Of a stretch of DNA of 64,000 nucleotides, positions 1 to 64,000 are shown piece by piece; position 1 is the stretch's first letter; every line of letters begins with the position of its first letter. The notes below the pieces were generated by a model that was not told the origin of the DNA, ran no database searches, and saw nothing but the letters and a program-made list of their open reading frames with translations. The stretch spans positions 6,058,001-6,122,000 of the forward strand of contig NC_015914.1 of assembly GCF_000222485.1 (NCBI RefSeq). The letters are read 5' to 3'. The position numbers and the translations under genes are program-made. This DNA is from Cyclobacterium marinum DSM 745. GTDB taxonomy: Bacteria > Bacteroidota > Bacteroidia > Cytophagales > Cyclobacteriaceae.

Positions 1-43
1 TTTTCCTAACTGCTCCGTGGAGGTTCGACTCCTTCTCCTACAG
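1..43 (+). tRNA. tRNA, 3' end only (cut by window start)
   Basis: Only the 3' part is present. A five-base T-stem (19-23, GGAGG), a T-loop TTCGACT (24-30), the returning stem CCTTC (31-35, one G-U pair), a seven-base acceptor 3' strand TCCTACA (36-42) and a G discriminator (43) can be read, followed by CA. The anticodon cannot be assigned. The text before the T-arm (CTCCGTGGAGG) resembles class II tRNAs with a long variable arm, and a G discriminator would favour Ser over Leu, but this is a guess. A terminator hairpin follows at 75-106. Confidence 0.7.
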
Positions 44-74
44 CAGGTTATTTTGGGTTTATTGTTAATTGACT

Positions 75-106
75 AAAGCTATGAGACATTGTTTCATAGC
101 TTTTTT
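75..106 (+). terminator. Terminator after partial tRNA
   Basis: A ten-base perfect inverted repeat (AAAGCTATGA at 75-84 with TCATAGCTTT at 94-103) is followed by a run of T. It is placed to end the tRNA transcript. Confidence 0.8.
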
Positions 107-180
107 GTTTTCCCCCTGGCTTAAATCCTTTCAATGAGTGTTATTAAAAATAATAGAAAAAATAAAATAGGCATAAAATA

Positions 181-213
181 AAAAAGCAGGAGAATATCCC
201 CTGCTTTTTATTT
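181..213 (-). terminator. Terminator for DUF3078 gene
   Basis: A perfect inverted repeat (AAAAAGCAGG at 181-190, CCTGCTTTTT at 200-209) is flanked by A on one side and T on the other, so it can work in both directions. It lies about 100 bases past the stop codon of the minus-strand gene. Confidence 0.7.
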
Positions 214-312
214 TGAAAACTAAACCAACTATTATTTAACTACCATAATACAAACAAAATTAACAATACCTGATTAAAAACCAAATTAACCTGATAAAAA
301 ATGGTTAATAAT

Positions 313-1215
313 CTATTTTTTGTTACCCACTTTATATAATATACCCAATGCTAAGCCTTGGCTATACTGAACCCCCGGATCCTGATCTATATCATATAAG
401 GATATACCTGTAAGGGTTACGTTAATAATATTAGAAATTTTGGCGGTTAGGGTTACATCCAATCTATGATCTATATTTTTCATGGAAAGCGTCTCATAGT
501 TGGCGAACATGGTGTACCTTGATTTTAAGTTAAGGTTTTCTGAAAGATTCTTATCCAAACTGGCAAAAACCTGCATGGCTAACCATTCCACTCTAACCGT
601 TTCCCCTGCCGGCACCCCATAATTTGCCGGTACATTTGCAATAATTTGATTGTCCGTAACGAAAGTAAATCTTGGTGAAAACGGACCTATTCTTAAGAAA
701 AACTCTTTATTAGGCTTGAATTCAAAACCTAAGGATGAAGTCAGGTACCCCGGAGCCATAAACTTAGATATCAATGATTTGGTACCATCATCATTGTAAG
801 TATAACCTTCTGCAAACTGGGAAAGGTAATTTACTGAGAAGTAACTTGACCACTTATTGCTTAACTGATACCCTAATTTTGTATCCAGAAATATTCTGTC
901 ATTGGACTTTCGTGTCCCTTCCCCCTCGTTTCTAACTATCCCGAATAAAAGCTCCAACTCATTGTCCCAAGAAATTTTATCTTTTTGGTAAAGGGCTTTA
1001 CCTGCAATGATACTTCCAAAAGCCACAGAATTTACTCCTCCGGCTTTCCAGTTATTACTAAATCCGGCCTGATTAAAGTTCAACCCTGCACTAAATTCGG
1101 ATTGCCAGTATGATGTGTCTGTTGGAGTCTGCTCTGAAGCATCCGTACCACCCTGTGCCAGGGTTAAATTTATTGCTAGAACAAAAACCAGTAAGGTTAG
1201 TATAAAATTTTTCAT
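313..1215 (-). CDS. DUF3078 domain-containing outer-envelope protein
   Basis: A 300-residue protein with a Sec signal peptide (residues 1-20, hydrophobic core then AQG). The mature part begins with the pattern typical of Bacteroidota DUF3078 proteins: SYWQSEFSAGLNFNQAGFSN, then KAGGVNS and a long series of alternating aromatic/polar strands (SWDNELELLFG, YFSVNYLSQF, LDVTLTAKI). This reads as a small outer-membrane beta-barrel, though the family has no assigned function that I know. It ends in VGNKK. It is transcribed alone and divergently from the DUF202 gene, with about 140 AT-rich bases between them. The family assignment is from pattern recognition; the barrel is an inference from strand periodicity. 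Confidence 0.85.
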   Translation of the reverse strand: MKNFILTLLVFVLAINLTLAQGGTDASEQTPTDTSYWQSEFSAGLNFNQAGFSNNWKAGGVNSVAFGSIIAGKALYQKDKISWDNELELLFGIVRNEGEGTRKSNDRIFLDTKLGYQLSNKWSSYFSVNYLSQFAEGYTYNDDGTKSLISKFMAPGYLTSSLGFEFKPNKEFFLRIGPFSPRFTFVTDNQIIANVPANYGVPAGETVRVEWLAMQVFASLDKNLSENLNLKSRYTMFANYETLSMKNIDHRLDVTLTAKISNIINVTLTGISLYDIDQDPGVQYSQGLALGILYKVGNKK

Positions 1216-1356
1216 GCTTTACTTTATTAATTTTCAATAATTGTGTATCTAAATTGAATTATTAAAAGAATTGAACCCTTATTATCAATTACTTTTAACT
1301 AAATTTATCAGTAATGAGCCTAATATAATTGCAAAATCTAAACAAAGCGCAAATCT

Positions 1357-1632
1357 ATGGAAAATCAAACAGAAGAAACACTGATTGTTAGAGATTTTTT
1401 AGCTCGCCAGAGGACAAAGCTTGCCAATGACCGAACATTATTGGCCTATATAAGAACTAGTTTATATTTTATCGTAAGTGGAACAGCCTTAATTAAGGTC
1501 AACGACCTTGCAAATGTCAAGAGCTTGGGGTATTTTTCATTTTTGATCAGTGTAATTTTACTAATTACGGGATTTATAAATTATTTCAGACTAAGAAACA
1601 AACTCTCAAAAGGTAAATACCAAAAAATGTAA
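1357..1632 (+). CDS. DUF202 (YidH-like) membrane protein
   Basis: A 91-residue protein with the DUF202 signature near the N-terminus (RDFLARQRTKLANDRTLLAY), followed by two hydrophobic helices (about residues 34-50 and 59-77) and a basic C-terminus (RLRNKLSKGKYQKM). Family members are small inner-membrane proteins of unknown role; yeast VTC subunits carry a related domain. Transcribed alone, 80 bases ahead of another small membrane protein on the same strand, so the two may be co-transcribed. Polyphosphate kinase lies downstream, which is suggestive given the VTC relation but proves nothing. Confidence 0.85.
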   Translation: MENQTEETLIVRDFLARQRTKLANDRTLLAYIRTSLYFIVSGTALIKVNDLANVKSLGYFSFLISVILLITGFINYFRLRNKLSKGKYQKM

Positions 1633-1711
1633 CCCTTTTAACCTTACTAAATTTTAAAAAAAAATTGGTAGGCTATTTGCAGATAACCCCATAACATCAA
1701 CGCTATTTCAA

Positions 1712-1921
1712 ATGAAATTTCTAGGAATAATTTTAATTATCGTGGGAACAGTCATGTTTTTGATTACAGGTATAACCTACACCACCGAAGAAACGATTAT
1801 TGATGCCGGACCATTAAAAATCATTACCGACAAAGAAAACGACCTCAATTGGCCACCATACGCCGGAGGTATTGCTATCGTTGCCGGTTTTGTTTTAATG
1901 GCTGTAGGAAAAAAGAAATAA
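1712..1921 (+). CDS. Small two-helix membrane protein, unknown function
   Basis: A 69-residue protein with two hydrophobic segments: residues 2-21 (FLGIILIIVGTVMFLITG) and about 52-66 (GIAIVAGFVLMAVG). They are joined by an acidic, presumably periplasmic loop (TTEETIIDAGPLKI, DKENDLNWPPYAG) and the protein ends in KKK. Both termini would face the cytoplasm. I do not recognise a named family. The ORF is convincing because the hydrophobic helices and the basic stop-transfer end are well formed. It follows the DUF202 gene by 79 bases on the same strand. Confidence 0.7.
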   Translation: MKFLGIILIIVGTVMFLITGITYTTEETIIDAGPLKIITDKENDLNWPPYAGGIAIVAGFVLMAVGKKK

Positions 1922-2150
1922 CTCTATTCATAAGCATACCCCCCTGTTTGTAGGTCATGAAAGCAGAAATGTTCAATCCGAGGTTATGCAATTGCAGTCG
2001 TAATAAGTTTGCAATCCCCGGAAAATAAGGCTTTTTGAAATTTTAGCCTAGCATCGCTAAATGGGAATAAAAAACAGTGACAAATGGGTTGATTTTGTGA
2101 CAGCAAATAATAGATTCTATATTTAATCCTCTAAGTATTATTTTCATATA

Positions 2151-2191
2151 AAAAAATAGCCGCACCATCGAGGTTGCGGCTATTTTTTTTT
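2151..2191. terminator. Bidirectional terminator between small membrane gene and ppk1
   Basis: A fourteen-base perfect inverted repeat (2151-2164 with 2175-2188) has a GC core TAGCCGCA and is flanked by A and T runs. It lies between convergent genes, only about 20 bases from the ppk1 stop, and can serve both. Confidence 0.85.
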
Positions 2192-2210
2192 GATTTGCTT
2201 GTCAACTATT

Positions 2211-4334
2211 TCAATCAATTAATTTGACATCTTCTATCATAGCGGGCTCTAATTCAAAAAATCTTTGATGAATATTGAAGATTTCTTCTCCCTCTTTTGG
2301 TTCCTTACCTACGTATCTGCCATCCTCTTGCATAACATATGCATTTACATTGTCCATCAGGTTGTACCTCAATATATTCATGAGCTGCTTTTGCAGGAAC
2401 TCGTTTTCAACTTTAAATAAAGACTCCAGACGTTTATCAAAACTCCTCACCATGGCATCAGCGCTACCCACATAAATCCTAGGATCACCATTATTATGAA
2501 AATGATAGATTCTGGAATGCTCCAGAAAATCCCCCACGATTGAAATCACCTCAATATTTTCACTCAATCCCTCTCTCCCGGGTCTTAAGCAACAAATGCC
2601 TCGCACTATTAACTTAACCGGCACACCGGCCTGTGAGGCCCCGTAGAGGGCATGTATAAATTCGGAATCCTCCAAAGAATTGATTTTAATAAATATACCG
2701 GAAGGCAAACCTTTTCTGGCATTTTCAGATTCAATTTTGATAAACTCTATCAAGTTGTTTCTCATATCCCTAGGAGAAGTGATGAGGTTTTGATAGCTAG
2801 TAGGTGCCGAATGACCTGTAATCACATTAAAGAATTCGGAAACATCATTGGCCAAGGTTTCATTGGTTGTTAAAAGGCCAATATCTGTATAAATTCGACT
2901 GGTTTCTTCATTGTAATTTCCGGAGCCTAAATGCACATAACGTGTGACCCTATTTTCCTCCTTTTTTACGATCAAAAGTAATTTGGTATGGGTTTTAAAA
3001 TTACTTACTCCATAAATTACAAAACAGCCTGCTTTTTGCATTTTTTTTGCTTCCCTGATATTGTTTTCCTCGTCAAATCGAGCTTTCACCTCAAACAACA
3101 CAGAAACGTGCTTTCCATTTTCTACCGCTTTAAGCAAAGCCCCTACAATCCGAGAATTTTTTGCCAATCTGTATATGGTCATTTTTATGGCCATTACATG
3201 TGGATCATCTGCCGCCTTATCCAAAAGTTCCAAAATGGGCTCCATATCATTATAGGGATGATGGAGGAGAACATCTTTGTGTTTCAGCACCTCAAATATA
3301 TCTTCAGAGGCTGCCTCGGGATAAGATAAAGGTGGGATAGGAGTAGGTGCAGCAGGCATTTTATCTTTGAAACGTTTGTTGCCTATTACCTGCCACAGGC
3401 CGGTAAAATCCATCAAACTTTTTCGTTCTATTTTAAAAATGCTGTCATCATGTAAAGTCCAACGTTGCTTGAGCAAATTAACCATCCACTTGCTGTAACC
3501 CTCTTCTATTTCAATCCTAACAACCCTGCCTGTTTTTCTTTCATTCAATTTCCTTTTTACTTCTTCCAGAAAATTGGTATCCATGTCTTCACTTTCCTCT
3601 AGGGTGAAATCACCATTTCGAGTAATCCTGAAAAGGTTAATGGACTCTATATTTACATTCCTAAACAAGGATACAATATGTTCCCTAATCATTTCTTCTA
3701 TGGGAACATAAATGGTCATGTCTTCTCTCTCTAATTCAAAAAACCTGGGGATATTGGAAGGAATTTGTACAAATGAAAGTTTCTTGTTGTCCTTTTTCTC
3801 ACCAGGGCCTATGGTTACCACTCCAAATATTAATAATTTATTCATCAAAATTGGAAAAGTATGGTACCCATCAAAAACCATAGGCGTCAACATGGGGTAA
3901 ACCGCCTTATAGAAATATTCTTCGACAGTCTTTTGTTCTTCCGGCAAAAGATTACGCACATTACTCAGCTGGAAGCCGGATTCTTTAGTAGTGGCAAGCA
4001 ATTCATTAACAAATTGCTTTTGCAGCTTTTTATGAAAAATCTGAGACTCGATCATTAGCTTTTTCTTAAAGCTATCTTCTCTAAGACCCGAATAATCTAT
4101 TCTAACTTTATCATAATCAAGATAATTATACAATGACCCCACCCTAATCATAAAAAATTCATCGAGGTTTGAAGCTGCTATAGCAAGAAATTTAAATTTC
4201 TCGAAAATATTCCTTTTATCTTTTTTGATCTGGTCAAAAACCCTATCATTAAATTTTAGCCAACTAAGATCCCTACTGATTAATTTGCTATTATTGATGG
4301 TTTCTTCAATTTTATCAAGCTGGATCATTTTCAT
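2211..4334 (-). CDS. ppk1: Polyphosphate kinase 1
   Basis: PPK1 reversibly polymerises the terminal phosphate of ATP into polyphosphate. All family landmarks are present (numbering from the longest possible start, 718 residues): N-terminal ISRDLSWLKFN (30-40), Arg430 in FEVKARFDEENN, the autophosphorylated histidine in FKTHTKLLLI (His460), YVHLGSGNYNEETSRIYTD, and the second conserved histidine region HSRIYHFHNNGDPRIYVGSAD near 617-636. The length is normal for the family. The reading frame extends to an ATG at 4367, but the first 11 residues are aromatic and AT-encoded. The ATG at 4334 (MKMIQLDKIE) is the more likely start and 4328 is also possible. It is a single gene downstream of gyrB on the same strand, separated from it by a terminator. 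Confidence 0.95.
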   Translation of the reverse strand: MKMIQLDKIEETINNSKLISRDLSWLKFNDRVFDQIKKDKRNIFEKFKFLAIAASNLDEFFMIRVGSLYNYLDYDKVRIDYSGLREDSFKKKLMIESQIFHKKLQKQFVNELLATTKESGFQLSNVRNLLPEEQKTVEEYFYKAVYPMLTPMVFDGYHTFPILMNKLLIFGVVTIGPGEKKDNKKLSFVQIPSNIPRFFELEREDMTIYVPIEEMIREHIVSLFRNVNIESINLFRITRNGDFTLEESEDMDTNFLEEVKRKLNERKTGRVVRIEIEEGYSKWMVNLLKQRWTLHDDSIFKIERKSLMDFTGLWQVIGNKRFKDKMPAAPTPIPPLSYPEAASEDIFEVLKHKDVLLHHPYNDMEPILELLDKAADDPHVMAIKMTIYRLAKNSRIVGALLKAVENGKHVSVLFEVKARFDEENNIREAKKMQKAGCFVIYGVSNFKTHTKLLLIVKKEENRVTRYVHLGSGNYNEETSRIYTDIGLLTTNETLANDVSEFFNVITGHSAPTSYQNLITSPRDMRNNLIEFIKIESENARKGLPSGIFIKINSLEDSEFIHALYGASQAGVPVKLIVRGICCLRPGREGLSENIEVISIVGDFLEHSRIYHFHNNGDPRIYVGSADAMVRSFDKRLESLFKVENEFLQKQLMNILRYNLMDNVNAYVMQEDGRYVGKEPKEGEEIFNIHQRFFELEPAMIEDVKLID

Positions 4335-4387
4335 GTTTTTTCTATTATAATGGTAAAAGTAGACCAATGATACTAAATTATTTATAG

Positions 4388-4419
4388 AATAAAAAAAGGG
4401 CCAAATGCCCTTTTTTATT
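4388..4419 (-). terminator. gyrB terminator
   Basis: An inverted repeat with GGGC/GCCC core and A/T flanks (4388-4401 with 4407-4419) lies 25 bases past the gyrB stop and just before the ppk1 start. It should separate the two transcripts. Confidence 0.8.
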
Positions 4420-4444
4420 CTTTTGCGAACACCTATACCATTTA

Positions 4445-6845
<2,401 letters not shown>

Positions 6846-7223
6846 TTAATATTGTCCCGTGCTCAAGAGCACTAGGGTACATGCAGGGACCACTTCAATC
6901 CCATTGGTTTTCGCCAAATTCATTAATTCTTGATTTTCTGTACCGGGATTAAATATTATTCTTTTGGGTTTTAGAGATAAAATGTAATCATACCACTCAT
7001 CTTGATGCTGTGGCCCAATATAAAGGGTAACGGTGTGAATGTCTTGCAATGAAGGTTTTTCCCTCAAATTAAGAATTGGTTTTCCTAAGATATTCCCTGT
7101 TTTGATACCTACAGGTACGAAAGGAATAGCTCGTTCATGCAACATATTGGCTGCAGTATAGGCATATCTAGATGGATTCGGACTTGCTCCTAAAACCACG
7201 GTTTTTTTATTTTCTGTCATCAT
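6846..7223 (-). CDS. CoA-binding (YccU-like) Rossmann protein
   Basis: A 125-residue single-domain protein of the CoA_binding_2 family. The nucleotide-binding start TVVLGASPNPSRYAYTAANM (9-28) is followed by FVPVGIKTGNILGKP, the TLYIGP strand, RIIFNPGTEN and EVVPACTLVLL. Family members bind CoA in a Rossmann fold, and their role in cells is mostly unknown. It is the last gene of a minus-strand run after the tryptophan dioxygenase-like and flavoprotein genes, 36 bases behind the latter. Two adjacent ATGs (7223 and 7220) are possible starts. Confidence 0.88.
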   Translation of the reverse strand: MMTENKKTVVLGASPNPSRYAYTAANMLHERAIPFVPVGIKTGNILGKPILNLREKPSLQDIHTVTLYIGPQHQDEWYDYILSLKPKRIIFNPGTENQELMNLAKTNGIEVVPACTLVLLSTGQY

Positions 7224-7259
7224 TTAATTTTCTTTAAAATTACAGATGCAACATTTTAT

Positions 7260-8834
7260 TTACCGCCCATATTTTTCTATTAATTTTTCTGCACAACGCT
7301 CTCCATCCATGGCTGCAGATACGATTCCTCCTGCATAGCCGGCACCTTCTCCACATGGATAAAGCCTGCTGATTTGAAGATGTTCAAAGCTTTCCTTGCT
7401 TCTTGGAATCCTTACAGGAGAAGAGGTCCTGCTTTCTACACCTACAATTTGGGCTTCATTGGTGTAATACCCCTTCATCTTTTTATCCATCATCGGCAAT
7501 GCCATGGCCAATCTTTTCGAGATATAATCCGGAAGAAAATCGTTCAAATTAACACTTTTTAACCCCGGCTGGTAGGAAGTGCTTGGTAGATCTTGACTCT
7601 GGCGATTTTTGACAAAGTCCACCACCCTTTGCGCGGGAGCAACCTGAGACCTTCCTCCGGCTTCCCAAGCGGCCTGTTCTACTTCCTGCTGAAACACCAA
7701 GGAAGCCAGTGGACCATATTGCCCATATCTGCCAAGATCTTCTAACTCTACAGCCACAACCATACCAGAATTGGCAAATTTGCCATCTCTTCTGCTTGGG
7801 CTCATCCCATTGACCACCACTTCCCCAGGTGAGGAAGCTGAGGGCACAATAAATCCACCCGGGCACATACAAAACGAAAATACACCTCTCTGCTTTCCAT
7901 CCAACACGGTTTGTTGAACAAGGCTATAGGAGGATGCCGGTAAATAAGGTCCTCTATCTGATTGACAGTGGTATTGAATACTATCAATTAATTTTTGCTC
8001 ATGTTCAATGCGCACGCCTAATGCAAAAGGCTTTGCTTCAATTAAAACTTTTTGCCTGTGGAGCAAATGAAAAATATCTCTGGCAGAATGTCCTGTTGCT
8101 AAAATTACTCCTAATCCAAAAATTTTCTCCCCCTCGCTTGTCACTACCCCTTTGATGGAGTCATTTTCCAAAATGAATTCGGTAACCTTTGTATTAAACA
8201 ATACTTCTCCCCCTGCCTCTAGTATACTTTCCCTGAGTTGAGTAATCAATAAGGGTAATTTATTGGTACCTATATGTGGATGCGCCTCCACTAAAATGTC
8301 TTCTTTGGCACCATGGGCAACCAAAATTTCCATAATCCTCCGTAAATCTCCTCTTTTTTTTGAACGGGTATATAGTTTGCCATCCGAATAGGTTCCTGCA
8401 CCTCCTTCACCAAAACAATAATTGGAATCCGGGTTTACAATGTGTTCTTTATTCAAAGCTGCCAAATCCCTTCGGCGAGAACGAACATCTTTACCGCGCT
8501 CCAAAACAATAGGCTTTTTCCCGAGCTCAATGGCTCTTAACGCAGCAAAAAGTCCTGCCGGGCCGGCCCCAACAATTACTATTGGGTCACTATTTGATAC
8601 ATTGGGATAATCTTTACCTCTACTGATAAGAGGTTCGGGTGTTTGACCGCTGTATACTTCAACAGTAACATTAATTTTAACCTTTCTGCCCCTTGCATCA
8701 ATAGACCTCTTTGTGGCCCTAATTATAAGGTCTTGGTGAGGAGAGAGCCCTGATTTTTCCGCTACTATTTTATTAAACAAAGCTTCATTATAAGCTTCTT
8801 CGGGGCTTAAAGCCAGCTGCAATTCTTTTTTCAT
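7260..8834 (-). CDS. COG2509-type FAD-dependent dehydrogenase
   Basis: A 524-residue flavoprotein. A short N-terminal domain (1-80) precedes the dinucleotide-binding motif IVIVGAGPAGLFAALRAIEL (85-104) with ERGKDVRSRRRDLAAL. The family hallmark NYCFGEGGAGTYSDGKLYTR follows, then GVILATGHSARDIF and C-terminal YPCGEGAGYAGGIVSAAMDG, which closes the FAD site. This matches the uncharacterised FAD-dependent dehydrogenases of COG2509; the substrate is unknown. It begins 3 bases after the stop of the tryptophan dioxygenase-like gene, so the two are surely co-transcribed and possibly translationally coupled. Any role in tryptophan catabolism is inference from this context. Confidence 0.9.
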   Translation of the reverse strand: MKKELQLALSPEEAYNEALFNKIVAEKSGLSPHQDLIIRATKRSIDARGRKVKINVTVEVYSGQTPEPLISRGKDYPNVSNSDPIVIVGAGPAGLFAALRAIELGKKPIVLERGKDVRSRRRDLAALNKEHIVNPDSNYCFGEGGAGTYSDGKLYTRSKKRGDLRRIMEILVAHGAKEDILVEAHPHIGTNKLPLLITQLRESILEAGGEVLFNTKVTEFILENDSIKGVVTSEGEKIFGLGVILATGHSARDIFHLLHRQKVLIEAKPFALGVRIEHEQKLIDSIQYHCQSDRGPYLPASSYSLVQQTVLDGKQRGVFSFCMCPGGFIVPSASSPGEVVVNGMSPSRRDGKFANSGMVVAVELEDLGRYGQYGPLASLVFQQEVEQAAWEAGGRSQVAPAQRVVDFVKNRQSQDLPSTSYQPGLKSVNLNDFLPDYISKRLAMALPMMDKKMKGYYTNEAQIVGVESRTSSPVRIPRSKESFEHLQISRLYPCGEGAGYAGGIVSAAMDGERCAEKLIEKYGR

Positions 8835-8837
8835 AAG

Positions 8838-9809
8838 TTACTTTTCCACCACATCTAGCAATTCCGAATCCACCCATCGTTTACCCCATTCTTTAATTTC
8901 CGACTCCGTCCACAATTCAGGATAAAAAATAACTTTCTGAAATCTAGGTGGTAAAAATTTTTGCCAATTGGTACCTCCTGTTGCTGCTATATCCATAGGG
9001 TTTTTGTGCAGGTATTTCACTGCGGATTTATAGTGTGCTAGTGGCCAAAAAACATTGGCTTTTTCATCCAGCTCTTTCATCAAACTTGTCAATTCGTCAT
9101 CCTTCTCATCCAGGTAAACGTATTTCTTCCACAAGTTATTTTTTCTGAATTTCGCAATCAGCTCCTTTAATTCAGTTCCATATTTTTCTTCAAAAGACTT
9201 CAGTGTCAAAGTTTTTTCTCCGGTCGCCAATTCCTTGGCTCCATATTGCCAATATAAAATATCAAACAAACTATCTATATTGGTAAGGTTAATGTCTTTA
9301 TAATCTTCTCTTTGCTCCAAGTATACAAGATTTTGAATATCTGTACACATAATTTCTATCATTCGATATTGGGCGCTCTGAAAACCACTTGCAGGGAGCA
9401 AAGACATCCTAAATTTCATAAACTGCTCTCTTTCCATCCCTTTCCACATGACGGCAAAAGAAGAAATTAACAAGTCAAAATACATAATGACCCTTTTCAG
9501 CCGTTCTTTAAAAAACTTAAGACCTATATTGTCAACAGCAGCCATTTGTTCCAACTCCCATAAAATCAGGTTGAAGTATAACTCGGTAATTTGATGATAA
9601 ATGATGAAAATCTTCTCGTCTTTAAAAGAAGTTCTTGGCTGTTGCAGAGTAAGGAGGGTATCTAAATTTATATAATCCCAGTAGTTAAGATAATCTGCAT
9701 GCAAAAGCCCTTCAAGGTAAGAGGATAAATCCTGTCCTGAAGCCCTGAATTTTTCTTCCAGAAGTTTAATTTTATCTACTATTTCCTTTTCGGGATATTT
9801 ATTTTCCAT
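8838..9809 (-). CDS. Tryptophan 2,3-dioxygenase family protein
   Basis: A heme dioxygenase that, in characterised relatives, opens the indole ring of L-tryptophan to N-formylkynurenine. The 323 residues are helical, with the distal histidine motif IIYHQITELYFNLILWELEQ (His72), FDLLISSFAVMWKGM, RMSLLPASGFQSAQYR and the C-terminal proximal heme ligand WPLAHYKSAV (His259). This is followed by AATGGTNWQKFLPP, the family's GTGGT loop. It has the longer C-terminal arrangement common in Bacteroidota. It leads an operon with the flavoprotein and the CoA-binding protein. Substrate specificity has not been shown for this branch. Confidence 0.9.
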   Translation of the reverse strand: MENKYPEKEIVDKIKLLEEKFRASGQDLSSYLEGLLHADYLNYWDYINLDTLLTLQQPRTSFKDEKIFIIYHQITELYFNLILWELEQMAAVDNIGLKFFKERLKRVIMYFDLLISSFAVMWKGMEREQFMKFRMSLLPASGFQSAQYRMIEIMCTDIQNLVYLEQREDYKDINLTNIDSLFDILYWQYGAKELATGEKTLTLKSFEEKYGTELKELIAKFRKNNLWKKYVYLDEKDDELTSLMKELDEKANVFWPLAHYKSAVKYLHKNPMDIAATGGTNWQKFLPPRFQKVIFYPELWTESEIKEWGKRWVDSELLDVVEK

Positions 9810-9977
9810 GCGGGTTGCTGAAGCATTATTTCATTAAAACACATTTAACAGAATTATTCTTGGGAAAACCAAGCATAAATCTCTATCTGCCGGCAAATTA
9901 ACAAGATTTTCGCGTAAACAACCCTTGTATTCGCCAAAAATAGCGCAACAATGACTTACATCATTCATTTAAAAATT

Positions 9978-11075
9978 TCATCTGATCCTACTTTTTATCA
10001 CCACAGTTTTGGTAGGGCTCAAAGGGTCATTGCTAAAAAAAGTAATGGTTTTGTGGTCGATACCCTTACGTCCTTTTGGATCAAATGAAAAAACAAGATC
10101 CACTTTTTCTCCTGCTTTTATATCCATAGCGGGGAGCTCATAGGTCAAACAATCACAATTGGTAACAATCTTTCGTATGTTTAACAATTTTGGCCCGGTG
10201 TTTTCAAGCGTTAAAATTCTGGAAATTACATTTTTTGGACCAATTTTACCCAAGTCAATTTCCATTTCTTCAACGAATAGCTTGGGCACCTCATTCACTT
10301 GACTTAAATGTAGCGGAGGAAAATACTCATGGATGGTAGCCATTAAATGCATGCGAACATTGAATCGCTCTCCTGATAAAAATGAAAGCGGAAATGTATC
10401 ACGGAGAAAGCCTAAATCATCTCTTAAAGCAGGGTCATACTCTAATTCTAAAACGCCTCTACTATTACCTTCTACCAAGGGAGGTTCCATCTTTACCTTG
10501 ACATAAGAAGGGATACTGTCCTGTTTTAAATTGAGTTGGATTGGGAAATCATTGAAGTTATAAAAGTCAATAAATTTAATTTTAGGTTTGTTGGTATACA
10601 TCGTACCCAAATTATTTTGGTTGAAAACAAAACCTAAGCCATTCTTCTTTACTTTGTAATGGACTTCAGGATCCTCCGGATAATGAATATTCACCCCTTC
10701 CAAAAACAAAGAATCTCCTGAAGGTTTAACATTGGTTTTAACCAGAATCATTTTTGAGAAAGTGCCTCCTCTAGTTTCCGGGTCAAAGGTAACCTGAAGG
10801 TGACCAACCTTATTTGGGGCCAAAGTATCTTCAGAATAGGCAACCACGGCACAGCCACAGTCTGTAATTACTTCTTTGATATATGCATTGGAATCTGTTT
10901 GGTTTAAATAATAGAAATCTGCCAACTTAATTTCGTTTTCCGGCAATACCCCTCCAATGTTTATCAGATTATTTTCCCAAATTAAGCCTTCTTCTCCAAC
11001 TTCCTGACTATTAACAGCTACGATGTTAGAAAGCATCATAGCACCAACATTTAATAAAAACACTAAATACTTCAT
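9978..11075 (-). CDS. DUF1573 protein with two copies of the domain, secreted
   Basis: From the ATG at 11075 the protein begins MKYLVFLLNVGAMMLSNIVA, a Sec signal peptide; an upstream in-frame ATG at 11102 would add nine residues and is less likely. Two DUF1573 (Ig-like, ASH-related) units are visible. The N-terminal one has FYYLNQTDSNAYIKEVITDC, GCAVVAY and TFDPETRGGTFSKMILVKTN. The C-terminal one has LTLENTGPKLLNIRKIVTNC, DCLTY and VFSFDPKGRKGIDHKTITFF. Each carries the typical CGC/CDC cysteine pair after 'ITN/ITD'. About 150 residues of different sequence separate them. The gene is divergent from trpS. The function of DUF1573 proteins is unknown; they may mediate envelope protein contacts. 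Confidence 0.85.
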   Translation of the reverse strand: MKYLVFLLNVGAMMLSNIVAVNSQEVGEEGLIWENNLINIGGVLPENEIKLADFYYLNQTDSNAYIKEVITDCGCAVVAYSEDTLAPNKVGHLQVTFDPETRGGTFSKMILVKTNVKPSGDSLFLEGVNIHYPEDPEVHYKVKKNGLGFVFNQNNLGTMYTNKPKIKFIDFYNFNDFPIQLNLKQDSIPSYVKVKMEPPLVEGNSRGVLELEYDPALRDDLGFLRDTFPLSFLSGERFNVRMHLMATIHEYFPPLHLSQVNEVPKLFVEEMEIDLGKIGPKNVISRILTLENTGPKLLNIRKIVTNCDCLTYELPAMDIKAGEKVDLVFSFDPKGRKGIDHKTITFFSNDPLSPTKTVVIKSRIR

Positions 11076-11122
11076 ATTGGCAAATAACGGTAAAATAACC
11101 ACAAATTATTGTTTAAATTCCT

Positions 11123-11130
11123 TAAATTTG
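11123..11130 (+). promoter_or_regulatory. Likely -7 box of trpS
   Basis: TAAATTTG matches the Bacteroidota -7 consensus TAnnTTTG and lies 16 bases before the trpS ATG, which would give a leader of only about 10 bases. No good -33 TTTG was found at 19-20 bases upstream, so this is a weak call. Confidence 0.35.
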
Positions 11131-11146
11131 TGTCAAAAAGACAATA

Positions 11147-12121
11147 ATGGCAAGAGTACTCACAGGTATACAAAGTTCAGGAAAACCGCATTTAGGGAAT
11201 ATTTTGGGTGCAATAAAACCAGCCATAACCTTGACAAAAAATGAAGACAATGAATCATTTATCTTCATCGCAGATTTTCATTCACTTACTACGATCAAAG
11301 ATCCAGCAGTTAGAATTGACAATGTCAATGCTGTTGCTGCAGCATGGTTGGCTTTCGGGCTGGATATTGACAGGTCAGTATTTTACAGGCAGTCAAGAAT
11401 ACCACAGGTAACTGAACTTACTTGGTACCTAAGTTGCTTTACACCATATCCCATGCTGGCCAATGCCCATAGCTTTAAAGACAAATCTGATCGCTTATCA
11501 GATGTCAATGCAGGCCTATTTACCTATCCTGTATTGATGGCGGCAGATATTCTGCTTTATAGTGCAGACTTGGTACCCGTAGGTAAAGATCAGTTGCAAC
11601 ACTTAGAAATCTCTAGAGACATTGCCAGTGCTTTTAACCACCGTTTAGGTGAAGAGGTATTAAAAATACCGGAGCCACGGATCAGTAATGAAGTGATGAT
11701 AATTCCAGGTACGGATGGTCAAAAAATGAGTAAATCTTACAACAATTTCATCGATATTTTTCTACCAGAAAAGCAATTAAAGAAAAATGTCAATACCATT
11801 GTGACGGATAGTACACCTCTGGAAGAGCCTAAAGACCCGGATGTTTGCAATGTTTACAAACTCTATAAACTTATAGCTAGCGAAGAACAAACCTTTGCCT
11901 TGCGAGAAAAGTATTTGGCAGGTAATTTTGGTTATGGCCATGCTAAAAAAGAATTACTTGGCTTGATATTAGACAGTTACAAACATGAAAGGGAGCAATT
12001 CTCATATTATATGAACAATCTTCCGGAATTGGAGGCAAAACTCGAAGCCGGTGAAGAAAAAGCCAGAGAAGAGGCCGGTGAAATTTTAGCGATAGTTAGA
12101 AAAAAACTTGGCTTTGGATAA
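11147..12121 (+). CDS. trpS: Tryptophan--tRNA ligase
   Basis: A class I aminoacyl-tRNA synthetase that charges tRNA-Trp. The 324 residues begin MARVLTGIQSSGKPHLGNIL, with the HIGH-like motif PHLGN (14-18). The active-site region YPVLMAADILLYSADLVPVG KDQ and the KMSKS loop GQKMSKSYNN (191-200, KMSKS at 193-197) are intact. The length is normal for bacterial TrpS. It is transcribed alone, with two terminator hairpins downstream. Confidence 0.96.
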   Translation: MARVLTGIQSSGKPHLGNILGAIKPAITLTKNEDNESFIFIADFHSLTTIKDPAVRIDNVNAVAAAWLAFGLDIDRSVFYRQSRIPQVTELTWYLSCFTPYPMLANAHSFKDKSDRLSDVNAGLFTYPVLMAADILLYSADLVPVGKDQLQHLEISRDIASAFNHRLGEEVLKIPEPRISNEVMIIPGTDGQKMSKSYNNFIDIFLPEKQLKKNVNTIVTDSTPLEEPKDPDVCNVYKLYKLIASEEQTFALREKYLAGNFGYGHAKKELLGLILDSYKHEREQFSYYMNNLPELEAKLEAGEEKAREEAGEILAIVRKKLGFG

Positions 12122-12128
12122 ATCCACA

Positions 12129-12160
12129 ATATCAAGTTTAGGTTAAAGCTTGATATTTTA
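12129..12160 (+). terminator. First trpS terminator-like hairpin
   Basis: An inverted repeat ATATCAAG/CTTGATAT, with a loop around GGTTAA, is followed by TTTTATTT. It starts 8 bases past the trpS stop. Confidence 0.6.
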
Positions 12161-12177
12161 TTTCTCAAAAAGATGAA

Positions 12178-12207
12178 AAACAGGTACTAAACTACCTGTT
12201 TTTTTTT
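12178..12207 (+). terminator. Second trpS terminator
   Basis: A nine-base stem AAACAGGTA/TACCTGTTT is followed by a long T run, the canonical intrinsic terminator form. Confidence 0.8.
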
Positions 12208-12230
12208 GCCATTTTGTTCTTTTTAAATGC

Positions 12231-12286
12231 ATCAAAAAAAATTGGCAATCCGGAAAACAAAAATATTGTTTAACCCGATTGCCAAT
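12231..12286 (-). terminator. Terminator of the acidic hypothetical gene
   Basis: A ten-base perfect inverted repeat (ATTGGCAATC at 12241-12250 with GATTGCCAAT at 12277-12286) is preceded on the plus strand by a run of A, which reads as a T tract on the minus strand. It lies 26 bases past the minus-strand stop. Confidence 0.75.
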
Positions 12287-12311
12287 AATAAAGATTAAAT
12301 AATTTTTCTAA

Positions 12312-12734
12312 TTACCTGGATCTCCAAAGGTCTTTTAATGATCTTCCATTGATTACCATGACAAAACGAGTTGGATTTGGCACCAAGACTATCCTCACAT
12401 CTTGCCCATCGAATTGTTCAGATTCAATTGGAACGCCTTCTCTACCTTGGACATCATAGGTAATGACGCCTCTTGCATCCGGTAACATTGGAATATAGTT
12501 GTTTGCCAAATAAGCAGAAGGCAGAAGCACATCATTGTCAGACACCAATTTGGCATAAATGTCTTCTAATTTACTTTCCAATTCGTCTCCAAACTCCTCA
12601 TTCAAATCATCTTCAAGGTCATGCATTTCCTCCTCGATGTCATCATATTCAGGGTCAGCATAAGTTATTTCACTCAACTTTATTCGCAATTTCACGATCT
12701 TGGTGAGCTCCACATCTAATTTCTCAAAATCCAT
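12312..12734 (-). CDS. Acidic conserved hypothetical protein
   Basis: A soluble protein of 140 residues from the ATG at 12734 (MDFEKLDVELTKIVKLRIKL). The frame extends 21 codons further upstream, but those are AT-rich and hydrophobic and look like promoter DNA. An N-terminal helical, strongly acidic segment (DPEYDDIEEEMHDLEDDLNE, about residues 27-46) is probably a coiled coil. It is followed by a compact C-terminal part (LLPSAYLANNYI, DARGVITYDVQGREGVPIES, VRIVLVPNPTRFVMVING). I do not recognise a named family. It stands alone, convergent with trpS and divergent from the phosphosugar mutase. Confidence 0.75.
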   Translation of the reverse strand: MDFEKLDVELTKIVKLRIKLSEITYADPEYDDIEEEMHDLEDDLNEEFGDELESKLEDIYAKLVSDNDVLLPSAYLANNYIPMLPDARGVITYDVQGREGVPIESEQFDGQDVRIVLVPNPTRFVMVINGRSLKDLWRSR

Positions 12735-12936
12735 ATAAGCTAATACTATTATATTTTTTAAATAGATGAAGGTAAATAATATGAAACCATATTCCAACTT
12801 AGAATTATTAAAAGTATGGGAGCCAACTTATTATTTTATTAGAAGGAAAAATCTAAAGGCTCATTAAGGCATAATCCATATAAATGCTTATATTTTGGCT
12901 ATAATTCTCAAACCATAGTAATTTTTTTTTAAAAAT

Positions 12937-14664
12937 ATGACTGACACAATCATAATCGAAAAAGCTCAAGCTTGGCTTAATAGTAACATCGACGAAAAGA
13001 GTAAAGCAGAGATTCATGCTTTATTAAATGCACAAGACCAAACGGAACTTATTGATTCCTTTTATAAAGATCTAGAGTTTGGCACAGGAGGTTTAAGAGG
13101 ATTAATGGGTGTGGGTTCCAACAGAATGAATGTTTATACCATTGGAATGGCCACCCAAGGATTGGCGAATTACCTTAAAGCCTCTTTTCCCGAAGAGGAA
13201 ATAAGCCTTGCAATTACCCATGATTCCAGAATCAACAACACGCTTTTTGCAGAAACTACCGCAAATGTATTGACCGCGAATGGAATTAAAGTAAAATATT
13301 TTAGAGACATGCGCCCTACACCTATGCTTTCCTTCGCCATCAGGCACTATGGTTGTAAGAGTGGGGTGATGGTAACAGCATCCCATAATCCTAAAGAGTA
13401 CAATGGCTATAAAGTTTATTGGGATGATGGTGGTCAAGTGGTTGCACCCCATGACAAAAATATCATTGCCGAGGTGATGAAAATTAAATCTATAGATGAT
13501 GTAAATTGGGCCAAAGACGACACTTTAAAGGAGTATATTGAAGAAGATTTTGACAACATTTACCTTGATGAAGTCAAAAATTTAAGCATGTCACCGCTAA
13601 CCAATTTAGCAGAAAAAGACATGACCATTGTTTTTTCACCTATCCATGGTGCATCCGGAAAAATGGTTCCTGATGCCTTAAAGGTTTTCGGTTTTGAGAA
13701 TGTTCATGTGGTTAAAGAACAAATTGAACCGGATGGTAACTTCCCGACGGTTAAATACCCTAACCCGGAAGAAACAGAAGCATTGGATCTTTCAATTAAA
13801 CTTGCCAAAGAAATTAATGCTGAGCTAGTATTAGCCTGTGACCCGGATGGGGACCGGTATGCTGCAGTCGTTAAAAACGAAAACAATGACTATGAATTAC
13901 TAAATGGTAATCAGACAGGCGCCCTTATCATCTATTACCTGCTCAATATGTACCGTGAACAGGGAAGACTTACCGGAAACCAATTTACAGTAAGTACCAT
14001 CGTGACTACGGGCTTATTGGGAGAAATTAGTAAAGGTTTTGGCGTTGAATATTATGATGTGCTAACAGGTTTCAAAAACATTGCAGCAGTAATATTAGCC
14101 AATGAAGGTAAAAAAGAATTTATTGCCGGAGGAGAAGAGAGTTATGGATTTCTGGTAGGAGATTTTGTGAGAGATAAAGATGGGGTTTCTGCGTGTGCAG
14201 TAGTGGCTGAAATTATGGCTTACTACAAACAAAAAGGCCTAAATATAATAGACGTCTTGGCTGAGATTTACATGGAATACGGATTCTATAAAGAAGCACT
14301 TATTTCCATCACTAAGAAAGGCAAAGACGGAGCAGAACAAATTCAGGAGTTGATGAAGGGCTTTAGGACCAATAAGCCTAAATCAATCAATGGAATTGCC
14401 GTTAGCAAGATCGTGGATGTACAAGAAAGCATCAGCTATGACATGAAATCGGGTACCGAGGAAAAATTAGAGCTGGATAAATCCAATGTAATACAATTTT
14501 ACCTTGAAGATGGAAGCAAAATTTCTGCAAGACCATCCGGCACAGAACCTAAAATAAAATACTACATCTCTGTCAATGAAAATTTACCCAACAGAGATGC
14601 CTATCGGGCCACAGAGGCCTCCCTTGAAGCAAAAATCAGTGCTTTGAAATCATTCTTTGAATAA
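12937..14664 (+). CDS. Phospho-sugar mutase (phosphoglucomutase/phosphomannomutase family)
   Basis: An alpha-D-phosphohexomutase that interconverts sugar 1- and 6-phosphates. The 575-residue protein has FGTGGLRGLMGVG (48-60), the phosphoserine loop MVTASHNPKEYNGYKVYW (Ser149), the metal-binding loop CDPDGDRY (about 305-311), the sugar loop GGEESYGF and the phosphate-binding ARPSGTEPK near the C-terminus. Length and motifs match the long PGM2-like branch common in Bacteroidota and Firmicutes, so glucose or ribose phosphates are likely substrates. It is transcribed alone with a strong terminator. Confidence 0.93.
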   Translation: MTDTIIIEKAQAWLNSNIDEKSKAEIHALLNAQDQTELIDSFYKDLEFGTGGLRGLMGVGSNRMNVYTIGMATQGLANYLKASFPEEEISLAITHDSRINNTLFAETTANVLTANGIKVKYFRDMRPTPMLSFAIRHYGCKSGVMVTASHNPKEYNGYKVYWDDGGQVVAPHDKNIIAEVMKIKSIDDVNWAKDDTLKEYIEEDFDNIYLDEVKNLSMSPLTNLAEKDMTIVFSPIHGASGKMVPDALKVFGFENVHVVKEQIEPDGNFPTVKYPNPEETEALDLSIKLAKEINAELVLACDPDGDRYAAVVKNENNDYELLNGNQTGALIIYYLLNMYREQGRLTGNQFTVSTIVTTGLLGEISKGFGVEYYDVLTGFKNIAAVILANEGKKEFIAGGEESYGFLVGDFVRDKDGVSACAVVAEIMAYYKQKGLNIIDVLAEIYMEYGFYKEALISITKKGKDGAEQIQELMKGFRTNKPKSINGIAVSKIVDVQESISYDMKSGTEEKLELDKSNVIQFYLEDGSKISARPSGTEPKIKYYISVNENLPNRDAYRATEASLEAKISALKSFFE

Positions 14665-14674
14665 AATAAATGAT

Positions 14675-14705
14675 AATGCCGGCAATAAAGCCGGCATTTT
14701 TTTTT
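14675..14705 (+). terminator. Phospho-sugar mutase terminator
   Basis: A perfect nine-base stem AATGCCGGC/GCCGGCATT is followed by about nine T. It overlaps no gene and sits 10 bases past the stop. Confidence 0.9.
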
Positions 14706-14707
14706 GC

Positions 14708-14884
14708 TTATCCTTCCTCCTGTTTCTTTTTTGCATATACCCCGAATAAATAAGAGAAAATAACCGTCCCTCCTGCTATCGTAGGAATATAAGGGTGGTA
14801 AATGACTCTAAAAAAATACAATATATATACGATTGCCGCTATAAGCCCAATTAAGGCAACGATAATTTGAAGCTTCTTCAACAT
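14708..14884 (-). CDS. Small two-helix membrane protein at the end of the menE operon
   Basis: A 58-residue ORF on the minus strand starting at ATG 14884: MLKKLQIIVALIGLIAAIVY, then ILYFFRVIYHPYIPTIAGG, then VIFSYLFGVYAKKKQEEG. Two hydrophobic segments (about 7-25 and 33-50), basic N-terminus and a highly charged C-terminus are as expected for a real inner-membrane miniprotein. Its start lies 2 bases after the stop of the DUF2141 gene, so it is the third gene of a tight operon (menE, DUF2141, this gene). It is short and easily missed. The function is unknown. Confidence 0.75.
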   Translation of the reverse strand: MLKKLQIIVALIGLIAAIVYILYFFRVIYHPYIPTIAGGTVIFSYLFGVYAKKKQEEG

Positions 14885-14886
14885 AA

Positions 14887-15315
14887 TTATTTTAATGTAA
14901 AACTAATGGTATGCTCTCCTAAGGATAGGCTAAAGGATGCACTATCAAATGTAGGAGCAGAAAAAGCAGCTCTTGCATCATTAGAAAATCCATAGCGATC
15001 TTTTGGTATTCCAAACAAATTTTTGCGCATTACACCATCCCCATCAGCATCATAAAATGCCGAAACAGCATAAATACCCGTTTCCAAATTCTCAAATTTA
15101 AATATAGCTTTCCCTGATTGAACCTTGGCTGTAGCAGTTTCAAGAGCCTCAGTAGCTTGCTCTGGAAAACCTTTGTCCCCTTTGAACAACAACAGCTGCA
15201 CAAATCCGGAATCTGTATCTGGTACTTCTACCTGTATGGTCAACTGTGCGCTATTGTCTGGAAGGTAAAGCCCCATAAGTAAAGTGAAAAGAATAAGTAT
15301 GGTTTGGTTAATCAT
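14887..15315 (-). CDS. DUF2141 secreted protein
   Basis: A 142-residue protein with a signal peptide (MINQTILILFTLLMGLYLPD). The mature domain has the DUF2141 pattern: TIQVEVPDTDSGFVQLLLF, GIYAVSAFYDADGDGVMRKN, FGIPKDRYGFSNDARA and FSLSLGEHTISFTLK. DUF2141 is a small beta-sandwich of unknown function, widespread in Bacteroidota envelopes. Its ATG overlaps the stop of menE by four bases (ATGA type), implying translational coupling, and the 58-residue membrane protein follows after 2 bases. Why it is coupled to menaquinone synthesis is not known. Confidence 0.85.
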   Translation of the reverse strand: MINQTILILFTLLMGLYLPDNSAQLTIQVEVPDTDSGFVQLLLFKGDKGFPEQATEALETATAKVQSGKAIFKFENLETGIYAVSAFYDADGDGVMRKNLFGIPKDRYGFSNDARAAFSAPTFDSASFSLSLGEHTISFTLK

Positions 15316-16373
15316 TTTGCTAAAGTACGCAATTGATCTATTTTACCTGAACTTGTTAACTTGAATTGGGGAAAAAACAAGATTTTTCGGGGATTATGAA
15401 ATTTAGGAAGCAAGCTTTTCGCCCTTTGGAGTAATAATTTTCCGGCTTCAACATCTTCCTTTCCTTCAATAACCAAAGTCAAAGCTTGGCCCAGCTTATC
15501 ATCCTTAATCCCTGCTAAAAAAAACATGCAATTAGGAAAGTACTCTTGCATAAGGTCTCCTATTTTTTGTGCAACTTCTTCCGGATGTATTTTTATCCCG
15601 CCCGAATTCACCACATGATCTGCTCTACCCTTCCATGTAAAAGAGTTTTCACCTTCAAGGTTTACAATATCATTTGTCTGCAACCAAGCTTTGCCCCCCA
15701 TAGGAGCAAGAATCATGAGTCGATTGGAGGCATCTACTTTTACCTGCACATTGGGTAAAGCTTGGTAAATTAAATTGCCATGGCTTTTTAAATTGGCAAG
15801 TGCAATGTGAGAAACCGTCTCCGTCATGCCATAAGTCTGAAAGACCTTGCCCGGTAAAAGACTCAGTTTCACTCTCAAATTAGCAGATATGGGGGCACCA
15901 CCAATGATTATATTTTTAATTTTTTCCAATGCTAAGGCTCCTTTCTTTGAAGTCAAGCTTTTTTCTACTTGCAAAGGTACCAAGGCAACGAAATCAAAAA
16001 ACTCATTTTCCAATCCTTTAAGCGGGTTGCCATCTGCCGGTTTCACAATTAATTCTCCCTCCCACTCTAAGGCTCTGACAAGCATCATTTTACCGCCTAC
16101 CTTCTCGGTATCAAGGCAACAGAGCATTTTACAGCCTTTGTTAAACCCGAAAAAGGCTTTGGTAGCCTTAGCACTTTCTGCCAATTGCTTACGGGAAACT
16201 GTCACTTTCTTAGGCAAACCTGTAGATCCTGAAGTTAATAGATCAAAATTATCCTTGCCGTTCAACCACTGCTCACAAAAATTAAAAGCTTTTCTGTAAG
16301 TTGAAGGCAAATGATTGCCCTCCCCTCTTCGAATCTGATCTATTGTAAAAGTTGTGTTTCCGAATGTTATCAT
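15312..16373 (-). CDS. menE: AMP-binding protein, o-succinylbenzoate--CoA ligase type
   Basis: A compact adenylate-forming enzyme, about 353 residues from the ATG at 16373; an upstream in-frame TTG at 16391 is less likely. It shows the P-loop LLTSGSTGLPKKVTVSRKQL, the core motif VFQTYGMTETVSHIAL, the hinge TNDIVNLEGENSFTWKGRAD, and the C-terminal GGIKIHPEEV and SSGKIDQ lysine motif. Bacteroidota MenE enzymes are short like this. It should activate o-succinylbenzoate with CoA in menaquinone synthesis, and the neighbouring divergent menB makes the next intermediate. It leads an operon with DUF2141 and a small membrane protein. Confidence 0.85.
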   Translation of the reverse strand: MITFGNTTFTIDQIRRGEGNHLPSTYRKAFNFCEQWLNGKDNFDLLTSGSTGLPKKVTVSRKQLAESAKATKAFFGFNKGCKMLCCLDTEKVGGKMMLVRALEWEGELIVKPADGNPLKGLENEFFDFVALVPLQVEKSLTSKKGALALEKIKNIIIGGAPISANLRVKLSLLPGKVFQTYGMTETVSHIALANLKSHGNLIYQALPNVQVKVDASNRLMILAPMGGKAWLQTNDIVNLEGENSFTWKGRADHVVNSGGIKIHPEEVAQKIGDLMQEYFPNCMFFLAGIKDDKLGQALTLVIEGKEDVEAGKLLLQRAKSLLPKFHNPRKILFFPQFKLTSSGKIDQLRTLAK

Positions 16374-16486
16374 AGCTTTTTGCCTGTACAAAATAAAGAA
16401 ATTATAAACTCTCAGCCATAATCAGCAAGGTTAATTTTACAAAATAAAAATAGGCTGTTAACTTGCAACAAAAAATCAACCTGGAA

Positions 16487-17323
16487 ATGATCAATTGGAA
16501 AACAGTAAAAGAATACAAAGACATTACATATAAAAAATGTGAAGGGGTGGCCAGAATCGCCTTCAACAGACCGGATGTTAGAAATGCCTTTCGTCCCCAA
16601 ACCACCAGTGAACTTTATGATGCCTTTTTGGATGCACGGGAAGATGTAAACATTGGTGTGGTTTTGTTGTCTGCAGAAGGTCCTTCCTCTAAAGATGGAG
16701 TTTATTCCTTTTGTAGTGGGGGAGATCAAAAAGCAAGGGGTCACCAAGGGTATGTAGGTGAAGACGGGATGCACCGCTTAAACATTTTGGAGGTACAACG
16801 GTTAATTCGCTTTATGCCAAAAGTGGTTATAGCTGTAGTTCCAGGTTGGGCAGTTGGAGGTGGACACAGTCTGCATGTTATTTGTGACCTTACTCTGGCA
16901 AGTAAGGAACATGCCATTTTTAAACAAACTGATGCGGATGTAACCAGTTTTGATGGAGGATATGGATCTGCCTATTTAGCCAAAATGGTAGGTCAAAAGA
17001 AAGCCCGCGAAATTTTCTTTTTGGGACGCAACTATTCTGCTCAAGAAGCCTATGAGATGGGAATGGTAAATGCAGTTATTCCCCACGATAAACTGGAAGA
17101 CACTGCTTTTCAATGGGCCCAAGAAATTTTGGAAAAATCTCCTACTTCAATAAAAATGTTAAAATTTGCATTTAACCTTACAGATGACGGCATGGTTGGT
17201 CAGCAAGTTTTTGCTGGAGAAGCAACGAGGCTAGCCTATATGACTGAAGAGGCAAAAGAAGGCCGAGATGCTTTTCTCCAGAAACGCAAGCCTAATTTTA
17301 AACATATTAAATGGATACCTTAA
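16487..17323 (+). CDS. menB: 1,4-dihydroxy-2-naphthoyl-CoA synthase
   Basis: A crotonase-fold enzyme that cyclises o-succinylbenzoyl-CoA in menaquinone synthesis. The 278 residues from ATG 16487 (MINWKTVKEYKDITYKKCEG) contain RIAFNRPDVRNAFRP, the oxyanion hole FCSGGDQKARG, HRLNILEVQRLIRFMPK, VVPGWAVGGGHSLHVICDLT, the MenB-specific TDADVTSFDGGYGSAYLAKM and the C-terminal KPNFKHIKWIP. An upstream TTG at 16463 extends the frame but is less likely. It is divergent from menE with about 110 bases between. The rest of the pathway is not in the window. Confidence 0.94.
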   Translation: MINWKTVKEYKDITYKKCEGVARIAFNRPDVRNAFRPQTTSELYDAFLDAREDVNIGVVLLSAEGPSSKDGVYSFCSGGDQKARGHQGYVGEDGMHRLNILEVQRLIRFMPKVVIAVVPGWAVGGGHSLHVICDLTLASKEHAIFKQTDADVTSFDGGYGSAYLAKMVGQKKAREIFFLGRNYSAQEAYEMGMVNAVIPHDKLEDTAFQWAQEILEKSPTSIKMLKFAFNLTDDGMVGQQVFAGEATRLAYMTEEAKEGRDAFLQKRKPNFKHIKWIP

Positions 17324-17370
17324 ATCCACTAAATCTTTATAATCATTAATTTTCAACTCAGTGATTAAGT

Positions 17371-17412
17371 AAGAAATAGCTGGAGGTAGCATCAATTCTA
17401 CAGCTATTTCTT
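17371..17412 (+). terminator. menB terminator
   Basis: A twelve-base stem (AAGAAATAGCTG at 17371-17382 with CAGCTATTTCTT at 17401-17412) lies 48 bases past menB. The T tract is moderate. Confidence 0.65.
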
Positions 17413-17509
17413 CCTATTTTTATATTTCAATCGTTTTTCTACCATCCTTTCTATATTTTCATGATTTTAGTCATGATTTTTCCTGACCGTCTCCATTGGT
17501 GTTTCTTAC

Positions 17510-17517
17510 TAATTTTG
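17510..17517 (+). promoter_or_regulatory. Likely -7 box of pckA
   Basis: TAATTTTG fits TAnnTTTG and lies 45 bases before the pckA ATG. No matching -33 element was found at the usual distance, so confidence is low. Confidence 0.35.
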
Positions 17518-17561
17518 GTATTTTTAACTAATTCCTATTGAGAACTAAAAAGAGAATTAGA

Positions 17562-19142
17562 ATGATGGATTTTGATTTAAAAAAATACGAAATTGAGGTA
17601 ACTGACATTTTGAGAAATGGGGAAACTGCCTTGTTATATGAGGCTGCCTTGAGGTTAGAGAAAGGATCTGCTATTTCCAGTACAGGAGCTTTAATGGTAT
17701 ACTCAGGCACTAAAACAGGAAGAAGCCCTAAAGACAAGCGGATCGTAAGACACCCTGAGTCTGAGAAAGACATCGATTGGGGTTCGGTAAATTATGAAAT
17801 GGACGAGCACACTTTTATGGTGAATAGAGAGCGAGCCATAGATTATTTCAACACTAGGGAACATCTGTATGTAGTAGATGCTTTTGCGGGTTGGGATCCA
17901 AAGTTCAGAATTAAAGTAAGAATAATTTGCACAAGAGCATACCATGCCTTGTTTATGCAAAACATGCTTATTCTTCCTTCCGAAGAAGAGCTTAAAGAAT
18001 TTGGAGAGCCGGATTATGTGATATTTAATGCGGGAGAATTTCCGGCCAACCACTTCACAACCAATATGACTTCCAAAACAAGTGTAGGGATAAGCTTGGA
18101 AAATAAAGAAGTGGTAATTTTAGGTACTGAGTATGCCGGAGAAATGAAAAAGGGGATTTTTACAATAATGAACTACTTAATGCCTGAGCAAGATGTATTA
18201 TCTATGCACTGCTCAGCTAATGTAGGGGAAAAAGGAGATGTCACCTTACTCTTTGGCTTATCGGGCACAGGCAAAACAACTCTTAGTGCAGATCCAAAAC
18301 GCAAGCTAATTGGTGATGACGAGCATTGTTGGCACAATGACGGTGTTTTCAATATAGAGGGTGGTTGCTATGCCAAAGCCATTGATTTAAGTGAAGAAGC
18401 AGAGCCTGACATTTTTGGTGCCATTCGCTATGGTACAGTTTTAGAAAACGTTGTCTATGATCCAGTAAGTAGAAAAGTTGATTATTCTGATACTACAATC
18501 ACTCAAAACACCCGTGCCTCCTACCCAATCGATTATATAGAAAACACCAAAATCCCATGTACCGCAGGGCATCCAAAGAACATCATTTTTCTTACCTGTG
18601 ATGCTTTTGGAGTATTACCTCCGGTAAGTAAGTTAGATGCGGAACAAGCAAGCTACCACTTTATTTCAGGATATACTGCCAAGGTTGCAGGTACGGAAAT
18701 GGGGGTGAAAGATCCTGAAGCTACCTTTAGCGCTTGTTTTGGTGCGGCATTTATGATGTGGCATCCAAATAAATATGCTAACTTATTGGCTGACAAAATA
18801 AAAAATCACAATGTGAATGCTTGGTTGGTCAATACGGGATGGAGTGGTGGTTCCTATGGTGTAGGGGCAAGAATAAAGTTAAAATATACACGAGCGATTC
18901 TAGACGCGATCCACAATGGGGATTTTGACAATGTTTCATTCGTGAAAGAAAATGATTTTAAACTTCAAATCCCTACAAGCTGCCCCGGAGTGCCAAGTGA
19001 AATATTGGTTCCTGAAAATACCTGGAAGGATCAGGAGAAATTTAAGGAAATTAAAAACAAACTAATTAATCTTTTTAAAGACAATTTTAACCAATTTAAG
19101 GATCAAGTTGATAACAAAATCATTCAAGCCGGCCCAAAATAA
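17562..19142 (+). CDS. pckA: Phosphoenolpyruvate carboxykinase (ATP)
   Basis: Converts oxaloacetate and ATP to PEP, the entry to gluconeogenesis, or runs in reverse to fix CO2. The protein is about 526 residues. It contains SGTKTGRSPKDKRIV (substrate loop), NMTSKTSVGISLENKEVVIL, the kinase P-loop LFGLSGTGKTTLSADPKRKL, IGDDEHCWHNDGVFNIEGGC with metal-binding His and Asp, and the adenine-binding TNTRASYPI-like stretch (NTRASYPIDYIENTKIP). The open frame starts at a TTG (17538). The tandem ATGs at 17562/17565 (MMDFDLKKYEIEVTD) are the likely start. The beta-propeller lipoprotein gene follows 7 bases after its stop. Confidence 0.95.
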   Translation: MMDFDLKKYEIEVTDILRNGETALLYEAALRLEKGSAISSTGALMVYSGTKTGRSPKDKRIVRHPESEKDIDWGSVNYEMDEHTFMVNRERAIDYFNTREHLYVVDAFAGWDPKFRIKVRIICTRAYHALFMQNMLILPSEEELKEFGEPDYVIFNAGEFPANHFTTNMTSKTSVGISLENKEVVILGTEYAGEMKKGIFTIMNYLMPEQDVLSMHCSANVGEKGDVTLLFGLSGTGKTTLSADPKRKLIGDDEHCWHNDGVFNIEGGCYAKAIDLSEEAEPDIFGAIRYGTVLENVVYDPVSRKVDYSDTTITQNTRASYPIDYIENTKIPCTAGHPKNIIFLTCDAFGVLPPVSKLDAEQASYHFISGYTAKVAGTEMGVKDPEATFSACFGAAFMMWHPNKYANLLADKIKNHNVNAWLVNTGWSGGSYGVGARIKLKYTRAILDAIHNGDFDNVSFVKENDFKLQIPTSCPGVPSEILVPENTWKDQEKFKEIKNKLINLFKDNFNQFKDQVDNKIIQAGPK

Positions 19143-19149
19143 ATTGCAA

Positions 19150-20325
19150 ATGAAAAGCTACAATTGTTTTGCTATACTCATTGCTTTCGTAGGTATAGTT
19201 TTAATTCAATGTCAATCAAAAATAGACGAAGGGGTGTCCATAGGCACCCCTTCTCTTTTAATTGATAACAAGGAAATTCTACCTTTTGAAGAATTTGTTT
19301 CAAGTATTGAATTCATCCCGTTAATTGCCCCAAAAGACACCTTGATTAATCTTTCCTGCAGTGTTTATGACTTGGTCATAAAAGACAAGATTTATTATAC
19401 CAGTAGGTGCTCCAAGGACTTCTCCATTCATTCCTTTGATCTTAGTGGAAATCACCTCCGTAGCTGGAACAAAAAAGGAAGCGGCCCCGGTGAATATCCT
19501 GCTATTCATGACATAATAGTAGAGAACAGCACACTATTCATTAACACAGGAAGGGGAAATTTACTAAAATACAGCCTGCCGGCGTTTGAATACCTAGGTG
19601 AAATTAAATTGGCGGATAACAACTTTGTCCCTACCGTCTCAAAAAATGGAGAAGATAGTTGGTTAATTTCCATTGAAAAAATTGGGAATGGTCAAGAAAA
19701 AATTTTTCAAATTTTAAATACGAAAACTAATGAAGTTAAAGCACTCCCCATTTTATCTCTCCCCTATAGTGGTGAGTTAAACCCCGGATTGATCGCAGAT
19801 TCAGAAATGGGGAAAATATTGAATTTTGGACTATCCGATACAATTTATCATTTTCAGGAAGATACGGTAACATCTTATCTTTCTCTAAATTTTGGAAGTA
19901 AGGGAATTGCTGCCGAGGACTATGAATTGGAAGGGCACACTTTTATGGAAAAAATTCTCCTTTCACAAAATTACGCCTTCAACTCGGGCTTAATAGATTA
20001 TAGTGATGGAGTCTTAAAGCTAATGATTTATGGGCTTGAAAAAAGTAATAATTTTGACCAAGGAGATCTTTCTACTTTTCCTTTTTATGATGTATTTATT
20101 CAACGTGACACGGGCAAGAAGAAAATCACCAAATCATTAACCGATGTCCGAAACAGTAGTTATTCAAAAGAGGGATATTTTTATCAAGTTATGCAATATG
20201 AAGATTGGCAAAGGGCGATAGATATTTCTTACTTCGGAAAGCATGAAGAACAACTATTACAATGCATTGAAAACTTAACTGATGAAGAGGACCCCATCAT
20301 ATTAAAGTATAAAGTGACATTTTAA
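19150..20325 (+). CDS. 6-bladed beta-propeller lipoprotein
   Basis: About 391 residues from ATG 19150. The N-terminus MKSYNCFAILIAFVGIVLIQ ends in a cysteine (QCQSK) as in a lipoprotein signal, though Gln at -1 is not ideal. The body has the motif series of the Bacteroidota 6-bladed beta-propeller family: SIEFIPLIAPKDTL, SIHSFDLSGNHLRSWNKKGS followed by GPGEYPAIHDIIV, and NLLKYSLPAFEYLGE. Family members are extracytoplasmic and of unknown function. A longer frame beginning at 19108 overlaps pckA and should be disregarded. It starts 7 bases after the pckA stop, so read-through from pckA is likely. Confidence 0.8.
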   Translation: MKSYNCFAILIAFVGIVLIQCQSKIDEGVSIGTPSLLIDNKEILPFEEFVSSIEFIPLIAPKDTLINLSCSVYDLVIKDKIYYTSRCSKDFSIHSFDLSGNHLRSWNKKGSGPGEYPAIHDIIVENSTLFINTGRGNLLKYSLPAFEYLGEIKLADNNFVPTVSKNGEDSWLISIEKIGNGQEKIFQILNTKTNEVKALPILSLPYSGELNPGLIADSEMGKILNFGLSDTIYHFQEDTVTSYLSLNFGSKGIAAEDYELEGHTFMEKILLSQNYAFNSGLIDYSDGVLKLMIYGLEKSNNFDQGDLSTFPFYDVFIQRDTGKKKITKSLTDVRNSSYSKEGYFYQVMQYEDWQRAIDISYFGKHEEQLLQCIENLTDEEDPIILKYKVTF

Positions 20326-20448
20326 AAATAATTTGCCGGGAAATAGCGAATAAAAAAAAACCTAAAAGCTTAATTTTGAAAATACAACATTTTCTAAAAG
20401 ATGAGAACCGAACTTTACCCCAACTTATTAATTGAAAATATAAATTTC

Positions 20449-21285
20449 ATGAAAAATTCAACTTACATCTTGTACCCCTTTCTAATGCTGATCTGTTTGA
20501 TCACCTCTCAACTGACCGTCCATGCCCAAAACCATCAAGAAGAAATCTACAAAATTGCCGAAAATGACACCTTAAAAATGGACATTTATCTTTCTGATGA
20601 AAATAAGAAGGACAAGCCAGCAATCGTATTTTTCTTCGGAGGAGGATGGGTTTCCGGAAGTTGGGATCAATTCCGCCCTCATGCAGTGCATTTTTCAAAA
20701 AAAGGTTTTGTCACCATACTCGTAGATTACAGGGTTGCTTCACGGCATGGAACCAGCCCATTTGAAGCGATCGAAGATGCAAAATCGGCCATGAAATATG
20801 TCAAAATGAATGCAGAAAGGTTTGGCATTGATTCTGCCAAAGTAATTGCATCCGGAGGTTCTGCCGGGGGACATCTTGCGGCAAGTACCGCAACAATTTC
20901 AGGGTTTGAAGGTGATGCTTTAAAAGAAATAAGTGCAAAGCCTGTTGCCCTACTTCTCTTCAACCCTGTCATTGACAACGGACCAGCAGGATATGGTTAC
21001 GATCGACTTGGAGAACGCTACAAAGAGGTTTCTCCCTTGCACAATCTAAAAGAAGGAGTTCCACCCACGCTTTTCTTTTTGGGTACAAAAGATCGATTAA
21101 TTCCTGTAATAACTGGCAGGTATTATCAAAAAGCAATGGAAAAATTAGGAAGCTATTGTGAATTTGTATTATATGATGGTCAGCCACATGGTTTTTTCAA
21201 TTTTAAGAACAGAGAAATTTATGAACAAACTATTTTAGAAACTGAAGCATTTCTAGAAAAAATCGGGTTGTTTCCTAAATCTTAA
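20449..21285 (+). CDS. Secreted alpha/beta hydrolase (esterase-like)
   Basis: About 278 residues from ATG 20449, with a signal peptide (MKNSTYILYPFLMLICLITS...VHAQ). The catalytic parts are the oxyanion-hole loop IVFFFGGGWVSGSWDQF (a variant of HGGGW with Phe-Phe in place of His-Gly), the nucleophile elbow ASGGSAGGHLAAS, the acid region FFLGTKDRLIPV and the histidine in YDGQPHGFFNF. It resembles BD-FAE-type esterases that remove acetyl or feruloyl groups from plant or algal polysaccharides, but the substrate is not known. It stands downstream of the propeller gene on the same strand. An upstream ATG at 20401 would put 16 extra residues before the signal peptide and is unlikely. Confidence 0.85.
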   Translation: MKNSTYILYPFLMLICLITSQLTVHAQNHQEEIYKIAENDTLKMDIYLSDENKKDKPAIVFFFGGGWVSGSWDQFRPHAVHFSKKGFVTILVDYRVASRHGTSPFEAIEDAKSAMKYVKMNAERFGIDSAKVIASGGSAGGHLAASTATISGFEGDALKEISAKPVALLLFNPVIDNGPAGYGYDRLGERYKEVSPLHNLKEGVPPTLFFLGTKDRLIPVITGRYYQKAMEKLGSYCEFVLYDGQPHGFFNFKNREIYEQTILETEAFLEKIGLFPKS

Positions 21286-21626
21286 AACCACCGTTAATCC
21301 GCTAACTAAAAACAATATCATTACCAAAATGTGAATTCTAATTTAAAGTTTCATTCAATTGGAAATGTTATAAAAACATGTTAAAAAGTGTAAATAAAAC
21401 ACTTTATAATGATTTTTGGAGAAAATTAGATGAAATATTATTTGGTATAAACAGGAAATTTGAAATATTTAATTTTTTTTCAACTTAATGAAAAGATATG
21501 CTAATATGACGCTTGCGCTTCCATTTGTTTTTCTTAAGTTTAAAAAATCATAACAATTTAAATACTTACTCAGTAAGGCATTGCGCCAGAAATATAGCTG
21601 TAGTCGGTTAAAATAAACCCACCTAG
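21286..21626. other. Long AT-rich intergenic region, possible small RNA
   Basis: No ORF is credible here. The last hundred bases (about 21540-21626) are less AT-rich than the rest and end in a strong plus-strand terminator, so an independent small transcript is possible. No family was recognised. Confidence 0.35.
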
Positions 21627-21657
21627 AAGCCTTTGTATTACAAAGGCTTTTTTATTT
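21627..21657 (+). terminator. Terminator between esterase and VIT gene
   Basis: A nine-base stem AAGCCTTTG/CAAAGGCTT with a T-rich tail on the plus strand. It is 340 bases past the esterase stop and directly beside the stop of the convergent VIT gene. On the minus strand no T tract follows. Confidence 0.7.
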
Positions 21658-21658
21658 T

Positions 21659-22384
21659 TTATTGTAAGAGAAAAGCTTCCAAAACATCTCCAACAAAATA
21701 GGCTACTAACGCGGCTATTATACCAAGTAAAAGTGTTTCAATTACACTTTGCCAAATCCCGGTCTGGTTGACCCAACTCTTTAAAGCACCCACCAATATA
21801 AAGGCCGAGCCGGTTAACAGACAAGTCCAGAAAAAAACATCAAAATCCACTTCATAAAAGTAATCCCATACATAAACTATTAAGGGAATAAATCCTACCA
21901 CCACAAAAGATATAAGCGTTGCCAAACCTATTTTTAGAGGGCTTTTAACCTCTTCAATCATATTGAGTTCGTCCTTCATCATTTCATTCACCCATCTATC
22001 CCTATCAGCCACAATCACCTCCACAACCTCTTGCAATAACTTCCCTTCAAATCCTTTTTCCTTATAAATGGCAACAATTTCTTCACGCTCTTTTTTTGGT
22101 ATATTGTCCACCTCCCAATATTCTATGTTTTTGTGTTTTTGGTAATTTTCCTTTTCCGATTTGGAAGACAGGTAAGCTCCAATTGACATAGACAACCCAT
22201 CCGCAAACAAATTGGCAAAACCCAAAACAATAATTACCATAGGATCCAGGTTTGCCCCCACAGCACCGGCCACTACAGCGAAAGTGGTAACTGCTCCATC
22301 TATACCTCCATATACAAATTCCCTCAGGTATTCTTGGAGATTTTTAAAGAATGGTATTTCTTGGTGTAATTCTGACTCTTCCAA
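21659..22384 (-). CDS. VIT1/CCC1-family transporter
   Basis: A 241-residue membrane protein of the vacuolar iron transporter family, which moves Fe(II) or Mn(II). It shows the hallmark first helix [20 protein letters not shown] followed by AGAVGANL, the second helix [30 protein letters not shown], a charged cytosolic segment ([36 protein letters not shown]) and three C-terminal helices. No in-frame ATG exists before the conserved region, and the likely start is TTG at 22384 ([10 protein letters not shown]). It stands alone. Confidence 0.88.
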
Positions 22385-22741
22385 AGTATATGATTTAAAA
22401 TTTTAAATAGTAAAATGCTGATGGCAACGTGAACACAATTTCAGCAGGTACATTTTTAATTTACAAAAATTCAAGTAATTGTTGACACGCTACTTTATAT
22501 TCCTTTGTAATAAAACACCTTGGCTTCTCTAATGCGCTGAAACATGCATTATAATGGTGCTAACGGATAATGAGTTATGATAATAATTTGTACTGTAATT
22601 ATAATAATCAAAACCAGGGCGGGTTGAGTTAGCCCAAAGGAACTATTACCCTTTTTGAGAGACTGAAATTGAATATTTGAAACTAATGTCCTTGAATATG
22701 AAAGTGATAAAGCAAAACACTTCTTTTTTTTCGTCCTACTA
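22385..22741. other. Intergenic region without recognised feature
   Basis: AT-rich DNA between the VIT gene and the tRNA-Asp promoter. A 68-codon minus-strand frame has no family resemblance and atypical composition, so it is not called. Confidence 0.4.
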
Positions 22742-22772
22742 TTGTATAAAAACAAACATTCTTCTACCTTTG
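22742..22772 (+). promoter_or_regulatory. Promoter of tRNA-Asp and the repeat array
   Basis: TTG (22742-22744), a 20-base spacer and TACCTTTG (22765-22772) give a near-consensus Bacteroidota promoter (TTTG-N19-TAnnTTTG). The predicted start is about 30 bases before the first tRNA-Asp. Confidence 0.6.
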
Positions 22773-22809
22773 TACCACTTCAAACGAGGAGTAATAAAGA
22801 AACAAAAAA

Positions 22810-22883
22810 GGAGTGGTAGTTCAGCTGGTTAGAATGCCTGCCTGTCACGCAGGAGGTCGCGGGTTCGAGTCCCGTCCATTCCG
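22810..22883 (+). tRNA. tRNA-Asp (GTC), copy 1
   Basis: A full cloverleaf is present: acceptor GGAGTGG/CCATTCC, D-arm GTTC...GAAT, anticodon stem CCTGC/GCAGG with loop CTGTCAC (anticodon GTC at 22844-22846), variable loop, T-arm CGGG-TTCGAGT-CCCG and G discriminator, then CA. It is identical to the second copy at 23592 and begins the tRNA/repeat region. Confidence 0.97.
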
Positions 22884-22887
22884 CACA

Positions 22888-22915
22888 AAAGCCTTGGTTT
22901 TCCAAGGCTTTTTTT
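22888..22915 (+). terminator. Terminator after tRNA-Asp copy 1
   Basis: A ten-base stem AAAGCCTTGG/CCAAGGCTTT with a T run. The same sequence follows the second tRNA-Asp. Confidence 0.85.
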
Positions 22916-22959
22916 GACTTCTTAATATTTATCACTTTTAAAGGTGAGAAATTAACAAA

Positions 22960-23591
22960 ATAGTGGTAGTTCAGCCGGTTAGAATGTCCCGATTTATCGG
23001 GAAGGTCGCTGGATTGAAACTTAAGAAGTAAAAATATTGGAGTGGTAGTTCAGTTGATTAGAATGTCCCGACTTATCGGGAAGGTCGCTGGATCGAAACT
23101 AAAGAAGTAAAAATATTGGAGTGGTAGTTCAGTTGGTTAGAATGTCCCGACTTATCGGGAAGGTCGCTGGATCGAAACTTAAGAATTAAAAATATTGGAG
23201 TGGTAGTTCAGCTGGTTAGAATGTCCCGACTTATCGGGAAGGTCGCTGGATCGAATCTTAAGAAGTAAAAATATTGGATTGGTAGTTCAGTTGAGTAGAA
23301 TGTCCCGACTTATCGGGAAGGTCGCTGGATCGAAACTTAAGAAGTAAAAATATTGGAGTGGTAGTTCAGTTGATTAGAATGTCCCGACTTATCGGGAAGG
23401 TCGCTGGATCGAAACTAAAGAAGTAAAAATATTGGAGTGGTAGTTCAGTTGGTTAGAATGTCCCGACTTATCGGGAAGGTCGCTGGATCGAATCTTAAGA
23501 AGTAAAAATATTGGATTGGTAGTTCAGTTGATTAGAATGTCCCGACTTATCGGGAAGGTCGCTGGATCGAAACTTAAGAAGTAAAAATATT
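22960..23591 (+). repeat. Eight tandem 79-bp tRNA-Asp-derived units
   Basis: Units start at 22960, 23039, 23118, 23197, 23276, 23355, 23434 and 23513; adding 79 again gives 23592, the exact first base of tRNA-Asp copy 2. Each unit begins like tRNA-Asp (GGAGTGGTAGTTCAG..TTAGAATG, about 27 bases nearly identical). It then has the perfect hairpin TCCCGACTTATCGGGA (TTTA loop in unit 1) in place of the anticodon arm, then AGGTCGC as in the tRNA. After that come a degenerate T-arm (TGGATCGAAAC) and a unique tail (TTAAGAAGTAAAAATATT). The 3' acceptor strand is lost, so no unit can form a normal tRNA. There are no unique spacers, ORFs or internal terminators. Confidence 0.95.
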
Positions 23592-23665
23592 GGAGTGGTA
23601 GTTCAGCTGGTTAGAATGCCTGCCTGTCACGCAGGAGGTCGCGGGTTCGAGTCCCGTCCATTCCG
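23592..23665 (+). tRNA. tRNA-Asp (GTC), copy 2
   Basis: Identical to copy 1 from acceptor to discriminator, with anticodon GTC. It is the ninth element of the 79-bp phase, directly joined to the repeat tail at its 5' end, so its own promoter is absent. Its transcript must come through the array or from a promoter within a repeat. Confidence 0.97.
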
Positions 23666-23669
23666 CATA

Positions 23670-23697
23670 AAAGCCTTGGTTTTCCAAGGCTTTTTTT
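23670..23697 (+). terminator. Terminator after tRNA-Asp copy 2
   Basis: Same ten-base stem and T run as after copy 1, showing that tRNA and terminator were duplicated together. Confidence 0.85.
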
Positions 23698-23763
23698 GTT
23701 GGTTCTTTTTTTAAAAGAATTCCTTAACACACCACTACATTAACAATTACTTTTAGGCTAAAA

Positions 23764-23814
23764 AACTTCCTGAAGGAGAATAACAAATATAAAATACCTG
23801 AAAATCTCCTTCAG
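23764..23814 (-). terminator. katE terminator
   Basis: A ten-base stem CTGAAGGAGA (23770-23779) with TCTCCTTCAG (23805-23814). On the minus strand it is followed by GAAGTTTTTT. It lies 37 bases past the catalase stop. Confidence 0.55.
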
Positions 23815-23850
23815 AAAATCATGTTTTTCATAGGATTAATATCAAATAGA

Positions 23851-25980
23851 CTAAACAGGAATTCCTTCAGTCTCTTTCATTCGATCCCAATTTCTATGTT
23901 GGCCAATTGCTTTTATAAAAGCATCAGGCGCAGCATTGATCAGTACCGCTTTGTCGTCTTTGAAATCTTTTACATAAGTTTCATCCAAAAGTTCCTCCCC
24001 CTCATTATCTGCAGCTATGGCTTTGCAGTGTTTTAAGGTTTCATTGATAAACTTTTTGAATTTAGGTGTCTTTGATAAAGCATCAATTGAAGACTGCCCT
24101 CCCGGTATGTATATGGCATCAAATAGAACACTTTCCGTAGTGGTTATGCTTGCCCCTACAGGATGCTCCATACCAGCATCACATTTTATTGCCCCACCAT
24201 GAGGAGCAATGATCATGCAAACAGCATTTTCAGCTTCTAACGCCGATTTCATTTGTTTAAAATCGTCCATTTTAAATCCGTCTGCGGCTAAAAAAGCAAT
24301 TTTACGAGTAGCAATGCTATCAAATTTGGTGTTGGCTTGACTCAGTGCCGTTGACTTGTCGAGATAGATTTTTTTAGGTCCGGGTTGATAATCTGCTACA
24401 TTAGCATCTGCACCTATCGCTTGGTTTATAGGTTCCTCTATTTTTTCCGGAACACTAAGACCTAAATTACCTGCAACCTCCTCAGCCAATTCATCATCTA
24501 TTTGTGCTATCATCCATAGCATTCTTTCTTTGATATGTTTATGGTTACATTTTCCCAACTCAAAGGAATAAGCATTGGCCACATGGCTTTTTTCCCAATC
24601 TGCAAGACTTCTATAAAAAAGAGCCGGCTGAGAAAAGAAATCGTTGAAACTTTCGCTTCTGGCTCTAATTTTTTTACCGTCTATTTTTTCTTCATATGAA
24701 GAAAAGGCCCCCTCTGCTATCTTTGAAAGATGCGGACATCCTCCTCCTAGTGTGTTGGGGAAATAGGCAGTTTGCCCCTTAGGTATTTCGGTTTGCATAT
24801 GACCATCTCTTTGGTTATGATGGGCTTTAGCTACCGGCTGATTGATTGGAATTTGGTGGAAATTCGGGCTACCTAATCTAGAAAGCTGGGTATCTCGATA
24901 GGAAAACAAGCGTCCTTGAAGAAGTGGATCATTGGTGAAATCTATGCCTGGTACAATATTACCCGGTAAAAATGCTACTTGCTCCGTTTCGGCAAAGAAA
25001 TTATCCGGGTTTTTGTTCAAGGTCATTTTTCCTATTACTTTAACGGGGACCATCTCCTCGGGAATCAATTTAGTGGCATCCAACAAGTCAAAATCAAACT
25101 TGTGTTCATCTTCTTCAGGTACAATTTGAACACCTAGTTCCCATTCAGGAAATTGGCCGGACTCTATCGCTTCCCACAGGTCTCTTCTATGAAAGTCACT
25201 GTCTGCTCCACTTATTTTTGTTGCTTCATCCCAGGTTACTGAATGTACTCCCAATACTGGTTTCCAATGAAACTTAACAAAATGTGCCTCTCCTTTTTCA
25301 TTGACCAATCGGTAAGAATGAATACCAAAACCTTCCATCATCCGGAAACTTCTAGGTATTGCCCTATCGCTCATTAACCAAATCTGATTGTGAAGGGTTT
25401 CCGGTGTAAGGGAAATGAAATCATAAAATGTATCATGTGCTGAAGCTGCCTGTGGAATCTCCTTATTCGGCTCAGGCTTAACTGAATGAATTAGATCCGG
25501 AAACTTCATAGCGTCCTGAATGAAAAAAATTGGCATATTATTGCCAACCAAGTCCCAAGTCCCTTCTTCCGTATAAAATTTTACAGCAAAACCACGAACA
25601 TCTCTAGCAAGATCTGTGGAACCTTTGGAGCCGGCAACTGTTGAGAACCTCACAAAAACCGGTGTTTTTCTACTAGTATCTGTAAAAATACCTGCTTTAG
25701 AATACCGGCTGATGCTATCATATAATTCAAAGTAACCGTGCGCTCCACTCCCCCTTGCATGTACAATACGCTCAGGAATACGCTCGTGATCAAAGCTGGT
25801 AATTTTCTCACGAAGAATAAAATCTTCAAGAAGTGAAGATCCTCTTATGCCTGCCTTTAAAGAATTATTCGTATCGTTGACTTTTACTCCCTGCCTTGTG
25901 GTTAATTCTTGGTTTTTTGGGTCGATTGTAAATTGCTTAAGCTGAGCTGTTTTTGATTGCTTTCCATCTTCTTTTTTCAT
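23851..25980 (-). CDS. katE: Large-subunit (HPII-type) catalase
   Basis: A clade 2 monofunctional heme catalase that disproportionates hydrogen peroxide. The 709 residues contain the distal histidine (RIVHARGSGAHGYFE, His74), FVRFSTVAGSKGSTDLARDV, the distal asparagine (LVGNNMPIFFIQD, Asn147) and the proximal heme ligand RLFSYRDTQLSRLG (Tyr361). Beyond about residue 560 there is a C-terminal DJ-1/PfpI-like flavodoxin-fold domain (KIAFLAADGFKMDDFKQMKS, SVLFDAIYIPGGQSSIDALS), as in E. coli HPII. The catalytic cysteine expected of active PfpI proteins is not evident, which is normal for HPII. It is transcribed alone and convergent with the tRNA array. Confidence 0.95.
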   Translation of the reverse strand: MKKEDGKQSKTAQLKQFTIDPKNQELTTRQGVKVNDTNNSLKAGIRGSSLLEDFILREKITSFDHERIPERIVHARGSGAHGYFELYDSISRYSKAGIFTDTSRKTPVFVRFSTVAGSKGSTDLARDVRGFAVKFYTEEGTWDLVGNNMPIFFIQDAMKFPDLIHSVKPEPNKEIPQAASAHDTFYDFISLTPETLHNQIWLMSDRAIPRSFRMMEGFGIHSYRLVNEKGEAHFVKFHWKPVLGVHSVTWDEATKISGADSDFHRRDLWEAIESGQFPEWELGVQIVPEEDEHKFDFDLLDATKLIPEEMVPVKVIGKMTLNKNPDNFFAETEQVAFLPGNIVPGIDFTNDPLLQGRLFSYRDTQLSRLGSPNFHQIPINQPVAKAHHNQRDGHMQTEIPKGQTAYFPNTLGGGCPHLSKIAEGAFSSYEEKIDGKKIRARSESFNDFFSQPALFYRSLADWEKSHVANAYSFELGKCNHKHIKERMLWMIAQIDDELAEEVAGNLGLSVPEKIEEPINQAIGADANVADYQPGPKKIYLDKSTALSQANTKFDSIATRKIAFLAADGFKMDDFKQMKSALEAENAVCMIIAPHGGAIKCDAGMEHPVGASITTTESVLFDAIYIPGGQSSIDALSKTPKFKKFINETLKHCKAIAADNEGEELLDETYVKDFKDDKAVLINAAPDAFIKAIGQHRNWDRMKETEGIPV

Positions 25981-26566
25981 GTCAATAGTTTTATAGGGTT
26001 AATATGTTTTTTTAATCTTAGTAATTGATTTTTACAACCACCTTTGATTAGCCTCCTTTCCTATAGGCTATTTTAGGAATTGATTTATTACTTCAAAGGA
26101 GTTTAGCCTACATCAAACTCATTTCAGGTAAGAAGCTAAGTTTCCTATGATCTAATATATTTTTCCCGCAAGGGTTAAATCAAAGCTAAATGAGATATTA
26201 GAATAACAATAGCTCAAAAAAAATAATAATTAGCTCTTTTAAATTTTATGCTTTTATAAATGAAATTTAACTTAAATTAATAACAGAAGACTTTTATGGG
26301 CAGCTAAAAATCAGGGTAATATGTCTTGACATCTTTTAATAAAATCAACCTTAACAATTGGCAAATTCAGCCGTTTATAATACTTATTTCCAATATATTA
26401 TCTAGCCGAATTATGAGATACATAACACATTATAAAAATTAAGAATAAGAGAACGGCAAGGCTTATTCCAAACAAAAAAGCCTACCAGTCGGTTACATCA
26501 TCATTACCCTATTATTATTTTCAAGAAGTGATTCAATTCAATGTCACTAGGAAGTATAGCTAAATA
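25981..26566. other. 586-bp intergenic region between katE and topoisomerase IB
   Basis: AT-rich and divergent-promoter in position. No credible ORF, tRNA or clear TAnnTTTG box was seen. Confidence 0.4.
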
Positions 26567-27580
26567 ATGAAAGCCATAAGAGAAATTGATGACTCCGCCC
26601 TTTGCATTTACAGAAAAAAATGGGCCAGAGGTTTTAGGTACCTAAATGAAGAAGGAAAACCTATAAAAGACAAGACAACGCTAAAGCGCTTAAAGAACTT
26701 AGTTATACCTCCAATGTGGACTGATGTCAAGATATGCCGTTTTGAGGAAGGACATATTCAAGCAACCGGCAGGGACAAAAAAGGCCGTAAGCAGTACATT
26801 TATCATACAATCTACGAGCAAAATTGTCAATTAGAGAAATTCAACAGTTTAATAAATTTTGCTAAAGCACTACCAACTATCAGAAAAAAATCTTACAAAG
26901 CTATCCAAACAAAAGAGTGGACCAAAGAAAAGGTGTTGGGGCTTATGATTTTGATCCTCGATGGCTATGGCATCCGGATAGGAAACAAGTATTACCAGGA
27001 GAATAATGACACCATTGGTTTAACCACTATGCGAAGAAAGCACATGAAAATCGATGGAGATGGCATCATATTCCACTATAATGGTAAAAGTCATATAGAT
27101 CGAAGCGTAATGATTGATGATGCTCAGCTTATTTCGTTGATAAAGGAGGCAGCAGATTTACCCGGATATGAAATATTTAGATACCAAGATGAAAATGGTG
27201 ATTTTCAGTCAATTGACAGCGATGAAGTAAATGAATACCTTGCTAAAAATATGTGTGCTGAATATTCAAGTAAATATTTTCGCACATGGGCTGCCTGCCG
27301 CCTTGCCATTGAGTATTACCCAGTGGCACTGGAAGAAAAACAGAAAAACAAACGCAAAAAATTCAGTAATATACTGATAAATATGGTGGCTTCAGAACTC
27401 GGTAACACACCAAGCGTATGTAGAAATTATTACATACATCCTTCCATAATGGAAAAAATTGATTCCCAAAGCCTACCACAGCCCAACCCTTTTAGACAAA
27501 GTGCAAGCCCCTATGCGCTTAGCAGGGAGGAGAAATTAGGTTTACAAATCATTGAAAAGGATTCTATTAATGGCAAGTAA
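26567..27580 (+). CDS. DNA topoisomerase IB (poxvirus-like)
   Basis: A 337-residue type IB topoisomerase that relaxes supercoils through a 3'-phosphotyrosyl intermediate. The catalytic residues are visible: Arg137 in YGIRIGNKYY, the beta-hairpin lysine region GLTTMRRKHMKIDG, Arg239 in KYFRTWAACRLA, and the nucleophile Tyr289 in NTPSVCRNYYIHPSIM. The histidine of IHPSI completes the site. The N-terminal part (RGFRYLNEEGKPIKDKTTLK, LVIPPMWTDV, QATGRDKKGRKQYIYH) matches the bacterial TopIB DNA-clamp domain. It is transcribed alone and convergent with the DUF808 gene, only 22 bases apart. These enzymes are accessory and often sit in stress or DNA-repair neighbourhoods. Confidence 0.93.
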   Translation: MKAIREIDDSALCIYRKKWARGFRYLNEEGKPIKDKTTLKRLKNLVIPPMWTDVKICRFEEGHIQATGRDKKGRKQYIYHTIYEQNCQLEKFNSLINFAKALPTIRKKSYKAIQTKEWTKEKVLGLMILILDGYGIRIGNKYYQENNDTIGLTTMRRKHMKIDGDGIIFHYNGKSHIDRSVMIDDAQLISLIKEAADLPGYEIFRYQDENGDFQSIDSDEVNEYLAKNMCAEYSSKYFRTWAACRLAIEYYPVALEEKQKNKRKKFSNILINMVASELGNTPSVCRNYYIHPSIMEKIDSQSLPQPNPFRQSASPYALSREEKLGLQIIEKDSINGK

Positions 27581-27602
27581 TACGATAGCTGGAAAGACCA
27601 AT

Positions 27603-28478
27603 TTAACTTTTGATTTTTTTCCAAATACTTAAGACAGCCGAGACCACAATAAATACTACGGCACCAACTGCCAGACCAACTAAAAACTCTTTTAGTATGC
27701 CCGGAAAATCCGGTAATAGGTGGTGAAAAAAGTCAATATTGTGAGAGAATATACCACCCGCAACTAACATTAAGGCAATGGTTCCAATTATTGACAACCC
27801 CTTGATTACAATTGGTAGTGCATTCACCAAAAACCTACCCATATAATCTGAAATGCTGTTGTCTTGCTCATTGTACGCGATCAATTTTAAACCGAAATCA
27901 TCCATTCTAACAATAACCGCCACAATTCCATATACACCTGCAGTTGCCAATATGGCGATAAATGAAACAACTAATATTTGTACCCATATTACCTCCTGAA
28001 TCACCGTACCTAGTGCAATGATTACGATCTCCACAGAAAGGATAAAATCAGTAAAAATTGCTGACTTTATTTTTCCTTTCTCACTGGCCAATACTTCCTC
28101 CTTGGTAGGATTTTTTTGCACAACCTTTGTTTCATGATGTTTTTTACCCGCCAAAAATTCATAAACTTTTTCTGCTCCTTCATAGGCAAGATAAAGCCCT
28201 CCCAGTAGTAAGACAATCGTAATTATTTTAGGTAAAAATGCACTTAACAAAAATGCTGCAGGGAGAATAATTATTTTATTTTTTAATGAACCCTTTGTGA
28301 TCGCCCAAAGTACTGGTATTTCCCTAGATGCAATGAAACCGGAAGATTTTTCTGCATTAACAGCAAGGTCATCTCCTAAAATTCCAGCTGTCTTTTTAGC
28401 AGCTACTTTACTCATGGTGGCCACATCGTCCATTAAAGTTGCGATGTCATCCAATAATGCAAAAAAACCTGAAGCCAT
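27603..28478 (-). CDS. DUF808 (YedI-like) membrane protein
   Basis: A 291-residue inner-membrane protein. The N-terminus ASGFFALLDDIATLMDDVAT MSKVAAKKTAGILGDDLAVN is the diagnostic DUF808 stretch. Several hydrophobic helices follow, with the conserved LGGLYLAYEGAEKVYEFLAG and KIKSAIFTDFILSVEIVIIA. The family has no established function. It is transcribed alone, convergent with topoisomerase IB. Confidence 0.9.
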   Translation of the reverse strand: MASGFFALLDDIATLMDDVATMSKVAAKKTAGILGDDLAVNAEKSSGFIASREIPVLWAITKGSLKNKIIILPAAFLLSAFLPKIITIVLLLGGLYLAYEGAEKVYEFLAGKKHHETKVVQKNPTKEEVLASEKGKIKSAIFTDFILSVEIVIIALGTVIQEVIWVQILVVSFIAILATAGVYGIVAVIVRMDDFGLKLIAYNEQDNSISDYMGRFLVNALPIVIKGLSIIGTIALMLVAGGIFSHNIDFFHHLLPDFPGILKEFLVGLAVGAVVFIVVSAVLSIWKKIKS

Positions 28479-28698
28479 TTATATCAGTCTTAAATATATT
28501 GTTACAGAAAATTAAAATAATTGTGGTACCACAGAACCATAATCAAGCCAAAATTTTTCCTCCCTATTTTATTTCGAGACGAAAATATAAAGCCTAGATC
28601 AATTTCTATCATTAAAGGCAATTAATTATTCATTTGAGCACTTTCAAAGAAGATTATCAGGTTAACTTTATTCAAAAATAAAAACAAACGAATAAATT

Positions 28699-28860
28699 AT
28701 GGTTAAGTGGACAATCATATTCCTACTTTTAGCAATCTTGGCAGCAATGTATGGTTTTGGTGGCCTAGCTGAAGGAGCATCAGAAGTTGCAAAAGCATTC
28801 TGTTTTATTTTTCTTGGTATGGTTATCTTCTCTATTTTCTTGAATTTTAAAAGAATTTAG
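28699..28860 (+). CDS. DUF1328 membrane miniprotein, copy 1
   Basis: A 53-residue ORF: MVKWTIIFLLLAILAAMYGF, then GGLAEGASEVAKAFCFIFLG, then MVIFSIFLNFKRI. The centre GFGGLAEGASEVAK is the DUF1328 (YtjA-like) signature, flanked by two transmembrane helices. Family members are abundant, tiny and often stress-linked; their function is unknown. A second, divergent member lies at 39867-40022. Both fall in the stress-gene region, which fits a general-stress regulon but does not prove it. Confidence 0.88.
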   Translation: MVKWTIIFLLLAILAAMYGFGGLAEGASEVAKAFCFIFLGMVIFSIFLNFKRI

Positions 28861-29206
28861 CCGGGAATTAGTCTAAGGAATTGTAGTGTAAATGCAATCA
28901 CCAAAATCAAAGACTTTGGTCTATAGCTCATGTATCGCTATGAAGTTTAAACCTTTCATTAAGCTGGACAAGACAACATTTATAACCCAAGTTACCAGAA
29001 ACCGCACCACATAATTACAGTTTTCTATTTCTCTAAGTAAAGATTATCGATCTATACCCCGCTTCCTATTAATGTTTTACCTAGAATCAATACATATGAA
29101 AATCTTTATTAATACCTTTAGTAATACCCTAAAATGAAAAGAATTTTAGAATTCACGGGAAATTAAATTACCTCATTTTATAAATAATAAAACCTGGCCC
29201 AAAAAT
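28861..29206. other. 346-bp intergenic region
   Basis: AT-rich, no credible ORF, hairpin or promoter motif seen between the DUF1328 and DUF421 genes. Confidence 0.4.
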
Positions 29207-29728
29207 ATGGAAAATTTATTCGAAACCACTTGGGAATCTGTGGGAGTTATTTTTGTTTCTGCTTTAGGAATTTATTTATCAGTAATTTTATTAACCAGAA
29301 TCAGCGGAAAAAGAAGCTTTTCCAAAATGTCAAGTTTTGATTTCGCAATGACTGTTGCTGTAGGTTCAATAATAGCTACCACTATTTTATCATCCTCAGT
29401 AAATTTAATTGAAGGAATCTTGGGTTTAGCTGCTGTATACTTTCTTCAAATATCTATTGCAATTGGAAGAAGACACAAACTCGTAGAGATCTTGGTAGAC
29501 AATACCCCACTCCTTCTAATGGATGGTCAAAATATTCTTCACCAAAACTTAAGAAAAGCTCGGGTATCTGAAAGCGACCTCCGATCAAAATTAAGAGAGG
29601 CCAATGTCATACAGCTTAGTCAAGTTAAAGCTGTAGTATTCGAAACAACCGGGGACATCTCTGTTCTCCATTCCAGTGATGAACAAAATTTAGATATCTG
29701 GCTCATGAAAGACGTGAAAAGAAGCTAA
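29207..29728 (+). CDS. DUF421 (YetF-like) membrane protein
   Basis: A 173-residue protein with three N-terminal helices (about 12-30, 45-62, 66-85). The family signature ILLTRISGKRSFSKMSSFDF, then AMTVAVGSIIATTIL, is followed by a cytosolic domain LVDNTPLLLMDGQNILHQNL, ARVSESDLRSKLREANVIQL and VKAVVFETTGDISVLHS. DUF421 proteins include Bacillus YetF and YdfS-like membrane proteins; their role is not established. It is single, in the stress-gene region. Confidence 0.9.
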   Translation: MENLFETTWESVGVIFVSALGIYLSVILLTRISGKRSFSKMSSFDFAMTVAVGSIIATTILSSSVNLIEGILGLAAVYFLQISIAIGRRHKLVEILVDNTPLLLMDGQNILHQNLRKARVSESDLRSKLREANVIQLSQVKAVVFETTGDISVLHSSDEQNLDIWLMKDVKRS

Positions 29729-29786
29729 ATTGCTTCTTCTAGCTATAAATCCTTTACTTAAAACATTAATTTTTTCTGAAGGACCA

Positions 29787-30245
29787 TTATTTCTCCAATT
29801 TCTGCTTCATTGATTTAATTTGGATAATATCGGTTCTTATTTTGATCAAATGATTTTGTATGATTTGACTCAACATTATGGGTAAATGCTTAGCTTTCAT
29901 TAATTCTTCATATTCTTCTAGCGCTGCAGTTTCCCCACGAATGACATTTTCCAATAAAAACAGATCATCTTTCCCGGCAACAAAAGATTTTGCATCCATC
30001 CATGTGCGTCTCAGTGCTTCCTTATAGGTCCCCTCTTTTGAAAGTTCGCCATAATTTGAATCAACTTCTCTTTTTAATCGAATGTTAAAGTCTTTGCGCT
30101 CATTTGATCTTTTGAGGAAAAGCTCTTTGAGCTCAGGGTCATCCGCATTTTCTGCAGCTGTGTTGTACCCTTTTTCCGCATCTTTGTTCTTTTCTAAAAT
30201 TTCTCCAATTTGTTGGATAAGTTTATTATCTTCTATATTCATCAT
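29787..30245 (-). CDS. PA2169-type four-helix-bundle protein (DUF2383)
   Basis: A 152-residue all-helical soluble protein. The pattern GEILEKNKDAEKGYNTAAEN ADDPELKELF, SNERKDFNIRLKREV, RRTWMDAKSFVAGKDDLFLL and ENVIRGETAALEEYEELMK matches the PA2169 family (ferritin-like four-helix bundle, DUF2383). It has Glu residues placed like a metal site, but a full diiron set is not certain. Members are typical of general-stress regulons. It is convergent with the DUF421 gene. Start may be either of two adjacent ATGs. Confidence 0.85.
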   Translation of the reverse strand: MMNIEDNKLIQQIGEILEKNKDAEKGYNTAAENADDPELKELFLKRSNERKDFNIRLKREVDSNYGELSKEGTYKEALRRTWMDAKSFVAGKDDLFLLENVIRGETAALEEYEELMKAKHLPIMLSQIIQNHLIKIRTDIIQIKSMKQKLEK

Positions 30246-30538
30246 GATCCTAAAATTAAATATTCTGTAGTTTCACTTTTAATTTAAGCCAAAATTATAC
30301 CGTACCTTAACTGGAATAAATATTTTTTGGACTTTAACCCTAAATGGCTTTTAGAGTCTTTATAAAAATCGAATTATGCGATAATACTTCTATTAGGTGG
30401 TCAAACCACTTCACAATAAGCCAATACTTTATTGTTTGTAATTTCACTGTAGGAATGCTACACTAACATCTTACAACACACTGATTTTCTTAAGATTAAC
30501 CCTATTTCCTATCCCCTTACCTAAATTGGGTTATTGCG

Positions 30539-30707
30539 TTAAACCCAATTATGCAATAGCCCCTCTAGAACAAACTGAAATCGCTTCAAAATCAGTCACT
30601 TTGTTACTGTTTTCAATTTCACCATAGCCCTGTAAGGCTAAAATCTTCAAAAAGCCTTTTTTTATTCGATTAAAACCCTCATCACATATTCTATAGCATA
30701 ATCAGGG
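30539..30707 (+). repeat. Dispersed palindrome-ended element, copy A (left part, split by IS)
   Basis: The element begins TTAAACCCAATTATGCAATA. Its right end, after the IS at 32100-32114 (GCATAATCAGGGTTAAAA when rejoined), is the inverted complement of that start, giving inverted ends of roughly 18 bases. The interior shares CTGAAATCGCTTCAAAATCA, TTTTCAATTTCACCATAGCC and CTCATCAC with copy B at 55344. No protein is encoded. The IS is inserted 5-7 bases from the right end. Confidence 0.75.
30698..30707 (+). repeat. Target-site duplication of IS copy 1 (left)
   Basis: ATAATCAGGG is repeated exactly at 32100-32109 on the other side of the element, a 10-bp target duplication. Confidence 0.9.
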
Positions 30708-32099
30708 CAATGTCGTTTAGTTAAGGTTTATAAGTTATAAAATTACTGGGTCTGGCAGTATACCTTTTAATTCTAGGAACTGACCTGTTGGGCCGTACTA
30801 TTTCAAGTTGAAGCAACAGTTTAAAAGCATAATCAGATATTTTTCCAATGATTTTGTCCATTCCTTGTTTGAGTTGATCAATTATAGATTTGGTTTTACG
30901 ATACGCTTGGGTTCTGTTGATCTGATAAGTGTTTTTCCGTTTTTTATTACAGTAGTCAATCCCTTTTTTGGTAAGTGTTTTACTGAGGATGTTGCTCAAG
31001 TTGGCCCTGAGAATGATTCTATTAAAATCCTGGAGAACGGCCCTGGCCGTCTTTCCGCTCAGGTTTTCAAGTTCCGCCCTGGTTTTGAGTAGCTTGAAAG
31101 ACTCTTCAACAGGCCATCTTTTCCTGTAAAGCTCACGTATTTCCTTGACAGGGTACTTCCTATGGTCAACTAGGTTGGTTATCAATATATGGTCTTCTCC
31201 TGATGCAATCGGTACCCGTACGAGCCTTAATTTGAGTGCCTCAGTAGGAATATTCCTTTCCCTACACCTGTTTAAGGCCTCTTTGGAAGGGGACACCTCT
31301 ATGATCTGCTGTTTTTGGGTAGATGCTAAAAATGCTTTTGCATGTTTCCATCTGTTTGCCTTTACCCTGATGACAAAGGATTTCTGTTGCTGAACCAATG
31401 TGGACATGAGCCAAAAGGCCGCATAAGCCCTATCCATTATAAGCAGGTCGCCCTGCCCTAGACAGGGAAGATGACTTTCACACAGAGCAAGTTCACTTGT
31501 CCTGTAATGTTTGATCTTGGCATCTATACTGATTTGGTTGAGTACATCGTAGGCTTGGGAAACACGGGCTAACACTACTTTTCTCCCGTTTTCAGTCCGG
31601 GTTTCGAAATGGCCAAAACCTTTTGCCAATTCTTTGCTGTAAGGAAGCTGCAAAGTACTGCCGTCGATACCTATAAGCCGAAAACCTTTCCATTTACGAA
31701 TATGGCTGGCTTTTTTATAATAAAAAGAACATTGTTGTTCATTGAGCCATGTAAACACCTTGGGGTTTAGTTTGGATCGTTGCTGACTGAATGCTCCTTT
31801 GGAATAGCTGACCGATTTGTCGGAAAAAAAATTATCAAGTTCTTGCTGAACACTCGATTTACCCAGGCCCAACATGAAGTAGATAAGATCTGTAAAACCC
31901 AAACACCGCTGACGAACAAACGCTGTGTTAGTCGTACGGAACCTATCGCGTGTTAATCCATTTTCTATATTGTTTTTTAATAGTTTTAAAAAGTCCTTCG
32001 AAAAGGAAAAGGACTTGATTGTTGTTAGATTATTTTAAAAAAACTACGCTCCCTTTTCTTTCCTAAAAATAATAAAATTTCCTTAACTAAACGACATTG
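30708..32099 (-). mobile_element. IS4-family insertion sequence, copy 1 (1392 bp, defective)
   Basis: Perfect 19-bp terminal inverted repeats (CAATGTCGTTTAGTTAAGG at 30708-30726 and its complement at 32081-32099), bordered by 10-bp direct repeats. It carries a DDE transposase on the minus strand. It is nearly identical to copy 2 (1393 bp), differing by one deleted base in the transposase and a few substitutions (for example near 30774 and 30830). Confidence 0.95.
30721..32099 (-). pseudogene. IS4-family transposase, frameshifted
   Basis: Relative to copy 2, one C is missing at about 32036-32037. The minus strand therefore reads seven T directly followed by AAAA, and the N-terminal frame runs into a TAA within a few codons (...RSFFKII stop). 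The remaining open frame (30721-31902, 393 residues from a TTG) keeps all catalytic motifs: GIDGSTLQLPYSKELAKGFG (first Asp), LLIMDRAYAAFWLM (second Asp) and YRKRWPVEESFKLLK (IS4 signature Y-x2-R-x3-E-x6-K). The loss of the N-terminal DNA-binding part should inactivate it, unless slippage on the T run restores the frame. Confidence 0.85.
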
Positions 32100-32114
32100 A
32101 TAATCAGGGTTAAA
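32100..32114 (+). repeat. Right end of element copy A with target duplication
   Basis: ATAATCAGGG (32100-32109) duplicates 30698-30707 and continues into GGGTTAAAA, the right inverted end of the dispersed element. Confidence 0.75.
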
Positions 32115-32181
32115 ATTATAATCAATGATTATTAAAGGTGGATTTTTTATGGTGAATAAAACCTAATTCATTTTTTATACT

Positions 32182-34716
32182 TTAACTATGCTGAGATGGA
32201 AAAATTATCTTAATAGTTGCACCTTCTCCTTCTTTGCTTTCTGCATTCACCAGCCCGCAATGATTATTGATTACTTTTTTTACTATTGCTAAGCCTATTC
32301 CCGTACCCTCATATTCATGCTTGGCATGCAGTCTTTGAAATACTTCAAAAATTTTGTTTTCCATTCCAATAGGAAATCCAATACCATTATCTCTAATTAA
32401 AAATTCAAAATATTTTTTGTTATGATTTAGATTCATAAGTTGAACCCGGCTTTCTGGAACTTCAGAAGCTGAAATCAATATTTCCGGTCTGCTATCTTTT
32501 TTTGAAAATTTGATCGCATTGCTGATCAAATTGGAAAACACTTGGCGCATTTGGAAAAATATAGCTTCAGCCATCGGTAGATTTTTTACAATTATTTTGG
32601 CCTCAGATTCTTCGATCATTGGAGCCATATCTTCTAATACCTGATCAACCACTTCATTAAAATCAACCATTTCATATTTAGAAACATCATCAGTGGACCG
32701 AGAAAACGAAAGTAAATCGTCTATTAAGGTCCTCATCCTTCCGGCTGCAAAGGTTATCTTTTCAAAATACCCTTTGCCTTTGGAGCTGAAATTACCATAC
32801 TCCTTTTCCAAAATTAAGGAACTGTACATCTGAATCTTTCTCAAAGGTTCCTGAAGGTCATGGCTTGATACATATGCGAATGATTGAAGCTCCTCGTTGG
32901 CATGTTTCAATTTGGCAACTGAATCTTTCAGTTTTTCGTTAGCTTCAAGCAAGAGGTTTGTCCTTAAAGTCACCTGACTTTCAAGTTCCTTGGTAAAGCC
33001 TTCCAAACGTTTGCTATACAATACTTGGTCGGTTACATCTGTCGCAGTTACAATTACTCCCGATATGGTGGCATCTATATCAGATAATGGGATATAGTGA
33101 TAATCCAAATAAAACTCTTTATTAATGCCATTATTAAAAATAATAACCTTGGAGGCCTTATCTTTAATTGCCACTCCTGTTTTCATTACCTTTAACAGTT
33201 CTTCAGGGTATTTTTGATTTAACAGTTCAGGAAAAACAGCCAATAGAGGCTTTCCTATAACTTCTTCTCTGGTTTTACCCCATAAATGGTTTAACATTCT
33301 ATTATTGGCCAATTCTATTTTAAAATCTTCACCTCTTAAAATAGCCATGGCCACAGGAGAATGCTGCATGTGATTTCTAAATTGTCTTTCATTTTCTGCC
33401 AATTCTTTTTTGGACTCGACAATATCAGTAACCTCATTGACTACCATCATGACCTCCTCGACCTCTCCTTCCAATAGATGAATCGGATGAATAATAAAAT
33501 TAAAATAAGTGCTTTTCAATTTCCCGTTGTAGGGTAAGCTTATTTGGTATTCGGTCCCTCTTACAGATTCCTTTTTATGGAAAACCTCCATATATAAGTT
33601 CTCCAAAGTCTCTTTTATTTCAGGAATAGTTTCAAATAGCCTTTTACCTATAAATTCCTCAGATTCTTTTTTAAAAAAATTTAAAAGGGAATTATTAGCC
33701 ATTTTTGCAAGCAATTCCCTGCCCTTAAAAATGGCTATCCCTACAGGTGCCTTGTATACAATGTTTCGGAAATTTTGCTCTTCTTTTTTTATTTTCTCAT
33801 TGGCAAATAATAACTTTCTTTCGTAGCTGACTTGTTCAGAAACATCTTGTAATGTACCCGTAATTCGGTAAGGTGATTTCGGATTTTTGGACCTTACTTT
33901 CCCTTGGGCCTGAACAATCCTTACTTTATTGGTACTTTTATTTTTTATTCCAAATCTCTCTTTAAATCTACCTTCTACTCGTCCTGACAGAGATTTCTTT
34001 ATGGAGGAAGTTACTCTGTAAACATCTTCCGAAACTATGGTATCCATTGCTTGTTCCATGGAAATATTCATTCCTTTGGGGAACCCCATCCAATCCATTA
34101 ACCTATCGTTTCCGGTAAAGGAATTACTAAGTGGATCGTAATCCCAAGTCCCTAGTTCTGCTGCATCAATAGCAAAGGCAAGTTGATTTTCACTCTCTTG
34201 TAACAACTGTAAGTTTTTTACTGCTTCTGTGGTTTCTATGCAAGTAATAGTAATCCCTACCGTTTCACCTTCTTCACCAATCAACACACTATAACTAAAT
34301 GTCCAGTAAACTTCTTCCATTCTTCCATTTCGGAAAATGGATACTAGTTGGTTTTCGTGCCAAGTTGCTTCTCCTGTGGTCCAAACATTTTCAGCTTCTT
34401 TTTTTAGGGTATCAGTTAATTCAGGAAAAGCAAATTCAAATTTTTCACCTAAAATAGCTGGGTGTTTCCCTTTGTTCCCAAGACTTGGTCTATAGGCATC
34501 ATTGTAGAAACAATAAAATTCTTTACCCCAAAGAATAAATTTAGGGAATGCTGTTTTCAACATATTACTGATAGCCATTTTTAGAGATAATGGCCAATTT
34601 TCTAGCATTCCTAAAGGATGTTTAGACCAATCATATGCCTCAATAATCTTACCCATTTCGCCTCCATTCTGAAGAAATTTAGGCCCTTTAGGCATATTTA
34701 TTTCGTCCTTATTCAT
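32182..34716 (-). CDS. Multi-PAS sensor histidine kinase
   Basis: An 844-residue soluble hybrid-free kinase with no transmembrane segment. The N-terminal sensor module (about 15-160: KIIEAYDWSKHPLGMLENWP, FPKFILWGKEFYCFYNDAYR) is a PAS/GAF-like type common in Bacteroidota. Three more PAS units follow (about 170-300, 315-435, 440-565), the last two beginning with similar text (APVGIAIFKGRELLAKMANN; SPVAMAILRGEDFKIELANN). A coiled coil (570-610), HisKA with FAYVSSHDLQEPLRKIQ (His619), and HATPase_c with NLISNAIKFSK, DNGIGFP and GTGIGLAIVKKV follow. It lies downstream of a receiver-only response regulator on the same strand, its probable partner. The signal is unknown; the cytosolic PAS array suggests light, redox or a small ligand. 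Confidence 0.92.
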   Translation of the reverse strand: MNKDEINMPKGPKFLQNGGEMGKIIEAYDWSKHPLGMLENWPLSLKMAISNMLKTAFPKFILWGKEFYCFYNDAYRPSLGNKGKHPAILGEKFEFAFPELTDTLKKEAENVWTTGEATWHENQLVSIFRNGRMEEVYWTFSYSVLIGEEGETVGITITCIETTEAVKNLQLLQESENQLAFAIDAAELGTWDYDPLSNSFTGNDRLMDWMGFPKGMNISMEQAMDTIVSEDVYRVTSSIKKSLSGRVEGRFKERFGIKNKSTNKVRIVQAQGKVRSKNPKSPYRITGTLQDVSEQVSYERKLLFANEKIKKEEQNFRNIVYKAPVGIAIFKGRELLAKMANNSLLNFFKKESEEFIGKRLFETIPEIKETLENLYMEVFHKKESVRGTEYQISLPYNGKLKSTYFNFIIHPIHLLEGEVEEVMMVVNEVTDIVESKKELAENERQFRNHMQHSPVAMAILRGEDFKIELANNRMLNHLWGKTREEVIGKPLLAVFPELLNQKYPEELLKVMKTGVAIKDKASKVIIFNNGINKEFYLDYHYIPLSDIDATISGVIVTATDVTDQVLYSKRLEGFTKELESQVTLRTNLLLEANEKLKDSVAKLKHANEELQSFAYVSSHDLQEPLRKIQMYSSLILEKEYGNFSSKGKGYFEKITFAAGRMRTLIDDLLSFSRSTDDVSKYEMVDFNEVVDQVLEDMAPMIEESEAKIIVKNLPMAEAIFFQMRQVFSNLISNAIKFSKKDSRPEILISASEVPESRVQLMNLNHNKKYFEFLIRDNGIGFPIGMENKIFEVFQRLHAKHEYEGTGIGLAIVKKVINNHCGLVNAESKEGEGATIKIIFPSQHS

Positions 34717-34842
34717 ATATCATCTAACATTATAAAAAGTTCCAAATTCCTGTTATCCTTATTAAAATCAAAGCTTTCTGACAAATAAATCAATAAATGC
34801 CAAGTTTTGTATAGGATGAAAAGAAAACGTTCCTTTAAGTTT

Positions 34843-35292
34843 TTAAGCATGCAAGACGAAATTATGCTTATCGAGTGCAGAACATGGATCATTCCAGTCT
34901 GTATCCAAGGTATTCTTGAGTATATTTTGCATCTCTTCCCTATTGAAAGGTTTCTGGATATAGGCATTGGCTCCAAGTTTATAGGAAAGTTCAATGTCCG
35001 AATTATTATAAGAAGTAGAGAAAATAATGGTGCAAATCTTCTTTAACCTTTCATTGGAGCGAATTTCTTTCAAACATTCAAATCCGTTTTTAACAGGCAT
35101 ATTGAGATCTAGGAATATTATGTCCGGTAACTTTGAATTTATATTTGTCAGATATTCCATAAGCTGATCCCCTCCATTAAACACCTGTATAGGAATATCT
35201 ATATTTATCGTCTCAATGGTGTCCAAAAAAAACTCACAATCATCAGGGTCATCATCTGTTAATACAAGTAAGTTATTCTTTAAATATCTCAT
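34843..35292 (-). CDS. Receiver-only response regulator
   Basis: About 149 residues from ATG 35292; the longer frame begins at a TTG. It is a single CheY-like receiver: acidic pocket LVLTDDDPDDCEFF, phospho-acceptor IIFLDLNMPVKNGFECLKEI, the switch Ser/Thr in IIFSTSYNNSD and the lysine in AYIQKPFNREEM. No output domain follows. It belongs to the Rcp1-like group that pairs with phytochrome or PAS kinases. The histidine kinase starts 126 bases downstream on the same strand. Confidence 0.92.
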   Translation of the reverse strand: MRYLKNNLLVLTDDDPDDCEFFLDTIETINIDIPIQVFNGGDQLMEYLTNINSKLPDIIFLDLNMPVKNGFECLKEIRSNERLKKICTIIFSTSYNNSDIELSYKLGANAYIQKPFNREEMQNILKNTLDTDWNDPCSALDKHNFVLHA

Positions 35293-35605
35293 TTTTCTTA
35301 TTGTTTCTTTTATCAATTAACACCCAAGAAGCCGGATATCACCAATAGGCAATTGTAAACCATTAAGCTTACCAAGAAACAAAATCAAAAATGAGACCAA
35401 AACACTATGACCATTAGGTAAAGTAATGAAAGGATGCGAAAACAATTCCTTTTGGGCTAATAAAAATCCCAAAGAAGTGAGACATTCACTTACATTAATT
35501 ATACAGTTTTCAAACCTGTTTATTTATCAATTATTAACCTTTAAATGCCCTAAAACTAAATCCCTAAAAAAAGACGAATTTAATTCTCTTGTCTTATGTA
35601 TTGCT

Positions 35606-36109
35606 TTAGGGATTAAAATTTTCCTTAAATGTTGGTTCCGGTTGAATTGCAGCAATTGACTCCTTACCCACTTTTATCAAATTAATCAACTCCCCTTTGG
35701 TTTTATCCCAGTAATGTACCTCAGTAGGAACAACCTTTATTGCGGTCAAATCGGGATCACCTATACCATTGAACCAGATACCATCAACCTTGCTGTCATA
35801 AAACCTTTCCAGAATCACACTCCCTTTATAAATTATAGCTTGACCATAAACCGTTAGGAATTTCATATCCTCGGGGTTTGAATAGATCAATTGTAAGTTA
35901 TTGTCTTCTATAATATTTTGGTTGTGGGTACTTTTTTCACTGCTCAAAAACCATATACTTCCATTTTCATCCACCTCCTTGGTAGTCATTGGTATAAAAT
36001 GAGGAGGAAGGGATTTTAGCTTGGTCCCCATGATTGCAAACTGTATACTTTCAGCCAATTCTTTTAATTCTGCAATAGTTTTTTCATTAAATAATTTATC
36101 TCCACTCAT
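35606..36109 (-). CDS. PNPOx-fold general stress protein 26-like
   Basis: A 167-residue flavin-binding split-barrel protein. ELAESIQFAIMGTKLKSLPP, HFIPMTTKEVDENGSIWFLS, NNLQLIYSNPEDMKFLTVYG and KVDGIWFNGIGDPDLTAIKV match the pyridoxamine 5'-phosphate oxidase-like stress proteins (GsiB/YwmB-unrelated, 'general stress protein 26' group). Such proteins bind FMN or FAD; the enzymatic role is not known. It stands alone next to the receiver gene. Confidence 0.87.
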   Translation of the reverse strand: MSGDKLFNEKTIAELKELAESIQFAIMGTKLKSLPPHFIPMTTKEVDENGSIWFLSSEKSTHNQNIIEDNNLQLIYSNPEDMKFLTVYGQAIIYKGSVILERFYDSKVDGIWFNGIGDPDLTAIKVVPTEVHYWDKTKGELINLIKVGKESIAAIQPEPTFKENFNP

Positions 36110-36278
36110 AACTATCTAATTTATTGTTGTGAAAAATTCCTGAATACATGTATTTTTTTAGAACCTAACTGACATCAATTTTAGAAGAATAAAAAGGAGA
36201 AGCCATCTATTTAATACCTAGATGGCCAATCCTTGGGAATCTTCCCGTATAATAGTTGGTTTAAAATATTTAAGATCC

Positions 36279-37307
36279 TTAAGCGGATAAAGCCATCGAT
36301 TGTTGCTTTTCTTTGTATTCTTTGGGGCTACAGTTGTACTTTTGCCTAAAAATCTTGGAAAAGTAACTTCTACTGGAAAATCCAACACTGTATACCACCT
36401 GAGAAATATTCATGTCTGAAGTTTTTATCAACTCTTCACCTTTTTCAACCCTCACTGACCTAATATAATCACTAACAGTGGTACCATGCATTCGTTTGAA
36501 CCCTTCTTGCAGTTTCCCCGGAGACAAACCAGCTTGGCGACTCAATTCAGCAATGCAATGAGGTTTTTCCGGGCAATTCAGAATAGTTTTAGAAATTTCC
36601 CGAACCGCATGCATTTCTTTAAAAGTAAGGTTCCCATTGTTTAGAGCGTCTCTCTTTAAATCATCTGCATGTTGCTGAATTTCATAGGCTAAGATCATAT
36701 GAACCAAACCTTCAATCATTAAACTTCTAACAATACCACGTTCTTGAATGGCTTCAAGTTGTTGAATTTTATCAGCAATTTTCAAATTATATGAACCTAT
36801 ATAAATCGAATTTTGGGAAGCCTTTCCTTTTAAGAAAGATTTCTGAATTCTATAATTCAAACTGTGTTTTTTAGCATTGATAGGATTAAAATCTGTACTG
36901 ACTACAATCAATGAAATCTTAATGTGCTCCCCACTAGCAAATTCCAGAATATTTTCTTCATTTGCTTTATTGGTAAGGATGCTTGTTTGAAAATTTTCAA
37001 GCACTTTTTTGCCTGATTGACTCCTAAACCTATGGGTAACTTTACCCCTTAGACAATAGGCAAAGCAAATAGGGGGATGTTCTGAAGACCCCACGCATAA
37101 AGTCAGGTCTTGAATAAATTTAACATCAAATTCAAGTAAGGATATGCCACTTTTAAAAGTAACACCTCTAATCTTACCTCGACCAACTTCATTGTCAATA
37201 TCCAAAATATGTTCTTTTACCTTCACACTTAGGTCTCCATTCATACTCTGGTGCAGCTCGTCGAAAATATTCTTAATAGCGGTAGATGTAAGTGAAATGG
37301 TTGTCAT
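36279..37307 (-). CDS. AraC-family transcriptional regulator
   Basis: A 342-residue regulator. An N-terminal sensing part (about 1-220, no recognised fold; FAYCLRGKVTHRFRSQSGKK suggests a cupin-like sheet) is followed by the two-helix-turn-helix AraC domain near the C-terminus. This shows CIAELSRQAGLSPGKLQEGF, KRMHGTTVSDYIRSVRVEKG, NISQVVYSVGFSSRSYFSKI and FRQKYNCSPKEYKE. The target is unknown. It has its own transcription unit in the signalling cluster. Confidence 0.9.
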   Translation of the reverse strand: MTTISLTSTAIKNIFDELHQSMNGDLSVKVKEHILDIDNEVGRGKIRGVTFKSGISLLEFDVKFIQDLTLCVGSSEHPPICFAYCLRGKVTHRFRSQSGKKVLENFQTSILTNKANEENILEFASGEHIKISLIVVSTDFNPINAKKHSLNYRIQKSFLKGKASQNSIYIGSYNLKIADKIQQLEAIQERGIVRSLMIEGLVHMILAYEIQQHADDLKRDALNNGNLTFKEMHAVREISKTILNCPEKPHCIAELSRQAGLSPGKLQEGFKRMHGTTVSDYIRSVRVEKGEELIKTSDMNISQVVYSVGFSSRSYFSKIFRQKYNCSPKEYKEKQQSMALSA

Positions 37308-37737
37308 AAAATTTATTAGAGTTAAACAATAAATACCAGAATACTAAACTATACAAGTGGAGCCCACTTGCAATCAAAGCATAATCAATACAAAATCGAT
37401 TTCAGCCTATTCCAACCATTCACGAGTTGTTAATCTTCTAAATTGGTTGTCTAACAAAGATCAACAACTCAAAAGAAATTTTGTTATAAAACTTTGGGTT
37501 AAGATTGCAAGATTTTATGTTTACTACCTTTTACTAATATATTTTTGTAAAATCCTAATCTCGTGAAAATCAATTCTTTGATTTGAATTATAGGCTTAAT
37601 AAAAAGGAGAATAAAAAATTCACATTTTAGACGCCTTTTAAAAAATCCATGCTGTAGTGAGGCGCATACAATGAAACAGGAATAGGTTACAACAGAAATA
37701 GAGTAATCATCATTCAAGCCCTTAAACAAGGGCATGT
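37308..37737. other. 430-bp intergenic region
   Basis: No credible gene; short open frames on both strands show no family features. No strong hairpin seen. Confidence 0.4.
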
Positions 37738-38184
37738 TTAGAAACGAAACAAAAAAGTATTACGGTTCATATTTGAGGTATGATATTGCCAATTTATCTG
37801 TAGCACCTTTTCAATTACTTCCTTAAGCTTTGCAAAGCTACTAGGTTTATTGATGTAAATATTAGCTCCATAAATAAAAGTATCTTCAATATCCTGCTCC
37901 GTGGAGGAGGTTGAATAGATGGCAATTGCCAGATCATTGAATGCTAAATTTTGACGAATTTCTCTCAAACATTGCATTCCATTTTTTACGGGCATATTTA
38001 GATCGAGAAACAATAAATTAGGTCTTTCAATTTCATTTAAAAAGAGGTAATCCATTAACTCTTGTCCATCCCTGAAAAGTGAAAGCTTTGTCTTGATGGA
38101 AAGTTGTTTGATGGCCTCGCCAAACAAAAACCTATCATCTTCATCATCATCTGCAAGCAAGACTTTTAGAAAATTATTGTTCAT
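37738..38184 (-). CDS. Receiver-only response regulator
   Basis: A 148-residue CheY-like receiver: LLADDDEDDRFLFGEAIKQL, phospho-acceptor LLFLDLNMPVKNGMQCLREI, switch AIYSTSSTEQDIE and lysine NIYINKPSSFAKL. It is clearly related to the receiver at 34.8 kb (shared LDLNMPVKNG). It overlaps the end of the upstream AraC gene by 11 bases, so it is the second gene of a two-gene operon. No kinase is adjacent, so the PAS kinase 3 kb away may serve both receivers. Confidence 0.92.
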   Translation of the reverse strand: MNNNFLKVLLADDDEDDRFLFGEAIKQLSIKTKLSLFRDGQELMDYLFLNEIERPNLLFLDLNMPVKNGMQCLREIRQNLAFNDLAIAIYSTSSTEQDIEDTFIYGANIYINKPSSFAKLKEVIEKVLQINWQYHTSNMNRNTFLFRF

Positions 38185-38761
38185 TAACCAAGTTTATTGT
38201 TTGACCATTTAAAGGCTTCATGCTCATTTTACGTTTCATAATCCGTTGAAAACTGCTAGGAGTAAGACCAGTCGTTTTCTTAAATTGGCCTGAGAGGTGA
38301 GAAACACTACTATAATTTAATCGGTAAGCAATTTCAGTTAAGTTCAAATTGCCCTCTTGTAACAATTCTTTTACAAGGTCTACCTTCCTTAAAATCAAAT
38401 AATTTTCGATTGAGGAATATGTGTTTTCAGAAAATACAGCAGACAAATAAGAATAGGTATAGCCTAGTTTGTCCGCCAAATAGCTGGATACCTTTAAATG
38501 TCTTACACTTTCATCACTTAACATTTCATCGATTGTATTCTTAATTCGATCAACAAGGGTTTCTTTCTGGTCATTCAGCACTGTGATACCATACCGATTA
38601 AGTGATTCGATTAGTGCAATCTTTTTTTCTTCAGCCATGGCATCCAAAATTTCAACTTCACCCATATTAATGCTAGAGCATGGAATATTAAATTTCTCGA
38701 ATTGCTCACGCACCAAGGTTTCGCAAACTACCTTGAAATTATATTTTAAATAAATTTTCAT
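38174..38761 (-). CDS. AraC-type regulator with degenerate metal-binding-like N-terminus
   Basis: A 195-residue protein. Residues 1-45 (YLKYNFKVVCETLVREQFEK FNIPCSSINMGEVEI) follow the layout of a Bacteroidota AraC subgroup whose N-terminus resembles a small HMA-like domain with a 'MVCxRC' motif; here the second cysteine of that motif is absent. The C-terminal AraC domain is present: VSSYLADKLGYTYSYLSAVF, SSIENYLILRKVDLVKELLQ, NLTEIAYRLNYSSVSHLSGQ and FKKTTGLTPSSFQRIMKRKM. It overlaps the receiver gene, making an AraC plus receiver operon. The target is unknown. Confidence 0.87.
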   Translation of the reverse strand: MKIYLKYNFKVVCETLVREQFEKFNIPCSSINMGEVEILDAMAEEKKIALIESLNRYGITVLNDQKETLVDRIKNTIDEMLSDESVRHLKVSSYLADKLGYTYSYLSAVFSENTYSSIENYLILRKVDLVKELLQEGNLNLTEIAYRLNYSSVSHLSGQFKKTTGLTPSSFQRIMKRKMSMKPLNGQTINLVNEQ

Positions 38762-39336
38762 TAAAGCTTTAAAATAGCGTTCAATTACAGTTTATTTTCG
38801 GAATCTTAAGCAAGATAAGCACAAAATCAATAGATATATTACATTAATTTACTAAAATTAAAGTATTTAATTAAATTTATAAATACCATTTTGTCTTAAA
38901 ATTTCGGTTAGTATTCATTTTCAATTAATTGGAACGATTTCTACAATTCCTTAATATTCCGATTGTAGGATAAAAAATTGAAACCTTTTTAGAAATTGAA
39001 ATTAAACCTGGAAACCAAATAATTCGAAAAAGCTGTATCTTAAAATCTTTAAATAAAGAGTGATCCATCGATTTATTTTTCCCTTTGAAAAAGGATTATT
39101 CCATTTCCTAACAAATCAATTTTTGATTAAAAAATGATTCTTGGCATTAAAGTAATAAACATTCAATAAGGTACTGAAGTCAATTCAAAATTTGGAGCTT
39201 ATGAGCTGCTAAAACTTCACCATAGCAATGCTATGTAAAAATCCATCAGATTTAGTTGTCCGAATACGTCACTCACTATGAATTTTATTCCATAAGACTT
39301 GTAAAATGTGTTCATACTGCTTCAACATACCATCAA
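38762..39336. other. Long intergenic region with a possible degenerate repeat copy
   Basis: 575 bases without a credible ORF. At 39209-39245 the text TTCACCATAGCAATGCTATG resembles the core of the dispersed element (TTCACCATAGCCCTGCTATG in copy B), but no inverted ends are visible. Confidence 0.35.
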
Positions 39337-39380
39337 TTAAAAAGAGCGAATTTTCAAATTTGAAAATTCGCTCTTTTTAA
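39337..39380. terminator. Perfect 44-nt palindrome, bidirectional terminator
   Basis: A perfectly self-complementary stretch with half-site TTAAAAAGAGCGAATTTTCA plus AA, with no loop other than the turn itself. A and T flanks make it a bidirectional terminator. It is 31 bases past the stop of the small lipoprotein gene. Confidence 0.8.
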
Positions 39381-39410
39381 AAAATCACTACTGATTTGAT
39401 TCAATTTTAA

Positions 39411-39593
39411 TTAGGTAGCATCATCTATTTCATCTTCTACTTCTTCAGCACCTTCTTTTATTGCATCTCCAGCATCATCAGCCGCTTCTTCAATTTTTTC
39501 ACCTGCACTATCTTTTTTATCCCTGCAACTGGACAAGGAAAGGAATGAAGTAGTCATAAGAGCTAATAGAAAGATATTAATGTAACGTTTCAT
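39411..39593 (-). CDS. Small acidic lipoprotein
   Basis: A 60-residue precursor. The lipoprotein signal MKRYINIFLLALMTTSFLSL ends in SSC (lipobox LSSC), followed by RDKKD and an amphipathic acidic helix with repeats (GEKIEEAADDAGDAIKEGAE, EVEDEIDDAT). The mature part is about 37 residues, mainly Ala/Glu/Asp, and probably a coiled coil. I do not recognise a named family, but similar mini-lipoproteins occur in Bacteroidota. It has its own terminator. Confidence 0.8.
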   Translation of the reverse strand: MKRYINIFLLALMTTSFLSLSSCRDKKDSAGEKIEEAADDAGDAIKEGAEEVEDEIDDAT

Positions 39594-39866
39594 AGTTTTT
39601 AAATTTTAGTTTATAGTTTAAATTTAAATTTAAGTTAGTTATACTTTAGGTATAGTATTCATTACTTTTTCGTTTGTTCAATCTTTTGGTGGCGTCCCAA
39701 GTTTTCTACAATAAATTGGATTACAGATTAAGATGGTAGCCATTCTAAACTTGGGCATAATAACCAATACATTAGAATTTGACACCTTTCATTTTTTATA
39801 GGCCTTAGCATTATGCAAGTGGCCAGTTTCAGTTTTTACCGCAATGTATAAAGATACTCTTAGCAA

Positions 39867-40022
39867 TTATTTACGCCCAAAAACCAAGGAAATCAAGAAT
39901 AGAACCACAAAAATAAAGAATATCACCTTGGCTATAGATGCTGCCCCTTCGGCAATTCCACCAAATCCAAAAATAGCAGCAATTACAGCTATAATAACGA
40001 AAATAATTGTCCAGCGTAACAT
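39867..40022 (-). CDS. DUF1328 membrane miniprotein, copy 2
   Basis: A 51-residue ORF on the minus strand: [20 protein letters not shown], then [20 protein letters not shown], then [11 protein letters not shown]. It has the DUF1328 core [14 protein letters not shown] and two helices. It is 125 bases downstream of the sugar dehydrogenase-like gene on the same strand and upstream of the small lipoprotein. It differs clearly from copy 1, so the pair is an old duplication or two separate acquisitions. A plus-strand open frame over the same bases is an antisense artefact. Confidence 0.88.
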
Positions 40023-40147
40023 AATTTTTTAATGTTTAGAGTTTTTGAAATAGATTGAAAATGAGATGATTGTTAATGTTAAATTTAATAAACTTGGTCT
40101 TACTAAATGAGCTCTATAGATCCTATTCTTACTTCAATCGGTCTCTA

Positions 40148-41428
40148 TTAATTACCACCTTGGTAAGCGACCTTCCAAATAACACCCCCATCGTCATCAT
40201 TGACTAGTAGTGAACCATCTGGAGCAACCGCAACACATACAGGCCTTCCATAAACTTCAGTACCATCATCGTTGGCTATAAATCCGGTAAGAAAATCAAT
40301 GGGCTTCTTAGGGTTTCCATTTTCAAATGGGATAAAAATAACTTTGTATCCGGCCAATTCCTCTCTGTTCCAAGATCCATGCTGCCCTACAAAGGCACCA
40401 TTATTAAAGGAATCTGGAAAGGCATTGGAAGTGTAAAAGGTAAGCCCTAAAGATGCCGTATGGCTCCCCACAGGCACATCCGGTATTATTGCCTTTGCTA
40501 CCATATCCTCATGTGGGTCATCTTGCCATCTTGGATCTTTAATTTGCCCATAGTAACTATAAGGCCAACCGTACCAACCACCTTTTTTAACACTTGTCAC
40601 ATAATCAGGAACTAGATCATTTCCCAACTTGTCCCGTTCATTTACGGCTGTCCAAAGTTCTCCTGTAACAGGATTAAAATCCATTCCAACTGGATTTCTA
40701 AGTCCATCAGCATAGATTATTTCTCCTGATCCATCCGGGTTAATTTCTATTATATTGGCCCTTCTATGTTCTTTTTCCATTCCTTTTTCGCCTACATTAC
40801 TAGCCGATCCTACGGAAACATAAATCTTACTTTTATCCTCACTAGCGATTATATTCCTCGTCCAATGATTGTTATAACCACTAGCGGATAAATCCAAAAT
40901 CTTTTCTCCTTCTGCATCAATTTTGTTGGCACCTTCCTTATAAGGATATCGATATAGGCCATCTGTATTGGCAACATAGAAATACTCACCCAATACCAAC
41001 ATGCCAAAATTCTGATTCAAGTTTTCCATAAAAACATGCTGTTCGTCCACATTGCCATCATTATTGGTATCACGCAATAATCTTATTTGATCAGCACTGT
41101 TTTTAGTATTGGATTCAGCTACAAATATATCTTTATTTGGTGCGACATAAGTCCATCTTGGATGATCCAAATCTTCTGCAAATCTACTCACAATGAATCC
41201 TTCAGGAGCTTTTGGACCTTCTCCTTCAGGCCATTCTACAATTTCGCTACGGTTGGTAACAGAAGTTGAGCTATAAGGAGCAGGTAAAGTAAGCTCTCCT
41301 ACAGCAGTTTCCACTGTCACACTATCTTGATTAGCAAAGTCTTCCTTCTCTGATTCTGTCACCATCTTTTCCTTACACCCAAGACCAAGACCGGAAACTA
41401 TTAAAATAACTAATAATATATTTTTCAT
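40148..41428 (-). CDS. Sorbosone/glucose dehydrogenase-like lipoprotein
   Basis: A 426-residue precursor with lipobox (MKNILLVILIVSGLGLGC). The body is a six-bladed beta-propeller of the GSDH family: EGFIVSRFAEDLDHPRWTYV, DIFVAESNT, RDTNNDGNVDEQHVF, GRANIIEINPDGSG-like text (RRANIIEINPDGSGEIIYAD), GLRNPVGMDFNPVTGELWTA, GQHGSWNREELAGYKVIFIP and AVAPDGSLLVNDDDGGVIWK. Relatives oxidise sugars with PQQ, but PQQ residues cannot be verified by eye. It is periplasmic and membrane-anchored. A DUF1328 gene follows. Confidence 0.87.
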   Translation of the reverse strand: MKNILLVILIVSGLGLGCKEKMVTESEKEDFANQDSVTVETAVGELTLPAPYSSTSVTNRSEIVEWPEGEGPKAPEGFIVSRFAEDLDHPRWTYVAPNKDIFVAESNTKNSADQIRLLRDTNNDGNVDEQHVFMENLNQNFGMLVLGEYFYVANTDGLYRYPYKEGANKIDAEGEKILDLSASGYNNHWTRNIIASEDKSKIYVSVGSASNVGEKGMEKEHRRANIIEINPDGSGEIIYADGLRNPVGMDFNPVTGELWTAVNERDKLGNDLVPDYVTSVKKGGWYGWPYSYYGQIKDPRWQDDPHEDMVAKAIIPDVPVGSHTASLGLTFYTSNAFPDSFNNGAFVGQHGSWNREELAGYKVIFIPFENGNPKKPIDFLTGFIANDDGTEVYGRPVCVAVAPDGSLLVNDDDGGVIWKVAYQGGN

Positions 41429-41774
41429 TTTAATCGGTTTTTATTAAGAATCTGTTATACTAGTTAACTTTGATTATGAGATCGGATTATCACCTAATGA
41501 ATAAATTAGGCGCCATCCTCAAAAGGATATTGAATAAGCCTTAATGTTCGACAATTAGAAATATTTATCGATAAAATATAAAATGCTATTATCCTAATGA
41601 CACAAATCCTATACCACAATTAAAAAATGTTAAAAAAATTTGATCAGTTACTCAATAGAAGAATTAGTTGAGCATTTCAAATTCAAAATAAAAAAATAGG
41701 AAATAATTAATGTAATTTTAAGGTTCCTAGGAAATGAATAAAATTGGAAATAACATTTGATTCAAGCAAAATTC
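41429..41774. other. 346-bp divergent intergenic region
   Basis: AT-rich promoter region between the dehydrogenase-like and FAD oxidoreductase genes. No motif is clear enough to call. Confidence 0.35.
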
Positions 41775-43616
41775 ATGAAAAAACTTAAATGTGATATTTT
41801 GATAGCCGGAGGAGGTCCGGGAGGTTTACCTGCTGCCCTTGCAGCTGCCAGAAATGGCTCAAAAGTTATCTTATGTCAAGACAGACCCGTTTTGGGAGGA
41901 AATGCCTCAAGTGAAGTTCGAATGCACATTGTGGGAGCGGACTGTAGTGGAAAAAGAGGAGAACGCTTAACTGTAGAAGCCAGAGAATCAGGGATAATTG
42001 AAGAAATTAGGCTTGAAGCAGCTGTAAATAACCCCCAGCGATCTCCGGCAGTATTCGACTTGGTTCTTTATGATAAATGCAGAAGTGAGCCAAATATTGA
42101 ATTAATGCTCAACACCCGAGTTTTTGCCACAGTGGTAGAAAGAAATACAATTAAAAAAGCATTCGCCAGAAGAGAATCTACTGAAGATGAATTTGAGATA
42201 GAAGCTGAAATATATATTGACTGCACAGGTGATGGAACAATAGGAGCCTCTGCAGGGGCACCTTACTATGAAGGGAGAGAAGCCAAATCCAGCTTTGATG
42301 AGAGCCTGGCCCAAGACAAAAGTGACAATTTAAGGTTAGGATCCTCCCTTATGTTTCAAGCAAAAAAGCATGATAAACCCATGCCCTTTACTCCCCCCTC
42401 TTGGGCTCGTAAAGTCAAGGAGGAAGACTTGGCACTTAGACCCCACGCTACTCCTGCCATGGACATGGACCTGGGATTGGAATACGGCTATTGGTGGTTA
42501 GAATGGGGAGGTACATTGGATACGATCAAAGACAATGAACTCATCAGAGACGAATTATTGGCTATTTTACTCGGAGTTTGGGATCATGTGAAAAATGGAG
42601 GTGATCATGGCGCCGATAATTGGGCTTTAGAGTGGTGCGGCTTTCTTCCGGGAAAAAGGGAGAGTCGTAGGTTTATGGGGCAATATACCCTAAACCAAAA
42701 TGATGTCCAAGAGGCCAAAACTTTTGAAGATGCCATAGCTTATGGTGGTTGGCATATCGATATCCATCCGCCCGAAGGAGTTGATGCGATCGATAAATCC
42801 CCTTGTATACACCATGATGTTCCTAATTTATACCAAATCCCCTTACGCACTACAATTAGTAAAAAGGTTGAAAACCTTATGTTTGCAGGAAGAAATATTT
42901 CTGCAAGTCATGTAGCTTTTGCCTCTACCAGAGTCATGGCCACTTGTGCTGTTGTTGGACAAGCTGTAGGAACGGCAGCTGCAATGGCAGTAAAAAGTAA
43001 AATAGCTCCTGGTAGCATTTTCTCCAACAAAAACCTTCTTTCTAGCATTCAACAGCAACTTTTAAAAGATGATGTTTTTATTCCCGGTTTGGTAAATAAG
43101 GATAAAAACGATTTGGCAAGAGTTGCACAGATCAAGACCAACTCCGAACAAGAAATTGGGAAAGCTATCAACATAATTAGTGGCCAGACTCGAAGTGTTC
43201 ACGGACATCGAGGAGTACGGCCTGAAATTGCCCAACCGGGCTCCCATCGATGGATGAGTAAGCCTGAAGACGGTATGCCGGTAACCATTGAATTATCTTG
43301 GCCCAAATCAAAAAACATACGTTCAATTCAGATAGTTTTTGACACGGGAGCGCACAGGGTACTAACCTTCAGTTTGGCAGATGAGTATACACAGAAAATG
43401 CACTGGGGAAATCCTCAACCTGAAACTGTCAAAGACTATATTATCGATACTTATTTAAATGGTCAAAAGAAAGAAACCTTGTCCAAGGAAAACAACTATC
43501 AAAGACTATGTAAGCATAAGCTTCAAGGGCAACCTATTGACACAGTTAAGATCACAGTTTTGGCTACTCAGGGAATAGATCATGCACGAATCTTTGAAAT
43601 TAGGGCTTATGAATAA
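41775..43616 (+). CDS. FAD-dependent oxidoreductase with C-terminal beta-sandwich
   Basis: A 613-residue protein (ATG 41775; a TTG at 41757 would add six residues). The FAD_oxidored fold begins CDILIAGGGPGGLPAALAAA and continues ILCQDRPVLGGNASSEVRMH, IYIDCTGDGTIGASAGAPYY and closes with VENLMFAGRNISASHVAFAS. GERLTVEARESGIIEEI and FLPGKRESRRFMGQYTL are family-typical. After about residue 490 a separate domain (HRGVRPEIAQPGSHRWMSKP, PVTIELSWPKSKNIRSIQIV, VKITVLATQGIDHARIFEIR) looks like an F5/8-type or galactose-binding-like fold. There is no signal peptide. Related proteins sit in Bacteroidota and Planctomycete carbohydrate loci; the substrate is unknown. It precedes the double-hydrolase gene on the same strand. 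Confidence 0.87.
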   Translation: MKKLKCDILIAGGGPGGLPAALAAARNGSKVILCQDRPVLGGNASSEVRMHIVGADCSGKRGERLTVEARESGIIEEIRLEAAVNNPQRSPAVFDLVLYDKCRSEPNIELMLNTRVFATVVERNTIKKAFARRESTEDEFEIEAEIYIDCTGDGTIGASAGAPYYEGREAKSSFDESLAQDKSDNLRLGSSLMFQAKKHDKPMPFTPPSWARKVKEEDLALRPHATPAMDMDLGLEYGYWWLEWGGTLDTIKDNELIRDELLAILLGVWDHVKNGGDHGADNWALEWCGFLPGKRESRRFMGQYTLNQNDVQEAKTFEDAIAYGGWHIDIHPPEGVDAIDKSPCIHHDVPNLYQIPLRTTISKKVENLMFAGRNISASHVAFASTRVMATCAVVGQAVGTAAAMAVKSKIAPGSIFSNKNLLSSIQQQLLKDDVFIPGLVNKDKNDLARVAQIKTNSEQEIGKAINIISGQTRSVHGHRGVRPEIAQPGSHRWMSKPEDGMPVTIELSWPKSKNIRSIQIVFDTGAHRVLTFSLADEYTQKMHWGNPQPETVKDYIIDTYLNGQKKETLSKENNYQRLCKHKLQGQPIDTVKITVLATQGIDHARIFEIRAYE

Positions 43617-43703
43617 ATTAAATATTCATTTAAATGACTCAGAAGGTATTGAATGTACCTACCATATTCACCACTTAAATTAACCATTAAACCCCTCTTT
43701 TCA

Positions 43704-45695
43704 ATGCTTAGAACTTGTACATTCCTGGCTTTTTTTTGTTGTAACTTACTCTTTTTACCTGCTTATTCCCAGTCACATCTGAACGATTCATTTGAAGGTG
43801 CTGAGCTCTCCGATTGGAAAGGATTTGAGCGTTATGATTTTAATTTTCAGGGAAGGAAGGCCAGACTTATTAAGCCTAAAAAAGCACTTCCGGGGAAACC
43901 CTGGATTTGGCGGGCTAGATTTCCGGACTGGCATACTACTGCTGACAGTATCTTAGTGGCTGAAGGCTTTCACTTGGCTTATATCAATACAGATAATCTA
44001 TATGGTAATAAAGTAGCCGTCAAAGTATGGGATGATTTCTATCAGCTATTGACTTCCGAACAAGACCTTCAAGACCAAGTATCTTTAATGGGGGTAAGCA
44101 GAGGAGGGCTATTCATTTACAATTGGGCAAAGGCCAATGTAGATAAAGTAGCTTGCATTTATGCTGAAGCACCGGTTCTGGATTTTAAAAGTTGGCCAGG
44201 GGGATTTGGAGAGGGCGAAGGTTCCGCAAAGGATTGGATCCGTTTAAAGGAAGTATATGGCTTTGCTTCAGATGAAGAGGCAAAAAACTATACCGACAAC
44301 CCAATTGAAAACCTTAATGAATTACCCTCCAAGAGGGTACCCATCCTCCATATGATAGGGCTTAAGGATCAAATTGTCCCTGTAGCGGAAAATACTTTGC
44401 CTTTTGTTGAGAAGTATATTAAATCTGGTGGCATCGCAACTGTAGTAACTTCAATAGATGGAGAACAAAATTTAAAAGGTCACCATTTTCCCATACAAAC
44501 ACCCCGATTGGTTGCAGACTTCATTAAGTACAATTCCATAAAAACCCATACTTTTGCTTCAGAAAATTACCATACAATAAATGGAGGTATTCACAATGCC
44601 TCCAAAAAGTTCACAAGCAATAAAACCGGCCGTGTTGCCTATTTAGGTGGCTCAATCACCCACAATAATGGCTGGCGTGACAGTATTAATAATTTTATAC
44701 AGGAGCAGTTTCCCGAAGCCTCTATTGAATTAATAAATGCCGGCATACCTTCTATGGGTAGTACACCTTCAGCTTTTAGGCTTGATAGAGATGTATTATC
44801 TAAAGGTAAAATAGACCTACTATTCGTAGAAGCAGCTGTCAATGATTCAGGAAATAGAAGAACTTCTCAAGAACAAAAGCGTGCCATGGAAGGAATCATC
44901 AGACATGCCCGAAATTCCAATCCGGAAATGGATATCGTTGTAATGCATTTTGTGGATCCAGAAAAAATTGCCTCCTACAATCAGGGCTTGATCCCTGAAG
45001 TAATTGTAAACCATCAAGAAGTAGCAGATCATTATGCAATTCCTACCATTAATCTCGCTAAAGAGGTTACAGATAGAATTAATGCAGGAGAATTTTCTTG
45101 GGAGAAGGATTTCAAAAACCTTCACCCATCCCCTTTTGGCCAAGGAATTTATGCCAATTCTATCATAACTTTCCTTACCAATAGTTTCACTAAAAGCAAG
45201 TTAATAAATGAGGAAACCGTCCATTATACCATCCCTGAAAAAATGGATCGATTTGCCTATAGTTCAGGATTTCTTCTAGATGTAAAGGAAGCCAAAATAG
45301 CCAAAGGCTGGCATCATGACCCTGAGTGGAAACCTGCGGATAGTTTGAAAACAAGACCGAACTATGTCAACAAACCATTTTTGATTGGAAATGAAGGCGC
45401 CAAATCTTTAAAATTAAAATTTAATGGAACGGCTGTTGGAATAGCTGTTGCATCAGGGCAGGATGCCGCCACCATTAGCTACAGGATAGACAAAGGAGAA
45501 TGGATAAAACTAGACTTAGTTACACCGTGGAGCAATCAGTTGCACCTTCCTTGGTATTTTACTTTGGCTAGTGAATTAGAAAATGGGGACCATCTTTTGG
45601 AAATCAAGATCCCTGAAAGTCTTAACGAAGGTTCGCAAAATAAAGCGTGTAGAATCAGGTATTTCTATGTAAATTCAGACCAAAAGTTTAAATAA
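43704..45695 (+). CDS. Bifunctional secreted esterase: alpha/beta hydrolase fused to SGNH hydrolase
   Basis: About 663 residues from ATG 43704, which gives a signal peptide (MLRTCTFLAFFCCNLLFLPA YSQ). The alternative start at 43653 adds a tail. The N-terminal half is an alpha/beta hydrolase (KPWIWRARFPDWHTTADSIL, nucleophile elbow LMGVSRGGLFIYNWA, acid region IGLKDQIVPVAENT, GHHFPIQT). The C-terminal half is SGNH/GDSL (block I VAYLGGSITHNNGWRDSINN, block II INAGIPSMGST, block III FVEAAVNDSG, block V NLHPSPFGQGIY). A final beta-rich part (SLKLKFNGTAVGIAVASGQD) is carbohydrate-module-like. It probably deacylates polysaccharides or sugar esters. It sits directly after the FAD oxidoreductase, 87 bases away. 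Confidence 0.86.
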   Translation: MLRTCTFLAFFCCNLLFLPAYSQSHLNDSFEGAELSDWKGFERYDFNFQGRKARLIKPKKALPGKPWIWRARFPDWHTTADSILVAEGFHLAYINTDNLYGNKVAVKVWDDFYQLLTSEQDLQDQVSLMGVSRGGLFIYNWAKANVDKVACIYAEAPVLDFKSWPGGFGEGEGSAKDWIRLKEVYGFASDEEAKNYTDNPIENLNELPSKRVPILHMIGLKDQIVPVAENTLPFVEKYIKSGGIATVVTSIDGEQNLKGHHFPIQTPRLVADFIKYNSIKTHTFASENYHTINGGIHNASKKFTSNKTGRVAYLGGSITHNNGWRDSINNFIQEQFPEASIELINAGIPSMGSTPSAFRLDRDVLSKGKIDLLFVEAAVNDSGNRRTSQEQKRAMEGIIRHARNSNPEMDIVVMHFVDPEKIASYNQGLIPEVIVNHQEVADHYAIPTINLAKEVTDRINAGEFSWEKDFKNLHPSPFGQGIYANSIITFLTNSFTKSKLINEETVHYTIPEKMDRFAYSSGFLLDVKEAKIAKGWHHDPEWKPADSLKTRPNYVNKPFLIGNEGAKSLKLKFNGTAVGIAVASGQDAATISYRIDKGEWIKLDLVTPWSNQLHLPWYFTLASELENGDHLLEIKIPESLNEGSQNKACRIRYFYVNSDQKFK

Positions 45696-45732
45696 AAACA
45701 ACTTTATTTTAAGAGTTATAAGTTATCGCATT

Positions 45733-45897
45733 ATTTTAACCCGAAAGGTGCAATAGACAATCTATCAGGTGGTGAAATCGCTTCAAAACCAGCCCTGATT
45801 TGTCTTGCGATTGCAACACTTCCTGTAAACACGGGAAAGGCTTCACTCCTGACTTTAGTCAAGGGGGAGAAACCTAATTACATGATCCGGGTTTAAT
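45733..45897 (+). repeat. Dispersed palindrome-ended element, copy C (no IS)
   Basis: It begins TTTTAACCCGAAAGGTGCAA TAGACAATCTATC and ends CATGATCCGGGTTTAATA, so the ends are imperfect inverted repeats. It shares TGGTGAAATCGCTTCAAAAC, CAGCC and TCTTGCGATTGCAACACT with copy B but lacks the central TTTCACCATAG segment and has its own 3' portion. The IS target position is occupied by ATGATCCGGG, an empty site. Confidence 0.6.
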
Positions 45898-45930
45898 ACA
45901 ATTAATTCCACTAGATCAAATTAAAAAAAA

Positions 45931-47025
45931 ATGAAACGGATACCCCTAATGCTAACGATTGGCTTATTTATTAACCTTTCCCATTTATATGCCCAAAAAC
46001 AAACCAAAACTGAAAACATTTTTTTAATTACCGAGGATGGGCTCCGCTGGCAAGAAGTATTTAAAGGAGCTGACTCATTGTTTATTGATGATACAGGAAT
46101 GGTGGAGAACACCGACAATCTATTGGCTAAATTTTGGGACAATGACCCAATTACACGAAGAAAGATGTTGATGCCTTTTTTTTGGGAAACCTTAAGTTCA
46201 AAAGGACAATTGTATGGCAACAGAGCTTATGGAAATTTTGTTGAAAACAGCAATACCATGCTATTTTCCTACCCGGGGTACAACGAAGTACTAAGTGGGT
46301 TTGCCGATGATAAGAGGATCAATTCAAATTCAAAGGTAAATAATCCCAACACAACTTTATTGGAATACTTAAATCAAACAACCGGCTACCAAAACAAAGT
46401 ATTGGCTTATGGTAGTTGGGATGTCTTTCCATATATTATTAATGAAGAAAGAAGTAAAGTCCCTGTCAATGCAGGTTTTGACTTGGCTGAAGGAGATAAT
46501 CTAACAGACAAAGAATTAATGATCAACAGGCTTCAAAACGAAATTAGAGGTCCTTGGGAAGGAGTTAGACTGGATGCTTTTACTCACAATTTTGCCCTTG
46601 AAGGTATAAAAAAACACCAACCAAAGATCATTTACATTGCTTATGGGGAACCTGATGATTGGGCACATGGCAACAAATATGATCAGTATTTGTATTCTAT
46701 TCATCAGTTTGATGCTTACCTTAAAGAATTATGGGATTTTATTCAAAGTACTCCACAATACAAAGGTAAAACGACAATGATCATCACTACAGATCATGGT
46801 AGAGGAATAAATAAAAAGACATGGACCGGTCATGGATCCTCTATTCCTGAAGCAAAAGAAATATGGATGGCTGCCATTGGACCTGATACCCCTGCGAAAG
46901 GTGAGATAAAAAACAAAGGATTATGGCATTCTTCCATGATAGCCAGGACCATTTACAGTCTTTTAGGAATAGAGTACCCAGATGAAAAAGCCGGAGAAGT
47001 AATCACTGAAATGATCAAAGATTGA
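45931..47025 (+). CDS. Alkaline-phosphatase-superfamily protein, secreted
   Basis: A 364-residue precursor with signal peptide (MKRIPLMLTIGLFINLSHLY AQK). Superfamily metal motifs can be seen: ENIFLITEDGLRWQEVFKGA (first Asp), SNTMLFSYPGYNEVLSGFAD (Thr or Ser nucleophile region), IAYGEPDDWAHGNKYDQYLY (Asp, His), TTMIITTDHGRGINKKTWTG HG (Asp-His and His). It belongs to the phosphodiesterase/phosphopentomutase-like part of the superfamily. The substrate could be a phosphate or sulfate ester. It is transcribed on the plus strand after the esterase, but the repeat element C lies between, so it is probably a separate transcript. Confidence 0.85.
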   Translation: MKRIPLMLTIGLFINLSHLYAQKQTKTENIFLITEDGLRWQEVFKGADSLFIDDTGMVENTDNLLAKFWDNDPITRRKMLMPFFWETLSSKGQLYGNRAYGNFVENSNTMLFSYPGYNEVLSGFADDKRINSNSKVNNPNTTLLEYLNQTTGYQNKVLAYGSWDVFPYIINEERSKVPVNAGFDLAEGDNLTDKELMINRLQNEIRGPWEGVRLDAFTHNFALEGIKKHQPKIIYIAYGEPDDWAHGNKYDQYLYSIHQFDAYLKELWDFIQSTPQYKGKTTMIITTDHGRGINKKTWTGHGSSIPEAKEIWMAAIGPDTPAKGEIKNKGLWHSSMIARTIYSLLGIEYPDEKAGEVITEMIKD

Positions 47026-47087
47026 GTTGTTTCTAAGACAATGATTGAAAAAAACATTAAAAAAAGTAACTCCTAAAATTTTAAAAG

Positions 47088-47345
47088 ATGGACAAGCAAC
47101 CCAAATATATACCGATTGATTGTTTATTCGTTGACAGATTACAAGATTGGGCCACCAGAAAAGAGGTAGTTAAAATTGTCTACAAAAATATAATAGATGA
47201 AGTAGTCACCGTCAATACTCGGATTACTGACATTTACACTAAAAACAAAGAGGAGTTTATTGTATTGGAAAATAAGGTGACTTTCCGGCTTGATCGGCTT
47301 ATTAGCGTCAATGAACACAATGTATCAAGCTGTCGCATGGACTAA
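47088..47345 (+). CDS. Rho-binding antiterminator (Rof/YaeO-like)
   Basis: An 85-residue Sm-like small protein. YIPIDCLFVDRLQDWATRKE VVKIVYKNI at residues 6-34 and the end FRLDRLISVNEHNVSSCRMD match the ROF family (E. coli YaeO: YxPIxCxxYDxLExxxxxxxxL...IRLDxIxxL). In E. coli, Rof binds the Rho N-terminal domain and blocks termination. It lies between the phosphatase and the lipid kinase on the same strand. Bacteroidota rely strongly on Rho, so a homologue is of interest. The function here is inferred. Confidence 0.8.
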   Translation: MDKQPKYIPIDCLFVDRLQDWATRKEVVKIVYKNIIDEVVTVNTRITDIYTKNKEEFIVLENKVTFRLDRLISVNEHNVSSCRMD

Positions 47346-47580
47346 TTACATTTCAAAAAATTCCGGTTATTGATAATAAAAAAAAACCGCTTACTCAGGA
47401 AACTTTTTACAGTTGATTACAGTAAAATATCTGTAAAAATAAAATTCGTGACTAAGGATTTATTGGCACGGAATAAGCTATCAAGTACTTGTCCAGTATT
47501 TCAATAAAAAATGTATTAATGAAGCTATGTCTAATATACTTGGCTTCATCTGGAGGATTGTTAGGCTTTAAAATAAATAT

Positions 47581-48480
47581 ATGAAACTACTCTTCATTGT
47601 CAATCCCATCTCAGGGGATGTTGATAAAGAGCCTTTTCTAAAAAAGGCTTCAAAATTATGTCAAAAATATGGTATAACTACTGAAATTTTTAAAACAACC
47701 GGCAGTGATGATGAAAAAAAAGTAGGGAATACCATAAAGGCTTTTGCTCCGGACAGGGTTGCCTCTGTAGGGGGAGATGGAACGACCTTATTTTCGGCCA
47801 TTGCTTTACTGGAAAGTAAAATTCCTATGGGAATTATTCCTTTGGGATCTGCCAATGGAATGGCAGTTGAATTAGGTGTGCAATCAAATCCCATGGAAGC
47901 ATTAAAGGATTTGATCATGTCCTCCATGATCAAAGACTTGGATATTTTAAAGATTAACGATAAGCACTTTTCTATGCACCTTGGGGATGTGGGTATCAAC
48001 GCAGAAATAGTAGCCTCATATGAACAAGACCCAAACCGAGGGATGGCCACATATGCAAAATATTTCATAGATGAATTGACCAAGAACGACCCCTTTGAAG
48101 TTGAGGTAGAGGCCAAGGAAAAAACCATCGTTGAAAAAGCGGTAATGGTTGGGATTTGCAATGCTAAGAAATATGGCACGGGGATTCCATTAAATATTGA
48201 TGGGAACCCTATGGATGGCAAATTTGAAATAATTTTGGTTAAGGATCTCAATACTCAATTTTTAATCAATGCTGGGCTATCCAAATTCAACGATGTTTTC
48301 TATATGAAAGAAAACATCACCGCCATATGCACAGAACTGGCCGTATTGAAATTCAAAAAACCAAGGTTGCTACAGCTGGATGGTGAGGTGATCGGTAAAT
48401 TTAAAGAAATAAAGGTAGAAATAATTAAAGGCGCCACGAAGCTTATCACTTCCACGGACAACCAATATGTAAAAGATTAA
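47581..48480 (+). CDS. Diacylglycerol kinase family lipid kinase
   Basis: A 299-residue ATP-dependent lipid kinase. It has the nucleotide-binding opening KLLFIVNPISGDVDKEPFLK (2-21), the GGDGT motif ASVGGDGTTLFSAIALL, the substrate loop MGIIPLGSANGMAVELGV (G-S-A-N in place of the usual G-T-G-N), the DLDILKINDKHF strand and the C-terminal beta-sandwich (QLDGEVIGKFKEIKVEIIKG). It is most like YegS/LCB5-type kinases. The lipid is not known. It is transcribed alone. Confidence 0.9.
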   Translation: MKLLFIVNPISGDVDKEPFLKKASKLCQKYGITTEIFKTTGSDDEKKVGNTIKAFAPDRVASVGGDGTTLFSAIALLESKIPMGIIPLGSANGMAVELGVQSNPMEALKDLIMSSMIKDLDILKINDKHFSMHLGDVGINAEIVASYEQDPNRGMATYAKYFIDELTKNDPFEVEVEAKEKTIVEKAVMVGICNAKKYGTGIPLNIDGNPMDGKFEIILVKDLNTQFLINAGLSKFNDVFYMKENITAICTELAVLKFKKPRLLQLDGEVIGKFKEIKVEIIKGATKLITSTDNQYVKD

Positions 48481-48855
48481 CAAGAGATTTGGTTGGCATA
48501 CCATCTTGCATATTGACCTACCTCATTCCGGAACCTTCTTAATATAGTCCTTTTAGGTGAATGATAAAACAGTAAGTCTCAAATTAGGAATAAGGATTAA
48601 TCATTTCCTGAAAAATTAAATTCAAATCATGCATTAGAAAATATTTTTATCATTCTTATTTCAAATTAACATTCATCTACTTTCATTTTTTAATTACATC
48701 TCCTAACCAAGGGGAATGGATACTATAATTTTTCATAAAATCAAAGCTTAAAACAATTTTTGGTAGCATACCCGAAAATCTTGAAATATATTTTCTGTAA
48801 AAAAAAGTTAAAACGTTAAAAATTATAAAATATTTTTATAGGTTTGTTGATCTAA
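48481..48855. other. 375-bp intergenic region ahead of the efflux operon
   Basis: AT-rich, with no ORF or clear hairpin. It should hold the promoter of the efflux operon. Confidence 0.35.
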
Positions 48856-49293
48856 ATGAAAAGTAATAGACATTTTATAAAGGATTCTGTTCAGACCCCC
48901 ATGTTTGTAGGGGCTTCCTTAGCTTTATGCTTTTTAATGCTACTTTTCACCCCATTGGTGATTCAAGGGAGTTCTAATAATAATGATTCCGGGGATGCTA
49001 ACCACCAAATCACTTATTTATCAGCGAATGATATTTTAAGTGATATACACTATTTTTTGCATTTACCTTCTGAAGGAGATTCTCCCGAAGAACAGGAAAA
49101 TGAAAGCGAAAATGAATCCAATAAAACTTTAGACGAAGACAGTGAGCATTTTACTGTCAATGCTGCTTTTTTCTCAAAGCTGGGTTACAATTTGGAAAAA
49201 ACATTATTTTCCCAATTGAACCTCTCAAATGATAACAGGTCAAGGATTTCACTTATCATTCTACACCACTCCTGGAAGAGTTTCCTCATTTAA
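48856..49293 (+). CDS. Single-pass acidic protein of unknown function at the head of the efflux operon
   Basis: A 145-residue ORF. One hydrophobic helix (MFVGASLALCFLMLLFTPLV, residues 16-35), then a Ser/Asn/Asp-rich stretch, a very acidic segment (SPEEQENESENESNKTLDED, about 76-95) and a folded-looking tail (HFTVNAAFFSKLGYNLEKTL, FSQLNLSN). I do not recognise a family. It is 128 bases ahead of the RND adaptor on the same strand. Orientation and spacing suggest co-transcription, and a role in regulating or assembling the pump can only be guessed. Confidence 0.55.
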   Translation: MKSNRHFIKDSVQTPMFVGASLALCFLMLLFTPLVIQGSSNNNDSGDANHQITYLSANDILSDIHYFLHLPSEGDSPEEQENESENESNKTLDEDSEHFTVNAAFFSKLGYNLEKTLFSQLNLSNDNRSRISLIILHHSWKSFLI

Positions 49294-49420
49294 TTTTTTA
49301 GATCAATAGTACCATCATTGGATTTACTCCGATGATTTTATTCAGCCTTGAATGCCAATTGGTTTTCCTATACGCATAGGGCTATTCATTCCAATTTTTA
49401 TATTTAAAATCAACATCATT

Positions 49421-50506
49421 ATGAAGAGGATATTGATTCTCATTTGTTTCCTAGCTATTCTAGGTAATACTGCTTGCGAGCAAAAAAAAGAAGCTGAACA
49501 TCCGGAATCCACCTATCGAATTACAAGTCCTATAAAAATGGATACAGTGGTTTTTCAGGAATATGTTAGTCAAGTTCACTCCATCCAACATATCGAGCTT
49601 AGAGCCCTTGAAAAAGGTTATTTACAAAAAGTGTTTGTAGATGAAGGACAATTCATAAAAAAAGGGCAATTAATGTTTCAGATAATGCCTTTAATTTATG
49701 AAGCAGAAAAGCAAAGGGCTGAAGCTGAAGCTGAATTTGCAGAAATAGAATTTAACAATACACAAAGTCTGGCAGACAGCAATATCGTTTCGTCCAATGA
49801 ATTGGCAATGTCAAGGGCAAAATTGGCTAAAGCAACGGCCGAACTCAATTTGGCTAAGGCACATTTGGGTTTTACTGAAATCAGAGCTCCATTCGATGGA
49901 ATAATGGGTAGATTTCATGTAAGGTTAGGTAGCCTTTTAGATGAGGGTGAATTATTGGCTACCTTATCTGACAACAGTAATATGTGGGTTTACTTCAACG
50001 TCCCGGAATCGGAATATTTGGATCTTGCCACCTCCACAGGTCTAGAAAACTTACCTGAGGTACAATTTAAAATGGCCAATAACAAAAACTTTGAATACAC
50101 TGGTCATATTGAAACCATTGAAGCTGATTTTAACAATGAAACAGGGAATATAGCCTTCAGGGCTACATTTCCAAATGATAAAGGTTTGTTAAGACACGGT
50201 GAAACGGGGAATATATTGATGCCAATTACATTTAAAGACGCATTGATAATACCTCAAAAAGCTACCTTTGAAATATTGGATAAAAAATTCGTCTATATTG
50301 TGGATGAAACCAATACTTTAAGGTCAACCGAAATCACAGTCGCACATGAAATCCCTCATTTGTTTATTGTTAGCGAAGGGCTTAAACCAACGGACAAAGT
50401 CCTTATAGATGGTCTAAGAAAAGTCAAAAACAATCAGACGATAAAGCACGAATTTCTAGATCAAAGAGATATTTTAGCTGATTTAAACCTGCTTCATGCA
50501 GAGTAA
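49421..50506 (+). CDS. RND efflux periplasmic adaptor (membrane fusion) lipoprotein
   Basis: About 361 residues from ATG 49421 with a lipobox-like signal (MKRILILICFLAILGNTAC). The open frame from 49352 adds an improbable hydrophobic leader. The HlyD/AcrA features follow: lipoyl half (HIELRALEKGYLQKVFVDEG QFIKKGQLMF), the alpha-hairpin (EKQRAEAEAEFAEIEFNNTQ, LAKATAELNLAKAHL), the second lipoyl half (EIRAPFDGIMGRFHVRLGSL) and the beta-barrel. It joins the inner-membrane pump and outer-membrane channel encoded by the next two genes. It is a standard three-gene efflux operon with tight spacing (25 bases to the pump). Confidence 0.93.
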   Translation: MKRILILICFLAILGNTACEQKKEAEHPESTYRITSPIKMDTVVFQEYVSQVHSIQHIELRALEKGYLQKVFVDEGQFIKKGQLMFQIMPLIYEAEKQRAEAEAEFAEIEFNNTQSLADSNIVSSNELAMSRAKLAKATAELNLAKAHLGFTEIRAPFDGIMGRFHVRLGSLLDEGELLATLSDNSNMWVYFNVPESEYLDLATSTGLENLPEVQFKMANNKNFEYTGHIETIEADFNNETGNIAFRATFPNDKGLLRHGETGNILMPITFKDALIIPQKATFEILDKKFVYIVDETNTLRSTEITVAHEIPHLFIVSEGLKPTDKVLIDGLRKVKNNQTIKHEFLDQRDILADLNLLHAE

Positions 50507-50531
50507 ATTTAACCTCTAAATTACTTTACAC

Positions 50532-53500
50532 ATGTTTAGCAAGTTTATACAGCGGCCGGTTTTAGCGATAGCTATCTCCCTGGCCATCATATTCTTAGGA
50601 ATATTAGCAATTGCAACAAGACCTATTTCACAATTTCCTGAAATAGCCCCTCCGAGGGTAAATATATTTATCGCTTATCCGGGGTCCAGCGCAGACGTAT
50701 TGGTTAAATCTACTCTGATCCCTCTGGAAAGAGCGATCAATGGAGTAAAGGGAATGCAGTACATTATCTCCGATGCTACAAGTGCTGGGGAGGCTACCAT
50801 TCAAATTATATTTGAGCCAGGTACAGACCCCAATGCAGCAGTAGTGAATGTGAAAACCCGAGTAGATCAGGTGATGAACAATCTTCCGCCTCTGGTGCAA
50901 AGGGAGGGTGTGATCATCACTCCTATCCAACCCAGTATGTTGATGTATGTCAACCTCTTCAGTACGGATAAAAAAGCAGATGAGAAATTCCTTTACAACT
51001 ATGCCAATGTAAATATTCTTCCCGAACTGCAAAGGATTAGCGGAATGGGAAGGGCAACAATACTTGGTTCCCGTCAATACGCCATGCGGGTATGGTTAAA
51101 ACCGGATAGAATGAGGGCCTATAATATTTCTACTGAGGAAGTTTTAGAGGCCATTGATGAGCAAAGTGTTATCGGTAGACCGGGTAGACTAGGCCAAAGT
51201 TCAGGTAAAACCGCTCAGTCCATCGAATATGTACTGACTTATAAGGGTAGATTTAATTTACCTGAGGAATACGAAGATATCATTATACGGGCGAATCCGG
51301 AAGGAGAAATATTAATGCTTAAAGACATTTCTGAAGTAGAGTTAGGCAGTGAATTCTTTGATATTTATTCGAATAAAGATGGATATCCTGCTGCTTCAAT
51401 GGTATTGAAGCAAAATTTTGGTAGTAATGCAAGTAAGGTAATTGATGATGTAAAAGTTAAATTGAAAGAACTCGAAAAGGACTTTCCTCCGGGCATGTCC
51501 TATGAGATAAATTATGATGTATCTACTTTTGTTGATGCTTCAATTGACAAGGTTTTACATACATTAGTCGAAGCTTTTATATTGGTGGCCTTAGTAGTAT
51601 TTCTCTTCCTAGGAGATTTGAGATCCACCATCATACCGGCCATCGCTGTTCCTGTTTCATTGATTGGGGCCTTTGTTTTCATGCAAATATTTGGCTTAAC
51701 GATTAACATGATCACCTTATTTGCACTGGTTTTGGCAATTGGGATTGTGGTAGATGATGCCATTGTGGTAGTGGAAGCCGTACATGCCAAGATGGAGGAA
51801 GAAAATCTAAGCCCTTTTAAAGCGGTAAAGAAAGTGCTTGGAGAAATTAGTGGAGCCATTATAGCCATTACTTTGGTGATGACCGCAGTATTTATTCCGG
51901 TTGCCTTTATGACCGGACCGGTTGGTGTATTTTACCGACAATTTTCCATTACCATGGCCAGTTCCATTGTTCTTTCCGGATTGGTGGCCTTGACATTGAC
52001 ACCTGTTTTGTGTGCCATGATCCTCAAAAATAATCATGGGAAGCCTAAAAGAAAATCTCCAATTGATCTTTTCTTGGATTGGTTCAATAGGAAATTTGAT
52101 AAAGTAACTGATAAATATGAAGGTTTACTTAAGCTTATTGTCAACCGAAAAGTAATCACCTACAGTATTCTTTTGGCTTTTGGCTTGGGGATTTTTGTGG
52201 TCAACGAAGAGTTGCCTTCCGGTTTTATTCCCAATGAAGATCAGGGAATGATCTATGCGATTATTCAAACTCCTCCGGGTTCAACCTTAGAATTGACCAA
52301 TGAGGTCTCTAGAAAATTGCAAGAGATTGCAGAAGAGATTGATGGTATCCAGTCTGTATCCTCTTTGGCAGGTTATGAAATCCTTACGGAAGGAAGGGGA
52401 TCCAATGCAGGTACCTGCCTTATTAATCTTAAAAACTGGTCAGAAAGACACCATTCCGTTAAGGAAATTATTGAAGAGCTGGAGGAAGAAACCAAAGATT
52501 TAGGAGCTGTGATCGAGTATTTTGAACCACCGGCAGTTCCGGGATATGGAGCCTCCGATGGGTTTTCTTTAAGGATGATTGATAAAAACAGTACAGTCGA
52601 TTACCAAGAGTTCGATCAGGTAAATCGTGATTTCATGGAAGCTTTGAATAAAAGGCCTGAATTAAGCGGCCTCTTTACCTTCTTTGCAGCTAACTACCCT
52701 CAATTTGAGTTAACAATCGACAATAAACTGGCCATGCAAAAAGGTGTTTCCATTGGTAAAGCCATGGAAAATCTTGACATACTGATTGGTAGTACCTATG
52801 AGCAAGGCTTTATTAGATTTGGAAATTTCTTTAAGGTCTATACGCAGTCAGCACCGGAATACAGAAAACTTCCTTCGGATATTATGAATTTATTCATCAA
52901 GAATGAAGAGGGAGAAATGGTGCCCTACTCTGCTTTTATGAAGATGGTGAAAAAGCAAGGACCCAATGAAATCACAAGGTTTAATCTCTACACTTCATCT
53001 TCCATCAAAGGAGTTCCTGCAAACGGGTATACAAGTGGGGATGCGATAGAGGCCATTCAGGAAGTGGCAGCGGCAACCCTCCCCAATGGTTACGACATTG
53101 CATGGGAAGGGCTTTCCTATGATGAATCAAGAAGAGGTAACGAAGCCATCTATATATTTATCGTTGTATTGATTTTTGTTTATTTGGTATTGGCAGCGCA
53201 ATACGAAAGTTTCATTATTCCTCTAGCTGTTATTCTCTCCTTACCAATAGGTGTCTTTGGCTCTTTCCTAATGTTAAAATTTATGGGACTGGCCAACGAC
53301 ATTTATGCACAAATTGGCCTGATCATGCTGGTGGGACTTCTAGGTAAAAATGCGGTACTGATAGTTGAATTTGCCATTCAAAAGCATCAACAAGGTTCCA
53401 CAATTTTAGAAGCTGCAATCATTGGTGCAAAGGTTAGGTTTCGACCAATTCTGATGACTTCTTTTGCCTTTATTGCAGGATTGATTCCGCTAGTCATTGC

Positions 53501-53759
53501 CACTGGAGCAGGAGCCATAGGTAACAGAACCATTGGTTCTTCTGCCATGGGAGGAATGTTATTCGGAACCTTGTTTGGCGTGGTCATCGTTCCCGGGCTG
53601 TATTATATTTTCGGCAGCTTGGCAGATGGCAAAACACTGATAAGAGATGAAGACGAAACACCACTTAGCGAGGATTATGTTAAAAGCCAATCCAATGCAA
53701 GCTTGATAAAAAAACTTAAGAAATTATTGTCGAAAAAAGAACTGAAAGATGGCCAATAA
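50532..53759 (+). CDS. RND-family efflux pump, AcrB/HAE1 type
   Basis: A 1075-residue inner-membrane proton antiporter for hydrophobic compounds. The N-terminus MFSKFIQRPVLAIAISLAII is the typical first helix. Landmarks include IAYPGSSADVLVKSTLIPLE, PPRVNIF, the TM4 proton-relay motif ALVLAIGIVVDDAIVVVEAV (Asp-Asp), GPVGVFYRQFSITMASSIVL, GFIPNEDQGMIYAIIQTPPG and the C-terminal LIMLVGLLGKNAVLIVEFAI (relay lysine) and GAGAIGNRTIGSSAMGGMLF. It is full length. The periplasmic loops between TM1-2 and TM7-8 set specificity, which cannot be predicted here. It overlaps or abuts the outer-membrane gene. Confidence 0.96.
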   Translation: MFSKFIQRPVLAIAISLAIIFLGILAIATRPISQFPEIAPPRVNIFIAYPGSSADVLVKSTLIPLERAINGVKGMQYIISDATSAGEATIQIIFEPGTDPNAAVVNVKTRVDQVMNNLPPLVQREGVIITPIQPSMLMYVNLFSTDKKADEKFLYNYANVNILPELQRISGMGRATILGSRQYAMRVWLKPDRMRAYNISTEEVLEAIDEQSVIGRPGRLGQSSGKTAQSIEYVLTYKGRFNLPEEYEDIIIRANPEGEILMLKDISEVELGSEFFDIYSNKDGYPAASMVLKQNFGSNASKVIDDVKVKLKELEKDFPPGMSYEINYDVSTFVDASIDKVLHTLVEAFILVALVVFLFLGDLRSTIIPAIAVPVSLIGAFVFMQIFGLTINMITLFALVLAIGIVVDDAIVVVEAVHAKMEEENLSPFKAVKKVLGEISGAIIAITLVMTAVFIPVAFMTGPVGVFYRQFSITMASSIVLSGLVALTLTPVLCAMILKNNHGKPKRKSPIDLFLDWFNRKFDKVTDKYEGLLKLIVNRKVITYSILLAFGLGIFVVNEELPSGFIPNEDQGMIYAIIQTPPGSTLELTNEVSRKLQEIAEEIDGIQSVSSLAGYEILTEGRGSNAGTCLINLKNWSERHHSVKEIIEELEEETKDLGAVIEYFEPPAVPGYGASDGFSLRMIDKNSTVDYQEFDQVNRDFMEALNKRPELSGLFTFFAANYPQFELTIDNKLAMQKGVSIGKAMENLDILIGSTYEQGFIRFGNFFKVYTQSAPEYRKLPSDIMNLFIKNEEGEMVPYSAFMKMVKKQGPNEITRFNLYTSSSIKGVPANGYTSGDAIEAIQEVAAATLPNGYDIAWEGLSYDESRRGNEAIYIFIVVLIFVYLVLAAQYESFIIPLAVILSLPIGVFGSFLMLKFMGLANDIYAQIGLIMLVGLLGKNAVLIVEFAIQKHQQGSTILEAAIIGAKVRFRPILMTSFAFIAGLIPLVIATGAGAIGNRTIGSSAMGGMLFGTLFGVVIVPGLYYIFGSLADGKTLIRDEDETPLSEDYVKSQSNASLIKKLKKLLSKKELKDGQ

Positions 53760-53763
53760 ATTC

Positions 53764-55179
53764 ATGAAAAATACGACAAGCCTGTTGTTTTGCATGCTCC
53801 TTTTATGGGGGTGTAAGACACCACAGGCCACCACGATAGATGAAAATAAGTCGGTTCCGGATAGTTTCAATTCTTCAACAGACACAACAAATAGTGCCTT
53901 AACCAATTGGAGAGAATTCTTTCCTGACCCGAACTTAATTGCTTTGATAGATACTGCCTTGGCCAATAATCAGGAGTTGAACATTCTATTGCAGGAAATA
54001 GCAGTAGATAACAATGAGATTTTGGCTCGAAAAGGTGAATACTTACCCTTTGTAAACATTGGTGCAGGTGCGGGACTTGAAAAGGACGGTGAATATACCC
54101 GTCATGGAGCTGTGGATGAAAGCCTAAATATTAGGGAAGGTCAGGCCATCCCTGAACCATTGCCTGATTTTATGGTGGGGGCTATTGCTTCTTGGGAATT
54201 GGATTTTTGGAAGAAACTTCGCAATGGTAAAAAGGCGGCAGTAGCCCGGTATTTATCTAGTGTTGAGGGTAGGAATTTTATGGTCACCAATTTAATTGCT
54301 GAAATTTCTAATGCATATTATGAATTAATGGCTTTAGATAATCAGCTGGAAATAATCCAGAAAAATATCGCCATTCAACGAAATGCACTTCGAATCATTG
54401 AACAACAGAAACAGGCTGCTCAGGAAACACAGCTTGCCGTCAATAGATTTGCTGCCCAATTGCTCAATACAGAAAACCTGCAATACGATATCAAACAGAA
54501 GATTGTTGAAACTGAAAATTGGTTGAATTTTCTGGTGGGTCGCTTTCCGCAACCGATCGTCAGAAGTTCATCAGAATTCAATGACATTACTATAAACGAT
54601 GTTCAATCAGGAATACCTTCTCAGTTATTGACCAATAGACCGGATATAAAACAAGCGGAATTGGCTTTAGAGGCAGCCAAATTGGATGTAAGTATCGCTA
54701 GGGCTAATTTCTATCCATCATTCAGCATTGAAGCAGGTGTTGGTTTCGGGTCATTTAACCCCAAATATCTCCTCAATCCACAGTCCATCCTGTACAATCT
54801 TGGTGGGGATCTTATGGCTCCCTTGGTCAATAGAAATGCCATAAAGGCAACTTATAACAGTGCCAATGCTAGGCAGTTACAAGCTGTTTATAACTATGAA
54901 CAAACCATATTACAAGCCTATATAGAAGTAGCCAATCAGCTTTCGCAGATAGTAAATTCTAGTGCCAGTTATACAACCAAAGCCAAGGAGGTTGATTTAC
55001 TTAATCAATCAATCACCATTTCTAATAGCTTGTTCCGCTCTGCGAGAGCAGATTATATGGAGGTATTGCTTACCCAAAGGGAGGCCTTGGAATCCAGAAT
55101 GGAACTTATTGAAATAAAACTAAGCCAGATGAATGCCAAAGTAAATGTTTACAAAGCATTAGGAGGTGGCTGGAATTAA
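53764..55179 (+). CDS. Outer-membrane efflux lipoprotein (OprM/TolC family)
   Basis: About 471 residues from ATG 53764; an alternative ATG at 53749 would overlap the pump by 11 bases. It has a lipoprotein signal (MKNTTSLLFCMLLLWGC). Two OEP repeats are present: NWREFFPDPNLIALIDTALA NNQELNILLQ and the matching second half SQLLTNRPDIKQAELALEAA, with helical hairpins LIAEISNAYYELMALDNQLE and ILQAYIEVANQLSQIVNSSA. It is the NodT-type channel of the operon, downstream of adaptor and pump. Confidence 0.94.
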   Translation: MKNTTSLLFCMLLLWGCKTPQATTIDENKSVPDSFNSSTDTTNSALTNWREFFPDPNLIALIDTALANNQELNILLQEIAVDNNEILARKGEYLPFVNIGAGAGLEKDGEYTRHGAVDESLNIREGQAIPEPLPDFMVGAIASWELDFWKKLRNGKKAAVARYLSSVEGRNFMVTNLIAEISNAYYELMALDNQLEIIQKNIAIQRNALRIIEQQKQAAQETQLAVNRFAAQLLNTENLQYDIKQKIVETENWLNFLVGRFPQPIVRSSSEFNDITINDVQSGIPSQLLTNRPDIKQAELALEAAKLDVSIARANFYPSFSIEAGVGFGSFNPKYLLNPQSILYNLGGDLMAPLVNRNAIKATYNSANARQLQAVYNYEQTILQAYIEVANQLSQIVNSSASYTTKAKEVDLLNQSITISNSLFRSARADYMEVLLTQREALESRMELIEIKLSQMNAKVNVYKALGGGWN

Positions 55180-55237
55180 GATTGATAGGGCTTATTTAAA
55201 ATTTTTATTCCTCAATTATTAATTAATGCTTATAAGT

Positions 55238-55272
55238 AAAAGCCACTTGAATGTTCAAGTGGCTTTTCTTTT
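55238..55272 (+). terminator. Efflux operon terminator
   Basis: A thirteen-base stem (AAAAGCCACTTGA at 55238-55250 with TCAAGTGGCTTTT at 55255-55267), a four-base loop and a T-rich tail. It lies about 60 bases past the outer-membrane gene. Confidence 0.85.
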
Positions 55273-55343
55273 GTTAGGCTATTCAATCAAGAGCGAAATT
55301 ACCTTTCTTGATTGGTGATGCAAGTCAAAATTGCATTGGCTCA

Positions 55344-55513
55344 TTAAACCGAAATATGCAATAGACAATCTATTACGTGCTGAAATCGCTTTAAAATCAG
55401 CCACTTCGTTGCTGTTTTCAATTTCACCATAGCCCTGCTATGCTAAAATCTCCAAACAGCCTGATTTTCTTGCGATTGCAACACTCATCACGAATCCTTT
55501 TGCATAATCTGGG
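55344..55513 (+). repeat. Dispersed palindrome-ended element, copy B (split by IS)
   Basis: It begins TTAAACCGAAATATGCAATA GACAATC; the rejoined right end (GCATAATCTGGGTTAAAC at 55502-55513 plus 56917-56922) is its inverted complement. The interior is that of copy A at lower identity. The IS has inserted at the same base as in copy A. It contains small nested stems such as CATAGCCCTGCTATG. No coding capacity. Confidence 0.75.
55504..55513 (+). repeat. Target-site duplication of IS copy 2 (left)
   Basis: ATAATCTGGG is repeated at 56907-56916. The variant base (T where copy 1 has A) is the same on both sides. Confidence 0.9.
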
Positions 55514-56906
55514 CAATGTCGTTTAGTTAAGGTTTATAAGTTATAAAATTACTGGGTCTGGCAGTATACCTTTTTATTCTAGGAACTGACCTGTTGGGCC
55601 GTACTATTTCAAGTTGAAGCAACAGTTTGAAAGCATAATCAGATATTTTTCCAATGATTTTGTCCATTCCTTGTTTGAGTTGATCAATTATAGATTTGGT
55701 TTTACGATACGCTTGGGTTCTGTTGATCTGATAAGTGTTTTTCCGTTTTTTATTACAGTAGTCAATCCCTTTTTTGGTAAGTGTTTTACTGAGGATGTTG
55801 CTCAAGTTGGCCCTGAGAATGATTCTATTAAAATCCTGGAGAACGGCCCTGGCCGTCTTTCCGCTCAGGTTTTCAAGTTCCGCCCTGGTTTTGAGTAGCT
55901 TGAAAGACTCTTCAACAGGCCATCTTTTCCTGTAAAGCTCACGTATTTCCTTGACAGGGTACTTCCTATGGTCAACTAGGTTGGTTATCAATATATGGTC
56001 TTCTCCTGATGCAATCGGTACCCGTACGAGCCTTAATTTGAGTGCCTCAGTAGGAATATTCCTTTCCCTACACCTGTTTAAGGCCTCTTTGGAAGGGGAC
56101 ACCTCTATGATCTGCTGTTTTTGGGTAGATGCTAAAAATGCTTTTGCATGTTTCCATCTGTTTGCCTTTACCCTGATGACAAAGGATTTCTGTTGCTGAA
56201 CCAATGTGGACATGAGCCAAAAGGCCGCATAAGCCCTATCCATTATAAGCAGGTCGCCCTGCCCTAGACAGGGAAGATGACTTTCACACAGAGCAAGTTC
56301 ACTTGTCCTGTAATGTTTGATCTTGGCATCTATACTGATTTGGTTGAGTACATCGTAGGCTTGGGAAACACGGGCTAACACTACTTTTCTCCCGTTTTCA
56401 GTCCGGGTTTCGAAATGGCCAAAACCTTTTGCCAATTCTTTGCTGTAAGGAAGCTGCAAAGTACTGCCGTCGATACCTATAAGCCGAAAACCTTTCCATT
56501 TACGAATATGGCTGGCTTTTTTATAATAAAAAGAACATTGTTGTTCATTGAGCCATGTAAACACCTTGGGGTTTAGTTTGGATCGTTGCTGACTGAATGC
56601 TCCTTTGGAATAGCTGACCGATTTGTCGGAAAAAAAATTATCAAGTTCTTGCTGAACACTCGATTTACCCAGGCCCAACATGAAGTAGATAAGATCTGTA
56701 AAACCCAAACACCGCTGACGAACAAACGCTGTGTTAGTCGTACGGAACCTATCGCGTGTTAATCCATTTTCTATATTGTTTTTTAATAGTTTTAAAAAGT
56801 CCTTCGAAAAGGAAAAGGACTTGATTGTTGTTAGATTATTTTCAAAAAAACTACGCTCCCTTTTCTTTCCTAAAAATAATAAAATTTCCTTAACTAAACG
56901 ACATTG
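55514..56906 (-). mobile_element. IS4-family insertion sequence, copy 2 (1393 bp, intact)
   Basis: Same 19-bp perfect terminal repeats as copy 1 (55514-55532 and 56888-56906), 10-bp target duplication, and a complete transposase frame. It is in the same orientation as copy 1, 24.8 kb away, and ends 39 bases from the susD stop. Confidence 0.95.
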
Positions 56907-56924
56907 ATAATCTGGGTTAAACAT
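55527..56924 (-). CDS. IS4-family transposase
   Basis: A DDE transposase of about 465 residues if translated from ATG 56924, which lies 18 bases outside the IS, in the flanking repeat element; the frame extends to 56978. Catalytic residues are GIDGSTLQLPYSKE (Asp), LLIMDRAYAAFWLM (Asp) and the C-terminal signature YRKRWPVEESFKLLK (Y-x2-R-x3-E-x6-K). It ends GRPSNFITYKP-like (ARPSNFITYKP). No in-frame ATG exists inside the IS before about residue 90, so either the start is non-ATG or it is supplied by the target. It should be able to move both copies. Confidence 0.9.
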   Translation of the reverse strand: MFNPDYQCRLVKEILLFLGKKRERSFFENNLTTIKSFSFSKDFLKLLKNNIENGLTRDRFRTTNTAFVRQRCLGFTDLIYFMLGLGKSSVQQELDNFFSDKSVSYSKGAFSQQRSKLNPKVFTWLNEQQCSFYYKKASHIRKWKGFRLIGIDGSTLQLPYSKELAKGFGHFETRTENGRKVVLARVSQAYDVLNQISIDAKIKHYRTSELALCESHLPCLGQGDLLIMDRAYAAFWLMSTLVQQQKSFVIRVKANRWKHAKAFLASTQKQQIIEVSPSKEALNRCRERNIPTEALKLRLVRVPIASGEDHILITNLVDHRKYPVKEIRELYRKRWPVEESFKLLKTRAELENLSGKTARAVLQDFNRIILRANLSNILSKTLTKKGIDYCNKKRKNTYQINRTQAYRKTKSIIDQLKQGMDKIIGKISDYAFKLLLQLEIVRPNRSVPRIKRYTARPSNFITYKP

Positions 56925-56944
56925 GGACCTGAAACCTTTAATTG

Positions 56945-58621
56945 TTACCAAGGTTTTCCGGAGTTTTGAAGTAACCACATTTTAGCATAAGGATGATCTT
57001 TACTTTGCCCGGCCGGGATATATTCAGTGTTTTCCAGTGAGGATAGGGCTTCTTCATAATTTACTAGGTAATTTGGGTCTAAATTTGGCGAGGGATACAT
57101 GTATCGAACCGGAATAGCAGCACCAAATTGAGTGACCGGTCCAGCCTCAAGTACCGGATATCCGGTGCGTCTCCAGTCAAACCACGCCTGTGGGTTTTGC
57201 CAGTTTGCCAACCATTTCTGTTCCATGATCCTTTGTTCTTTGTTATCCCCGGAAGCAAATGAAACTGAAGCTTGTTCATAATATGTGTCAAAATTAAAAC
57301 TTCCGGGATTTGAGAGTATGCCATATTTTTCCATTGATGCTTTGATTCCATCTTTGTAATGCATCTCAGGGTCACTGACACTAAACCCTCCCATTTGGGC
57401 GGCCTCAGCCATTAAAAACTTTACCTCACTATATGTAATTAAATTCATACTTACATATTCATCTTGATTTTTACGGTAACGCTCATGTAGGTATGAAATA
57501 TAGGGGCTTCTCTCGGGATGGTACCCTTCTTCATCATTCCCTTTATTGAATGCCATGGCTTCCACTATGGGCAAACCTACAGGCAGCCCCACATATAAAT
57601 TGGTATTCACATCAAGTCCCTCAGGTGCCGGTTTAAACCGAACTGTATATGATTCCCCCAAAATATTGGTGACTACCGAGTCCTTTTCTACCATCACCTC
57701 TTCGTCCCACTTGTATTGAACAGGCATCATCCACCGATATAATCTGGGATCATTTAAACCTATAAGTTTATCTACAATAGTTTGTGCCGGCTTTAGCAAT
57801 AAGTTGGGGTTAGGACTATTTAGCGGACCTCCCGGAGCTGCATTATTTTCATCAGTCCCTAGAAAATCGACTTTTGCCTCATCCGCATTGTCAGTAAAAG
57901 TAAATTGAACAGCTTCATCAAATTCATTTACCAAATCAATTCCTAAAGCAGTCATTTCTGACTTTTTACTAATCAAACGCATGCTGTAACGCATTCGCAA
58001 AGCATTGGCAAATTTTCTCCATTTCTGGGAATCTCCTCCATACAAAATATCTGATGAAGAATTTACTAAATCCTTGGCAGGGTCAAGGTTTTGAAGCAAG
58101 GCATCAGCCTCTTTCAAATCGATCATAATCCCTTTGTAAACCTCTTCTTGCCGATCATAATTTGGAAAGAAACCATCATTATTCGCCTGCAAGGCATTTG
58201 AGTAGGGAATATCACCATATAAATCACTCATCAGCCCAAAATGAAAAGACCGCATAATCAAGGCTATCCCTTTAAAGAATTGATTATCTTCTTCAATCGC
58301 ATTCTCGTATATTACTTGATTATTTCTAAGGATATCAAAATAGCTATTCCAAGACTCATGACCCCAACCGTAATAATTGACAACTACTGCTCCTTCATTG
58401 GTACCACGTTGTACATACTGCATGGCTCCTGCAATTTTAGAATTCTCATACCCTAAATTATGGTAGGTCTTAGCTGTATTTGATAATACGTAAGTAAGAA
58501 TATAATTTGAGGAAACTTGCTCAGGACTATTGGGATTTATGTTGACCTCAGTTAAGTCTTCACATGCCCAAAATGAAGCTATTAATCCAATAGAAAATAT
58601 ATTTTTTAATAGATTTTTCAT
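56945..58621 (-). CDS. SusD/RagB-like nutrient-binding outer-membrane lipoprotein
   Basis: About 558 residues from ATG 58621 with a lipobox-like signal (MKNLLKNIFSIGLIASFWAC EDL). Earlier in-frame ATGs at 58648 and 58630 overlap susC. Typical SusD-like_2 text: NINPNSPEQVSSNYILTYVL, GAMQYVQRGTNEGAVVV, SFHFGLMSDLYGDIPYSNAL, NADEAKVDFLG, NLITYSEVKFLMAEAAQMGG and QKWLANWQNPQAWFDWRRTG. It covers the SusC pore and delivers ligand, probably a peptide or oligosaccharide. Paired with susC, it is the last gene of the operon, followed by the repeat element and IS copy 2. Confidence 0.93.
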   Translation of the reverse strand: MKNLLKNIFSIGLIASFWACEDLTEVNINPNSPEQVSSNYILTYVLSNTAKTYHNLGYENSKIAGAMQYVQRGTNEGAVVVNYYGWGHESWNSYFDILRNNQVIYENAIEEDNQFFKGIALIMRSFHFGLMSDLYGDIPYSNALQANNDGFFPNYDRQEEVYKGIMIDLKEADALLQNLDPAKDLVNSSSDILYGGDSQKWRKFANALRMRYSMRLISKKSEMTALGIDLVNEFDEAVQFTFTDNADEAKVDFLGTDENNAAPGGPLNSPNPNLLLKPAQTIVDKLIGLNDPRLYRWMMPVQYKWDEEVMVEKDSVVTNILGESYTVRFKPAPEGLDVNTNLYVGLPVGLPIVEAMAFNKGNDEEGYHPERSPYISYLHERYRKNQDEYVSMNLITYSEVKFLMAEAAQMGGFSVSDPEMHYKDGIKASMEKYGILSNPGSFNFDTYYEQASVSFASGDNKEQRIMEQKWLANWQNPQAWFDWRRTGYPVLEAGPVTQFGAAIPVRYMYPSPNLDPNYLVNYEEALSSLENTEYIPAGQSKDHPYAKMWLLQNSGKPW

Positions 58622-58634
58622 GACTTTCATTAAG

Positions 58635-61600
58635 TTAAAATTCTGCATTTACTTTCAATCCTAAAGAACCTGTCCATGGCATAACATTGTAATATTCTAC
58701 TCCCTGAATCCATCGGTTTCCTGTTTGTCTGAAAGCCCTTTCCGGATCTATACCGTTTCCTGCTTCTGTCCATACAAATAGATTATTTCCTACTACTGAG
58801 ACGGACGCATTTCGCAAGCTTACTTTATCTAATAGCTTATTGGGTAAGCGATAAGTAAAAGCGACTTCTCTTAACTTGACATAAGTGGCACTGTATAAGT
58901 TTCGGTCTGGGAAAGGTCGGTTGGCATATCGATAAGCTTGAAAAGGGTTTAACCATTGGGTAGTTTCACCTCCTAAGTTTTCTATGTAAACAATATTGCC
59001 TTCAGCATCCCTACTTTCTCGCACCCCTACATTAAAACTGGCATCTTGCTCTCTATAACCTGCCTCTTCTCCAGTCCATGGCAAACCTCCGTAAGCAGCA
59101 TTTCGCCCCCCTATCCAATTGCCAAAATAGGCTTCAGGATTTTCTTTGATTTGATCTTCAATGGGCCTATTAGGGTCATAGGGCATTCCGGAAAGGGTTT
59201 CTTCTAACATTCCATTATTACCTAAAAACATCATGGTATTAGAGTAAAACTCTCCCCCTTGTCTCCAATCTATATTAGCATAAAAACTTAGGTTTTTATA
59301 GCTTAAAGTAGGCTGAAACGACACCATTAGGTCATGGTTGAAATTCCCAATCTTGACCAGGTTATTTACATCTTGATCTGCTTGATACAAGCCACTTCCG
59401 GTAAGTACAGGATATCCAAAATAGGGCGATTCAGTATCTTTCACAGTAAGCACCGGACGCATATATATGTCTCCTATATCTCCACCGACATAAGTTCTTA
59501 GCTCGGCTCCACTATAAGAAGTGAAATTATAATAAGTTATGCCATCTGCGAGTTCTTTGATGCTTGTCCTATTTCTAGAAAGATTGACATTCAAGTCCCA
59601 CCTAAAATCACCGGAAATAATTGGTGTAGTACTTAGTCCTAATTCAAAGCCTCGACTTTCTACCAAACCGGCGTTTATTAACTTGCTACTGGCTCCTGAT
59701 TCTATGGGAAGATCTATTGGTAATACTTGGTTTTTATTTCCTCGGACATAATAGGTAGCGTCAATTCCCAGCCTATTATTAAAAAGGGAAATATCAAAAC
59801 CTGCTTCTGAGGAAGTAGATATTTCAGGTTTCAATGAAGTATTTCGTAATAACCCTCCCATGTACATACTTTTCGCAGTACCCCAATCCAAGGCTGTATT
59901 GAAGGTAGGGATTAAACTATAGGGAGCCACATCATTTCCTACCTGAGCTATCCCTGCACGAAATTTAAATAAATCTACAAAAGAAGGCATGTCAACCATC
60001 TCAGAAATGATGGCACTTAATGAAGCTGAGGGGTAAAAGTAAGATCGGTTTTCAATCGGTAAAGTACTTGACCAATCATTCCTTGCAGTAATATCCAAAT
60101 AAAGTTTATCTCGAAACCCTGTAGAAACAGATCCATATATTCCATAGATTACTTTCCAAAATTGTTGGCTATCATAAGAAACTGTACCGGGTGCTCCATT
60201 AGAAATGGTATACAACATAGGAATGACCAACTGCCCTGCATTATTATCCATGAAGCCATACTTTTGCTCCATTCTGTTCGCTCCTGCCAATGCTGTAATG
60301 TTCCAGTCTTCATTAAAAACCTTTTGATAATTCAACATAAAATCCAAATTGCTCTCCTTGTTAGTATTGTTTCTTATGTGATACCCTCCATTAATTTGAT
60401 CATAATTATTGTAGGCAATAATTGCCTCTTGTTGTTCATCATATGAATCTCTCGCATAACGAAGCATCATGCTAAGGTTATTGGTGACATCATAATCTAG
60501 CTGTAGCTTACTGACTGTCCTGTTTCTATCAAAACCGGTGGGGTTTTCATTAACCACGAAATATGGATTGTTTTGCTTTTCTTTATATTTTCTTTGAAGG
60601 ATTCCTTCGGACCCCGGCACCCAGTACTGCTGAAGGTCAAGAATATTTACTTGGGCACCTGTTTCATATAAGCTCCTTACCGGAGAAGTTCTTCCACCAT
60701 CAATTATGGGGCGATTGTCTGAACCTGATTCTGTAATATTAATGGTTGCAGTTGCTCTTAGCCTATCTGTAATATGGTAACTGGTATTAAGTCCTATGGT
60801 GAGTCTTGAAAAATCTGTATTGGGGATAATTCCGGTGTTAGCCATATTCCCCACAGACAACCGAAAACTACCTTTGTCATAATCTCCATTGATTGCCACA
60901 TTATTGGTATTGGTATAACCGGTCTGAAAGAAATCTTTAAACCGATTTGGGTAAGACACCAGAGGTGCGGGTTCCCCATTGCTGTTCCATTGAACCCATT
61001 CTTCTCCAACATCCAGTTCCGGCCCCCAACTTTCGTTCTCACTTTCCTCAAAAACATGCGCTCCGCTCTTTCCGGAAGCAAATTCATTTTGAATGGGAAT
61101 GTATTTAAATGGAAAGTCCACCACCACCGATGAATTAACTGCAACACCAATTCCTTTTCTTCCGGAACCGGATTTTGTTGTGATCAATACTACACCATTG
61201 CCGGCTCTTGAACCATATAAAGCGGCTGCACTAGGCCCTTTTAGGATTGACACATTTTCTATATCATTGGGATTAATGTCTGAGATGGGATTTCCCATAT
61301 CTGCTCCGCCAAAACCATTGTTCAGCTTATTAGCAACAGGAACCCCATCAATCACAAATAATGGCTGGTTGTCATTGTTTAATGAATTGGCTCCTCGAAT
61401 AATTATATTCACAGATGAACCGGCCGTACCATCCATTTGGGAAATTTGTACTCCGGCAACCTTTCCTGCCATGGCATTCAGTACATTATTTTGCGGTGTC
61501 TCTGTCAGGTCTCTTCCTTCCACATTTCCTACCGAATACCCTAAAGATTGCTTCTCTCTTTTCACTCCCAAAGCAGTAACCACAGCCTCTTGGAGTGATT

Positions 61601-62306
61601 TCATATCTTCCTGCATCGTGATATCCACAATTTCCCGGTTCCCTATTGCCACCTCTTGCGTTTCAAAGCCAATAAAGGAAAATACCAAAATTGCATTATC
61701 ACCTTCAAACTCAAGAAAATATTCACCATTTTGATCAGTAACAGTGCCTATTGCAGTACCTTTTAATAGCACAGTTACACCTGGAAGACCCAGGCCATCA
61801 ATTTCAGAAACAACTTTTCCTCTAACACTTTGTACTACATCAGCAATTGATATACTTTCTGAAATCCCATTGCTGCCATTGGGCTTCATTGATATTAAGC
61901 CATTATTTTGAGCAACAAACTTGGACAAAACAGGGGTACCTGTACCGGACTGTCTGTTTTTTGCTATTATCACATAAGATCCCCCTCTCTGTTTTATGAA
62001 TGACAATTGGTTAGGGCTAAGGAGTTTGTCGAGATTCCTCTCCAAACCTCCCTGCCAGTCTATACTTCCCAAGTCTACATTAATGTTTTGGATCATTCTG
62101 TCAGCAAATAAAATATCTGCTTTATAATAAGCCTTAAGCTTATCAAGCGCTTCAGCCAAGGCCACACTGTTTTGAGCCTCTGCTTTCGGTATTTCTGCCA
62201 ACTGCCGAGAATTTAAGTTGTGGGCTTTGGCATCTGCAATCGGAACATGGTGCATAAAAATGCACAGTGCCCCAATCAAAAGTGAAAAGTGTAATTTTTT
62301 TTTCAT
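58635..62306 (-). CDS. SusC/RagA-like TonB-linked outer-membrane transporter with STN domain
   Basis: A 1223-residue transporter for active uptake with SusD. It has a signal peptide (MKKKLHFSLLIGALCIFMHH), a secretin/TonB N-terminal (STN) domain (about 45-115: ALDKLKAYYKADILFADRMI QNINVDLGSI), a carboxypeptidase-D-like Ig domain (VRGKVVSEIDGLGLPGVTVL LKGTAIGTVT), the plug (VTALGVKREKQSLGYSVGNV, NVLNAMAGKVAGVQISQMDG, LFVIDGVPVANKLN, SILKGPSAAALYGSRAGNGV) and a large beta-barrel ending MPWTGSLGLKVNAEF. The STN domain indicates it signals to the FecR anti-sigma factor encoded just upstream. Confidence 0.94.
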   Translation of the reverse strand: MKKKLHFSLLIGALCIFMHHVPIADAKAHNLNSRQLAEIPKAEAQNSVALAEALDKLKAYYKADILFADRMIQNINVDLGSIDWQGGLERNLDKLLSPNQLSFIKQRGGSYVIIAKNRQSGTGTPVLSKFVAQNNGLISMKPNGSNGISESISIADVVQSVRGKVVSEIDGLGLPGVTVLLKGTAIGTVTDQNGEYFLEFEGDNAILVFSFIGFETQEVAIGNREIVDITMQEDMKSLQEAVVTALGVKREKQSLGYSVGNVEGRDLTETPQNNVLNAMAGKVAGVQISQMDGTAGSSVNIIIRGANSLNNDNQPLFVIDGVPVANKLNNGFGGADMGNPISDINPNDIENVSILKGPSAAALYGSRAGNGVVLITTKSGSGRKGIGVAVNSSVVVDFPFKYIPIQNEFASGKSGAHVFEESENESWGPELDVGEEWVQWNSNGEPAPLVSYPNRFKDFFQTGYTNTNNVAINGDYDKGSFRLSVGNMANTGIIPNTDFSRLTIGLNTSYHITDRLRATATINITESGSDNRPIIDGGRTSPVRSLYETGAQVNILDLQQYWVPGSEGILQRKYKEKQNNPYFVVNENPTGFDRNRTVSKLQLDYDVTNNLSMMLRYARDSYDEQQEAIIAYNNYDQINGGYHIRNNTNKESNLDFMLNYQKVFNEDWNITALAGANRMEQKYGFMDNNAGQLVIPMLYTISNGAPGTVSYDSQQFWKVIYGIYGSVSTGFRDKLYLDITARNDWSSTLPIENRSYFYPSASLSAIISEMVDMPSFVDLFKFRAGIAQVGNDVAPYSLIPTFNTALDWGTAKSMYMGGLLRNTSLKPEISTSSEAGFDISLFNNRLGIDATYYVRGNKNQVLPIDLPIESGASSKLINAGLVESRGFELGLSTTPIISGDFRWDLNVNLSRNRTSIKELADGITYYNFTSYSGAELRTYVGGDIGDIYMRPVLTVKDTESPYFGYPVLTGSGLYQADQDVNNLVKIGNFNHDLMVSFQPTLSYKNLSFYANIDWRQGGEFYSNTMMFLGNNGMLEETLSGMPYDPNRPIEDQIKENPEAYFGNWIGGRNAAYGGLPWTGEEAGYREQDASFNVGVRESRDAEGNIVYIENLGGETTQWLNPFQAYRYANRPFPDRNLYSATYVKLREVAFTYRLPNKLLDKVSLRNASVSVVGNNLFVWTEAGNGIDPERAFRQTGNRWIQGVEYYNVMPWTGSLGLKVNAEF

Positions 62307-62449
62307 GTCAGATTCAGGGTTTTAATTATTAATATTGAGTGCTGCTTTCATTATTGTATTGTTCAAAATATTGGTTAACCATCTCTTTTTTAATCAACTA
62401 AAACAACTTATGAGGGATCATTTTCAGCGTTTTGAAAGACATTGAGAAC

Positions 62450-63445
62450 CTACTTGGAATCATAAAATCTAAAAATATTCTCTCCTGCTTCTATAGATAC
62501 TCCTAAAACCTGAGCTACCGCAGTAGCAAATTCCTCGGCATTTTCTGAGCGAAAGGAACCGGAAACTGTTAAACGATTAAGTGAGTCTTCGAGAATTTCC
62601 ACATCGACACCATAATTATCCTTAATTAGGTCCGATATCTCAGCCAAACTTGTCTGATTAAAAACGTATCGGTATTCCTTCCAGGAAGCGAATTCTTCAA
62701 TTGCCCTTACTTCCTTCAATTGCAAATCGCCATCAGGTTCCATGCGGGCTTTCTCTCCCGGTTTCAACATCACAGTTTCCCGACCTGAAGTATTGTGTTT
62801 TATCAGCTCAATTTTTCCTGATTTTAAATGTACTTCAGTATTTTGACGACGGTTGTAAACAGTAAATTCCGTACCGTGAACCACCACATCTAGACCATTC
62901 TTGGTTTGGACAATGAATTGATTGATGGGATCATGGGCAACATCAAAAGACGCTTCACCAGATAATTCCACTTGCCTTTGGTCAGAGAAATAGGGAAACC
63001 TAGCAGTTTTTAATTGGCTATTGGCATTTAAATAAACCACTGTGCCATCATTTAAAGCCAAAGTTGATAACTCTCCATAGCCTGTACGGTAAGTTTTCAC
63101 CCATACAAAGTCCAGTGCCCCGGAAAAAAATAGACCAATCAATACAATTGAGGCAACCATAAAGAGTTTATGTGCCGGCAGGTTAAACCTTATCTGCTGA
63201 GGAAAATTTTCTATTTTGTGAGGCTCACCATGATCTATTCTTTTATTAAAATCCAAAAATGCTTGCTCCACATTAGCCATGTATTGTAGGTTTTGTCTCT
63301 CCCATTCTTCCAAACAAGAATAAAACAATTCCTCATTTCTTGTGGATTCATTGATCCAATCATCAATCCACTTTTTTTGGATTACGGAGACTGATCCATT
63401 GAAGTATTTAATTAATAATTCCTTTATGGTTTCTATATCATGCAT
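62450..63445 (-). CDS. FecR-like anti-sigma factor
   Basis: A 331-residue membrane protein. The N-terminal cytosolic helical part binds the sigma factor (IKELLIKYFNGSVSVIQKKW IDDWINES). A single helix follows (LFMVASIVLIGLFFSGALDF, about 95-114), then the periplasmic FecR domain (GYGELSTLALNDGTVVYLNA NSQLKTARFPYF, LSGEASFDVAHDPINQFIVQ, GTEFTVYNRRQNTEVHLKSG). The C-terminal STN-like DUF4974 domain comes last (AEISDLIKDNYGVDVEILED, LTVSGSFRSENAEEFATAVA). It is downstream of the sigma gene and upstream of susC, the usual order of a cell-surface signalling unit. Confidence 0.93.
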   Translation of the reverse strand: MHDIETIKELLIKYFNGSVSVIQKKWIDDWINESTRNEELFYSCLEEWERQNLQYMANVEQAFLDFNKRIDHGEPHKIENFPQQIRFNLPAHKLFMVASIVLIGLFFSGALDFVWVKTYRTGYGELSTLALNDGTVVYLNANSQLKTARFPYFSDQRQVELSGEASFDVAHDPINQFIVQTKNGLDVVVHGTEFTVYNRRQNTEVHLKSGKIELIKHNTSGRETVMLKPGEKARMEPDGDLQLKEVRAIEEFASWKEYRYVFNQTSLAEISDLIKDNYGVDVEILEDSLNRLTVSGSFRSENAEEFATAVAQVLGVSIEAGENIFRFYDSK

Positions 63446-63490
63446 TATAATTCGAGTTATTGGTTAGGTAAAGGCGGGGAATTTGAAAGT

Positions 63491-64000
63491 TCAATTAAAA
63501 AGTTGGGTAAACGTTATTAACCAAAGCAGCCATTTATCCCTTAGCAACTGGCGAATGGTAATTTTAGAACGATAAAGTTGTGTTTCTACAGTTCTGATCG
63601 AAAGCCCAATTTCTGTAGAAATTTCTTTCATTGTTTTCCCTTCAAATTGGAACAATAGGTAAATTTTCCTTCGCTGACCGGGAAGGGTTTCAATGGCTTT
63701 TTCAAAATCTTGGTAAAGCTCTTCGTATTCCGTAATGCTATCCGGCTCATAAGTTTCAGGAATCCTGGGCTCTGTAGCGAGACTCAACTCTCCCTTTCGT
63801 GCCAAATCATGCTTTAGATAATTATAACCTCGATTTCTTACCGACTGGAATAAATAGGAGCGAATGGAAGTGTTTACCTTCAAATAAAGCTTTTGATCAT
63901 AAAAATGAACCAAAAGGTCGGAAACCAAATCTTGTGCAACTTCTTTTGACCCAACAAAACGAACTGCATGCGAACAAAGTGGTTGGTAATAGCGTTGAAA
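63491..64000 (-). CDS. ECF RNA polymerase sigma factor (FecI-like), 5' end outside window
   Basis: The frame is open to the window edge, so the start is missing. Read in frame from the edge it starts FQRYYQPLCSHAVRFVGSKE VAQDLVSDLLVHFY, the region 2 helix of a FecI-like sigma factor. Region 4 follows: TLPGQRRKIYLLFQFEGKTM KEISTEIGLSIRTVETQLYR SKITIRQLLRDK. A TTG inside the frame at 63928 is not the start. It should direct transcription of the susC/susD operon under FecR control. About 15-25 N-terminal residues are likely missing. Confidence 0.92.
   Translation of the reverse strand, partial: FQRYYQPLCSHAVRFVGSKEVAQDLVSDLLVHFYDQKLYLKVNTSIRSYLFQSVRNRGYNYLKHDLARKGELSLATEPRIPETYEPDSITEYEELYQDFEKAIETLPGQRRKIYLLFQFEGKTMKEISTEIGLSIRTVETQLYRSKITIRQLLRDKWLLWLITFTQLFN

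Follow-up and report, generated by a model that had tools for sequence, protein, structure and literature searches.

The tandem array of tRNA-derived units in the window is, with a probability of roughly 0.7, the multiplied left-hand scar of a selfish GIY-YIG element that splits tRNA genes and whose nuclease is absent at this site. The window denotes the whole stretch of DNA analysed, 64,000 nucleotides corresponding to positions 6058001-6122000 of C1 in the complete 6.22-Mb genome G000. The connection between the window and a nuclease rests on relatives, whose sequences suggest it. There, the layout runs from the host promoter and the 5' half of the host gene through a first palindrome, a truncated T-arm with leader, a complete tRNA and its terminator to the small GIY-YIG gene, which is followed by a second palindrome, the 3' half of the host gene and the host terminator. 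It is located inside a tRNA gene (in the anticodon arm for Asp, Val, Pro and Asn), and on each side a palindrome replaces part of the tRNA. An earlier note on this DNA had listed a tRNA-seeded mobile element among several options, and comparison with relatives supports that option in substance.

All window features described here are on the forward strand. The array lies between two tRNA-Asp(gtc) genes of identical sequence (copy 1, 22810-22884; copy 2, 23592-23666), which were located by tRNA gene search and score 67.9 bits each against the Rfam tRNA model. It consists of eight phased 79-bp units (22960-23591), unit n starting at 22960 + 79(n-1) and unit 8 abutting copy 2 with its last base at 23591, in agreement with the earlier note. 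Tandem Repeats Finder reports a period of 79, 8.3 copies, 94% matches, 0% indels and a score of 1188. A search of the window for the unit palindrome, allowing up to two mismatches, returned 9 matches at 8 sites, all of them inside the array (0.05 expected from shuffles); the repeat pattern is far beyond chance. Each unit comprises the 5' half of tRNA-Asp (27 nt), a 16-nt palindrome (TCCCGAn4TCGGGA) in the exact place of the 17-nt anticodon stem-loop, the variable loop AGGTC, the first half of the T-arm in decayed form, and a tail rich in A that ends in AAAAATATT and is immediately followed by the next 5' half. The units had been described as unable to act as tRNAs for want of the acceptor strand and T-arm. 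ARAGORN and Rfam indeed match only the two intact tRNA-Asp genes and recognise none of the units, and the 3' acceptor strand is gone, but the variable loop and first T-arm half are kept and only the 3' T-stem strand is missing from the T-arm. The unit start GGAGTGG given previously does not hold for unit 1, which begins ATAGTGG.

Identical intrinsic terminators (AAAAGCCTTGGTTTTCCAAGGCTTTTTTT) follow both tRNA-Asp copies (22887-22915 and 23669-23697), and a promoter-like site of the form TTG-N20-TACCTTTG, which we take to be the Bacteroidota promoter type, is found only upstream of copy 1 (22742-22772) in a scan of 22401-23800. Both points had been made before and were borne out. The same scan revealed no internal promoter of the TTG-N17-23-TANNTTTG type in the array.

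Unit 1 (22960-23038) has degenerate first bases, ATA, and carries the palindrome TCCCGATTTATCGGGA at 22987-23002. Unit 2 (23039-23117, palindrome 23066-23081) is identical to unit 6 (23355-23433, palindrome 23382-23397). Unit 4 (23197-23275, palindrome 23224-23239), whose 5' half corresponds exactly to tRNA-Asp, and unit 7 (23434-23512, palindrome 23461-23476) differ by one base, as do unit 5 (23276-23354, palindrome 23303-23318) and unit 8 (23513-23591, palindrome 23540-23555). Unit 3 occupies 23118-23196 (palindrome 23145-23160). The three near-identical pairs thus point to a recent duplication of a block of units, as in unequal recombination. A CRISPR-like ending, GGATTGAAAC, was considered and rejected: it is present in unit 1 only, and the Rfam CRISPR-DR9 match (E 3.9) is one of many weak ones.

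Among units 2-8, pairwise diversity is highest for the 5' half (0.060), followed by the tail (0.040), the T-arm remnant (0.028) and the palindrome (0.000); with all eight units included, the corresponding values are 0.090, 0.036, 0.040 and 0.016. The 5' half is therefore the most variable part of the unit, and the palindrome is invariant across units 2-8. Within the array, this overturns the claim that the D-arm half is kept nearly unchanged, and with it the reason originally given for suspecting an RNA function, namely that this half persists while the rest decays. That the array acts as a functional RNA, whether by diverting tRNA-processing or -modifying enzymes or by giving rise to small RNAs, appears very improbable to us. 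The invariant palindrome, a predicted fold of -17.1 kcal/mol for unit 2 and the presence of the unit core in all 12 genomes of the genus would be consistent with such a role. The fold is unexceptional, however (z about -1.5 in both units that were folded), variation is highest in the tRNA-like half, and the array lacks a promoter-like site of the type scanned for. Matches to the pattern number 1 to 8 per genome, a count that takes in right-hand copies and cut contigs, and at other tRNAs units built in the same way accompany a nuclease. A dedicated RNA function is not needed to account for the array; processing of read-through RNA is possible.

The genus-wide search used a pattern consisting of the D-arm end and the palindrome, which matched in 12/12 genomes with 1 to 8 matches each, counts that take in right-hand copies and come in part from draft assemblies, several of which break at the array; a control pattern gave 0 matches. 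The conservation in relatives that the earlier note had asked about is thus present. Within a sample of the class, 13/395 genomes contain the unit-core pattern, G000 among them. Loci were inspected in 7 of the 12 other genomes, and tRNA-Asp units were seen in G184, G365 and G284 and not in the other inspected ones. In G365 the units alternate with many tRNA-Asp copies, and G284, from a different family that lies outside the order, carries two tandem 105-bp units with a different acceptor sequence at a contig end. Algoriphagus litoralis shows an exact unit-core match and the order promoter, unit, tRNA-Asp, unit, tRNA-Asp, terminator. The design extends to other tRNAs: 5'-half units of this design are also found upstream of tRNA-Pro, -Val, -Asn and -Arg, with one such left unit at tRNA-Pro in G000, one in G010 and two in G002.

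The complement of these units lies behind such tRNAs in relatives, where a terminator, a small GIY-YIG gene, a palindrome and a tRNA 3' half follow one another, often in tandem. A terminator similar in build to that of window copy 1 directly precedes the GIY-YIG gene at tRNA-Asp loci of relatives, and a short GIY-YIG ORF is located directly 3' of the tRNA-Asp terminator in G008, G012 and G031; in G012 it is followed by a pseudo-tRNA with the palindrome and an intact 3' half. At the window tRNA-Asp locus no GIY-YIG gene is present downstream of the second terminator, and none of the 16 GIY-YIG matches of G000 falls there. Elsewhere in G000 the same anatomy is found at tRNA-Val (6.5 tandem repeats of 350 bp), at tRNA-Asn (five 392-bp right-hand repeats and no left unit) and at tRNA-Pro (one nuclease copy and one upstream 5'-half unit). 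The largest of the amplified tRNA-nuclease segments reaches 10.2 copies of 457 bp, alongside the 350-bp and 392-bp cases.

We collected 62 matches to PF01541 in 8 genomes and set aside 17 in long frames (UvrC-like and others), leaving 45. Among these short-frame matches, 15 have their start 36-52 bp downstream of a tRNA (Asp, Val, Pro, Asn, Met or Thr), 13 are later copies within the same arrays and 6 come after a tRNA fragment or a pseudo-copy; another 10 are unlinked and 1 was not fetched. An Rfam search of 20 unlinked nuclease loci for other RNA genes returned only tRNA matches, in 6 of them.

A tRNA-Val locus reveals how the two halves are related. In G003 there is one intact gene, with CTGCCTTACAAGCAG between its halves, and then a terminator. 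In G006 the same halves are separated by 459 bp, which replace the 15-nt anticodon stem-loop and contain, in order, TCCGATTACCATCGGA, a T-arm remnant and leader, a complete tRNA-Val, a terminator, a GIY-YIG ORF, a D-arm remnant and again TCCGATTACCATCGGA. The flanks correspond at 93% over 391 bp on the right and at 70% over about 1000 bp on the left; since terminators like that of the empty site recur in the genus, synteny rests on the longer flank. In this arrangement, 5'-half and 3'-half units form the two flanks of a single bracketed element, to which the intact tRNA in the middle belongs. We regard the G003/G006 pair as the key result of the analysis. It is the one strict empty/filled pair found. 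At tRNA-Pro the flank yielded no syntenic empty site. The tRNA-Asn flank is present in G000, G010 and G009, with weak short matches in G001 and G020, and the G009 locus, a candidate empty site, was rejected as a deletion derivative that retains a truncated nuclease start.

Palindromes are present on both sides of the bracket at Val, Arg, Pro, Asn and Asp. In the genus and in G012 the stem sequence tracks the tRNA and the loop varies: the stems are TCCCGA/TCGGGA for Asp, TCCGAT/ATCGGA for Val, TCCCGG/CCGGGA for Asn (two genomes) and TCCTGAC/GTCAGGA for Pro (three genomes), a comparison from which chance matches with 5-bp stems (L163, L179, L195 and the window) and the intact tRNA variants of G365 were left out. 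The tRNA-Pro locus of G002 has left units with two different stems, one of them TCCCGAC/GTCGGGA, and a decayed right palindrome. Across the class the tie of stem to tRNA is looser, with TCCGAT, TCCCGAT and TCCCGAC at Val and TCCCGTT at the Asn locus of G165. When we compared the two sides at eight hand-picked loci, a set without the tRNA-Pro locus of G002 and the tRNA-Asp locus of G012 (same stem, other loop), the palindromes were identical at 2/8 and differed, mainly in the loop, at 6/8. Those of the Arg locus L237 also differ in one compensated stem pair. The Leu locus L266 has its two palindromes in separate arms. Neutral template switching at palindromes could likewise produce compensated stems, and stem pairing alone is therefore no proof of selection.

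A different origin of the palindromes, with a REP-associated Y1 transposase (RAYT) bringing REP elements into copies of tRNA genes, was considered and rejected; we regard it as the least probable of the explanations weighed here. TCCCGA-N-TCGGGA also occurs outside the array: G000 has 19 copies, of which the window array accounts for 8, and G012 has 64, compared with 3 and 1 for the reversed control pattern. Y1_Tnp genes are present in 12/12 genomes. The palindrome is nevertheless found within about 1500 bp at 0/30 fetched Y1_Tnp loci (of 52 places), the only near form being CCCCGA..TCGGGA some 900 bp off at L108. Many Y1_Tnp genes are flanked by other palindromes, and the tRNA palindromes vary by locus and mostly replace tRNA bases, as opposed to being simply added. 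REP palindromes are reported to carry a GTAG or CGTC tag at one end (PMC3733652). The window palindrome lacks either tag, the units reading AATG-palindrome-AGGT.

All four nuclease proteins tested, from relatives and from other tRNAs of G000, match PF01541 above its cut-off, and Y6, Y17, G19, R27, H31 and E63 are invariant in 10/10 nuclease rows; we presume that these conserved GIY-YIG residues are catalytic. The tRNA-linked proteins are about 80-100 amino acids long, with ∼85 typical. Ratios of dN/dS, from one pair each, are 0.15 for Val, 0.10 for Pro and 0.12 for Met, and these three pairs are under purifying selection. The Asn pair from G000 and G010 gives 0.95 on 5 changes, and the Val pair from G006 and G012, which spans two genera, is saturated. 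The nuclease clades sort by tRNA identity. In a tree built from 33 of the 45 proteins, the labels for six tRNA types plus 'unlinked', seven in all, require 6 changes, which is the minimum and a value that 0/200 shuffles reached; near-copies help this fit, and 3 changes are needed for the unlinked rows by themselves. Two or three genera are represented in each of the Val, Asp and Met groups, and the Met group unites initiator-type and elongator-type genes. Support is weak for the Pro clade (72/63); of all clades, those of Asn and Asp are the only ones above both support limits.

Beyond the genus, a profile built from ten tRNA-linked nucleases (A1) found matches in 91/119 genomes of the class. 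We inspected 69 top-ranked loci from 54 genomes (29 taken automatically and 40 chosen by hand down the ranking, up to three per genome), of which 40 start at most 130 bp behind a tRNA on the same strand; given a profile made from tRNA-linked rows and a choice of top-ranked loci, 40/69 is not a random rate. At 30 control loci encoding Y1 transposases, none was located within 130 bp behind a tRNA in either strand reading. Thirteen tRNA types have a nuclease behind them: Val, Arg, Ala, Met, Thr, Asp, Pro, Ser, Phe, Asn, Glu, Leu and His. Among the loci at contig edges (L229, L235 and L255), two have a tRNA 44 and 66 bp upstream and the third has none; L233 offers only 90 bp of upstream sequence, and L239 and L278 are the same array.

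Junction tests covered 38 of the 40 tRNA-linked loci. In 25/38 a copy of part of the tRNA 3' portion lies at most 260 bp behind the ORF, and in 9/38 a copy of the 5' part lies upstream. A perfect hairpin of at least 6 bp is found at the junction of 16/25 3' copies, counted strictly after the stop codon, and of 7/9 5' copies. With a laxer 51-nt junction window, which extends back into the ORF, perfect hairpins of at least 6 bp are present at 21/25 junctions, compared with 1.4 expected from shuffles and 16/75 control windows. By eye, the split is in the anticodon arm for Val, Asn, Asp, Pro(ggg), Arg, Ala, Met and the Leu locus L294, in the D-arm region for the Thr locus L194, Pro(cgg) and the left side of the Leu locus L266, and in the T-arm for Phe, the Thr locus L244, Ser, His and Glu.

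On balance, these data favour, somewhat less firmly than the reading of the window itself, a class of tiny elements in Bacteroidia that reside inside tRNA genes and are each dedicated to one tRNA species. Each would carry a replacement tRNA and a dedicated nuclease of ∼85 amino acids, bounded by palindromes whose stem is linked to the tRNA lineage by lineage. Dependence of the cell on the carried tRNA would block clean loss, and the window array would be a nuclease-less, left-hand tandem derivative. Among the open-access titles and abstract openings surveyed, none described GIY-YIG genes that lie within or downstream of tRNA genes in the chromosomes of Bacteroidota. If the proposal is correct, widespread chromosomal parasites have mostly escaped notice under the labels of tRNA pseudogene and 'GIY-YIG family' ORF, the tRNA half-gene arrays of Bacteroidia are explained, and natural empty and filled alleles become available. 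One nuclease of ∼85 amino acids, a palindrome and a tRNA would then form a minimal system for homing, essential-gene addiction and break-driven tandem amplification.

Some of the same observations could be explained with no mobile element at all, by local tandem duplication of tRNA genes, palindromic knock-out of surplus copies and GIY-YIG genes settling by chance behind terminators, the array then being the neutral expansion of one dead copy. The recent duplication of the window unit block and the tandem tRNA-Asp copies alternating with units in G365 agree with this account. So do the left unit of G165, which holds a copy of the host leader and fits local duplication as well as insertion, and the two successive tRNA-Val genes of G004, with a nuclease neither between nor directly behind them. 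We consider the account unlikely, as it does not predict a nuclease directly behind 13 tRNA types, brackets with palindromes on both sides at five tRNAs, nuclease clades that follow tRNA identity, or stems common to both sides (identical palindromes at 2 of the 8 hand-picked loci, mainly loop differences at 6). The related suggestion of neutral slippage in the earlier note holds in part: unequal recombination very likely multiplied the units, but the recurrence of the design at other tRNAs is left unexplained.

For a tRNA-splitting element we envisage the following mechanism. The inner complete tRNA would take over from the split gene and be transcribed from the host promoter. The nuclease would break its tRNA locus, and repair by homologous recombination would copy the element into empty alleles and also multiply parts of it, for which phage SegB provides a precedent. 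Left-hand repeats would then consist of a 5' half and a palindrome, as in the 79-bp units of the window, and right-hand repeats of a palindrome, a 3' half, a terminator and a nuclease. Numbers of left and right repeats are unequal (for example at tRNA-Asn in G000), and recursive insertion alone therefore cannot build the arrays; in the window, left-hand units would have been multiplied by unequal recombination between phased repeats. As the inner tRNA of G006 is the same as that of the empty site, an enzyme with the tRNA sequence as its target would cleave its own element as well. One solution would be a target in the palindrome or in sequence that the filled allele no longer has, and the palindrome may be the nuclease's own recognition or processing site. 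With the tRNA-Asp nuclease missing and only left-hand units present, the window array would be a relic or a non-autonomous derivative, now changing length by recombination.

The closest known system is SegB of phages T4 and T6, described as a free-standing GIY-YIG homing endonuclease that is encoded beside tRNA genes and cuts within them (PMC13096335; PMC2988022). The first report further states that SegB drives tandem amplification of tRNA-segB segments, which its authors attribute to recombination between the 5' region of the tRNA and the 3' region of segB, and that free-standing GIY-YIG enzymes cut donor alleles poorly (PMC13096335). Relatives of the window share the GIY-YIG domain, the adjacency to tRNA genes, alleles with and without the element (one Val pair) and tandem amplification; the window locus itself has no nuclease gene. 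By analogy, the tRNA-splitting element would work like SegB-type homing and provide a chromosomal counterpart to the amplification of tRNA genes by phage SegB. SegB differs in residing in phage genomes, and a split tRNA, bounding palindromes and a carried replacement tRNA are not described for it in the accessible portions of these reports. The elements studied here are located in Bacteroidia chromosomes, and their nucleases, of about 80-100 amino acids, fall into clades tied to one tRNA each.

Three other systems resemble the elements in part. Integrative elements and islands with att sites in tRNA genes likewise interrupt a tRNA, restore its function with element DNA and leave a displaced 3' piece. 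In contrast, the G006 insert measures 459 bp, carries a whole tRNA and has palindromes at both junctions; it holds only the tRNA and one GIY-YIG ORF, with no integrase gene and no room for one. Like the window units, the 178-bp repeats at tyrT of Escherichia coli, which specify rtT RNA, stand in tandem next to a tRNA gene and include part of that gene. They repeat the tRNA-Tyr 3' end behind the gene, whereas the window repeats the 5' half upstream of the gene and has a palindrome in place of the anticodon arm. No Rfam match to the RtT RNA family, whose model we assume to be in the library, was found in the window, nor in 22700-23750 up to an E value of 5. Group I introns in tRNA anticodon loops can carry GIY-YIG homing endonucleases, and thus share both the target region and the type of nuclease, but the elements described here contain a complete tRNA and replace an arm. 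No group I intron RNA was matched at the Rfam gathering threshold in L163-L168 (the Val, Asn and Pro elements of G000) or in the window, and 3/4 nuclease proteins match a group I intron endonuclease model weakly, below its cut-off. Single-domain GIY-YIG proteins of the UPF0213 type are, to our knowledge, of unsettled function, and we know of no link between them and tRNA; a structure of this type (1zg2) is the closest solved one, by sequence, to the Val-type nuclease (E 1.8e-5).

Close to a tRNA-Met gene in genome G165 (locus L279, contig C9: 904800-911800), a 457-bp repeat that includes the GIY-YIG gene is present in 10.2 copies, and because these share 99% matches, the array is a recent amplification. 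The tRNA-Asn locus of G009 (contig C17, L223:518-704) has the order tRNA-Asn, element terminator, the first codons only of the nuclease gene, and host flank. This locus is a deletion derivative in which loss of the array is visible.

Variant forms occur at tRNA-Asp. A long tRNA-Asp cluster in G365 (contig C12, L095) has variant tRNA copies interspersed among the units, with the anticodon GTC changed to GCC and with altered D- and T-arms. The tRNA-Asp locus of G006 (contig C22, about 622300-623100; loci L173 and L010) has composite units of 139 bp, in which the D-arm contains a second palindrome, and right-hand units of 140 bp, which lack the nuclease.

TCCCGA-N-TCGGGA palindromes are found at 64 sites across G012, compared with 1 for the reversed-pattern control, and a frequent form is TCCCGATAGCTATCGGGA. 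These sites are scattered over the genome; elsewhere, in other genomes, copies of tRNA-Leu and of tRNA-Thr are split by the same palindrome.

In the C. marinum genome (G000), the theme of the tRNA array is repeated at an rRNA gene. At L166:3484-4168 (contig C1, about 2243983-2244667), a 5S rRNA is followed by two extra copies that comprise the 3' end of the 5S and the terminator, spaced at 269 bp; we saw no ORF at this repeat locus. The 5S copy is interrupted by GCCTGTCCCGACTCATCGGGA, a palindrome further present at positions 3210195, 3210464 and 3330857 of the same contig.

Related small GIY-YIG genes with no adjoining tRNA were found at eight loci (L189, L165, L190, L193, L196, L183, L181 and L184). 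Several sit, by eye, amid other repeats and may represent a second class of such elements.

In the window, the interval that separates unit 1 from the terminator of the first tRNA (22915-22960) holds an AT-rich, partly imperfect inverted repeat, as judged by eye. The matching interval in loci L006 and L007 likewise holds, by eye, a partly imperfect, AT-rich inverted repeat, and the repeat differs from one of these species to the next. An ORF on the minus strand at 30721-31902 was read by eye as a putative IS4-type transposase.
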